From Anaeroplasma bactoclasticum (GTDB taxonomy: Bacteria; Bacillota_I; Bacilli_A; Acholeplasmatales; Anaeroplasmataceae): a stretch of DNA of 34,782 bases. The position numbers and the translations under genes were made by a program. The stretch lies in the NCBI RefSeq assembly GCF_003550015.1, contig NZ_QXEV01000018.1:1-34782 (forward strand), read 5' to 3'. A model generated the notes under the pieces. That model worked only from the letters and a program-made list of their open reading frames with translations, did not search any database and had not been told where the DNA came from. How positions within the stretch are numbered: position 1 is the first letter of the stretch; each line of letters starts with the position of its first letter. Below are positions 1 through 34,782 of this stretch, piece by piece.

Positions 1-247
1 AAAGCGTTCCTGTTGTCTTAGAAAAAAATTTATTGCAGTCTTTGCAGTAATATTTTTGCTTTCCTTTGTTAAAGCCATATTTAATGAAGGAAAGAGATCC
101 ACAATGCGGACAACAATCTGGATCATGATTAAAGTTTTCTTCATTCTTGGTGTCTTCAGTTACTCTATCCTTTACCAATTTATAAATATGTGCAGATATA
201 AAGTCTAGTTCTACGGGTGTTAATTTCTTTAAATCATCTAATGTCAT
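1..247 (-). CDS. Zinc-ribbon transposase, N-terminal part (cut by window edge)
   Basis: An open reading frame starts with ATG at 247 and runs off the left edge, giving 82 residues. After about 40 residues comes a zinc ribbon, CPHCG then YYCKDC, followed by KFFSKTTGTL. This Cys4 module ending in an F-S-x-x-T-G-T signature is typical of the N-terminus of IS1595/IS1-like transposases, where it helps bind the element ends. The catalytic domain would lie outside the window. A weak ribosome binding site (GTGAGG) lies about 9 bases before the ATG. The family is recognised only from the ribbon, so the exact IS group is uncertain. Confidence 0.72.
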   Translation of the reverse strand, partial: MTLDDLKKLTPVELDFISAHIYKLVKDRVTEDTKNEENFNHDPDCCPHCGSLSFIKYGFNKGKQKYYCKDCNKFFSKTTGTL

Positions 248-388
248 GGTTAAATACCTCACTTTGACTGAAGTATAAACTCTATTTTTACATTATTGAT
301 GTCTATTTACCAACTTTTTGTTTGAACTTAGCAAAATTATTTATAAAAAATGAACTTGTTTTCATATTGACATATTATTTTTTTGCAT

Positions 389-422
389 TTTTTCATGAAA
401 GATAACAACGTTTTTCATGAAA
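389..422. repeat. Two direct copies of TTTTTCATGAAA, 22 bp apart
   Basis: The 12-mer TTTTTCATGAAA occurs at 389-400 and 411-422. Each copy holds the perfect 10-bp palindrome TTTCATGAAA, and the centres are 22 bp (two helical turns) apart. The pair lies between the yolD-like gene and the transposase. A third copy of the palindrome sits before the ACT-domain gene at 14681-14690. The spacing suits a dimeric DNA-binding protein on one face of the helix, but no regulator is identified. The rest of 248-484 is AT-rich and shows no gene. Confidence 0.45.
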
Positions 423-484
423 ATGTATCGAATAAAATTCGGTTAAAAAATAGATATAAATTTTAGTTATAGTAAAGTTTATCT

Positions 485-796
485 TTATTCTATGATATTT
501 ACTTCTTTTATATCATCTAAGGATATTTTTAGCTTAACAATTTTAATGTATCTAGCACTCTCATTTACCTCAGATACCATTCCTGTATATTCTATATATT
601 CATCCTTTGAATAATATATAACCTTAACCATGGAACCCTTCTTTATTCTTTGGAAGGCTAAATTCAATTTATTATAATCATCTTCTGTCATTTCTTTTTT
701 AGGAACGACTATTTTTTCTTTTTCTTTTATGGCTTCTCTAAAGCCCTTTAAGGCATCAAAGGGCATAAAGATTTTCGCTCTTTTAAAATCACTCAC
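485..796 (-). CDS. YolD-like protein
   Basis: A small protein of 103 residues. The family usually sits beside Y-family polymerases of the UvrX/YqjW type in Bacillota and is thought to act with them. The near-N-terminal signature KRAKIFMPFDALKGFREAI matches the YolD motif (x-P-F-D-A-L-x-G-F-x-E-A). The C-terminal half looks like a small beta domain. I chose the GTG at 796: it follows a GGAGG site by 8 bases and gives the short N-terminus normal for the family. The ATG at 841 has a poorer site and would add 15 residues inside the polymerase gene. The GTG overlaps the end of the polymerase gene by 8 bases, so translation is probably coupled. Confidence 0.78.
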   Translation of the reverse strand: MSDFKRAKIFMPFDALKGFREAIKEKEKIVVPKKEMTEDDYNKLNLAFQRIKKGSMVKVIYYSKDEYIEYTGMVSEVNESARYIKIVKLKISLDDIKEVNIIE

Positions 797-2087
797 TATT
801 ATGTCCTCCAATTGTTTTATTTCTTTCTTTAGCGATGGCATAATCTTCTAAATCCTGAGCCTTCAAAATAGAATTTTTACCATATTTCTTTTTTAAATCT
901 ATGATAGTATGAGATAAGGCTTCTTCCTTTTTTAAATCATCTTCATCCATAAATAAATCATATGTTTTATAAGATTCATCCTTAATACCAAAGAATCCTA
1001 GACTTATACTTCTTATAATTTGATCCTTTTTCACATTCTTATCAAACATATCCATAAAATATGGATATAAAATTTTATAAGAATTTACATATTCATCAAG
1101 CTTAAAACTTGAATAATCTCCTCTTAAGGATTTATATGGATTATCCATATCCGCCCACTTTACATCTCTTTTTTCCCTATAGGATACTCCTATAGATATA
1201 CCACTTACAACAACACCTCTATCGACTAAATCTAAAATAGACATCTCTACAAGCTCACTAAATGCAAGCCTTGCCTTATCAAATTTATATCCTTCAGCAA
1301 GTATTTGTTGAGTAGATATGGAGTTTGATTCTGGTACATATGATTTAATTTCTTCTATTGTAGTAGGCTCTATACCATTCGCATGGTCTATTAAAATTTC
1401 AGCATTAACACCAAATTCTTTATAAAGAATATCCTTATTTAGCGTTGTAATTCCATATAGGTCATATACGCCATATTTTTCTAATCTTTTCGCTGTACCA
1501 TGACCAATTTGCCAGATATCAGTAATTGGCTTATGGTGCCAAATTCTTTTTTTGAATTCTTCTATATCTAAATACCCTAGGTGATCTTCCCTATGCTTCG
1601 CATCAATATCCATCGCAACCTTAGTTAAAAATAAATTTGTACCTATTCCTGCAGTTGCAGTAATACCTGTTGTATTATATATATCATCGATGATTTTTTT
1701 TGCTAAATCTGAAGCAGACATTTGATACATTTCTAAATAAGATGTTACATCCATAAAGCATTCATCAATGGAATATACATAAATATCTTCTTTCGATACA
1801 TATTTTAAATAAATGGCATAAATATTTGCCGAATAGGCAATATAAGTTTTCATTCTAGGCTTAGCCATAATATAAGAAATGTCTTTAGGTATTTCAAATA
1901 GGCGACATCTATTATGAATGCCTAATTCCTTCATTCTAGGTGAAATTGCTAAGCATATAGTTGTTGATTTTCTATCTGGGTCTGCAACAACTAGTTTTGT
2001 TGTAAAAGGATCTAAGCCTCTTTCAACGCATTCTACAGAGGCATAAAAAGTTTTTAAATCGATACATAAATAAGTTTTATCTTCCAT
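789..2087 (-). CDS. Y-family DNA polymerase (UvrX/UmuC/DinB-like)
   Basis: Translesion DNA polymerase of 432 residues, the usual length. The palm motifs are visible: CIDLKTFYASVE near residues 8-19, with the first catalytic aspartate and the FYASVE steric-gate region, and YSIDECFMDV near residues 104-113, with the catalytic D-E pair. A helix-hairpin-helix-like stretch (TDIWQIGHGTAKRLEKYGV) follows near residue 190, then the little-finger region. The ATG at 2087 has a GGAGG site 9 bases upstream. It heads an operon with the YolD-like gene, the standard pairing of UvrX/YqjW-type enzymes. Two tandem TATAAT boxes precede it. I see no Bacillus-type LexA box (CGAAC-N4-GTTCG), so SOS control cannot be claimed. 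Confidence 0.9.
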   Translation of the reverse strand: MEDKTYLCIDLKTFYASVECVERGLDPFTTKLVVADPDRKSTTICLAISPRMKELGIHNRCRLFEIPKDISYIMAKPRMKTYIAYSANIYAIYLKYVSKEDIYVYSIDECFMDVTSYLEMYQMSASDLAKKIIDDIYNTTGITATAGIGTNLFLTKVAMDIDAKHREDHLGYLDIEEFKKRIWHHKPITDIWQIGHGTAKRLEKYGVYDLYGITTLNKDILYKEFGVNAEILIDHANGIEPTTIEEIKSYVPESNSISTQQILAEGYKFDKARLAFSELVEMSILDLVDRGVVVSGISIGVSYREKRDVKWADMDNPYKSLRGDYSSFKLDEYVNSYKILYPYFMDMFDKNVKKDQIIRSISLGFFGIKDESYKTYDLFMDEDDLKKEEALSHTIIDLKKKYGKNSILKAQDLEDYAIAKERNKTIGGHNSE

Positions 2088-2191
2088 TTTTTTATACCTC
2101 CATTATAGTAATTATAGCATTTTAACCATTTATATATACACAAAAATAAAAAGTGGTATATAATAAGTAAGAAGATTAGGAGGAATAGCTT
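2088..2191. promoter_or_regulatory. Divergent promoter region, polymerase operon and small + strand gene
   Basis: On the minus strand two TATAAT boxes lie in tandem (2111-2116 and 2102-2107) within a repeated CTATAAT, upstream of the polymerase GGAGG. On the plus strand a TATAAT lies at 2159-2164, 28 bases before the start of the 99-residue gene. None has a clear -35 at 17 bp, so the -10 assignments rest on sequence and position only. Confidence 0.45.
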
Positions 2192-2491
2192 ATGAAAATT
2201 GTAAAAAAGCTTGTTGAAGTTGAGGTTGAAGTATTAGAATATACAGATATCGCAGCAAAAATTATTGGCCTTAGAGCTGGGGACTTTACTATATTTAAGT
2301 CTAAGGATTTTGAAAATAATGATCTAGAAGGAGACATGCTAAAGGCATTTTCAAGCTTAGGTATTGAAGAAGCGGATTCCTTAAGTAATGAAATCATTTT
2401 ATATAAGCATCCAAGACATAAATCCTTAACTTATACAGCACAATGGAATAAGGATAAAACAGAATTAACAATCACAAGAATTCAGTTATAA
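2192..2491 (+). CDS. Hypothetical small protein, 99 aa
   Basis: I do not recognise this protein. It starts with ATG after a near-perfect AGGAGG site with 9-base spacing and ends directly at a strong terminator, so it is very likely expressed. It has no signal peptide or membrane segment. The N-terminus alternates Val and Glu (KLVEVEVEVLEY), as in an exposed beta strand, and the middle is acidic with short helices. It is one of only three plus-strand genes in the window, divergent from the polymerase operon and convergent with the ECF S component. Confidence 0.75.
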   Translation: MKIVKKLVEVEVEVLEYTDIAAKIIGLRAGDFTIFKSKDFENNDLEGDMLKAFSSLGIEEADSLSNEIILYKHPRHKSLTYTAQWNKDKTELTITRIQL

Positions 2492-2520
2492 GAAAGAGGC
2501 CTATCGCTAGGCCTCTTTCT
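2491..2520. terminator. Bidirectional intrinsic terminator
   Basis: A 13-bp perfect stem (AGAAAGAGGCCTA / TAGGCCTCTTTCT) with loop TCGC, followed by a T-rich run on the plus strand and, read from the other side, A/T-rich sequence on the minus strand. It closes the small plus-strand gene and overlaps the last codons of the convergent ECF S gene, whose TAG stop lies at the loop (2507-2509). Confidence 0.85.
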
Positions 2521-3412
2521 TTTCTAATTCATTAATATCTTCTTTTACTTCTTCATTATTATCTTCTATTTCTTTTAATTCTGGATGAATAATATATTTA
2601 TCGAATCCAGCATAATGAAGTGCTAAATATACTGGTAGGTAAATAATAGTAACAAATAATATAGTTACAACACCAGTAATTAAATTGGATGGAAGCTTTG
2701 TAATAGAATCTACAAGTGCTGCCTCACTTGAGGATAAGGCAATACCCTTAAATAACCATCTTAAGAAGAATTCACCTAAGGTATTTACAATTACTGAAAT
2801 TGCAGTAACTGTAGATACAGCTAAGTATACTCTTTCTCTTTCCTTATTCTTCTTAACTAAAATAGCCAAAAAGAATACTAATCCTGCTAAAATAAGAAAG
2901 AATACTCCTAAGAATATTGGAACTAAAATAGATAAGGATGCCACCTTTTCAACTCCGAATAAGGAAACTGTAATACCTTTTGTAAATGGAACTACTTCTC
3001 CTTTAGATACATATTCAGGGCTTACTATATATAAGATTAAAGAACCAACAAATCCTATAAAGAATACGCCTGTTAAAGAATATAATGTTATTCTTGTAGC
3101 CTTATCCTTCTTAATTAGGATTTTAAATAATAATCCAACTACAAATCCTAATAAGAATTTAACAATAAATGTTCTTAAGAATGTATCCCAAGAATATCCA
3201 CTTGCGATATCATTTAATCCCATACCTAAGGAACCAGATACTCCACCTACAATAGGTCCAAGTAATAATCCTGCAAGTACACAAGCAAAATTACCTAAAT
3301 GTACCTTAGCTCCTGTTGGAAGTGGCACATTAACAAATGTTAATCCAAATACTACTGCGGAAAATATTGCAGTAAGTGTAATTTTAAGTAATAAATCTTT
3401 TCTCTTTGTCAT
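2507..3412 (-). CDS. ECF transporter S component (substrate unknown)
   Basis: Integral membrane substrate-binding subunit of an energy-coupling-factor importer, 301 residues. About six hydrophobic segments are visible. The N-terminal half carries the S-component core (LTAIFSAVVFGLTF, then VHLGNFACVLAGLLLGPIVG and GSLGMGLNDIAS), which resembles the COG4720/HmpT-like group. The C-terminal 40 residues are acidic and cytoplasmic (EDNNEEVKEDINELEKKEA). I start it at the ATG at 3412 because a GGAG site lies 9 bases upstream; the ATGs at 3427 and 3421 lack suitable sites. The shared EcfA/T module is not in the window. The leader is only about 17 bases, so there is no riboswitch to indicate the vitamin. 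Confidence 0.8.
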   Translation of the reverse strand: MTKRKDLLLKITLTAIFSAVVFGLTFVNVPLPTGAKVHLGNFACVLAGLLLGPIVGGVSGSLGMGLNDIASGYSWDTFLRTFIVKFLLGFVVGLLFKILIKKDKATRITLYSLTGVFFIGFVGSLILYIVSPEYVSKGEVVPFTKGITVSLFGVEKVASLSILVPIFLGVFFLILAGLVFFLAILVKKNKERERVYLAVSTVTAISVIVNTLGEFFLRWLFKGIALSSSEAALVDSITKLPSNLITGVVTILFVTIIYLPVYLALHYAGFDKYIIHPELKEIEDNNEEVKEDINELEKKEA

Positions 3413-3435
3413 AATAATCATCTCCATTACCTAAT

Positions 3436-3499
3436 ATTATATCGATTACTGATACCTTTTAAATAACCAATTTTATTATTTTTTATGGTACCAGATAAT
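3436..3499 (-). promoter_or_regulatory. Promoter region of the ECF S gene with inverted-repeat arms
   Basis: A TATAAT -10 box lies at 3436-3441 (minus strand), about 17 bases before the ribosome binding site region. No good -35 is present. Two related arms in opposite orientation, ATTACTGATACC at 3446-3457 and GGTACCAGATAAT at 3487-3499, flank the -35 region and could form an operator. The arms match imperfectly (one substitution, one inserted base). Confidence 0.4.
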
Positions 3500-3509
3500 A
3501 TAAAAAATA

Positions 3510-3528
3510 GCGAGTCAAATTGACTCGC
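3510..3528 (-). terminator. Intrinsic terminator of jetABC-sepF
   Basis: On the minus strand GCGAGTCAATTTGACTCGC forms an 8-bp stem with a tight loop, followed by TATTTTTTAT. It begins 8 bases after the sepF stop codon. Confidence 0.85.
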
Positions 3529-3535
3529 ATATCTT

Positions 3536-3892
3536 TTAGTTTTCTTTTGGTAAGCCATCTACAAATTCTTTTAAAGAGCCATCAAGGAATTCTTCCTTTC
3601 TAGCATATAAGAATGTAGATTCATTAATTCTTACAGCTCTTCCATCAAGTGCCGCTGCAGCGCCTTGGAAGAATGCCATATATTTATCTGCTTGTTGTAA
3701 ATTCATACCATCGAAATTTAAAACTAGAGGACTTCCATTTTTTAAAGAATCTAATAGTTCCTTTGCGTGAGTATCATCATAAGTCATTCGCTCCATAATG
3801 ATTCTATCGGAAGCTTTACCAAAGTTATTTTCATTTAGATCTAAATCCATATCCTCATATGGATCTTTTTTCTTTTTAAAGAATAAACCCAT
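3536..3892 (-). CDS. sepF: SepF-like cell division protein
   Basis: SepF anchors FtsZ filaments to the membrane and shapes the septum in Gram-positive bacteria. This copy has 118 residues against about 150 in Bacillus, with a shorter linker. The N-terminus MGLFFKKKKDPYEDMD fits the short membrane-binding helix. Residues 30-108 form the SepF core: IMERMTYDDTHAKELLDSLK, then LVLNFDGMNLQQADKYMAFF, AAAALDGRAVRINESTFLYA. The gene is fourth and last in the jet operon. Its ATG overlaps the jetC TAA by one base (TAATG), so translation is probably coupled. SepF is normally encoded with the ylm genes near ftsZ; a place behind an SMC-like gene is unusual. Family assignment is firm; a functional tie to JetC is inference. 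Confidence 0.85.
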   Translation of the reverse strand: MGLFFKKKKDPYEDMDLDLNENNFGKASDRIIMERMTYDDTHAKELLDSLKNGSPLVLNFDGMNLQQADKYMAFFQGAAAALDGRAVRINESTFLYARKEEFLDGSLKEFVDGLPKEN

Positions 3893-6800
3893 TAGCGTAA
3901 TGCACCTTCCTTATTTGTCATTGGTAAAACCTTAGCCTTAGTACCCTGACGTACCATGATTAATGTAGTATCTGCATAATCCTGTAAGATATCCATTCTC
4001 TGTGGAGGGCAGGCAATAATTACCTGTAGTGGCATAGAGTTAATGAAGCTCATCATGGCTCTCATACGGTTACCATCCATCTTATCGAATACCTCGTCAA
4101 ACATTACAACACCAATAGGATCTCCACCAGAGAAGCCTGTCTTTGTATAAACTCGTACGAAGGACGCAATAATTGCTACATAGAATGGAACCTGAGTCTC
4201 ACCACCGGACTTTTCCTTGAATACCTTAGAATATGTCATGGAATCACCATCTTGGTTAATGATTCTGATATCATAATCCATGTATGTACGGTAATCGGTA
4301 AACTTATTCATAGCACCATTAGAGTTAATTTCATCTTGGGATAGGGATTCGAATAATTCACGAATCTGTTCATCATATTTATTTTGGAAATCATATGTGA
4401 ATAGACCTTGATTTAAATCAACTAAATCGGAAGTAACCATATCATAGAACTGAGCATATTCACTAGATCTTGGGAAGATGAATTCATAAGAATCATTACC
4501 AAATCTAATGTTCTTTAATGTCTCATTAATCTTACCAATTTCTTGTTCTGCAGTTAAGATATTATTTCTTAATTTAGCAATGAAGTCTTCCTTAAATACA
4601 ACTTCGGCAGATTCTCTTGCAGAACGAACCTTAGTTTCATAAGTGATTAATTCACTCTTTTCAAGCTTATTTAATTCTGCCATAAACTTATCTACTTCAG
4701 CTAAACCAATAGTTAAAGTGGAATTATACTTATTAACATAATTAAACTGCTTTGCAACTAAGTTATCTACTAATGTAGAATAAGAGCCTTCCTCAGTTTC
4801 ATATTTTTCTTTATATAAAGCTAAAGCCTGCTTGAAGGATTGACCTTGAACGATGGTTTCATATTCTGCCTTAGCACGAGATTCAAATGTTACATTATCT
4901 CCAGCTAAAGTCTTAAGCTCACCTGTTAATTTTTCAAGTTCAGCATTCTTTTGGTTTACTGTTTCAAGTAATGCATTGATTCTTGTACCAATAGAACCAA
5001 TTTCCATAGAATAATCCATTTTCTTCTTTTCGATATTCTTAATGGATTGCTGTACCTTTTCATAATCATCCTGAAGCTCAGATGGAGTAGCATTCTTGCT
5101 TCTCTTTGCCTGACGAGTTAAATCCTCTAAGGCAGCCTGTTCCTTTACAAGCTCTAAAGCCTTATCTAAGTCCTCTAACAATGGACGAATATCAATTTGG
5201 CTTAATAATTCAATTTCCTTAGAAACTCTTTCTACCTCAGAATTAACCTCAGTATATTTTGCCTTAGCCTCTTCAGCCTTTTCAGCCCAAATGGAGGATG
5301 CCTTTGCAGCTGCATTCTTACCCATAAATGGCTTATCTACATTTGGATTTAAGTCTGTAACTGTATATCCAGAATATAATAAGTGATCATTTGTAATAGA
5401 TGTAGAATACTTTTCAAGCTCCATAGGGTCATCGCACATGATAACACTACCACATGTATAATTGATATAAGCTCTTGCATCCTGGTTATCGGATTCAATA
5501 ATAGATGCTAGGGAGTTCTTTTCAAATGTTTTGAACTTTTGAATCTGCTTTGTATTAACTAAACCGATACCATATAAATGATATTTGTTTTTAATTCTAG
5601 AATAAATTTGTAATGCCTGGTCATAATATCTAGGCTCTACAATCATCATGAATCTACGATTACGCAAGAAGATTTCTACTGTATCTGCCCACTTTGGATC
5701 TGTAATTTCACAAAGCTCTGCAAAGATATGTACATTGATATCATAATTATAGATTCTCTTTAATCCTTCTTGAATTTCTTGTCTAATTTGAACAAGCTGA
5801 GGATTATAATTCATCTTATTCTGCTTTAAATCTCTTAAAGCAACAGAAATCTGATTGATTTCTTGAATAATTTGTTCTAATTGACCATCTAAGCTACCAA
5901 GTCTTTGGTTCTTCTTAGAAATTAAAGCCTGCATACGAGAATTTAAATCACGAAGTCTAAGCTTAGTATCTTCTACTGCATTCATATTAATTAAAGATAA
6001 ATTAATACCAGCAGCTTCTGTATAAAGCTTTTCATCAGAAAGCTTTCTTAAGGCATTTACAATATCTTTGAAGTTAGCACTTCTTTTTAAGAAGCCCTGC
6101 TTATTTGCTTCTAAGGATGCAATATTTGCCTGAGTCTTTAAGATTTCTCTATTTGTATACTCTTCAGCTTTAAATGTATCATCCGATGCAAGTAGGTTAT
6201 AAAGCTCTCTTGCACGATCCTGTAATGCAATATTTTCTTGATCTAAATCCTGTAATTCCTTTGTCTTACGGATTCTTAATTGCTCTTCCTTATCGATTAA
6301 TCTTTTTGCATCATTGATATCATTTCTTACAGCTTCAACATCAAATAAATGCATTAAGTATTCAATATAAGCCTTATTCTCTTGAATCTTTAAGATTTCC
6401 TGATATACAAAATCAATTTCATGTAAATCAGCAATCTTACCCTGGATAAGCTTTAAAGTGATTTCAAGCTCCTTATAAGCACGAATAGATTCTTGAATTG
6501 CAGTAACATCAATTTCCTTTTCTTCTAGGATATTCTGATAAATGAATTCCTTAACATCGGCAATTGGCTTAAATGCTAAAGCCTTAGGAATTAATCTATA
6601 GAAATCCTCATTGATGGAACCAAAGGCATTTCTAAATCCTCTTTTTGCTTCCTTCTTTGTTAAATAATATTCAAATAATGGATTATGCTTACGGAATTCT
6701 ACTGTACCATAAATGCTCTTTTCTTCACTAATGAACATAGAGTCATTAATTGGTTCATCACTTCTATAAAAAATTGTCTTAACTGGAGTTAAATCACCGA

Positions 6801-7137
6801 ATGCATCAATAACTGCACCAACAGTAAAATCTAGACCAGTCTTTTCATCATGGAACTGAAGTGCGATATGACCTGAAATGTCACCATTTCTTAGGTATTC
6901 TCTATCATCCATACCAAGCTTACATTTTACATAACCTCTTAAATCTCTTTTACCCTTTTCATTTGCGGCAAGGTTGAATGCTGTATCACCAGCTGTAAGT
7001 ACATAAGTAATGGCATCCATGATAGTAGACTTACCAGAGGCATTTGGACCTGTAAGTAATGTATTACCATTTAATTCAATTGTTTCATTGGCAAGATAAT
7101 GCCAGTTGATTAATCTAACCTTTACAAGCTTCTTCAT
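3892..7137 (-). CDS. jetC: JetC/MksB-like SMC-family ATPase
   Basis: SMC-like DNA-loop-extruding ATPase of 1081 residues, the JetC subunit of Wadjet (related to MksB and MukB). The head opens with KLVKVRLINWHYL and a Walker A GPNASGKST near residues 30-38. Long charged coiled-coil arms follow, broken by a globular middle region (about 470-600). The C-terminal head carries the ABC signature KSGGETQVPFY near 976 and Walker B GVVMFDEVFDKMD near 1009. I start at the ATG at 7137 (MKKLVKV), 9 bases after GAGGAGG; the upstream start at 7161 lies within jetB and adds 8 residues. The start lies one base past the jetB stop. SbcC is excluded by the DUF4194 and JetA neighbours. Confidence 0.88.
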   Translation of the reverse strand: MKKLVKVRLINWHYLANETIELNGNTLLTGPNASGKSTIMDAITYVLTAGDTAFNLAANEKGKRDLRGYVKCKLGMDDREYLRNGDISGHIALQFHDEKTGLDFTVGAVIDAFGDLTPVKTIFYRSDEPINDSMFISEEKSIYGTVEFRKHNPLFEYYLTKKEAKRGFRNAFGSINEDFYRLIPKALAFKPIADVKEFIYQNILEEKEIDVTAIQESIRAYKELEITLKLIQGKIADLHEIDFVYQEILKIQENKAYIEYLMHLFDVEAVRNDINDAKRLIDKEEQLRIRKTKELQDLDQENIALQDRARELYNLLASDDTFKAEEYTNREILKTQANIASLEANKQGFLKRSANFKDIVNALRKLSDEKLYTEAAGINLSLINMNAVEDTKLRLRDLNSRMQALISKKNQRLGSLDGQLEQIIQEINQISVALRDLKQNKMNYNPQLVQIRQEIQEGLKRIYNYDINVHIFAELCEITDPKWADTVEIFLRNRRFMMIVEPRYYDQALQIYSRIKNKYHLYGIGLVNTKQIQKFKTFEKNSLASIIESDNQDARAYINYTCGSVIMCDDPMELEKYSTSITNDHLLYSGYTVTDLNPNVDKPFMGKNAAAKASSIWAEKAEEAKAKYTEVNSEVERVSKEIELLSQIDIRPLLEDLDKALELVKEQAALEDLTRQAKRSKNATPSELQDDYEKVQQSIKNIEKKKMDYSMEIGSIGTRINALLETVNQKNAELEKLTGELKTLAGDNVTFESRAKAEYETIVQGQSFKQALALYKEKYETEEGSYSTLVDNLVAKQFNYVNKYNSTLTIGLAEVDKFMAELNKLEKSELITYETKVRSARESAEVVFKEDFIAKLRNNILTAEQEIGKINETLKNIRFGNDSYEFIFPRSSEYAQFYDMVTSDLVDLNQGLFTYDFQNKYDEQIRELFESLSQDEINSNGAMNKFTDYRTYMDYDIRIINQDGDSMTYSKVFKEKSGGETQVPFYVAIIASFVRVYTKTGFSGGDPIGVVMFDEVFDKMDGNRMRAMMSFINSMPLQVIIACPPQRMDILQDYADTTLIMVRQGTKAKVLPMTNKEGALR

Positions 7138-7138
7138 C

Positions 7139-7723
7139 TTACTTTGCCTCCTCGCTAGCATTAATCTTATTGATTGTATTAAATACCTCTGTTACATCCT
7201 CTGTCTTAATAGCCATTAAGATTGTAGGAAGAATAACTAACTTACAAGAGGATGTTGTAACATCTCCTGTAATCTCAATAAGGTTATAACGTCTAAGTAG
7301 ACGTAAGGAGGAAACTAAATCCGTTTTATTTAGCTTCTTCTTAATTTCTAAATAATCATATTTTTCATGAATGTCAGAAACTGCACAAACGATATTTTCA
7401 TTTAAGGAAGTATCCTTCATCTTTTCATGATATAAAAGTCTTAAAATTAATAGAACTAATGTTTCATCTCTTCTAAGCTTTAATGTGTTTGTAGCACTTG
7501 CACCAGATAGCATTACAGAGCCTGTAGGCATATCTAATGTAATTTCGTAACCTAAAATTTGGAAGAATTCATCAAATACTTCTTTATAGCTCATTAAGAA
7601 GTAATATGCTTCCTTATTATCCTTTTTATCTCTTGACAAGAATGTACATGCCAAAAGCTTATTCGCAGTATCTTTAAATTGACCTTGCTGCGTAACGGTC
7701 ATCTTTTCTAATGCGTCTAACAT
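7139..7723 (-). CDS. jetB: JetB-like DUF4194 protein (MukE/MksE-type subunit)
   Basis: A 194-residue protein of the DUF4194 type, which in Wadjet is JetB, the equivalent of the MukE/MksE kite subunits that bridge the kleisin and the ATPase heads. It looks like tandem winged helices: helical N-terminus, then LRRDETLVLLILRLLYHEK, a second block EIKKKLNKTDLVSSLRLLRRYNLIEITG near residues 125-155, and a beta-rich end. Its ATG follows an AGGAG site that overlaps the jetA TAG stop, with 10 bases between the genes, and its stop abuts the jetC start. The three jet genes are one tightly packed unit. Confidence 0.82.
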   Translation of the reverse strand: MLDALEKMTVTQQGQFKDTANKLLACTFLSRDKKDNKEAYYFLMSYKEVFDEFFQILGYEITLDMPTGSVMLSGASATNTLKLRRDETLVLLILRLLYHEKMKDTSLNENIVCAVSDIHEKYDYLEIKKKLNKTDLVSSLRLLRRYNLIEITGDVTTSSCKLVILPTILMAIKTEDVTEVFNTINKINASEEAK

Positions 7724-7733
7724 ACTTTCTCTC

Positions 7734-9155
7734 CTACACTAATGTTTTCTTAATTACGAAATCTTTTATAATGAACTTTTCGGTTTCAACCTTTGAATCA
7801 TCAATGATTTCAACCACATAGGATTTTTCTACAGCTAAAATGATAGAATATACAACCATCATAAATTCTGTTCTAGTACAATCATATCTTAAAATCTTAG
7901 AAGCTTGGAATACTCCGTCCACTAAGTTTGCATCTAAGAAGTTTGCAACCTCTTCTTCGTTATATGCTGTACGGAATTGAGATAAGAATTCTGGATTTAA
8001 ATCAAAATCAAATCCAACATCATCTAATACCTGGTTTGCATTTCTTTGATATCCTCCTCTTGGAGTATATAAAGAGCTTTCCATATTATAGACTTTAATC
8101 TGAGGTAAATTATATAAACCATCAAGAATTCTCATTGCACGGTCTTGCTTACCCTTCTTATTTTGATCCTTAACAAATTTCAAAATAGAATTTAGCTTAC
8201 CAATAATATTATCTTCTTCAGATAATAAGAACTTAATCTTACCAATTGTAGAATTGATGTAATTTCTATTCTTATTATCGATTTCAACAATGAAATCCTC
8301 AATCGCATTAAATGCATCAATTACCTCATCAATATTACGAATCGCTTTATTAATAGCTTCCTCTTCCGTTTTAGTAACTGCTAAATAGTTTTTAGAAATA
8401 GCCTTAACGATTGTTTCATTGCTTTGGAATTCCTCTAAACGAGTTACAATATTTAATCTATAACGGTCAATATTATCAGAAACCTTAAGCTTAACATAAG
8501 ATTTATCATAAACCTCATTTTTATACTTAATTAATCTTTCCATTAAATTCTTAATTTCCGTATTATCAATTACAGATTGAATATATTCCTTCATTCTTGC
8601 ATCAAGTCTTCTGATTGCACGAATCAATTGTCTTGTATTGGAAAATACTAATGAGAAGGTTAATGCATAATCAATATTATCCGTTTGATTTAAAAGGGTA
8701 TAAATGGAATAAATATATCCTTGATACTGTGATGGATCAACATAATCCTCCGGAAGTTCACTATCCGCTAAATCAATTGCTGGATAAGCATTTAATAGTG
8801 CCTCACATATCGTAATTGCCACATCCGAGAAATTTAACACCTCTACATAGTCATTCGTGACATCGACATATATCCAGCCACATTCTTCCATTCTACGTAA
8901 AATATAATTTGCAAGCTCACGCTTACTTTGAGGATTAGCTTCTTCATCTTCTTCATCTTCAATGTTGTATAAATAATTTGAATTAGAATCTAAGAAATAA
9001 GTTAAGTCGTCTACAACAATTTTCTTCTCGATTCCTAAAATTGTACCTGTTTCGTAAACCTTAAAAACCTGAAGGATACTAGCTAAGTAAATTCTTTTAT
9101 TTTTCGAAGATAATAACGAAAAGAAATTATCCTGGACCATATCAAATAAATCCAT
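7734..9155 (-). CDS. jetA: JetA-like protein (MukF/MksF-type kleisin subunit)
   Basis: First gene of the operon, 473 residues, matching the JetA (DUF5716-like) subunit of Wadjet in length, gene order and character. It begins with a winged-helix-like region (NKRIYLASILQVFKVYETG, later RRMEECGWIYVDVTNDYVEVLNFSD). A long helical middle follows (about 130-340), then a C-terminal domain (about 380-473) that would contact an ATPase head. I start at the ATG at 9155, 8 bases after AAGGGAG; the TTG at 9161 is too close to that site. It has its own promoter and follows the ychF terminator. Recognition rests mainly on synteny with DUF4194 and the SMC-like gene. Confidence 0.8.
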   Translation of the reverse strand: MDLFDMVQDNFFSLLSSKNKRIYLASILQVFKVYETGTILGIEKKIVVDDLTYFLDSNSNYLYNIEDEEDEEANPQSKRELANYILRRMEECGWIYVDVTNDYVEVLNFSDVAITICEALLNAYPAIDLADSELPEDYVDPSQYQGYIYSIYTLLNQTDNIDYALTFSLVFSNTRQLIRAIRRLDARMKEYIQSVIDNTEIKNLMERLIKYKNEVYDKSYVKLKVSDNIDRYRLNIVTRLEEFQSNETIVKAISKNYLAVTKTEEEAINKAIRNIDEVIDAFNAIEDFIVEIDNKNRNYINSTIGKIKFLLSEEDNIIGKLNSILKFVKDQNKKGKQDRAMRILDGLYNLPQIKVYNMESSLYTPRGGYQRNANQVLDDVGFDFDLNPEFLSQFRTAYNEEEVANFLDANLVDGVFQASKILRYDCTRTEFMMVVYSIILAVEKSYVVEIIDDSKVETEKFIIKDFVIKKTLV

Positions 9156-9201
9156 TCCCAATTCTCCCTTCTTTTTCTACCTATATTATAAATATAATAT
9201 A

Positions 9202-9230
9202 ATTATATAAAAAACACAGTAATTATGCAA
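9202..9230 (-). promoter_or_regulatory. Promoter of jetABC-sepF
   Basis: On the minus strand TTGCAT (9225-9230) and a perfect TATAAT (9202-9207) are separated by 17 bp. The likely start is near 9195, giving a leader of about 40 bases before jetA. It is the best -35/-10 pair between the ychF terminator and jetA. Confidence 0.72.
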
Positions 9231-9324
9231 TAAAATCGCTTACAATTTTTGCTTAAAATGATACTTTTTTTACCAAAAATTTCAAAATAATTTACTTACC
9301 TAGTTTTCAATATTTTTTCGTATT

Positions 9325-9377
9325 GTTTCGAAATTTTCGAAACATATTTTAATCCTTTGGATTAAGTCATTTTGACT
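9325..9377. repeat. Three consecutive perfect inverted repeats upstream of jetA
   Basis: Within 53 bases lie a 19-base inverted repeat with 9-bp arms (GTTTCGAAATTTTCGAAAC, 9325-9343), a 15-base one (TAATCCTTTGGATTA, 9350-9364) and a 13-base one (AGTCATTTTGACT, 9365-9377). They lie 95-150 bp upstream of the jetA -35 in the otherwise non-coding stretch 9162-9466. None has a T tract, so they do not look like terminators. They could bind a regulator or the complex itself. Confidence 0.55.
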
Positions 9378-9466
9378 AATAGATTTAATGTTTTTTAATG
9401 TTTTGTAAAATAATATTGAATATTTGATAAAACAATATAGAATAATAGACTTCAAATAACAAAAAA

Positions 9467-9492
9467 AGACGAGAATTTTTACATTCTCGTCT
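9467..9492 (-). terminator. Intrinsic terminator of ppa-ychF
   Basis: On the minus strand AGACGAGAAT pairs with ATTCTCGTCT around a short loop and is followed by a T7 run. It lies about 20 bases after the ychF stop. Confidence 0.9.
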
Positions 9493-9513
9493 ATATTATA
9501 TAAATTAGGATAA

Positions 9514-10614
9514 TTATACATTAAATTTAAATAGCATTACATCGCCATCTTGTACTACGTAATCCTTACCCTCTTGACGCACAAGACCTGCTTCTTTTGC
9601 TTTTAGCATAGAACCACACTTAACTAAATCGTTATATGCTACAGTTTCTGCTCTAATGAATCCACGCTGGAAATCACTATGGATAATACCTGCACATTCA
9701 GGTGCAAGCATTCCCTTACGGAATGTCCAAGCTCTACATTCATCAGGACCTGTTGTAAAATATGTTGCATAACCTAAAAGATCATAGGTTGCACGTACAA
9801 GCTTATTTAAGCCTGGTTCAGTTACACCATAATCTGCTAGGAATTCATTTTTTTCATCATCTTCTAGTACTGCAAGCTCAGATTCAATTTCAGCTGAAAT
9901 TGCAATGCATTTAGCACCTGTCTTATCTGCATAAGCCTTAAGTTTTAAATAATCTGGGTCAGAATCAGGATCTGCAATGAAATCTTCCTTAATATTTCCA
10001 ACATACATAAATGGTTTTGCAGTTAATAGCTGATATCCAGATATATACTTTTCTTCTTGTTCGGATAAAGATAAAGTACGAACTGGCTCTTCAGCCATTA
10101 AGCATGCTTCAATTCTTTTTAAGAATGCAAATTCAGCTGGTGCATCATCTACTTTAGATTGTGCCTTTTTTTCTAATTTAGCTGCTCTTTTTTGAATAGA
10201 ATCTAAATCAGCTAAAATAAGCTCTAAATTGATAATTTCAGCATCTCTAACTGGATCTACTCCACCCTCTACATGAGTTACATTAGAATCCTGGAAGCAT
10301 CTAACTACTTCCAAAATTGCATCACAGTTACGAATGTTACCTAAAAACTGGTTACCTAAGCCTTCACCCTTAGATGCACCTTTAACTAATCCTGCAATAT
10401 CTGTAAATTCACAAACTGCTGGAGTAGTCTTCTTTGGATTATACATACCTGATAAAACATATAATCTTTCATCTGGTACATTTACCATACCAACATTAGG
10501 CTCAATAGTTGCGAAAGGATAATTTGCAGCTAATGCGCCTGCCTTTGTAATTGCATTAAATAATGTAGACTTACCTACGTTAGGTAATCCTACAATTCCT
10601 GCTGTTAAAGCCAT
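9514..10614 (-). CDS. ychF: Redox/translation-associated GTPase (ATPase) YchF
   Basis: Universally conserved Obg-family P-loop protein of 366 residues (OLA1/YchF), which prefers ATP and binds ribosomes. Visible motifs: G1 GLPNVGKST near residues 8-16, FATIEPN near 34, G3 DIAGLVKGASKGEGLGNQFL near 73, a coiled coil around 135-165, and the C-terminal TGS domain (LLGYATYFTTGPDECRAWTFRKG onward). The G4 position reads YVGNIKED, in line with relaxed nucleotide choice in the family. ATG start with an AGGAG site. It follows ppa by 18 bases in one transcript closed by the terminator at 9467. Confidence 0.96.
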   Translation of the reverse strand: MALTAGIVGLPNVGKSTLFNAITKAGALAANYPFATIEPNVGMVNVPDERLYVLSGMYNPKKTTPAVCEFTDIAGLVKGASKGEGLGNQFLGNIRNCDAILEVVRCFQDSNVTHVEGGVDPVRDAEIINLELILADLDSIQKRAAKLEKKAQSKVDDAPAEFAFLKRIEACLMAEEPVRTLSLSEQEEKYISGYQLLTAKPFMYVGNIKEDFIADPDSDPDYLKLKAYADKTGAKCIAISAEIESELAVLEDDEKNEFLADYGVTEPGLNKLVRATYDLLGYATYFTTGPDECRAWTFRKGMLAPECAGIIHSDFQRGFIRAETVAYNDLVKCGSMLKAKEAGLVRQEGKDYVVQDGDVMLFKFNV

Positions 10615-10632
10615 TTTAAATCTCTCCTTATA

Positions 10633-11163
10633 CTACTTTAAATAAAGATCATTATATGCATCAATAGATGCCTGAATTACTCTTTTTGCTTCATCAACAC
10701 CATTGATTTCAGTAACGAATGTTGTCTTATTTTCAAGTTGCTTATATACGATAAAGAAATGCTTAATTTCATCTAAAATATGAGGTGGAAGCTCACTGAT
10801 GTCATTATAACCACACATAGATGGGTCATTTACACATACAGAAATAATCTTCTCATCTGCAGCCTCATCATCAATCATCTTTACAACACCAATTGGCTTA
10901 CAACGTACTAATACTAATGGATCAAATGGTTCATCACATAATACTAATACATCTAGTGGGTCCTTATCCTGTGAATATGTTCTTGGAATAAATCCATAGT
11001 TTGCTGGATAGTGAGTTGATGTATATAAAATACGGTCTAGAATAATTAAACCTGTTTCCTTATCTAATTCATATTTTTTCTTACTTCCCTTAGGGATTTC
11101 AATACAAGCAACAAATTGCTCCTTTGTGATACGATCATTATCAATATCATGCCAAATAATCAT
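10633..11163 (-). CDS. ppa: Inorganic pyrophosphatase, family I
   Basis: Soluble cytoplasmic enzyme that splits pyrophosphate and so drives nucleic-acid, tRNA-charging and nucleotide-sugar synthesis. At 176 residues it has the family length. The metal-binding signature D-x-D-P-x-D is present as DKDPLDVLVL near residues 66-75, preceded by the active-site stretch YPANYGFIPRTY. The next conserved acidic block, KMIDDEAADEKI, is also present. The ATG at 11163 follows an AGGGG site at 9 bases. It leads the ppa-ychF operon behind a good promoter. Confidence 0.95.
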   Translation of the reverse strand: MIIWHDIDNDRITKEQFVACIEIPKGSKKKYELDKETGLIILDRILYTSTHYPANYGFIPRTYSQDKDPLDVLVLCDEPFDPLVLVRCKPIGVVKMIDDEAADEKIISVCVNDPSMCGYNDISELPPHILDEIKHFFIVYKQLENKTTFVTEINGVDEAKRVIQASIDAYNDLYLK

Positions 11164-11203
11164 AAATTTTTACCCCTTTTCTTTAAGTCTATAATTCTTA
11201 TAT

Positions 11204-11232
11204 ATGATAGCACAACTATAAGTCTAAATCAA
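11204..11232 (-). promoter_or_regulatory. Promoter of ppa-ychF
   Basis: TTGATT (11227-11232) and TATCAT (11204-11209) on the minus strand are separated by 17 bp, immediately downstream of the phosphoglucomutase terminator. The leader would be about 35 bases. Confidence 0.68.
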
Positions 11233-11243
11233 AGGATAAAAAC

Positions 11244-11270
11244 AAAAGAGAGCACTTTCAGCTCTCTTTT
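11244..11270 (-). terminator. Intrinsic terminator of the phosphoglucomutase operon
   Basis: AAAAGAGAGC and GCTCTCTTTT form a 10-bp stem. On the minus strand it is followed by TTTGTTTTT. It begins seven bases after the stop codon. Confidence 0.88.
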
Positions 11271-11276
11271 TGAAAA

Positions 11277-12971
11277 TTACTTAACCATATTTACAATTTC
11301 AAGTACTTCTTTACCTAATAAAGCAAGCTTTTCATCAGCTTCTTCATTAGAAGTACCCTTAACACCATAGTAAACCTTTAGCTTTGGTTCTGTTCCTGAT
11401 GGACGAAGTACAAACCACATATTATCATTTAGATAATATTTAATTACATTAGACTGAGGAAGCTTAATTGTAGAATCCTTGTCAGTAACATAATCATAAT
11501 GCATAGACTTATAAACATCATCCTTAGCTAAAATCTTGAAATCCTTCAAGCAAATATTAGATTCACGGAAATAATTCATAATTCTTCCAATCTTTGCAGC
11601 ACCTTCTAGGCCCTTTAAAGAGATATTTGTAATTCCTTCCTTATAATATCCATATTCCTTATAGATTTCTTGTAATGCATCATATAAGTCCATACCCTTT
11701 TCACGGTAGTATGCAGCTGTTTCACAAAGCATTAAAATAGCCTGAATAGAATCCTTATCACGAACACAATCAGATACTAAGCAGCCATAGGATTCCTCAA
11801 ATCCAAATACATAAGTACCACGGTGAGTAGTTTCCATTTCCCTTGCCTTTTCACCGATGAACTTAAATCCTGTTAAAGTAATTTCAGTCTTTAAGCCATA
11901 CTTTTCAGCAATTGCAATAGGAAGTGTTGAAGATACATTTGTAGTGAATAGGTAACCATCAGCAGGTAATGTACCTAATTCTTTTCTTGTCTTACAAATA
12001 TAATCAAATACTAATGCAGCAGTTTGGTTACCTGTGAATAAAATATATTCTCCATTATGCTCAACAGCAATACCTAAACGGTCTGCATCTGGGTCTGTAG
12101 CTAAAACAATCTTAGCGCCAATTTCTTTAGCAAGCTCAATTGCCTCATCATATGCTTCCTTATTTTCTGGGTTTGAAGTCTTAACACCAGAAAAATCTGG
12201 GTCATTTGTCATTTGGCAAGCTAGTGGTACTACATCATAGCCTTCACTTTGTAATACCTGTGGTGCAAATACCTGACCAGTACCATGAAGTGGTGTATAA
12301 ACTAGCTTGAAATCCTTATTTAAATTAGGTCTTAGGATGATCTTCTTTACATCCTTAATATATTTTTCATCAATTTCTTTTCCAATATAATAAATTAATT
12401 CATGATTTAATGAATGCTCAATTGCAAAATAGTCATCGATTTTATTAATTTCAGCGATAACCTCATCTGCCATATGTGGAACTAGCTGGCAGCCTGTTTC
12501 ATCATAAATCTTATATCCATTATATTCCTTTGGATTATGAGATGCAGTAATCATGATACCACCAATACATTTGAAGTTTCTTACTGCATAAGATAATTCT
12601 GGTGTAGGTCTTAAAGATTCAAATAGGAATACTCTAAATCCTAGGCTAGCTAAAACCTCAGCAGAGAATCTTGCGAATTCAACAGACTGATGACGGTTGT
12701 CATGGGCAATTGCAACACCTCTTTGACCTGCGACATTAGACTGCTTAAGTAAATATCTACCAAAGCCTAATGTAGCCTTACCTACGATATAAATATTCAT
12801 ACGATTTGTACCAACGCCTAAAACTCCCCTAAGTCCGCCAGTACCAAAAGCTAAATCTGTAGTGAAAGCTTCTTTTAAAGCATTGTCATCCATAGAATCT
12901 AGCTCTGCCTTTAAAGAAGGCTCTAAATCCTTATAACTCTTCCATAAATTTGCCTTTTCTAAATAATCCAT
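11277..12971 (-). CDS. pgcA: Phosphoglucomutase / phosphomannomutase (alpha-D-phosphohexomutase)
   Basis: Interconverts hexose 1- and 6-phosphates, supplying sugar nucleotides for envelope polymers. The 564 residues match the PgcA-type Gram-positive enzymes. All four signature loops are present: the phosphoserine loop TASHNPKEYNGYK near 140, the metal loop DPDADRLGIAV near 290, the sugar loop GFEESYG near 385, and the phosphate loop RPSGTEPKLKVYY near 530. I start at the ATG at 12971 (MDYLEKANLW), 8 bases after GAGG; the TTG at 13001 has no site. It lies 46 bases behind the UPF0210 gene and is probably transcribed with it. PgcA is the likeliest subtype. Confidence 0.93.
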   Translation of the reverse strand: MDYLEKANLWKSYKDLEPSLKAELDSMDDNALKEAFTTDLAFGTGGLRGVLGVGTNRMNIYIVGKATLGFGRYLLKQSNVAGQRGVAIAHDNRHQSVEFARFSAEVLASLGFRVFLFESLRPTPELSYAVRNFKCIGGIMITASHNPKEYNGYKIYDETGCQLVPHMADEVIAEINKIDDYFAIEHSLNHELIYYIGKEIDEKYIKDVKKIILRPNLNKDFKLVYTPLHGTGQVFAPQVLQSEGYDVVPLACQMTNDPDFSGVKTSNPENKEAYDEAIELAKEIGAKIVLATDPDADRLGIAVEHNGEYILFTGNQTAALVFDYICKTRKELGTLPADGYLFTTNVSSTLPIAIAEKYGLKTEITLTGFKFIGEKAREMETTHRGTYVFGFEESYGCLVSDCVRDKDSIQAILMLCETAAYYREKGMDLYDALQEIYKEYGYYKEGITNISLKGLEGAAKIGRIMNYFRESNICLKDFKILAKDDVYKSMHYDYVTDKDSTIKLPQSNVIKYYLNDNMWFVLRPSGTEPKLKVYYGVKGTSNEEADEKLALLGKEVLEIVNMVK

Positions 12972-13017
12972 CTTTTTTTCCTCATTTTTTCTTTGTAGCA
13001 ATTTTTATATACACATA

Positions 13018-14376
13018 TTAATTCTTTAAGCTATTTAATGGAGCAGGAATATGTCCACCTCTGTTGATAAACACATTTGGCTTTAGCTTACGAATTGGCA
13101 TAATAGGACCATATCCTAATAAACCACCAAAGTCTAAAGATCCATCATCTGGCTTACCAATTGCAGGAATAACTCTTACTGCAGTTGTTTTACAGTTGAT
13201 CATACCAATTGCAGCCTCATCTGCAATTAAAGCTGAAATAACCTCTGGAGTAGTATCTCCAGGAATTACAATCATATCCAAACCAACAGAGCATACAGCA
13301 GTCATTGCCTCAAGCTTTTCAATGCATAGTGCACCACTTTTTGTTGCAGCAATCATACCAGCATCTTCAGATACCGGAATAAATGCACCAGAAAGTCCAC
13401 CAACTCTAGATGAAGCCATAACTCCACCCTTTTTAACTGCATCATTAAGCATTGCAAGACAAGCTGTTGTACCTACTGATCCACATTGCTCAAGACCAAT
13501 CTCTTCTAGTATATGAGCAACAGAATCACCTACTGCTGGAGTTGGAGCTAAGGATAAGTCAACAATACCAAATTCAACGCCTAGCATTTTAGATGCTTCA
13601 ACACCAACAAGCTGACCCATTCTTGTTACCTTAAATGCTGTCTTCTTGATGATATCTGCAATTTCAGATATAGGAGCATCCTTAGGTGCTGCAGCTATAG
13701 CTGCACGAACAACACCAGGACCAGATACACCAACATTAATTACACAATCTGCCTCACCAACACCATGGAAAGCACCTGCCATAAATGGGTTATCCTCAAC
13801 CGCATTACAGAATACGACAAGCTTGGATGCACCAATACACTCTCTATCCTTGGTAAGCTCTGCAGCCTCTTTAATCTTTTGTCCCATAATCTTAACTGCA
13901 TCCAAATTAATACCAGCCTTTGTAGAACCAATATTAACGCTAGAGCATACAATATCTGTTTCAGCTAAGGCTCTTGGAATAGATTCAATTAATTCTCTAT
14001 CACCAGGAGCAAATCCCTTTTGTACTAATGCACTATATCCACCAATAAAGTTAACACCAATATCCTTTGCAACTCTATCTAATGTCTTCGCATATTCAAT
14101 AGGATCTCCACCAGATACACCTACTAACATAGAAATAGGTGTAACAGATACTCTTTTATTAATAATAGGGATACCATATTTTTTAGCAATGGCCTCACCT
14201 GTTTTAACTAAATCTTTTGCATATTTATATATTTTGTTATAAACCTTCTCACAGGACTTCTTAATATCCGTATCCATACAATCTATTAAGGATATACCCA
14301 TAGTGATGGTTCTGACATCAAGATTCTGTTCCTGAATCATTTTAATGGTTTCAACGATTTCATTTTTATTATTCAT
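13018..14376 (-). CDS. UPF0210 / PFL family (DUF711) protein
   Basis: A 452-residue cytoplasmic protein of the UPF0210 (DUF711) family, distantly related to glycyl-radical-enzyme folds but without a demonstrated reaction. Characteristic glycine-rich blocks are seen: [68 protein letters not shown] and [14 protein letters not shown] start at the ATG at 14376 because AGGAG lies 5 bases upstream; the GTG at 14382 abuts that site. It follows the ACT-domain gene with 9 bases between, a pairing found widely in Bacillota, which suggests that the ACT protein senses an amino-acid-like ligand for it. Confidence 0.9.
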
Positions 14377-14385
14377 AAGCACTCC

Positions 14386-14655
14386 TTAGATACGGTGCAT
14401 AAGGTTAAAAATATCCTCATGCATACAGTGAATCTCAAGATTCTTCTCTTTGCCTAATTCAGTAATCTTATCAACGAATGAATTAAACTCAATAGATAAA
14501 TCATCAATGTTGATAATCATAAACATAGTAAAGTAATCATCAATGATTGTCTGGTTTACATCATCAATGTTTGCCTTATACTCTGCACACTTAGAAGCTA
14601 CAGCTGCAAGAATACCTACAGAATCTTTTCCTACTACGGATACAACGGCTTTCAT
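14386..14655 (-). CDS. ACT domain protein (UPF0237)
   Basis: A single ACT domain of 89 residues, a small ligand-binding fold. The sequence begins KAVVSVVGKDSVGILAAVASKCAE, the typical beta-loop-helix with the ligand-site glycine, then NIDDVNQTI and FTMFMIINID. It resembles the UPF0237 group and the N-terminal half of GcvR. The AGGAG site of the next gene, UPF0210, sits on its TAA stop, so the two are coupled. The ligand is unknown. ATG start, GAGG 8 bases upstream. Confidence 0.9.
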   Translation of the reverse strand: MKAVVSVVGKDSVGILAAVASKCAEYKANIDDVNQTIIDDYFTMFMIINIDDLSIEFNSFVDKITELGKEKNLEIHCMHEDIFNLMHRI

Positions 14656-14680
14656 AATATATACCTCTTCTTAAAAAGTC

Positions 14681-14690
14681 TTTCATGAAA
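14681..14690. promoter_or_regulatory. Palindrome TTTCATGAAA before the ACT gene
   Basis: A perfect 10-bp palindrome identical to the two near 391 and 413. It lies 25 bases upstream of the ACT start codon, just downstream of a weak promoter-like pair (TTGTAA, then GATATT at 17 bp). That position suits an operator, but chance cannot be excluded in such AT-rich DNA. Confidence 0.35.
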
Positions 14691-14725
14691 ATATCACAAA
14701 ACTATGTTTATTTTACAATAAAAAA

Positions 14726-14758
14726 AGGCAAGAAAAAAGTTATACTTTCTCTTTGCCT
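14726..14758 (-). terminator. Intrinsic terminator of the small membrane-protein gene
   Basis: On the minus strand AGGCAAAGAGAAAGT and ACTTTTTTCTTGCCT form an imperfect stem of about 13 bp followed by T-rich sequence. It separates the membrane-protein gene from the ACT operon. Confidence 0.78.
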
Positions 14759-14784
14759 ACTTTAAAACGTTTACATTTTTTCAA

Positions 14785-15216
14785 TTATATTGTTATTGAT
14801 AATATTTGAAAATCATTACATAAGAAATAGAAAATAATTGTACATACAAAGAATAATATTCCAGTAAGCACTGGGAGTAAATATCTTACTATGTTTCTAT
14901 ATAATTTATCACTTTTTTCTATCTTCTTTCTTTGTAATATATCTAATCCCTCATATATTAAAATTACAGGGACAGAAATAATTAAAACATAAGAATAATC
15001 AACACCTAAATTTATATTTACACGGAAGGATTGATTCATTAAAATAACACTCCAGGATAAACCTGCAATAACAACTAAATGAAGCAAAAATATGGCATTC
15101 ACAAATCTTTCTAGGATTTGGTTCTTCTTCATGAAGAATAATACAATATAGCCTATATAGGCTAAACCAGTCAAGGCATATAAAATTATTCCCAAGATAA
15201 ATCCTAGATATAGCAT
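14785..15216 (-). CDS. Hypothetical membrane protein, four predicted segments
   Basis: I do not recognise the family. The 143 residues hold four hydrophobic helices: FILGIILYALTGLAYIGYIV (about 5-27), AIFLLHLVVIAGLSWSVIL, YSYVLIISVPVILIYEGL, and YLLPVLTGILFFVCTIIFYF. A basic cytoplasmic loop (QRKKIEKSDKLYRN) comes before the last. I start at the ATG at 15216, which follows GGTGGG at a good distance; the TTG at 15276 would add 20 residues with no site. It is monocistronic, divergent from the ArsB-like transporter across about 120 bp. Confidence 0.65.
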   Translation of the reverse strand: MLYLGFILGIILYALTGLAYIGYIVLFFMKKNQILERFVNAIFLLHLVVIAGLSWSVILMNQSFRVNINLGVDYSYVLIISVPVILIYEGLDILQRKKIEKSDKLYRNIVRYLLPVLTGILFFVCTIIFYFLCNDFQILSITI

Positions 15217-15294
15217 TTTAATCCCACCAATCGCTTCATTTAGAATAATTATATAATGAAATATGAAAAATCTCAATTCTTACGAATATTTTTC

Positions 15295-15322
15295 TTGAAG
15301 TTTTACCCCTTTGGTATATAAT
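15295..15322 (+). promoter_or_regulatory. Promoter of the ArsB/SLC13-like transporter
   Basis: TTGAAG (15295-15300) and TATAAT (15317-15322) with a 16-bp spacer. The predicted start lies at 15329-15331, so the transcript would begin at or just before the GTG at 15331 and about 10 bases before the ATG at 15340. Confidence 0.75.
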
Positions 15323-15339
15323 CTTTTTCGGTGATAAAA

Positions 15340-16638
15340 ATGATACATACAATAATAATCTCCATAAGTGCCATAATACTTATGTTTGTATGCATATTGA
15401 AATTTCCTGTATTAAGAATAAAAAAAGTAACCCTAGATACATTCTTTATACCACTTCTTCTTGCAGCTATTTTATTAATATGCTTACCAGGATTTGACCA
15501 AAAAGCTTATTTTAATAGTTTAATATCTAATAATGAATTAAACCCATTAAAGATATTAGTATTATTCATTTCCATATCTTTAATATCTATTTCACTAGAT
15601 GAAGCAGGCTTCTTTAGATATATAGCATCTATATTCATAGATAAGTATAGAAAAAGCCAATACATGCTATTCTTTGTTTTATATACATTAATATCTATCA
15701 TTACCATATTTACCTCAAATGATATTGTCATATTAACATTTACACCATTTATATTATATTTTTCAAAAAAAGGTAATATAAACCCAATTCCATACCTTGT
15801 AATGGAATTTACAGCCGCAAATACCTGGAGTATGGTTTTATCTATAGGTAATCCAACTAATATATATTTATCTTCAATATTCCATTTAGATTTCTTAGAA
15901 TACTTCTTAAAAATGTTACTACCTGCAGCATTTACAGGTATTGCATCTATTTTAGTGCTACTACTATTATTTCATAAAAGTTTATCTAAAAAAATTGAAG
16001 TGTTTGAATTTGAAAAATCCAAAATAGAAAATAAAACAATTTGTATTGTATCTGGTATTCATTTACTATCTACAACAATTTTATTAGCTATATCTAATTA
16101 CATTCATTTTGAAATGTGGATCATCTGTCTATCCTTCGCTATATCCTTACTTATATTCTTATTTACCTATGCACTTATTACAAAGAAAAAAAGATATATT
16201 AAAGGTACATTAAGAAGAGCTCCATATAGCTTAATTCCATTTATTCTTTCTATGTATACAATTATAGTTGCATTAAATGGATATGGAATATTTGAAGAAA
16301 TAGGAAACCTATTCCATAATACAAATAATACAGTAGAGCCCCTACTTTACCTATCCTCTTCTACACTATCCTGTAATATAGTTAACAATATACCAATGAC
16401 AATGATGTATGGATCTATATTAAATAATACAGAAAATGTAAAGCTAGTTTATGCAACTATTATGGGATCCAATATTGGTGCACTTCTTACACCTGTAGGT
16501 GCACTTGCAGGTATTATGTGGATGAGAATACTAAAGGAAAACGATATTAAATATAACTTCTTAGATTTTATGAAAAATGGATTATTAATTACATTATTCC
16601 TGCTAATATCCACAGGCATATCCTTATTCATCATATAA
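15340..16638 (+). CDS. ArsB/NhaD/SLC13-type (ion transporter superfamily) permease
   Basis: A polytopic membrane protein of 432 residues with 10-12 hydrophobic segments and the two re-entrant signatures of the ion-transporter superfamily. SIGNPTNIYLSSIF near residue 170 and GSNIGALLTPVGALAGIMWM near 380 are the paired G-N-P-T-N and G-N-I/G-A-x-x-T-P-x-G motifs. FTSNDIVILTFTP (about 128) and SCNIVNNIPMTMM (about 347) also fit ArsB-like arsenite or Na+/H+ exchangers. The substrate cannot be read; no arsR or arsenic gene is near. I prefer the ATG at 15340 (GGTGA 6 bases before), but the GTG at 15331, in frame and at the predicted transcript 5' end, is possible. Confidence 0.85.
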   Translation: MIHTIIISISAIILMFVCILKFPVLRIKKVTLDTFFIPLLLAAILLICLPGFDQKAYFNSLISNNELNPLKILVLFISISLISISLDEAGFFRYIASIFIDKYRKSQYMLFFVLYTLISIITIFTSNDIVILTFTPFILYFSKKGNINPIPYLVMEFTAANTWSMVLSIGNPTNIYLSSIFHLDFLEYFLKMLLPAAFTGIASILVLLLLFHKSLSKKIEVFEFEKSKIENKTICIVSGIHLLSTTILLAISNYIHFEMWIICLSFAISLLIFLFTYALITKKKRYIKGTLRRAPYSLIPFILSMYTIIVALNGYGIFEEIGNLFHNTNNTVEPLLYLSSSTLSCNIVNNIPMTMMYGSILNNTENVKLVYATIMGSNIGALLTPVGALAGIMWMRILKENDIKYNFLDFMKNGLLITLFLLISTGISLFII

Positions 16639-16644
16639 TAAAAA

Positions 16645-16668
16645 CTCCCTCTACTATTTGTGAGGGAG
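16645..16668 (+). terminator. Intrinsic terminator of the transporter gene
   Basis: CTCCCTC and GAGGGAG form a 7-bp stem around a 10-base loop, followed by ATTTTTCTT on the plus strand. It lies between the convergent transporter and lipoprotein genes. Confidence 0.87.
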
Positions 16669-16685
16669 ATTTTTCTTATAAAATT

Positions 16686-17651
16686 TTAATTATTTTCTGC
16701 TTTAGTAATAGTAAACGAACTTCTAAATGTATCATTATTACATACATTACTTAAAAGAACATCTATAAAAAAATAACCATTAAAGAATGTCATATAAGGA
16801 TTAAATTCAGTATATTTTATATAATCTTTAGTATCATATTTATCAGATAAAACGGATTTATCTAAATATTCAACTTTTAAATCAGATTTACCTGAATAAT
16901 CTAGTCCAGTAGAAGGACTTATAAGAGGTTCTGTTCTATATTTAAACAATCCATCTTCAGCAATCATAACTACATCTCCATCCGTATAATAAATATAACT
17001 AAAATCATCATTGGTATATGCAGTTCCACTATCATATTCAGAGCTATAAGAATCAAATGTTAAAATACTCTGATTCCTATATTTTTCTATATCCTCTTGA
17101 TGTGTTGTAACTATTTTTACGGTTCCAGAGGCAACCTCTTTTTCAGTTTTCCTAAAAAGATAATTATATAATGTTATTTCTGTTGCTACAGTATATGTAT
17201 TTTCTCCTGAAACAAAAGATTTTGATTCAACTTTACTATATGAAGTAACCACATCATCCTTCATTGAATAAGCATAATTATAAAAATAATGACTATTATT
17301 CTTATAGTCTAGTATAATCTTCGATTCATCGAATTTTTTTTGATTATTAGCAGAACTAGTAGTCGAAGCTTCAATAAAACTATCATCAACAGAAACCGAT
17401 TTTCTTGTCACAACAATAGATGAATACTTGTTAAAGAAATCATTTTCTGCGTTTGCACTAATTTCTAAACATGCCTTGTTAAACTCATCGCTTTCTTTTG
17501 AATTATTCAAATTATACTCATTTTTAGCTTTAGAATCCTTTTCAGGAATTACAATTTCAAAATCATGTGACAAATAATCATAATTAGAACAAGATGCTAA
17601 GCCCAAAGCTAAAATAGGTAATGATGCTAAATATATTAATCTCTTCTTCAT
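16686..17651 (-). CDS. Lipoprotein, third of a tandem paralogous set
   Basis: A 321-residue lipoprotein of unknown function. The signal peptide MKKRLIYLASLPILALGLASC ends in the lipobox L-A-S-C, so Cys21 would be lipidated and the protein held on the outer face of the membrane. The mature start YLSHDFEIVIPEKDSKAKNEYNL is nearly shared with both upstream copies, as are SYSKVESKSFVSGENTYTVATEITL and VKIVTTHQEDIE. The middle and the C-terminus (ITKAENN) differ most. Tyr, Asp and Ser are frequent, as in secreted beta-rich proteins. It lies 23 bases behind the second copy, with a GGAGAGAG-type site, and ends near the convergent terminator at 16645. Confidence 0.82.
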   Translation of the reverse strand: MKKRLIYLASLPILALGLASCSNYDYLSHDFEIVIPEKDSKAKNEYNLNNSKESDEFNKACLEISANAENDFFNKYSSIVVTRKSVSVDDSFIEASTTSSANNQKKFDESKIILDYKNNSHYFYNYAYSMKDDVVTSYSKVESKSFVSGENTYTVATEITLYNYLFRKTEKEVASGTVKIVTTHQEDIEKYRNQSILTFDSYSSEYDSGTAYTNDDFSYIYYTDGDVVMIAEDGLFKYRTEPLISPSTGLDYSGKSDLKVEYLDKSVLSDKYDTKDYIKYTEFNPYMTFFNGYFFIDVLLSNVCNNDTFRSSFTITKAENN

Positions 17652-17674
17652 TTTCTTCTCTCTCCTCTTATATT

Positions 17675-18604
17675 TTATTCAGTAATAGTAAACCAGCTTC
17701 TAAATAATTCGCTATTAGATAGCATAATAGACAAATCATACAAGTCATCTTTAAAAGACCAAGAAGAATAATAACTACCAAAAACCTCTCTTTCATCATA
17801 TTGGATATAATTATTTGTATCATACTTGTCATCTAAAATGGAATTTTCTAAATATTCAATTTTATTTTTGTTTGTATCCTTTTCCTTTGAAGACATATAA
17901 TTATATTCCACATACATATAAGTTAACAGTCCATTTTCCCCGATTGCAATTTCATTAATCTTATTCGATGAATGCTCATAATACATATAAGTAAATTCAT
18001 CATTAGCATATAAGGTGCCACTAGTCCTATTTCCATAACTAAAATATGGATTAACTTGCGTTTTTTTATGAGCTTCAATATTTTCTTTATGAGTTGTAAC
18101 AATTTTAACAAACCCAGAAGCTTTACTATTATTCTCACCAAAACTAAAATTATTTAAAGTAATTTCAGTCCCTACAGTAAATGTATTCTCCTCAGATACA
18201 AATATTTTTGATTCAACCCTACTATAAGAAGAAACTTCTCCATTTTCCATATTATAAGAATAGTCATAAGCATATATGCTATTTTTTTCAAAATCCCATA
18301 TACGTTTAACATCCCAGCCCTCTTCAAGTATATCAGCTACATAAATAGAACCTTTATGCGTTATTATAACGGATTTATATTTACTATATAGATAATCTTG
18401 AGCCTGGAGATACACATTCTTCGAACCATTTAGTGCCTGTTCTTGTTCTTCAGAATTTTCTAAATTATATTCATTGGTTGCTTTTGAATCCTTTTCTGGG
18501 ATTACAATATCAAAATCATGGGACATATAATTTGTTCCAGAGCATGATGCTAAACCAATTGCAAAAATAGGTAATGCTGCTAAATATATTATTCTCTTTT
18601 TCAT
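17675..18604 (-). CDS. Lipoprotein, second of a tandem paralogous set
   Basis: A 309-residue paralogue of both neighbours. Signal peptide MKKRIIYLAALPIFAIGLASC with lipobox L-A-S-C; the mature protein begins SGTNYMSHDFDIVIPEKDSK. The block SYSRVESKIFVSEENTFTVGTEITLNN and the motif VKIVTTHKENIE are shared across the set, and it ends in SELFRSWFTITE like the first copy. A 43-base stretch spanning its stop codon and spacer (18606-18648 against 17653-17695) is identical at both junctions, which points to recent unequal duplication or gene conversion. Function unknown. Confidence 0.82.
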   Translation of the reverse strand: MKKRIIYLAALPIFAIGLASCSGTNYMSHDFDIVIPEKDSKATNEYNLENSEEQEQALNGSKNVYLQAQDYLYSKYKSVIITHKGSIYVADILEEGWDVKRIWDFEKNSIYAYDYSYNMENGEVSSYSRVESKIFVSEENTFTVGTEITLNNFSFGENNSKASGFVKIVTTHKENIEAHKKTQVNPYFSYGNRTSGTLYANDEFTYMYYEHSSNKINEIAIGENGLLTYMYVEYNYMSSKEKDTNKNKIEYLENSILDDKYDTNNYIQYDEREVFGSYYSSWSFKDDLYDLSIMLSNSELFRSWFTITE

Positions 18605-18627
18605 ATTCTTCTCTCTCCTCTTATATT

Positions 18628-19587
18628 TTATTCAGTAATAGTAAACCAACTTCTGAATTCTTGACTTTCTCCTAAAAGGGTAGTTAAAGAATAACTGCCT
18701 TTAAAAAATGTATTACCAGCACCTGAAGGTTGAAATAATATTGATTCATCATATTCAATATAATCTTTTGTATCATATTTATTTTCTAAAATAGAGTTTT
18801 CAAAATATTCCATTTTTTCATTTCTGGTATATTTTTCTGTATATCCTTGACCAAAATCTTTATACTCTTCTAAAGAAAAATAAGTCCATAATCCATTTTC
18901 ACCAATAGTGGTATAAGTGAAATCACCATTTGTATCTACATGATATACATAACTGAAATCTTCATTTGAAGATAATGTTCCCTTATGAGAAACAAAAGAT
19001 GAATTAAGGTAATAAAAGTAAGTAGTATCCATATGATTCTTTCTATATACTTCAATATCTTCTTTATGTGTTGTAACAATTTTTACATTGCCAGATGCCT
19101 TACTTGGGTGCTTACGTGTACCAAACCTATAATTATTTAAAGTTATTTCTGTTGAAGTGGTATATGTATTTTCATCAATTACAAATGACTTCGATTCAAC
19201 TTTACTATAAGAAGAAACTTCTCCATTTTCCATCTCATAATAGTAACCATAACAATAAACGCTATTATTTGTAAAATCTATTATTCTTTTCGTATCTTTT
19301 CCACTTAGAAGAGTATCATTATCATAATTATATTCTTTTTCAGTGAAAATAGTTGATGAATACTTACTAGAAAAATTATTATAGGCATTCAAAGCTTGTC
19401 CATAAACTAATCCATAAGATGCATCATAATCTTCTTGATTAGATAAATCATATTCATTGGTTGCTTTTGAATCCTTTTCTGGGATTACAACATCAAAATC
19501 ATGGGACATATAATCAGTTCCAGAACATGATGCTAAGCTTAAAGCTACTATTGGTAAAGATACTGCATAAATTAATTTCTTTTTCAT
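18628..19587 (-). CDS. Lipoprotein, first of a tandem paralogous set
   Basis: A 319-residue lipoprotein that leads the set. The signal peptide MKKKLIYAVSLPIVALSLASC ends in L-A-S-C. The mature start (GTDYMSHDFDVVIPEKDSKA) and the SYSKVESKSFV and VKIVTTHKEDIE blocks match the other copies; residues 55-85 and 195-260 vary. No enzyme motif is seen. A promoter (TTGATT-17-TAATAT) and an AGGAGGAGAG site precede it, and the three genes have 23-base spacers, so one transcript probably makes all three. The pattern of conserved frame and variable insert suggests surface diversification or binding of related ligands; that is inference. Confidence 0.82.
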   Translation of the reverse strand: MKKKLIYAVSLPIVALSLASCSGTDYMSHDFDVVIPEKDSKATNEYDLSNQEDYDASYGLVYGQALNAYNNFSSKYSSTIFTEKEYNYDNDTLLSGKDTKRIIDFTNNSVYCYGYYYEMENGEVSSYSKVESKSFVIDENTYTTSTEITLNNYRFGTRKHPSKASGNVKIVTTHKEDIEVYRKNHMDTTYFYYLNSSFVSHKGTLSSNEDFSYVYHVDTNGDFTYTTIGENGLWTYFSLEEYKDFGQGYTEKYTRNEKMEYFENSILENKYDTKDYIEYDESILFQPSGAGNTFFKGSYSLTTLLGESQEFRSWFTITE

Positions 19588-19624
19588 ATTTATTCTCTCC
19601 TCCTGTTGTCTTTATGACAATGTT

Positions 19625-19653
19625 ATATTAAACCTAAAGTTTAAATAAATCAA
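19625..19653 (-). promoter_or_regulatory. Promoter of the lipoprotein operon
   Basis: TTGATT (19648-19653) and TAATAT (19625-19630) with 17 bp between them, minus strand, directly after the secA terminator. The leader is about 30 bases. Confidence 0.65.
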
Positions 19654-19657
19654 GAAA

Positions 19658-19681
19658 AAAAGTGTACCGGAGTACACTTTT
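19658..19681 (-). terminator. Intrinsic terminator of secA
   Basis: AAAAGTGTAC and GTACACTTTT form a 10-bp stem with a 4-base loop; on the minus strand it is followed by TTTCTTG. It begins 11 bases after the secA stop. Confidence 0.9.
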
Positions 19682-19692
19682 AGAATATACGA

Positions 19693-22302
19693 TTATCGTC
19701 TTAATCCGTGGCAGAATTTAAACTTCTTACCAGAGCCACAAGGACATGGTTCATTAGGTCCAACGTTTACAAATTTCGCATTTGGATTAGCTGCTGCCTT
19801 ACGAACTGGCTGCTTGCTATTTACTGTAGATAAATCCTGGTTTGTACGAAGTCCCTTTAATTCATCCTTTGGTTCTTCAACCTTTCTTGTTACACGAATT
19901 CTAGCATGCATTGCAGAAATTAAGATTTCTTCATTCATCTTAGCATTTAATCTCTTGAAACGCTCATAACCTTCACTTTGATATAACTCAAGTGGGTTTG
20001 ATTGAGCATATTGCTGTAGGTAAATACCCTGACGGAAGCCTTGCATATCATCGATATGCTCTCTCCAGTTTCTATCTAGAATTGGAAGAATGATTCTCTT
20101 AATGAATAGCATTACCTGCTTATCTAAGATATCTGGGTCTTCCTTTTGAACTTCTTCTGGAATGAATTCCTTTAAATCAGCTTTAATCTTTTCTAAACGA
20201 GCCTTAAATTCCTTTTCAGCACAGCCAAATACATAATTGATAATGTCTGTATCTTCATCATAGCTCTTAATGATATTTACATCTAGAAGGTTTTCACCAA
20301 ACATTCTTTCATTAAATACCTTTGTTAATTTCTCATCATCAAATTCAGCTTCAGAATCCATAAACTGATTAACTGTATTTGTGATAGCTGATTTCATAAT
20401 CTGCATTAATAATTCAACTAGGTTTTCAGCCTTTACTACTTGCTGACGCTCCGCATAGAATGTTTCTCTTTGACGACGTACAACATCATCATATCTTAAG
20501 ACATTCTTACGAGAGTCATAGTTTAAGCCCTCAATCTTAGTTTGTGCCATAGTAACCATCTTACCAAGCATCTTAGATTCGATTGGCTTTGTTTCATCGT
20601 CATCATTCATCATACGAACGATAGATGCAAGCCTTGCTTTAAATGCATCTCCACCGAATCTTTGCATAAGCTCATCTTCACAAGAAATAAAGAAGCAAGA
20701 ATAACCTGGGTCACCCTGACGACCAGCTCTACCTCTTAACTGATTGTCGATACGACGAGATTCAAATCTTTCAGTACCTAAAACAGCTAAACCACCTAAT
20801 TCCTTTACGCCTTCACCAAGCTTAATATCGGTACCACGTCCAGCCATGTTTGTTGAAATTGTAATTGCGCCATATTCACCTGCATGAGAAATGATTTCAG
20901 CTTCTCTTGCGTTATTCTTAGCATTTAATACCTCATGAGGTAGGTTTTCTTTAACAAGCATAGCATGAACTAATTCAGATGTTTCAACGTTTGCTGTACC
21001 AACCAAAATTGGCTGGCCCTTAGAATGACGCTCTACAATATCTTCAACTAAAGCCTTGAATTTATATTCCGGAGTTAAGAATAGCTTATCAGGTGCATCA
21101 TTTCTGATTACAGGACGGTTTGTTGGAACTTCTACAACATACATGTTGTAAATGTCTCTAAATTCTTCTTCCTCAGTTTTTGCTGTACCTGTCATACCAG
21201 AAAGCTTCTTATACATACGGAAGAAATTCTGATATGTGATTGTAGCAACTGTAATAGTTTCTTTTTTAATTTCTACACCTTCCTTAGCCTCTAGTGCCTG
21301 GTGTAAGCCTTCACTAAACTGACGTCCCTTTAAAATACGACCTGTAGACTGGTCTACAATTAATACTTCACTTGCTTCACGGTCAACAACATATTCCTTA
21401 CCATCAGCAAAAATATAAACAGCCTTAAGTGCATTATTAATTCTATGAACTAAAGAGTTATTTTCAATATCATATAAATTTTCTACATGGAAGAATCTTT
21501 CTGCCTTATCAACACCACTATTTGTTAATACGATACTTCTAGATTCAATATCAATTTCATAATCCTCTTCCTTTAATGCTTTAACAAAGGAGTCAGCTTT
21601 CTCATATAATCCACCATCATCCTTCTGTGGACCAGAAATGATAAGTGGTGTTCTTGCATCATCAATTAAAATGGAGTCAACCTCATCGATAATACAGAAG
21701 TTTAATCCCTTAAGCTGAGTAACATCTTCCCAGTTTGGAACCATATTATCTCTTAAGTAGTCGAAGCCTAATTCAGAGTTTGTTGTATAGATGATATCGC
21801 AATTATATACTTCTCTTTTTTGCATACGGTCTAATTCTCTTAAGTTTAGACCAACAGTTAAGCCTAAGAAACGGTAAATATCACCAATTTCACCTTCAGT
21901 TTCTCTTCCTGCTAGGTATTCGTTAACTGTAACAATATGAACACCTTCACCAGTTAATGCATTTAAATATGCAGGGAATACTCCGGTTAAGGTTTTACCT
22001 TCACCTGTTTTCATTTCGGCAATATTTCCACCATGAATTGCAGCTGCACCAATTAGCTGTACCTCATAAGCCTTCATACCAGTTACACGGTATGCAGCCT
22101 CTCTTACTACAGCGTATGCTTCAACTAAAATATCATCCAATGTTTTACCTTGCTTTAATAATTCCTTAAAATAAGGAGTTTTAGCCTTAAGTTCATCATC
22201 GGATAATTTTTGCATATCCTCATCAAGTGCTAAGATCTTTTTTGCAAGCTTAGCACATCTTTTCATTTCATTATAACCTGAATCAAAAATCTTTAATCCC
22301 AT
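19693..22302 (-). CDS. secA: Protein translocase ATPase SecA
   Basis: Motor of the Sec export pathway, 869 residues. It starts MGLKIFDSGYNEMKRCAKLAKKI like other SecAs. Walker A lies in EMKTGEGKTL near residue 97 and Walker B in IIDEVDSILIDDARTPL near 205. The helicase C-terminal motifs TNMAGRGTDIKLG and QLRGRAGRQGDPG lie near 490 and 525. The last 22 residues form the zinc-binding SEC-C tail, PNEPCPCGSGKKFKFCHG. The nearest ribosome-binding-like sequence (AGGAAGG, 22341-22347) is 38 bases from the ATG, with a possible small hairpin between (22313-22337), so initiation may be unusual. Hpf lies upstream, as in Bacillus, but a group II intron now separates them. Confidence 0.97.
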   Translation of the reverse strand: MGLKIFDSGYNEMKRCAKLAKKILALDEDMQKLSDDELKAKTPYFKELLKQGKTLDDILVEAYAVVREAAYRVTGMKAYEVQLIGAAAIHGGNIAEMKTGEGKTLTGVFPAYLNALTGEGVHIVTVNEYLAGRETEGEIGDIYRFLGLTVGLNLRELDRMQKREVYNCDIIYTTNSELGFDYLRDNMVPNWEDVTQLKGLNFCIIDEVDSILIDDARTPLIISGPQKDDGGLYEKADSFVKALKEEDYEIDIESRSIVLTNSGVDKAERFFHVENLYDIENNSLVHRINNALKAVYIFADGKEYVVDREASEVLIVDQSTGRILKGRQFSEGLHQALEAKEGVEIKKETITVATITYQNFFRMYKKLSGMTGTAKTEEEEFRDIYNMYVVEVPTNRPVIRNDAPDKLFLTPEYKFKALVEDIVERHSKGQPILVGTANVETSELVHAMLVKENLPHEVLNAKNNAREAEIISHAGEYGAITISTNMAGRGTDIKLGEGVKELGGLAVLGTERFESRRIDNQLRGRAGRQGDPGYSCFFISCEDELMQRFGGDAFKARLASIVRMMNDDDETKPIESKMLGKMVTMAQTKIEGLNYDSRKNVLRYDDVVRRQRETFYAERQQVVKAENLVELLMQIMKSAITNTVNQFMDSEAEFDDEKLTKVFNERMFGENLLDVNIIKSYDEDTDIINYVFGCAEKEFKARLEKIKADLKEFIPEEVQKEDPDILDKQVMLFIKRIILPILDRNWREHIDDMQGFRQGIYLQQYAQSNPLELYQSEGYERFKRLNAKMNEEILISAMHARIRVTRKVEEPKDELKGLRTNQDLSTVNSKQPVRKAAANPNAKFVNVGPNEPCPCGSGKKFKFCHGLRR

Positions 22303-22363
22303 AAATCTAAAATTCCAAAAATTATCTAATCTTGGAAATTCCTTCCTAAAATATCACTTTTAT

Positions 22364-22392
22364 ATCATACTATAATTTTTGTCAATTTTCAA
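22364..22392 (-). promoter_or_regulatory. Promoter of secA
   Basis: TTGAAA (22387-22392) and TATGAT (22364-22369) with a 17-bp spacer, minus strand. The predicted transcript has a leader of about 55 bases. The promoter lies downstream of the intron, so the insertion should not cut secA from its promoter. Confidence 0.72.
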
Positions 22393-22441
22393 CAAAAACT
22401 AAGAAATCGCTTTTATATTATATTTATTATATAAATATGCA

Positions 22442-23059
22442 ATCGAGTAGAGTAGGAAAATAATTATTTCTAACTATCTTCCATCCCCTCTCACACCACC
22501 ACATCGTGCCGTTCGGCAATGGGCGGTTTGAAACTTGCATATTCTTTCTTTATTGCTAACAAAGTATCATTGAATTCATATTACACTTTACTGCCTTTTC
22601 ATATCATATACGTTTCTATTACTTGGGCTCATCATACATATCCAAGAGATTTGTTTGCTTCTTTATATGCAGTTTCATTCAGTCCTTCGGCATTTCTACC
22701 TACTATGACCTCTGCTGACTCCTTGTGACAAACTTTTTAACCAAGTTTTCTATAGTTGTTTTAAAACGTCTAGGCTTCACTTGTTCACAAGGCCTCACGG
22801 GATAAGCCATAAATCTTTCCTAGTTTACCCACTTGATTTACCGATTAGGGTTACGATTGCCTTTTGGACTTTGTTGTGTCTTGCCAACTTATCCGCCTAA
22901 TGGGCCTCATTATCAAGTTTCTGTTCGTTGGGCCACTATTTCGCTATTACTTCTTTTCACGCTCCATCACTGGTTTACGCTTTGCAAGTCGCTATCAAGT
23001 TCGTCGGCAACTACGCCTCTTGGGACTTTCACCCTAGATTTATAACATGCCCGTCATAC
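22442..23059 (-). mobile_element. Group II intron with the reverse transcriptase deleted, 618 bp
   Basis: Read on the minus strand, it opens with GTATGACGGGCATG and CTAGGGTGAAAGTCCC, then carries a series of conserved intron-RNA blocks: GACGAACAGAAAC-like, GATAAGTTGGCAAGAC, CAAAGTCC, GAGGCC and AGTCAGCAGAGGTCATAGTA. The 3' end holds a domain V-like hairpin (GCCGAACGGC apex), GGTGGTGTGAGAGG, and a domain VI stem ending CTACTCGAT. Between these, only a 19-codon stub of the encoded protein remains. The 5' exon is the hpf intrinsic terminator, the target preferred by bacterial class C introns. Borders are set by comparison with general group II ends and may be off by a base or two. The open frames within it are not genes. 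Confidence 0.85.
22619..22678 (-). pseudogene. Remnant N-terminus of the intron-encoded reverse transcriptase
   Basis: At the place where class C-like introns start their protein, directly after the conserved CCGAAGGACTGA, an ATG opens a 19-codon frame, MKLHIKKQTNLLD-MYDEPK. The part QTNLLD resembles the start of many group II intron proteins. The frame then stops; no RT, maturase or endonuclease sequence follows. An internal deletion is the simplest reading. Confidence 0.55.
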
Positions 23060-23065
23060 AAGAAA

Positions 23066-23089
23066 AAATCCGGTGAAATCACCGGATTT
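23066..23089 (-). terminator. Intrinsic terminator of hpf (intron insertion site)
   Basis: On the minus strand AAATCCGGTGA and TCACCGGATTT form an 11-bp stem with a 2-base apex, followed by a T tract (TTTCTT). The group II intron begins 6 bases after the stem. Confidence 0.92.
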
Positions 23090-23106
23090 ATACCTATTTA
23101 CTTAAG

Positions 23107-23637
23107 TTATTTTGCTTCTGTTTCAAGAATAGCGTAATCGCCATCTGCTCTAAGATAAATTACGTTTGTCTTTCTTGTTTCCTTATCTAAGTAAACGAAG
23201 AAATCATGTCCTAATAATTCCATCTGATCTAGGGCCTCTTCTGCTGTCATTGGCTCCAAATCTACATGCTTTTCTCTTGAAATCTTTGGTTCTTCAGCAG
23301 CCTCTTCAACTACAGAGGCATTCTTAATGCCAGGCTTGCCTAGCTTATCCTTTACCTTATCATTGTAACGACGAATCTGCTTCATAAGCTTATCAATAGA
23401 TCCATCGATTGCTGCATAAAGATCAGCTTCAGTAACTTCAGCACGAAGTATAATATTCTTGGAAGGAATTGTAACCTCAACCTTATGATATGTCTTATAC
23501 ACCTTGCAAACAACTCTTGCAGTTACATCCTCATAATCAGGAAGCATTTCCTTAAGCTTTGTAAGCTTCTTTGCTGCATACTCCTTGTTTGCCTCAGATG
23601 GTGAAAAGCCATTCTTTCCTACAACTTCTACCTTCAT
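23107..23637 (-). CDS. hpf: Ribosome hibernation promoting factor, long form
   Basis: Long-form Hpf, 176 residues, dimerises 70S ribosomes into inactive 100S particles under stress. The N-terminal domain (1-105) binds in the decoding channel: KVEVVGKNGFSPSEANKEYAAKKL, then YHKVEVTIPSKNIILRAEV and DLYAAIDGSIDKLMKQIRRYNDK. A charged linker leads to the C-terminal dimerisation domain (about 125-176) with KHVDLEPMTAEEALDQMELLGHDFFVY. I start at the ATG at 23637 (AGGAG 8 bases before); the GTG at 23646 sits on that site. It has its own promoter, and its terminator hosts a group II intron. Confidence 0.95.
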   Translation of the reverse strand: MKVEVVGKNGFSPSEANKEYAAKKLTKLKEMLPDYEDVTARVVCKVYKTYHKVEVTIPSKNIILRAEVTEADLYAAIDGSIDKLMKQIRRYNDKVKDKLGKPGIKNASVVEEAAEEPKISREKHVDLEPMTAEEALDQMELLGHDFFVYLDKETRKTNVIYLRADGDYAILETEAK

Positions 23638-23665
23638 ATATATCACTCCTTTTCTTGGTACTTTT

Positions 23666-23694
23666 ATTATAGCATTTTAAAAAAACGTTTTCAA
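23666..23694 (-). promoter_or_regulatory. Promoter of hpf
   Basis: TTGAAA (23689-23694) and a perfect TATAAT (23666-23671) with a 17-bp spacer, minus strand. The -35 nearly abuts the end of the upstream zinc-ribbon gene. Confidence 0.8.
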
Positions 23695-23705
23695 TAAGCA
23701 CAGGA

Positions 23706-24080
23706 TTATTTTATAAGAGATAGACATAAAATAATTAAATTACTATTCACTAATTTTGAGATAGCATCTAATGCTTCTAAAGTATCATCTATAGATAAAT
23801 CTATATGATTAAAAAAGAATAAAGTAAAGCCCTCTCTATAAAGATTTGCAATAAATATTTTTGAGTATTCTTTAATGAAAGCATTATAGTCAATATTATA
23901 TTTCTTATCAAACATTGGTAAGATTACACAATTATATTTATCTAATTGACATACCTCATATCTTAAGTGTAATGGATACTTCTTATAGCATTTATTACAT
24001 ATATATTCTTCTTTGGATTTAAATAAATCTAATAATCCTCTTTTAATATAAAATATTTCACCACAAATTCTACAAATCAT
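23706..24080 (-). CDS. Small zinc-ribbon protein at the comFC position
   Basis: A 124-residue protein I cannot place firmly. The first 35 residues hold two Cys pairs, CRICG and CNKC (residues 3-6 and 28-31), a likely structural zinc site; LHLRYEVCQLDKYNCVILPMFDKKY follows. The C-terminal part is helical and hydrophobic (LFFFNHIDLSIDDTLEALD). In Bacillota comFC, which begins with a similar zinc ribbon, often lies just upstream of hpf-secA. This gene has that position and ribbon but not the phosphoribosyltransferase domain of ComFC (about 230 residues), so it may be a reduced relative. The ATG has a GGAGG site 9 bases before it. Confidence 0.62.
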   Translation of the reverse strand: MICRICGEIFYIKRGLLDLFKSKEEYICNKCYKKYPLHLRYEVCQLDKYNCVILPMFDKKYNIDYNAFIKEYSKIFIANLYREGFTLFFFNHIDLSIDDTLEALDAISKLVNSNLIILCLSLIK

Positions 24081-24137
24081 TTTCTTTTTCCTCCATATAA
24101 ATATATAGTGGGGAAAATGGAAAAAATTAAAAAAAGA

Positions 24138-24161
24138 TGACTACAAATTGAATTGTAGTCA
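24138..24161 (-). terminator. Intrinsic terminator of the priA-fmt-metK operon
   Basis: On the minus strand TGACTACAA and TTGTAGTCA pair as a 9-bp stem, followed by TCTTTTTTT. It begins 9 bases after the metK stop. Confidence 0.9.
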
Positions 24162-24169
24162 CCAAAATT

Positions 24170-25324
24170 TTACTTTAATAAAGTTTTAAGCTCGGAAACC
24201 TTATCTAAATGCTCCCAAGGTAGGTCAATATCTGTTCTACCAAAATGACCATAGGCTGCAGTCTTTTTATAAATAGGTCTCTTTAAATCTAGAGTACGAA
24301 TAATACCCTTTGGAGTTAAATTAAATACCTCTAAAATCTTATCCTGAATCTTTTCTTCAGAAACTTTAGCAGTACCAAATGTATCCACTAATACAGAAGT
24401 TGGCTCTGCAACACCAATGGCATAGGATAGTTGAATCTGGCACTTATCACATAACCCAGCTGCAACAACATTCTTTGCGATATATCTTGCCATATAGGAT
24501 GCACTTCTATCTACCTTAGATGGATCCTTACCACTAAATGCTCCACCACCATGACAAGCAGCTCCACCATAAGTATCAACAATAATCTTTCTACCTGTTA
24601 AGCCTGAATCTCCTGCAGGTCCACCAATAACGAATCTACCTGTTGGGTTAAATAAGAACTTAGTATCCTTATCAACTAAAGAGGATGGAATAACCTCATC
24701 AACAACATACTTCTTAACATCAGCTGCAAGCTGTTCTAAAGAAACATCTGGTGAATGCTGTGTTGAAATTAATACAGTATCAATTCTATAAATCTTACCA
24801 TTATCATCATATTCAACAGTAACCTGGCTCTTACCATCTGGTCTTAAATAAGATAATGTACCATTCTTTCTTACTTCAGTTAGCTTATAGCATAGCTTAT
24901 GAGCTAAAGTAATTGCTAAAGGCATATATTCTTCTGTTTCACGGCATGCATAACCAAACATAATACCCTGATCTCCTGCACCCTGAGCGTGGTCGCTAGA
25001 TTCATCTACACCCATCGCAATATCTGGGGACTGTGGATCGATTGCAGTTAATACAGCTAAATTATCTGCATCAAAACCATATTTACCTCTTACATAACCA
25101 ATTTCAGTTACAGTATCTCTTACAATCTTTTGTACATCAACGTAATGGTTTGTAGTGATTTCACCAAATACCATTACCATACCTGTTGTACAAATTGTTT
25201 CACACGCAACTCTACCATTAGGGTCATGTGCTAAAATATCATCTAATATTGCATCACTAATCTGGTCTGCAATCTTATCAGGATGTCCTTCTGTTACACT
25301 CTCTGATGTGAAAAATCTTTTCAT
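24170..25324 (-). CDS. metK: S-adenosylmethionine synthetase
   Basis: Makes S-adenosylmethionine from methionine and ATP, as a tetramer in the cytoplasm. At 384 residues it is full length. Motifs: [20 protein letters not shown] at the N-terminus (ATP site), [12 protein letters not shown] near 117, and the P-loop-like [17 protein letters not shown] near 260. It is the last gene of the priA-fmt operon. Its AGGAG site overlaps the end of the TSCPD gene, one base away. A SAM riboswitch at the head of the operon, 5 kb upstream, gives direct feedback by its product. No separate promoter is seen. Confidence 0.97.
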
Positions 25325-25325
25325 A

Positions 25326-25571
25326 TTAATTACTCTCCTTTAATGCTTGGGCAAGCTGATCTGCACAGCTTGTAGGTCTAGACCCACAAGTATTGCCCTC
25401 TAATATTTCAATAACCTTAGTTTTAGGCATACCCTCAACTAATTTACCAATGGCCTTTAAATTACCATTACATCCACCAACGAAAGATACGTTATGGACG
25501 ATTCCATTTTCATCAACCTCAAAATTGATTTGGCGGGAACATACACCTTTTGTTTTGTATTCACCCTTCAT
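25326..25571 (-). CDS. TSCPD domain protein (TIGR03905-like)
   Basis: An 81-residue protein consisting of one TSCPD domain, a module also found at the C-terminus of some ribonucleotide reductases. Conserved cysteines appear at [32 protein letters not shown]. The four Cys probably bind a metal. Its biochemical role is unknown. ATG with AGGAGG at 10 bases; it sits between the HD-GYP-like gene (14 bases upstream) and metK (1 base downstream), in the SAM-riboswitch operon. Confidence 0.85.
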
Positions 25572-25585
25572 AATAATAATACCTC

Positions 25586-26926
25586 CTACATCTCATCAAA
25601 TATCTTTTCAAAATCCGAAGAATATCTTGTAAAACGGTCATATACCATTGGATCAAAATATATCTTAAAGGATTTTTCCATATAAGCGATTGTGTTTTTA
25701 TGATTATATGCCTTCTTATAGGGCTTAACGCTTCTCATAGAAACATACAAATCACAAATTAGAATAATTTCAGATTCTAAAGTATTCTGGATTTCTCTTT
25801 CATGACGAATGAAATTATCATCATCAGATCCCTCGAAAGTTGCTCTTAGGATATCTTCTCCCTTTCTTTTTAGCTGAAGACGAGAAATAAGCCTACTTCC
25901 AAGCTCTGTTTGTTCTCTTATTGCCAAAAATTTCTCTTCGTCTGAGGAAATATTTTGGAATGCGAAATCAACCTTTTTATCGATATGTAATCTAGAATAC
26001 TCTACAACCTCTTTGCACTTTTCAGGCGCTAAAGATAAAAGGGAGGATAATTTTTTAACCATAATAGCCAAAATATCTGCTTCCTTTTTTTCTTCATCTG
26101 TAACCTTTTCACTAGATAAGGTTACATCAAAAATTTGAGTTACTACACTCGTGTAGTCATCCTGAACCTTTCTTCTTTTCGCAAGCTCCTTTTTACGCTC
26201 ATCCTGCATAAAATTAGACATAGATACATAAATATATAAAATAAGCATAAATCCTACAAGAAGGATGGTTCGAATTAAAATATCTCTAAATTCTGTACCA
26301 CTAAAAACTCTTTTAATACCTTCCCAGATATCCCGATTACCAGCTACCTCAAGCATAGAATAGGTAATGGTAAAATGTAATATCGTTACAATGACAACAA
26401 CCCAAACGAACATATTCTTAAGCATTTTTTTATTTTGATAGAATGCGGCAATCAGCAAGGCTATATAAATTAAAATGTAACCTGCTTCAGATAAATAATG
26501 CTCACCTTGAATGTCTTCTACCTCTCCATATTTTAATTTAACATAAACTAAGATAGAGGATAACAGCATATAGAATGCGGCCAAATACATCGCCATGGTT
26601 TGGCTTAAATTGTCCTCAGGTCCTGTCTTTATTAGCCTACCTAAAAAGTAGTTGACTAAGGCCGTAACGGGGAATAATAATACAGTTAATAGCCAATTGG
26701 AGGAATTCGTTGGATCTCCAATGGATATAATCATGAAAATTAAGGTATAGATCATATTGATGACAAAGATAATATTTTTAATTACAATATTCTTTCTATA
26801 TTGCACCATCTTATCATCTGTGATATCAATACCATTTTCAAATCCGAAATATTTTTGATAGAAGGTGTTGTTTCGGATTTTATTCTGTATTTTTGTTTTT
26901 AAGTTTTTCAGTTTTTTAAAAGCCAA
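25586..26926 (-). CDS. Membrane protein with degenerate HD-GYP-like domain
   Basis: 446 residues. After a basic, cytoplasmic N-terminus come about six membrane segments (50-75, 80-97, 110-130, 145-163, 170-190, 215-237). A coiled linker (MQDERKKELAKRRKVQDD) leads to a cytoplasmic domain of about 190 residues that follows the HD-GYP pattern: EKFLAIREQTELGSRLI, LESEIILICDLYVSMRSVKPYKKA and FDPMVYDRF. The metal-binding HD appears as LHIDKK and no GYP is seen, so c-di-GMP cleavage is unlikely; a sensing role is possible. It starts with TTG at 26926, 7 bases after GAGGTG. An out-of-frame ATG at 26931 encodes only seven codons. It lies between fmt and the TSCPD gene. Confidence 0.72.
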   Translation of the reverse strand: MAFKKLKNLKTKIQNKIRNNTFYQKYFGFENGIDITDDKMVQYRKNIVIKNIIFVINMIYTLIFMIISIGDPTNSSNWLLTVLLFPVTALVNYFLGRLIKTGPEDNLSQTMAMYLAAFYMLLSSILVYVKLKYGEVEDIQGEHYLSEAGYILIYIALLIAAFYQNKKMLKNMFVWVVVIVTILHFTITYSMLEVAGNRDIWEGIKRVFSGTEFRDILIRTILLVGFMLILYIYVSMSNFMQDERKKELAKRRKVQDDYTSVVTQIFDVTLSSEKVTDEEKKEADILAIMVKKLSSLLSLAPEKCKEVVEYSRLHIDKKVDFAFQNISSDEEKFLAIREQTELGSRLISRLQLKRKGEDILRATFEGSDDDNFIRHEREIQNTLESEIILICDLYVSMRSVKPYKKAYNHKNTIAYMEKSFKIYFDPMVYDRFTRYSSDFEKIFDEM

Positions 26927-26968
26927 AACATATCACCTCGCTTACAAATTTTATCATAAATTAGATAA

Positions 26969-27889
26969 TTATTCACTAAGAATAACATCACCTAGGGTGA
27001 AAATTTTTTGTCCGTTAGAAAAATCCTTACCAGAAGTTATCTTTTTACCTGGCATTAAGACTGAATCTAGAGTAATTGCACCATCTAATGTCTTTAAGGT
27101 AATTCCCTTCTTTATAGATAATACAGTACCTGGCGCTTCATTACCTTTATAATCAAGGATAGAAACCTTAAATACCTTAAGCTTAATATCCTTAACCTTT
27201 AAATAAGCCCCTGGCTCTAGTGCTAGTCCTCTTACTTGGTTAAATATATCTAAAGATTTTCTATTTAGATGAATCTCTTCTTCTTCAGGTGAAATATTTG
27301 CTGAATAGGTAGCCAAAGAATCATCCTGAGGAATACCTAGATTTTTCCCATCATAAATATCTGGTAGGGTTTTAAGTAATAAATCCTTACCCATTATAGA
27401 TAGCTTTTCAAATAAAGTTGTTGAATTATCTTCTTCTTTAATTACATATTCTTCCATGGAATAGATTTTTCCACCATCTAGCTTTTTAGCCATTTCCATA
27501 ATGGTTACACCAGTTTTTTCATCTCCATTCATCAAGCATCTTTGAATTGGAGCTCCACCTCTATGGTATGGAAGTAAGGAACCATGAACATTTACTTTAA
27601 CCTTAAAGCCATTTAATAATTTAGATGGTAAATACTGCCCATAGGCTGCAGTAATAAGTGTATCTGCACCGATAGATAATATTTCATCTATAGAATCCTT
27701 AATGGATTCTGGTTGAATCAATTTTAAATTTAATTCATGAGCTTTACTTGCAACTGGAGTATCTATAAATACTCCTTTTTTCTTTACTCTATTTGGCTGA
27801 GATACAACTAAAGCTATTTCATAATTTTGATATAGTCCCTCTAAGATAGGAACTGCAAATTCTGGAGTACCCAAAAATACAATTTTCAT
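26969..27889 (-). CDS. fmt: Methionyl-tRNA formyltransferase
   Basis: Transfers the formyl group of 10-formyl-tetrahydrofolate to Met-tRNAi for initiation. Full length at 306 residues. The N-terminus MKIVFLGTPEFAVPIL, the catalytic stretch VNVHGSLLPYHRGGAPIQ near residues 98-115 (Asn, His and the SLLP loop), and the later MAKKLDGGKIYS with the catalytic Asp are intact. The C-terminal tRNA-binding domain follows from about 205. It starts 6 bases after the priA stop, the classical priA-fmt order, and lies in the SAM-riboswitch operon. Confidence 0.96.
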   Translation of the reverse strand: MKIVFLGTPEFAVPILEGLYQNYEIALVVSQPNRVKKKGVFIDTPVASKAHELNLKLIQPESIKDSIDEILSIGADTLITAAYGQYLPSKLLNGFKVKVNVHGSLLPYHRGGAPIQRCLMNGDEKTGVTIMEMAKKLDGGKIYSMEEYVIKEEDNSTTLFEKLSIMGKDLLLKTLPDIYDGKNLGIPQDDSLATYSANISPEEEEIHLNRKSLDIFNQVRGLALEPGAYLKVKDIKLKVFKVSILDYKGNEAPGTVLSIKKGITLKTLDGAITLDSVLMPGKKITSGKDFSNGQKIFTLGDVILSE

Positions 27890-27895
27890 TTATAA

Positions 27896-30223
27896 TCACT
27901 TCCTTGTAATGGATATTGTAATATCCTTATTGTTTTGATATAAAGGATAAATATATTGTATTTTATCTAATACTATATCTTCTTTAGCCTGTACTAGAAT
28001 AACATAATGATATAAATCCTTCTTTTTAAATATATAAGCCTCTGTAGGACCTAATATTATAGAATTAATAGAAACACCTCTTAAAGCATTCGCTATATGA
28101 ATTGCTTCTTTTTTTGTTTCACCTAAATTCTTTCCAATGACTTCTATTTCAATTGGCTCTGAAAAAGGTGGCATCGAGGATGCTTTTCTAAATAGGATTT
28201 CTTTTTTATAGAAGCCTTCATAATCATGGTTTTTTGCACATTCAATGACATAATTATTTGGATCATAGGTTTGAATGATGACCTTACCATCTTTTTTGGC
28301 TCTACCAGCTCTACCTGCTACCTGTTCAATTAGATTGAATGCAACCTGGTTGGCATCGAAGGTAGGATAGTGTAGTGCAATATCTGCATTCGCAACTCCA
28401 ACTAAGGTTACATTTTCAAAATCTAATCCCTTTGTAACCATTTGAGTACCAACTAAAATATCTGCCTTGTGCTCTTTAAATTCATGGTAGATATTTTCAT
28501 AATCCTCCATTTTAGCTACCGTATCGGTATCAAGCCTTAATACCTTAGCCTCAGGTAATATATTCTTAACAGCCTCATAAAGCTTTTCTGTACCACTACC
28601 GACATATCTAATTTTATCTGAACCACACTTTTCACATTTCATTACATTTGAAATTTGATATCCACAGTAATGACATTTAAGAGTATTCGTCTTCCCATGA
28701 TAGGTTAAGGAAATATCACAGTGAGGACACTTAACTACCTCGCCACAGTTTCTACACTGTACGAAGGAGGAATAGCCTCTTCGATTTAAAAATAGAATCG
28801 ACTGCTCATGATTTCTATAGCACTTAATGATTTCTTCTTTTAAGATATTAGATAGGGGTGTTCTATTCCCATTTTTTAATTCTTCTCGTAAATCAACAAC
28901 AATAGATTTTGGAAGTTCACGCCCATTAGCTCTTTTTGGTAAGGATAATAATTCATATTCTCCATGAATTGCTCTAAAATAATCCTCGGCATTTGGAGTT
29001 GCACTACCTAAAACTAAAGGACAGTTATACGTATGAGATCTTATTTTAGCTAAATCTATTGCACTATATTTTGGATTATTACTTTGCCTATAGCTTGCCT
29101 CATGGCATTCATCTACAATAATAATACCTAAATTCTTAAGTGGAGCAAATATTGCAGATCTTGCACCAACTACTATTTTAACATCTCCATTTAGAATTCT
29201 TTTCCACTGTTCATATTTTTCAGAAATAGTTAATCTTGAATGTAATACAGCAATATTTTCTTTAAATCTAGCATAAAAGATAGCTGTAATTTGAGGTGTT
29301 AAGCTTATTTCAGGTACAAGCATTAATGCTTCTTTACCACTATGAATAGAATCCTTTATCCACCTCATATATAATTCTGTTTTACCAGAACCAGTAACAC
29401 CATGAAGTAAATATGTTTTTTCATTTCCAAGTTTTAAAGAATGATAAACATCCTCTTGCATACGATTTAAGGATACTTCCTTATCAATATAATTCTTGAT
29501 ATCCTCTTCTGGTTCTATTTCTTTTTTATAAAGGTCAATAAATCCATTTTTAGCTAATGTATCTATTACATTTTTACTATAGCCTGAATCATTCATTAAT
29601 GAATTTATATCTATATCTTCATTAATCTCTTCTAAATAAGAAAGTAAATCCATTCCTTTTTTAGAGCTTGGTATACCAACCTTCTCACTATTGAAATGAA
29701 CATAGGTGATATATTTTTCTTTTCTTACTCTTTTAATTCTAGAATCAATAACTAAATTACCTAATTTTATTTCCTTAAATAAAATAGGTTCTAATTCCTT
29801 TGGAATAGTATTAAAAGATATTTCCTTTTTTGTTTTAAAATGCTTTTGTAAGGATTCATCTAAACTATTAGTAACCCATTTAATTGTCTTTTCGTATTTC
29901 ATTCTTAAGGCTTGTGGAATCATGGTTTCTAAGCTTGTTGCATAAAAGGAAAAATCATGAATAGAAATATATTCTGCTAACTTAATAAATTCTTCATTTA
30001 ATACAGGCTTTAAATCAATCGCTTCATCGATTTCTTTTAAACCTCTTGTAACCTCTGTAGATTCTTTAGTTTTTAGAATATAGCCTGTTCTTTTTAATTT
30101 TCCAAAGGGTACCTTTACTCTACAGCCAACATGCAAAATTCCTTCTAGGTAGGTAGGAATTATGTAATCAAAGCTTTTATTGACTTGTTTGTTTTTAATA
30201 TCAATGATGACTTCTGCAAACAT
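27896..30223 (-). CDS. priA: Primosomal replication restart helicase PriA
   Basis: Superfamily 2 helicase of 775 residues that reloads the replisome at stalled forks. It has the N-terminal 3'-DNA-binding domain (1-105), a winged-helix region, Walker A GVTGSGKTELY at residues 275-285, and a Walker B read as VDECHEAS (most PriAs have DEEH). The zinc module of four Cys pairs (CRNC, CPHC, CHYC, CEKC) lies near 475-515, and the C-terminal helicase motifs include GTQMVTKGLDF and QVAGRAGRAKKDG. The ATG follows a perfect AGGAGG at 7 bases. It is the first gene after the SAM riboswitch and its terminator. Confidence 0.96.
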   Translation of the reverse strand: MFAEVIIDIKNKQVNKSFDYIIPTYLEGILHVGCRVKVPFGKLKRTGYILKTKESTEVTRGLKEIDEAIDLKPVLNEEFIKLAEYISIHDFSFYATSLETMIPQALRMKYEKTIKWVTNSLDESLQKHFKTKKEISFNTIPKELEPILFKEIKLGNLVIDSRIKRVRKEKYITYVHFNSEKVGIPSSKKGMDLLSYLEEINEDIDINSLMNDSGYSKNVIDTLAKNGFIDLYKKEIEPEEDIKNYIDKEVSLNRMQEDVYHSLKLGNEKTYLLHGVTGSGKTELYMRWIKDSIHSGKEALMLVPEISLTPQITAIFYARFKENIAVLHSRLTISEKYEQWKRILNGDVKIVVGARSAIFAPLKNLGIIIVDECHEASYRQSNNPKYSAIDLAKIRSHTYNCPLVLGSATPNAEDYFRAIHGEYELLSLPKRANGRELPKSIVVDLREELKNGNRTPLSNILKEEIIKCYRNHEQSILFLNRRGYSSFVQCRNCGEVVKCPHCDISLTYHGKTNTLKCHYCGYQISNVMKCEKCGSDKIRYVGSGTEKLYEAVKNILPEAKVLRLDTDTVAKMEDYENIYHEFKEHKADILVGTQMVTKGLDFENVTLVGVANADIALHYPTFDANQVAFNLIEQVAGRAGRAKKDGKVIIQTYDPNNYVIECAKNHDYEGFYKKEILFRKASSMPPFSEPIEIEVIGKNLGETKKEAIHIANALRGVSINSIILGPTEAYIFKKKDLYHYVILVQAKEDIVLDKIQYIYPLYQNNKDITISITRK

Positions 30224-30250
30224 AAATTTACCTCCTTTAGAAATTTAAAA

Positions 30251-30269
30251 GCCATCCCACAAGGATGGC
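30251..30269 (-). terminator. Riboswitch-controlled terminator before priA
   Basis: GCCATCC and GGATGGC form a 7-bp stem followed on the minus strand by TTTTAAATTT, directly before the priA ribosome binding site. Its 5' arm can instead pair with GATGGC at the 3' side of aptamer helix P1 (30288-30293), extended by ATAAA/TTTAT, giving an alternative antiterminator hairpin. Confidence 0.82.
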
Positions 30270-30286
30270 ATAAAATCATAATTTAT

Positions 30287-30371
30287 TGCCATCATTCAAG
30301 CTTTAGCACCTTTCCTTTAAGGGAGGTTGCTTGGTAGTCATGGAGCTTGTCTCTCGTACCATCTTTATGAC
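30287..30371 (-). promoter_or_regulatory. SAM riboswitch (S-box type, lacking P4)
   Basis: The RNA begins at the predicted transcription start, where GUCAU pairs with AUGGC to close P1. P2 is GGUA/UACC around a kink-turn-like ACGA/AUGAC. The hairpin above it carries CAAG, which can pair with CUUG after GGUGCUAAAG (the S-box pseudoknot). AAGCAACC and AAGGUGCUAA are the conserved P3 strands. The P4 hairpin of standard S-boxes is absent, so it resembles SAM-I/IV variants. When SAM binds, P1 holds GAUGGC and lets the terminator at 30251 form. It controls priA, fmt, the HD-GYP-like gene, TSCPD and metK. Confidence 0.85.
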
Positions 30372-30377
30372 ATAATC

Positions 30378-30406
30378 ATTATACATTTAATTTTATTAAA
30401 TTACAA
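30378..30406 (-). promoter_or_regulatory. Promoter of the priA-fmt-metK operon
   Basis: TTGTAA (30401-30406) and TATAAT (30378-30383) with 17 bp between them. The predicted +1 (G at 30371) is the first base of the aptamer P1 helix. Between this promoter and the folT stop, 30426-30455 can form an 11-bp AT-rich hairpin (AATTTATAGAA / TTCTATAAATT) without a T tract, a weak folT terminator at best. Confidence 0.8.
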
Positions 30407-30462
30407 CCAAAAGTTATATAAATGGAATTTATAGAAATAGTACATTCTATAAATTTAGTTCA

Positions 30463-31764
30463 TTAAAAGAATGAGATGTTTTCCGCAATTTTAGGATTGA
30501 TTAAATTCATCGCACTCATAGGTACAGTAACTGCCTTTAATACAAAATATAATAATAAGCTTTGAGGTAATAAATATACTAAATTTTTAGGTAAGCTTAT
30601 TCCTATCATATAAGCATACATGGCATCCCCTGATAATCCATAGACGAATGCTCTACAGAAGGATCCTATAATTACATTACATACAAAATTCACTATTACT
30701 CTTGCAAGTAAAACTCTAGAGAATGTAATATGTGTTTTATAAAAGCACATACCATATGTGAAGCATGCAAGCATTGCTTGGAAGGTATAGCCAATAAAGA
30801 ATGTTCCATCTGGCATTACTAAATAACCAATAACATCGCTTAATGCACCAATAAGTAAGGATGGGATAGGTCCATACATCATACAAGCTATAGCTAAGAA
30901 TAAATAGCCGAATCCAATACCTAAATCAGAAAATCCGGATGGGATTCTTAAGAATTTAGATATAATTACTAAGCCAAGTAATAATGCAATGGTTACTAGG
31001 CTTTTTACATTCTTAAATGCTTCTAGAGATTTTTTAAAATAGCTTAAATGGAATGGTGTTCTATAAATTTCATCATTATCATATTCATGAACAACTTCCA
31101 TATCATATTTACCAATAAATAATAAACAGAATGCAATTCCAAAAATTAAGCCAACACCAAGTCCAATAGCTCCTGCAATAATCATTGCCTTTGTTTCTAC
31201 TTCTGTTGAATTTAAATTTCCATTACTATCTAAGGAATATTGATTATAATAATCATTATCAAATATAGTAGTTATTCCTAATACTTCATTTCCTTTAGAA
31301 TTTGTATATGTATAATTTGCATTATATTCATCAATAATTGTTTGATCTAATGACATTAAAACTAAATGCTTCAAGAATCCTCTTGCGATAGCATCTGAAT
31401 ACTCATTATTATCTCCACTCACATTAAATGAAGATTTATATACAGTGATTGTATATCCCGTTTCATTATCTCCATCAATAGTTAAACCAGATAATTCTAC
31501 TAATTGGTAGGTTGTTTTGCCATTCTTTACAGATAATTTAGAGCCTGTATACCAGCTTGTAGTAACTTCCTTTGTTTTTTTGATTGCATCTTCTGAAATA
31601 ATCGCTTTTGTATCTACTACTACAGGATCTTTATATCTAAATGAAAAAGATACAGTATTATGGAATGCATAATGAGCTACCAATATACCAATTAAAAGTC
31701 CAATAGCTAGGAATACAACATCAATCATTATTCCTTTTTTTAAGCATAATAAAATTTTTTTCAT
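30463..31764 (-). CDS. folT: FolT-type folate ECF S component with extra N-terminal membrane domain
   Basis: Folate-binding subunit of an ECF importer. The C-terminal part, about 250-433, is the FolT-like S component: IALLLGLVIISKFLRIPSG, GIGFGYLFLAIACMMYGPIP, LIGALSDVIGYLVMPDGTFF and a long hydrophobic end. A standard FolT has about 170-200 residues; here some 240 precede it. These are one helix (14-33), an extracytoplasmic region of about 155 residues rich in Tyr, Asn and Thr (35-190), and a second helix (194-218) leading to a cytoplasmic linker. The folate assignment is backed by the THF riboswitch directly upstream. The ATG follows AGGAGG at 10 bases. The shared EcfA/T genes are not in the window. 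Confidence 0.85.
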   Translation of the reverse strand: MKKILLCLKKGIMIDVVFLAIGLLIGILVAHYAFHNTVSFSFRYKDPVVVDTKAIISEDAIKKTKEVTTSWYTGSKLSVKNGKTTYQLVELSGLTIDGDNETGYTITVYKSSFNVSGDNNEYSDAIARGFLKHLVLMSLDQTIIDEYNANYTYTNSKGNEVLGITTIFDNDYYNQYSLDSNGNLNSTEVETKAMIIAGAIGLGVGLIFGIAFCLLFIGKYDMEVVHEYDNDEIYRTPFHLSYFKKSLEAFKNVKSLVTIALLLGLVIISKFLRIPSGFSDLGIGFGYLFLAIACMMYGPIPSLLIGALSDVIGYLVMPDGTFFIGYTFQAMLACFTYGMCFYKTHITFSRVLLARVIVNFVCNVIIGSFCRAFVYGLSGDAMYAYMIGISLPKNLVYLLPQSLLLYFVLKAVTVPMSAMNLINPKIAENISFF

Positions 31765-31774
31765 AAATAAAAGG

Positions 31775-31796
31775 CCTCCTAAATAGAGAGCCCACT
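31775..31796 (-). promoter_or_regulatory. Hairpin enclosing the folT ribosome binding site
   Basis: Just downstream of the THF aptamer, GGCTCTCTA can pair with TAGGAGGCC (about 9 bp with one mismatch), taking in the AGGAGG at 31775-31780. This suggests translational control, in line with other THF riboswitches. The alternative pairing partner was not resolved. Confidence 0.5.
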
Positions 31797-31807
31797 ATAC
31801 ATAATAT

Positions 31808-31899
31808 ACAGCGGACGCGCAGAATTACCGCCACTAAAAGTGTTCGTCCATACCCAACATCCCGTGATATGGCACTTAACGCAATTTCTGCTACTCTGT
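31808..31899 (-). promoter_or_regulatory. Tetrahydrofolate (THF) riboswitch
   Basis: A 92-base element with the THF aptamer landmarks in order: ACAGAGUAG (P1 5' strand and junction), UGCGUUAAGUGCC, GGGAUGUUGGG, GGACGAA, GGCGGU, and CGUCCGCUGU closing P1 (ACAG/CUGU). It lies between a good promoter (predicted start about 8 bases upstream) and folT, the usual target of this class in Bacillota. Confidence 0.93.
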
Positions 31900-31913
31900 T
31901 CTTTACGAAATAA

Positions 31914-31942
31914 AGTATAGTATAGTTCATTTTTATTTTCAA
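31914..31942 (-). promoter_or_regulatory. Promoter of folT
   Basis: TTGAAA (31937-31942) and TATACT (31914-31919), spacer 17 bp, minus strand. It is divergent from the FNT gene promoter about 45 bp away. Confidence 0.78.
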
Positions 31943-31983
31943 GATGTTTTTATTTTTTTCATATCTCACTTTCAAAGAAAGCG

Positions 31984-31992
31984 TGTTATAAT
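31984..31992 (+). promoter_or_regulatory. Extended -10 promoter of the FNT gene
   Basis: TGTTATAAT is an extended -10 (TG-N-TATAAT) with no recognisable -35. The leader to the ATG at 32032 is about 33 bases. Confidence 0.6.
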
Positions 31993-32031
31993 GAAATTAA
32001 TTTATATTTCATTTAAAAAGAGGATATATTT

Positions 32032-32742
32032 ATGAAGCGATACCTATACATTACAGTAAGTTCTTTATTGTCTGGCTTTTTTATTACTATAGGAGCAACA
32101 GTTTACTTATCCTGCTTAAAGGCTGGCCAAGGCGAATTAAGTGCCAAAATTTGGGGAGCAGTCTTCTTTGGAATTGGGCTCTTCTCTATCATCCAGTGGC
32201 ATACTTGGCTTTATACAGGTAAGGTTGGAAACACACTAAGTAAAAAGCCATCTTATTTAATCGATTTATTGATATGCTGTATAGTAAATATACTTGCAGT
32301 TATAGCCTTAAGTGCTCTTATTTCAGCATCAACAATAGGTCAAGGATTAAAGGATACTGCCTTAAATATAGTTAATGCAAAACAAGAGGCGCCATGGTAT
32401 TCTATTTTAATCACATCCTTTGGATGTGGAATCATGATTTATATTGCAGTTAAGGGGCATGAGGTATGTCCATATCCATTTGGAAAAGTAATCATCTGCT
32501 TCTTCGCAGTAGCTGTATTTATCCTTTGTGGATTTGATCATGTTATCGCAAACGCATCCTATTATACCTATGCAGGATATATCGATTGGAAGACCATTTT
32601 ATACTTCATCATTATGGCAATAGGTAATGGATTAGGTTCCATCTTCTTTGATGGTTTATTAAAGCTTCAAAATTATTTAAGACCAAAAGAAAATCAAGAT
32701 TCAAAACAAGAAAGAATTGAAGAGGCTGAAGATAAAAAGTAA
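32032..32742 (+). CDS. Formate/nitrite transporter (FNT) family channel
   Basis: Pentameric anion channel family, 236 residues with six hydrophobic segments. FNT landmarks: LSSLLSGFFITIGATVYLS in the first helix, WHTWLYTGKVG in the loop after the second, SFGCGIMIYIAVKG in the fourth region, and CGFDHVIANASYY with the conserved histidine that protonates the substrate anion. The C-terminus is charged and cytoplasmic. Formate is a reasonable substrate for a fermenter, but nitrite, hydrosulfide or lactate are possible; no pfl or nir gene is near. ATG start with a GAGG site. It stands alone on the plus strand, closed by a terminator. Confidence 0.88.
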   Translation: MKRYLYITVSSLLSGFFITIGATVYLSCLKAGQGELSAKIWGAVFFGIGLFSIIQWHTWLYTGKVGNTLSKKPSYLIDLLICCIVNILAVIALSALISASTIGQGLKDTALNIVNAKQEAPWYSILITSFGCGIMIYIAVKGHEVCPYPFGKVIICFFAVAVFILCGFDHVIANASYYTYAGYIDWKTILYFIIMAIGNGLGSIFFDGLLKLQNYLRPKENQDSKQERIEEAEDKK

Positions 32743-32766
32743 AAAAGCTCATTGAAGAGCTTTTTT
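32741..32766. terminator. Bidirectional intrinsic terminator
   Basis: AAAAAAGCTC and GAGCTTTTTT form a 10-bp stem with a 6-base loop. It serves the FNT gene on the plus strand and, from the other side, the DUF2089 operon, which ends 7 bases away. Confidence 0.88.
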
Positions 32767-32772
32767 TCTTTA

Positions 32773-33123
32773 TTATAATACTTCTATTCTTTCGCTTTTT
32801 TCTTCATCTATTACTTCACATTTATTCTTATTTCTTTTTCTATGAATTGATCCAAAGAAAATGTAATAAACTGGAATTGTTAAGAAGATTACCCATAGTG
32901 GATGCCACATTCCAAGTGTAATACCTAAGGTAATGTAAGTTGCTAATACAGCAATTGGATATGCCTTAAAGATAAAATTCTTACTTAGGATATCTGGAAT
33001 GATTAATATTGAAAAGAATACTACCCAAGTTGGATGCCAAACTCCTGTTGTAAATCCAATAGTTAAGAATGCAATAGTTGCCAAAAATGGTGTTGCTGCA
33101 ATAATTTTTCCTCTAATTCCCAT
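32773..33123 (-). CDS. Small membrane protein with a duplicated WHPxWV motif
   Basis: 116 residues, family not recognised. It contains two halves of the same design: a hydrophobic helix, then TTGVWHPTWVVFFSILIIP (about 25-43) and TLGMWHPLWVIFLTIPVYY (about 69-87), each with a G-x-W-H-P-x-W-V core at the helix boundary. This gives about four membrane segments. The tail is strongly charged (HRKRNKNKCEVIDEEKSERIEVL). It starts 2 bases after the DUF4097 gene, so it belongs to the DUF2089 operon and may be part of an envelope-stress module. Confidence 0.72.
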   Translation of the reverse strand: MGIRGKIIAATPFLATIAFLTIGFTTGVWHPTWVVFFSILIIPDILSKNFIFKAYPIAVLATYITLGITLGMWHPLWVIFLTIPVYYIFFGSIHRKRNKNKCEVIDEEKSERIEVL

Positions 33124-33125
33124 AA

Positions 33126-33944
33126 TTAAAACTCCTTCATTTTATCATCAAAATTTTTATACTTTGTTTCATTTATTTTAATAGAACCTGAAATTGAACT
33201 TGACTTCACCTTCATTGTTCTTGAAGCCTCTTTAATATCGATATCTCCAGATACGCTAGATGAATTTAATTCATCTGCATAAAGCTTTTCAATTTCGATA
33301 TCTCCAGATACTGTAGATACTTCAATTCTTGTCGTTGTGATTTCATCAATTTCAAAATCGCCACTTACTACATGAATTTTAATTTCTCTTGATGCAATTC
33401 TTTTAAGCTCGGAATCTCCAGATACCATTTCGATTGTTAAATACTCACTATCTAAATCAATATCGGAATTGATATCTCCTGATACTGTAGATAAATGTGT
33501 TTTACCTAAGGATAATCCTTGTGGTAAGGCAACTGTAATAGTTCCTGGTCTTCTTCTATTTAAGCCAAAGAATTTTTTATTGATATAAGAAACACTAATT
33601 TCTTTATCTGTTTTACTTATCTCATAAGAATTCTCATCAATGTTTTCAAAATAAACATGTACTTCATTATCCTTAGATCTTTCAAATTCTACATTATCAG
33701 TAACTGTAGATACATTTAATTTTAAGTTCCCAAAGCTTTCCTTATATTCATATCTAGTTTCTGTTTTATATAGATTTACAATCTCATCAACAGACCCTAG
33801 CATATTTTCAATTTCTTCTTCACTTAAGCCTGACTCTAAACCAAAGTCATATCTTTTAGAATACTTGTTAACAATTTCAGAAACATTACTAACATTTTCA
33901 GCCCTTAGCTTTTCTTCTAATTCATTTAAAAAACTATCTTTCAT
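33126..33944 (-). CDS. HAAS (DUF1700-like) plus DUF4097 beta-repeat protein
   Basis: 272 residues in two parts. Residues 1-65 (FLNELEEKL, GLSEEEIENMLGSVDEIVN) match the helical HAAS/DUF1700 domain often found next to small transcription regulators. From about 85 on lies a DUF4097 right-handed beta structure with at least five turns of the repeat VSGDI/VSGDF (STVSGDINSD, EMVSGDSELK, HVVSGDFEID, STVSGDIEIE, SSVSGDIDIK, SSISGSIKIN). No membrane segment or signal is present, so it probably stays inside the cell. Its ATG overlaps the DUF2089 stop (TAATG). Together they look like a sensor and regulator pair; the signal is unknown. Confidence 0.85.
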   Translation of the reverse strand: MKDSFLNELEEKLRAENVSNVSEIVNKYSKRYDFGLESGLSEEEIENMLGSVDEIVNLYKTETRYEYKESFGNLKLNVSTVTDNVEFERSKDNEVHVYFENIDENSYEISKTDKEISVSYINKKFFGLNRRRPGTITVALPQGLSLGKTHLSTVSGDINSDIDLDSEYLTIEMVSGDSELKRIASREIKIHVVSGDFEIDEITTTRIEVSTVSGDIEIEKLYADELNSSSVSGDIDIKEASRTMKVKSSSISGSIKINETKYKNFDDKMKEF

Positions 33945-34312
33945 TATAACTCACCTAATATCCTTTCTGCATCTTCAAATGTAATTTCACCATTTCTTAA
34001 TTTTCTTTTTGTTTCTTCTCTTAAATCCTCTTCATTAGTTTCTACAGTCTTCATATTTAATGCATTACATAATTCCTCTATATTCTTTTTCACTGTAGGA
34101 TAAGAAATACCAAGCTCCTTTTCAATAGCTTTAATATTTCCTTGATTTTTAATAAATACTAATGCGAAGTCTAATTTGTCCTTAGATAAATAATCAAAGG
34201 GGTTTAAGGTGAAATCTCCTGTGATTTCTGTATCACAATGATTACATCTTAATGTTTTTACTACTAGCTTGTCATGACAAATGGGGCAATACCCAATAAT
34301 ACTTTTCTTCAT
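33944..34312 (-). CDS. DUF2089-type DNA-binding regulator
   Basis: 122 residues. A zinc ribbon comes first (CPICHDKLVVKTLRCNHCDTEITG, Cys pairs near 9-12 and 23-26). The middle is a helix-turn-helix (SKDKLDFALVFIKNQGNIKAIEKELGISYPTVKKNIEELCNAL, in which GNIKAIEKELGISYPTVKK is the HTH). The end is a SHOCT-like short helical segment (KRKLRNGEITFEDAERILGEL). This is the DUF2089 architecture. It leads an operon with the HAAS/DUF4097 and WHP membrane proteins and probably regulates it. Several repeats lie upstream (34371-34478). Confidence 0.88.
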   Translation of the reverse strand: MKKSIIGYCPICHDKLVVKTLRCNHCDTEITGDFTLNPFDYLSKDKLDFALVFIKNQGNIKAIEKELGISYPTVKKNIEELCNALNMKTVETNEEDLREETKRKLRNGEITFEDAERILGEL

Positions 34313-34370
34313 CTTATCACCCTTTCATCTATTATTTTAATCATAAAATTTATTTTTTCAATAGGTATGT

Positions 34371-34478
34371 TTAATTTTTTTAATCTTATTGTTAATTTTT
34401 TTAATATTTATATGTTTTTATTATACAAAGACGTATATATTGTCTGGTTTTTGGACAAATAGTATTAATTTTTTTAAT
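34371..34478. repeat. Three exact copies of TTAATTTTTTTAAT upstream of the DUF2089 operon
   Basis: The 14-mer occurs at 34371-34384, 34392-34405 and 34465-34478; the first two are 21 bp apart, two helical turns. Between the second and third lie a minus-strand TATAAT (near 34420) and an inverted repeat, TTGTC...GACAA (34440-34458). The arrangement resembles operator sites around a promoter, possibly for the DUF2089 protein. The stretch 34313-34491 holds no gene. Confidence 0.45.
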
Positions 34479-34491
34479 GTTGTGCTTAATA

Positions 34492-34782
34492 ATAGGGTAG
34501 AGGAAAGAAAATAATTCTTTGCCCCTCCCGTTGCACCGTACATACGGGTCTCGTATACGGCGCTACATTTATATTATTCACAAACTACTTTAGGTAGTAC
34601 AATAGAGGATTGACCAAACCCGGCCTATTCCTCTTTTTGTTTGGCTTAGAAAGTAAATCAGCACTAATTAAATAGTTAACAATCTTTGTACCACATTGTC
34701 TATACCAACCTAGTCTTGTATTGGCTACTGAATATATTTCTTCATCAGTGAAGCCACAATTATAGGCTTTATTTACCTTCAT
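34492..34782 (-). mobile_element. Group II intron, 3' end (continues beyond window)
   Basis: On the minus strand, after the reverse-transcriptase stop, comes a domain V-like hairpin (GCGCCGTATAC, GAGA loop, then CCCGTATGTACGGTGC). A domain VI stem follows (GGGAGGGGCAAAGAA / TTCTTTCCTCTACCC), ending CTACCCTAT, parallel to CTACTCGAT of the intron at 22442. The 5' end and most of the intron lie to the right of the window. Confidence 0.78.
34585..34782 (-). CDS. Group II intron reverse transcriptase/maturase, C-terminal fragment
   Basis: The last 65 residues of an intron-encoded protein; the true start lies outside the window, and the ATG at the edge is probably internal. VANTRLGWYRQCGTKIVNYL and the ending NRPGLVNPLLYYLK resemble the C-terminal region of bacterial group II maturases (A-N-T/S-R-x-G-x-W/Y-R pattern). 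The stop codon lies about 20 bases before domain V, as expected for an ORF in domain IV. It could supply activity in trans to the RT-less intron near 22.7 kb. Confidence 0.7.
   Translation of the reverse strand: MKVNKAYNCGFTDEEIYSVANTRLGWYRQCGTKIVNYLISADLLSKPNKKRNRPGLVNPLLYYLK

What the first reader, a model, noticed from the sequence alone, without database searches (positions are those of the whole stretch)
3536..9230. Wadjet-like jetABC without the JetD nuclease, ending in sepF
JetA, JetB (DUF4194) and an intact JetC ATPase (Walker A, signature and Walker B visible) form one tightly packed operon with its own promoter and terminator. In Wadjet and MksBEFG the fourth gene, JetD/MksG, is the TOPRIM-type nuclease that cuts extruded plasmids. 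Here no such gene lies on either side, and the fourth position is taken by SepF. The set should be able to extrude DNA but not cut it, which suggests a domesticated chromosome condensin or a segregation-division link.
Basis: partly seen in the sequence, partly recalled or inferred. Interest (0 to 1): 0.82.

Follow-up and report, generated by a model that had tools for sequence, protein, structure and literature searches.

The report
Nuclease-free Wadjet condensin joined to sepF
In a whole family of small gut bacteria the DNA-folding part of a plasmid-cutting defence machine has lost its cutting subunit, appears to stand in for the missing chromosome-organising complex, and sits in one operon with the cell-division gene sepF.

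Summary
On the minus strand, jetA, jetB, jetC and sepF (3536-9161) form one compact operon with an intact JetC ATPase. No JetD lies nearby or anywhere in the 99%-complete genome. The sepF adjacency holds in all 54 family (Anaeroplasmataceae) genomes whose contig extends far enough, and 0 of 77 named loci carry jetD beside jetC.

Across 150 genomes of the order there is no canonical Smc (0/150) and no ScpA (0/150), while JetC is in 125/150 and in every family member. JetD occurs in only 7/150; five of those are family members, in four of which it sits in a separate, divergent Wadjet operon. JetABC here is therefore the only recognisable SMC complex and is best read as a chromosome condensin derived from, or sister to, Wadjet. 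The genus also lacks ParB.

One correction: sepF did not take JetD's place. Relatives have ychF-ylmE-sepF-ileS; in this family jetABC lies between ychF and sepF, inside the division-gene cluster. The pairing persisted after the flanking genes scattered. Co-expression with division is likely; physical coupling to SepF is unproven. Closest known: MukBEF and P. aeruginosa MksBEF. I found no report for these bacteria.

The parts
7734..9161 (-). jetA: kleisin (MukF/MksF-like), 475 aa; likely true start ATG near 9155
   Evidence: PF18982 E 9.5e-66; PADLOC JetA1; predicted fold best matches MukF and JetA chains, Foldseek prob about 1 but low TM-scores
7139..7723 (-). jetB: KITE subunit (MukE/MksE-like), 194 aa
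   Evidence: DUF4194 E 7.6e-30, MksE E 9.4e-8; model pLDDT 89.8 matches MukE and JetB, prob 1.00, TM 0.53-0.65
3892..7161 (-). jetC: SMC ATPase, intact; likely true start ATG near 7137
   Evidence: PADLOC JetC1 E 1.9e-299; PDB JetC hits E 1e-12 to 3e-10; catalytic motifs conserved
3536..3892 (-). sepF: FtsZ-anchoring division protein, 118 aa, the only SepF in the genome; start overlaps jetC stop by 1 base
   Evidence: PF04472 41.8 bits against cut-off 27; PDB SepF 3zih E 1.2e-4; single match in genome
3510..3528 (-). intrinsic-terminator-like hairpin closing the operon
   Evidence: -18 kcal/mol, z -5.98
9162..9466 (-). intergenic region that must hold the operon promoter (inferred); best -35/-10-like pair 9285-9258, within noise
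9467..9492 (-). terminator-like hairpin of the upstream gene ychF, separating it from the operon
   Evidence: -16 kcal/mol, z -4.65
9514..10614 (-). ychF (GTPase): marks the ancestral ychF-ylmE-sepF-ileS neighbourhood into which jetABC was inserted
   Evidence: same gene upstream of ylmE-sepF-ileS in L040/L041 and upstream of jetA in 29 of 50 family loci

Best explanation
jetABC encodes a type-I-Wadjet-like SMC motor without its nuclease that works as the chromosome-organising condensin of Anaeroplasmataceae, taking the place of the lost Smc-ScpAB. Proposed mechanism: two JetC SMC dimers joined by the JetA kleisin, with JetB KITE subunits, entrap DNA and extrude loops on ATP hydrolysis (inferred from solved JetABC and MukBEF); with no JetD, fully extruded or stalled DNA is never cut, so the activity only compacts and resolves sister chromosomes. 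Shown here: gene identity, intact ATPase motifs, absence of JetD, Smc and ScpA, universal conservation in the family, strong purifying selection, and linkage with sepF. Inferred: loop extrusion, the chromosomal role, and that a shared transcript ties condensin supply to the division protein SepF.
For: JetC is in all 55 family genomes and 125/150 of the order, against JetD in 7/150. Smc above cut-off 0/150 and ScpA 0/150, while the same models detect control genomes. In the class, 54 of 64 JetA-bearing genomes lack ScpA; JetD is found above cut-off in 3 of those 54 but in 7 of the 10 that keep ScpA (Fisher p 2e-5, relatedness not corrected). Where family members have an intact second, divergent JetC (G003, G007, G008, G029), jetD lies right behind it, so the JetD search is sensitive. 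The window genome's own second Wadjet is decaying: jetA2 and jetB2 intact, jetC2 cut to 214 aa. dN/dS against the 94%-identical relative: jetA 0.05, jetB 0.03, jetC 0.07, sepF 0.23. JetC tree: the window lies in a fully supported JetD-less clade that follows genera within the family. The window's genus also lacks ParB and keeps FtsZ.
Against: No functional data. About 70 of 237 class genomes have neither JetA nor ScpA, and sister family f5 has ParB but, in most genomes, no JetABC, Smc or ScpA, so a condensin is not strictly required in this class and JetABC need not be an obligatory replacement. JetD-less jetABC also occurs in f12 and f17 genomes that keep ScpA, so loss of the nuclease need not coincide with loss of Smc-ScpAB. 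A divergent or non-Toprim effector elsewhere in the genome is not excluded.
Confidence: 0.74

Rival explanations
1. Division-coupled condensin (an extension of the best explanation): SepF, a membrane-bound FtsZ partner, physically recruits or positions JetABC at the septum, so that chromosome clearing and ring assembly act as one unit.
For: jetC-sepF adjacency in 54/54 family genomes and 50/50 named loci with contig room, mostly with a 1-base overlap, although ychF is the immediate neighbour in only 20/45 and ileS in 11/47. C. glutamicum MksB localisation depends on the polar scaffold DivIVA, and MksF and MksG interact with it (PMC10123090), a precedent for linking this class of motor to a division scaffold.
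Against: The adjacency arose by insertion of jetABC into the ychF-ylmE-sepF-ileS cluster, and sister lineages with JetD-less jetABC keep sepF elsewhere. SepF evolves faster than JetABC.
Confidence: 0.22
2. Operon hitchhiking (about the sepF link only; compatible with the condensin role): jetABC landed upstream of sepF by chance and sepF depends on its promoter, so the pair cannot be separated although the proteins do nothing together.
For: sepF keeps its ancestral ileS side in basal genera (L075, L077-L080); no biochemical link is known; one-base overlaps make later separation costly.
Against: The order of four genes is kept down to roughly 50% JetC identity while the other neighbours shuffle.
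Confidence: 0.45
3. Still a plasmid-defence system: JetABC alone compacts or silences plasmids, or uses a JetD or other nuclease in trans.
For: The proteins are of Wadjet type I; five family genomes carry a JetD elsewhere.
Against: No JetD in this genome or in 143/150 genomes of the order; universal distribution in the family and absence of Smc-ScpAB are unlike patchy defence islands; JetD-bearing operons in the same family are separate, divergent copies.
Confidence: 0.1
4. Decaying Wadjet remnant without function.
For: A second Wadjet in the same genome is visibly decaying.
Against: dN/dS 0.03-0.07 for jetABC, complete motifs in 73/74 relatives, presence in all family genomes.
Confidence: 0.02

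Closest known systems
Wadjet type I (JetABCD / MksBEFG)
   Same: JetA, JetB and JetC match the type I families in sequence and order; JetD-bearing copies fall close by in the JetC tree
   Different: No JetD nuclease in the operon or genome; universal in the family rather than sporadic; in genomes without Smc-ScpAB
Pseudomonas aeruginosa MksBEF
   Different: P. aeruginosa also has SMC; here the set is the only recognisable SMC complex, of Wadjet type I sequence, and operon-linked to sepF
MukBEF of enterobacteria
   Same: A divergent SMC complex that replaced Smc-ScpAB in a lineage (PMC10586767); predicted JetA and JetB folds match MukF and MukE
   Different: Sequence family is JetC1, not MukB; no MatP or topoisomerase IV link examined; independent case in reduced, partly wall-less Bacilli
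ylm division cluster (ylmE-sepF-ylmH-ileS)
   Same: sepF with ileS, and in one genus ylmH, are kept as neighbours in basal genera of the family
   Different: jetABC occupies the place of ylmE next to sepF

Membership tests
Wadjet (JetABCD) | JetA kleisin, JetB KITE, JetC SMC ATPase in one operon | tested here: met
Wadjet (JetABCD) | JetD/MksG Toprim nuclease | tested here: not met
   none in the genome; none beside jetC in 77 named loci
Wadjet (JetABCD) | restriction of circular plasmids | not testable with these tools
   needs cells or purified complex
MksBEF/MukBEF-type chromosome condensin | kleisin-KITE-SMC set without nuclease | tested here: met
MksBEF/MukBEF-type chromosome condensin | only SMC complex in a lineage without Smc-ScpAB | tested here: met
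   Smc 0/150 and ScpA 0/150 in the order; note that this is a MukBEF feature, since P. aeruginosa MksBEF coexists with SMC
MksBEF/MukBEF-type chromosome condensin | acts on chromosome structure and segregation | not testable with these tools
   needs Hi-C or microscopy
Smc-ScpAB | Smc above curated cut-off with ScpA | tested here: not met
   JetC scores 37.9 bits against 567.35; ScpA absent
SepF | SepF domain above Pfam cut-off, in a genome with FtsZ | tested here: met
SepF | N-terminal membrane-binding helix and FtsZ binding | tested here: inconclusive
   short basic, hydrophobic N-terminus (MGLFFKKKK...) conserved in kind; binding not testable

The most novel reading that the evidence does not exclude
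A former plasmid-restriction motor has become the sole, ParB-independent chromosome condensin of a bacterial genus and is physically coupled to the divisome through SepF, a direct condensin-division linkage not described before.
Probability: 0.18. Interest if true: 0.88.

Novelty: new variant of a known kind. Interest (0 to 1): 0.74.

Why it matters
It has been proposed that MukBEF and MksBEF arose from defence machines that lost their nuclease. Here that idea becomes testable in a single group of related bacteria: JetD-bearing and JetD-less copies coexist in one family, JetD-less copies appear to have been recruited at least twice within one order, and cultivable JetD-less relatives exist (Acholeplasma laidlawii, Izemoplasma). 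It also gives acholeplasmas and many phytoplasmas, whose chromosome-partitioning repertoire was called sparse (PMC3322544), a candidate condensin, and it points to a conserved condensin-division operon.

Tried and rejected
JetD elsewhere in the genome: none. JetD lost through an assembly gap: the second, partial JetC on contig C36 lies mid-contig and is a truncated gene in a decayed Wadjet, not a contig end. Sub-cut-off Smc hits look like coiled-coil, RecN-like or JetC matches, not Smc. sepF as a replacement in JetD's slot: rejected, because sepF keeps its ylm/ileS neighbourhood. One common JetC for the whole order: rejected by AU test (p about 1e-102, LG+G4); the same test under the mixture model did not finish. 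Loss of a JetB N-terminal JetD-contact motif: alignment too variable to decide. JetA and JetB against PDB by sequence alone: no meaningful hits. Literature for SepF with MksB, phytoplasma with Wadjet, and JetD-less JetABC in mollicutes: nothing found in the held library.

Full report
What is there. The minus-strand block 9161 to 3536 holds jetA, jetB, jetC and sepF. Pfam and PADLOC identify them clearly: JetA, DUF4194/MksE, a JetC of Wadjet type I, and SepF. JetC has Walker A, signature and Walker B intact, and these are invariant or nearly so among relatives. JetC matches the solved JetC chains by sequence. JetA and JetB do not by sequence, but AlphaFold models place JetB confidently with MukE and JetB, and JetA, with a weaker model, with MukF and JetA. 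jetC and sepF share one base. A hairpin terminator follows sepF and another closes the upstream ychF, so the four genes look like one transcription unit; its promoter is inferred, not shown.

Who carries it. The window lies in a 2.2 Mb, 58-contig, 99%-complete genome. Named relatives are Anaeroplasma and other Anaeroplasmataceae, order Acholeplasmatales. One genome in the order has a chromosome of 1,496,992 bases, the published size of Acholeplasma laidlawii PG-8A (PMC4221730), and the genus with 0.5-0.9 Mb genomes fits the phytoplasmas (inference from size). Another JetD-less family in the same class corresponds to Izemoplasmatales.

No nuclease. No JetD_C match exists in the genome, in 143 of 150 genomes of the order, or beside jetC in 77 named loci. 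The search is sensitive: four family members (G003, G007, G008, G029) have an intact second, divergent jetABC, and each is followed directly by jetD. A fifth (G037) has a JetD with no jetABC beside it. The window genome itself has a decayed second Wadjet with intact jetA2 and jetB2, a truncated jetC2 and no jetD. Dispensable defence copies and one indispensable-looking copy thus sit side by side.

The usual condensin is missing. In 150 genomes of the order, no Smc passes the curated cut-off and no ScpA is found, while the same models detect control genomes. JetC is found in 125 of the 150 and in all 55 family genomes. In a wider sample of the class, JetA and ScpA tend to exclude each other (10 both, 54 JetA only, 103 ScpA only, 70 neither; Fisher p 8e-10), and JetD accompanies JetA above cut-off in 7 of 10 genomes with ScpA but 3 of 54 without (p 2e-5); these tests ignore relatedness. 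A profile of JetC itself gave nearly the same genomes, so the 70 with neither are probably real. They show that the class tolerates loss of both, which weakens the word 'replacement' but not the observation that JetABC is the only recognisable SMC complex here. The window's genus also lacks a ParB above cut-off (0 of 27), whereas several sister genera and families keep it. FtsZ is present, so SepF has its usual partner.

Evolution. In the JetC tree the window belongs to a fully supported JetD-less clade of Anaeroplasmataceae, two further families of the order, Izemoplasmatales and one more family. Acholeplasmataceae JetC, also JetD-less, is elsewhere in the tree, and holding the order's rows together is rejected. 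JetD-less JetC also occurs beside JetD-bearing copies of other families of the class and, in some genomes, together with ScpA. At least four changes of the JetD state are needed on the 41-row tree; their direction depends on the root, which was not determined. Selection on the window operon is strongly purifying: dN/dS 0.05, 0.03, 0.07 and 0.23 for jetA, jetB, jetC and sepF against the nearest relative.

The sepF link. sepF follows jetC on the same strand in 54 of 54 family genomes with room on the contig and in 50 of 50 named family loci, usually overlapping by one base; in the other families of the order it does not. In Acholeplasmataceae the order is ychF-ylmE-sepF-ileS. In the window ychF precedes jetA, and in basal genera sepF is followed directly, or after ylmH or another gene, by ileS. 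The simplest account is that jetABC was inserted between ychF and sepF in the ancestor of the family, in place of ylmE. Afterwards ychF stayed the immediate neighbour in 20 of 45 loci and ileS in 11 of 47, but jetABC and sepF never came apart. That retention argues for selection on co-expression, or for dependence of sepF on the jet promoter; it does not show binding.

Reading. The best-supported explanation is a chromosome condensin made from a Wadjet-type SMC motor without its cutter, in the way proposed for P. aeruginosa MksBEF and for MukBEF (PMC10586767). Loop extrusion, the chromosomal role and any SepF contact are inferred. It works like MksBEF or MukBEF; it is not a Wadjet, since the defining nuclease was searched for and is absent. 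I found no paper on JetD-less JetABC as the SMC complex of Acholeplasmatales or Izemoplasmatales, or on an SMC-sepF operon; the library is partial, so this is not proof of novelty. A mollicute proteome study lists an unspecified 'Smc-like protein' shared with A. laidlawii (PMC3139596), and a phytoplasma review calls the partitioning repertoire sparse and its smc annotation doubtful (PMC3322544).

Noticed in passing
L042 (G000 contig C36) 3170-5793: A second, decayed Wadjet in the same genome: jetA2 and jetB2 intact, jetC2 truncated at 214 aa, no jetD.
   Followed up: yes
L063-L066; Acholeplasmataceae genomes such as G073: Acholeplasmataceae, many phytoplasmas included, carry their own JetD-less jetABC of separate origin and no Smc-ScpAB.
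   Followed up: partly
family f5 of the same order (for example G058, G061, G066, G068): Most genomes have ParB, FtsZ and SepF but no JetABC, Smc or ScpA: a possible condensin-free lineage.
   Followed up: partly
window 22682-22976: Two group II intron D1-D4 RNA matches on the minus strand between secA and a likely ribosome hibernation factor gene, with no large intron ORF seen there.
   Followed up: no
window 30273-30373 and 31807-31900: A SAM riboswitch upstream of a priA-fmt run, an unusual target, and a THF riboswitch upstream of a likely ECF transporter gene.
   Followed up: no
window 16686-19587: Three tandem paralogous lipoprotein-like genes of about 310-320 aa.
   Followed up: no
G023 contig C18, ftsZ at 11546-12481: Coordinates suggest ftsZ lies directly upstream of jetA in this relative, which would put ftsZ, jetABC and sepF in one run; not verified by reading the sequence.
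   Followed up: no
L085 (G037 contig C80) 947-2212: A JetD gene without jetABC beside it: an orphan nuclease or remnant.
   Followed up: no
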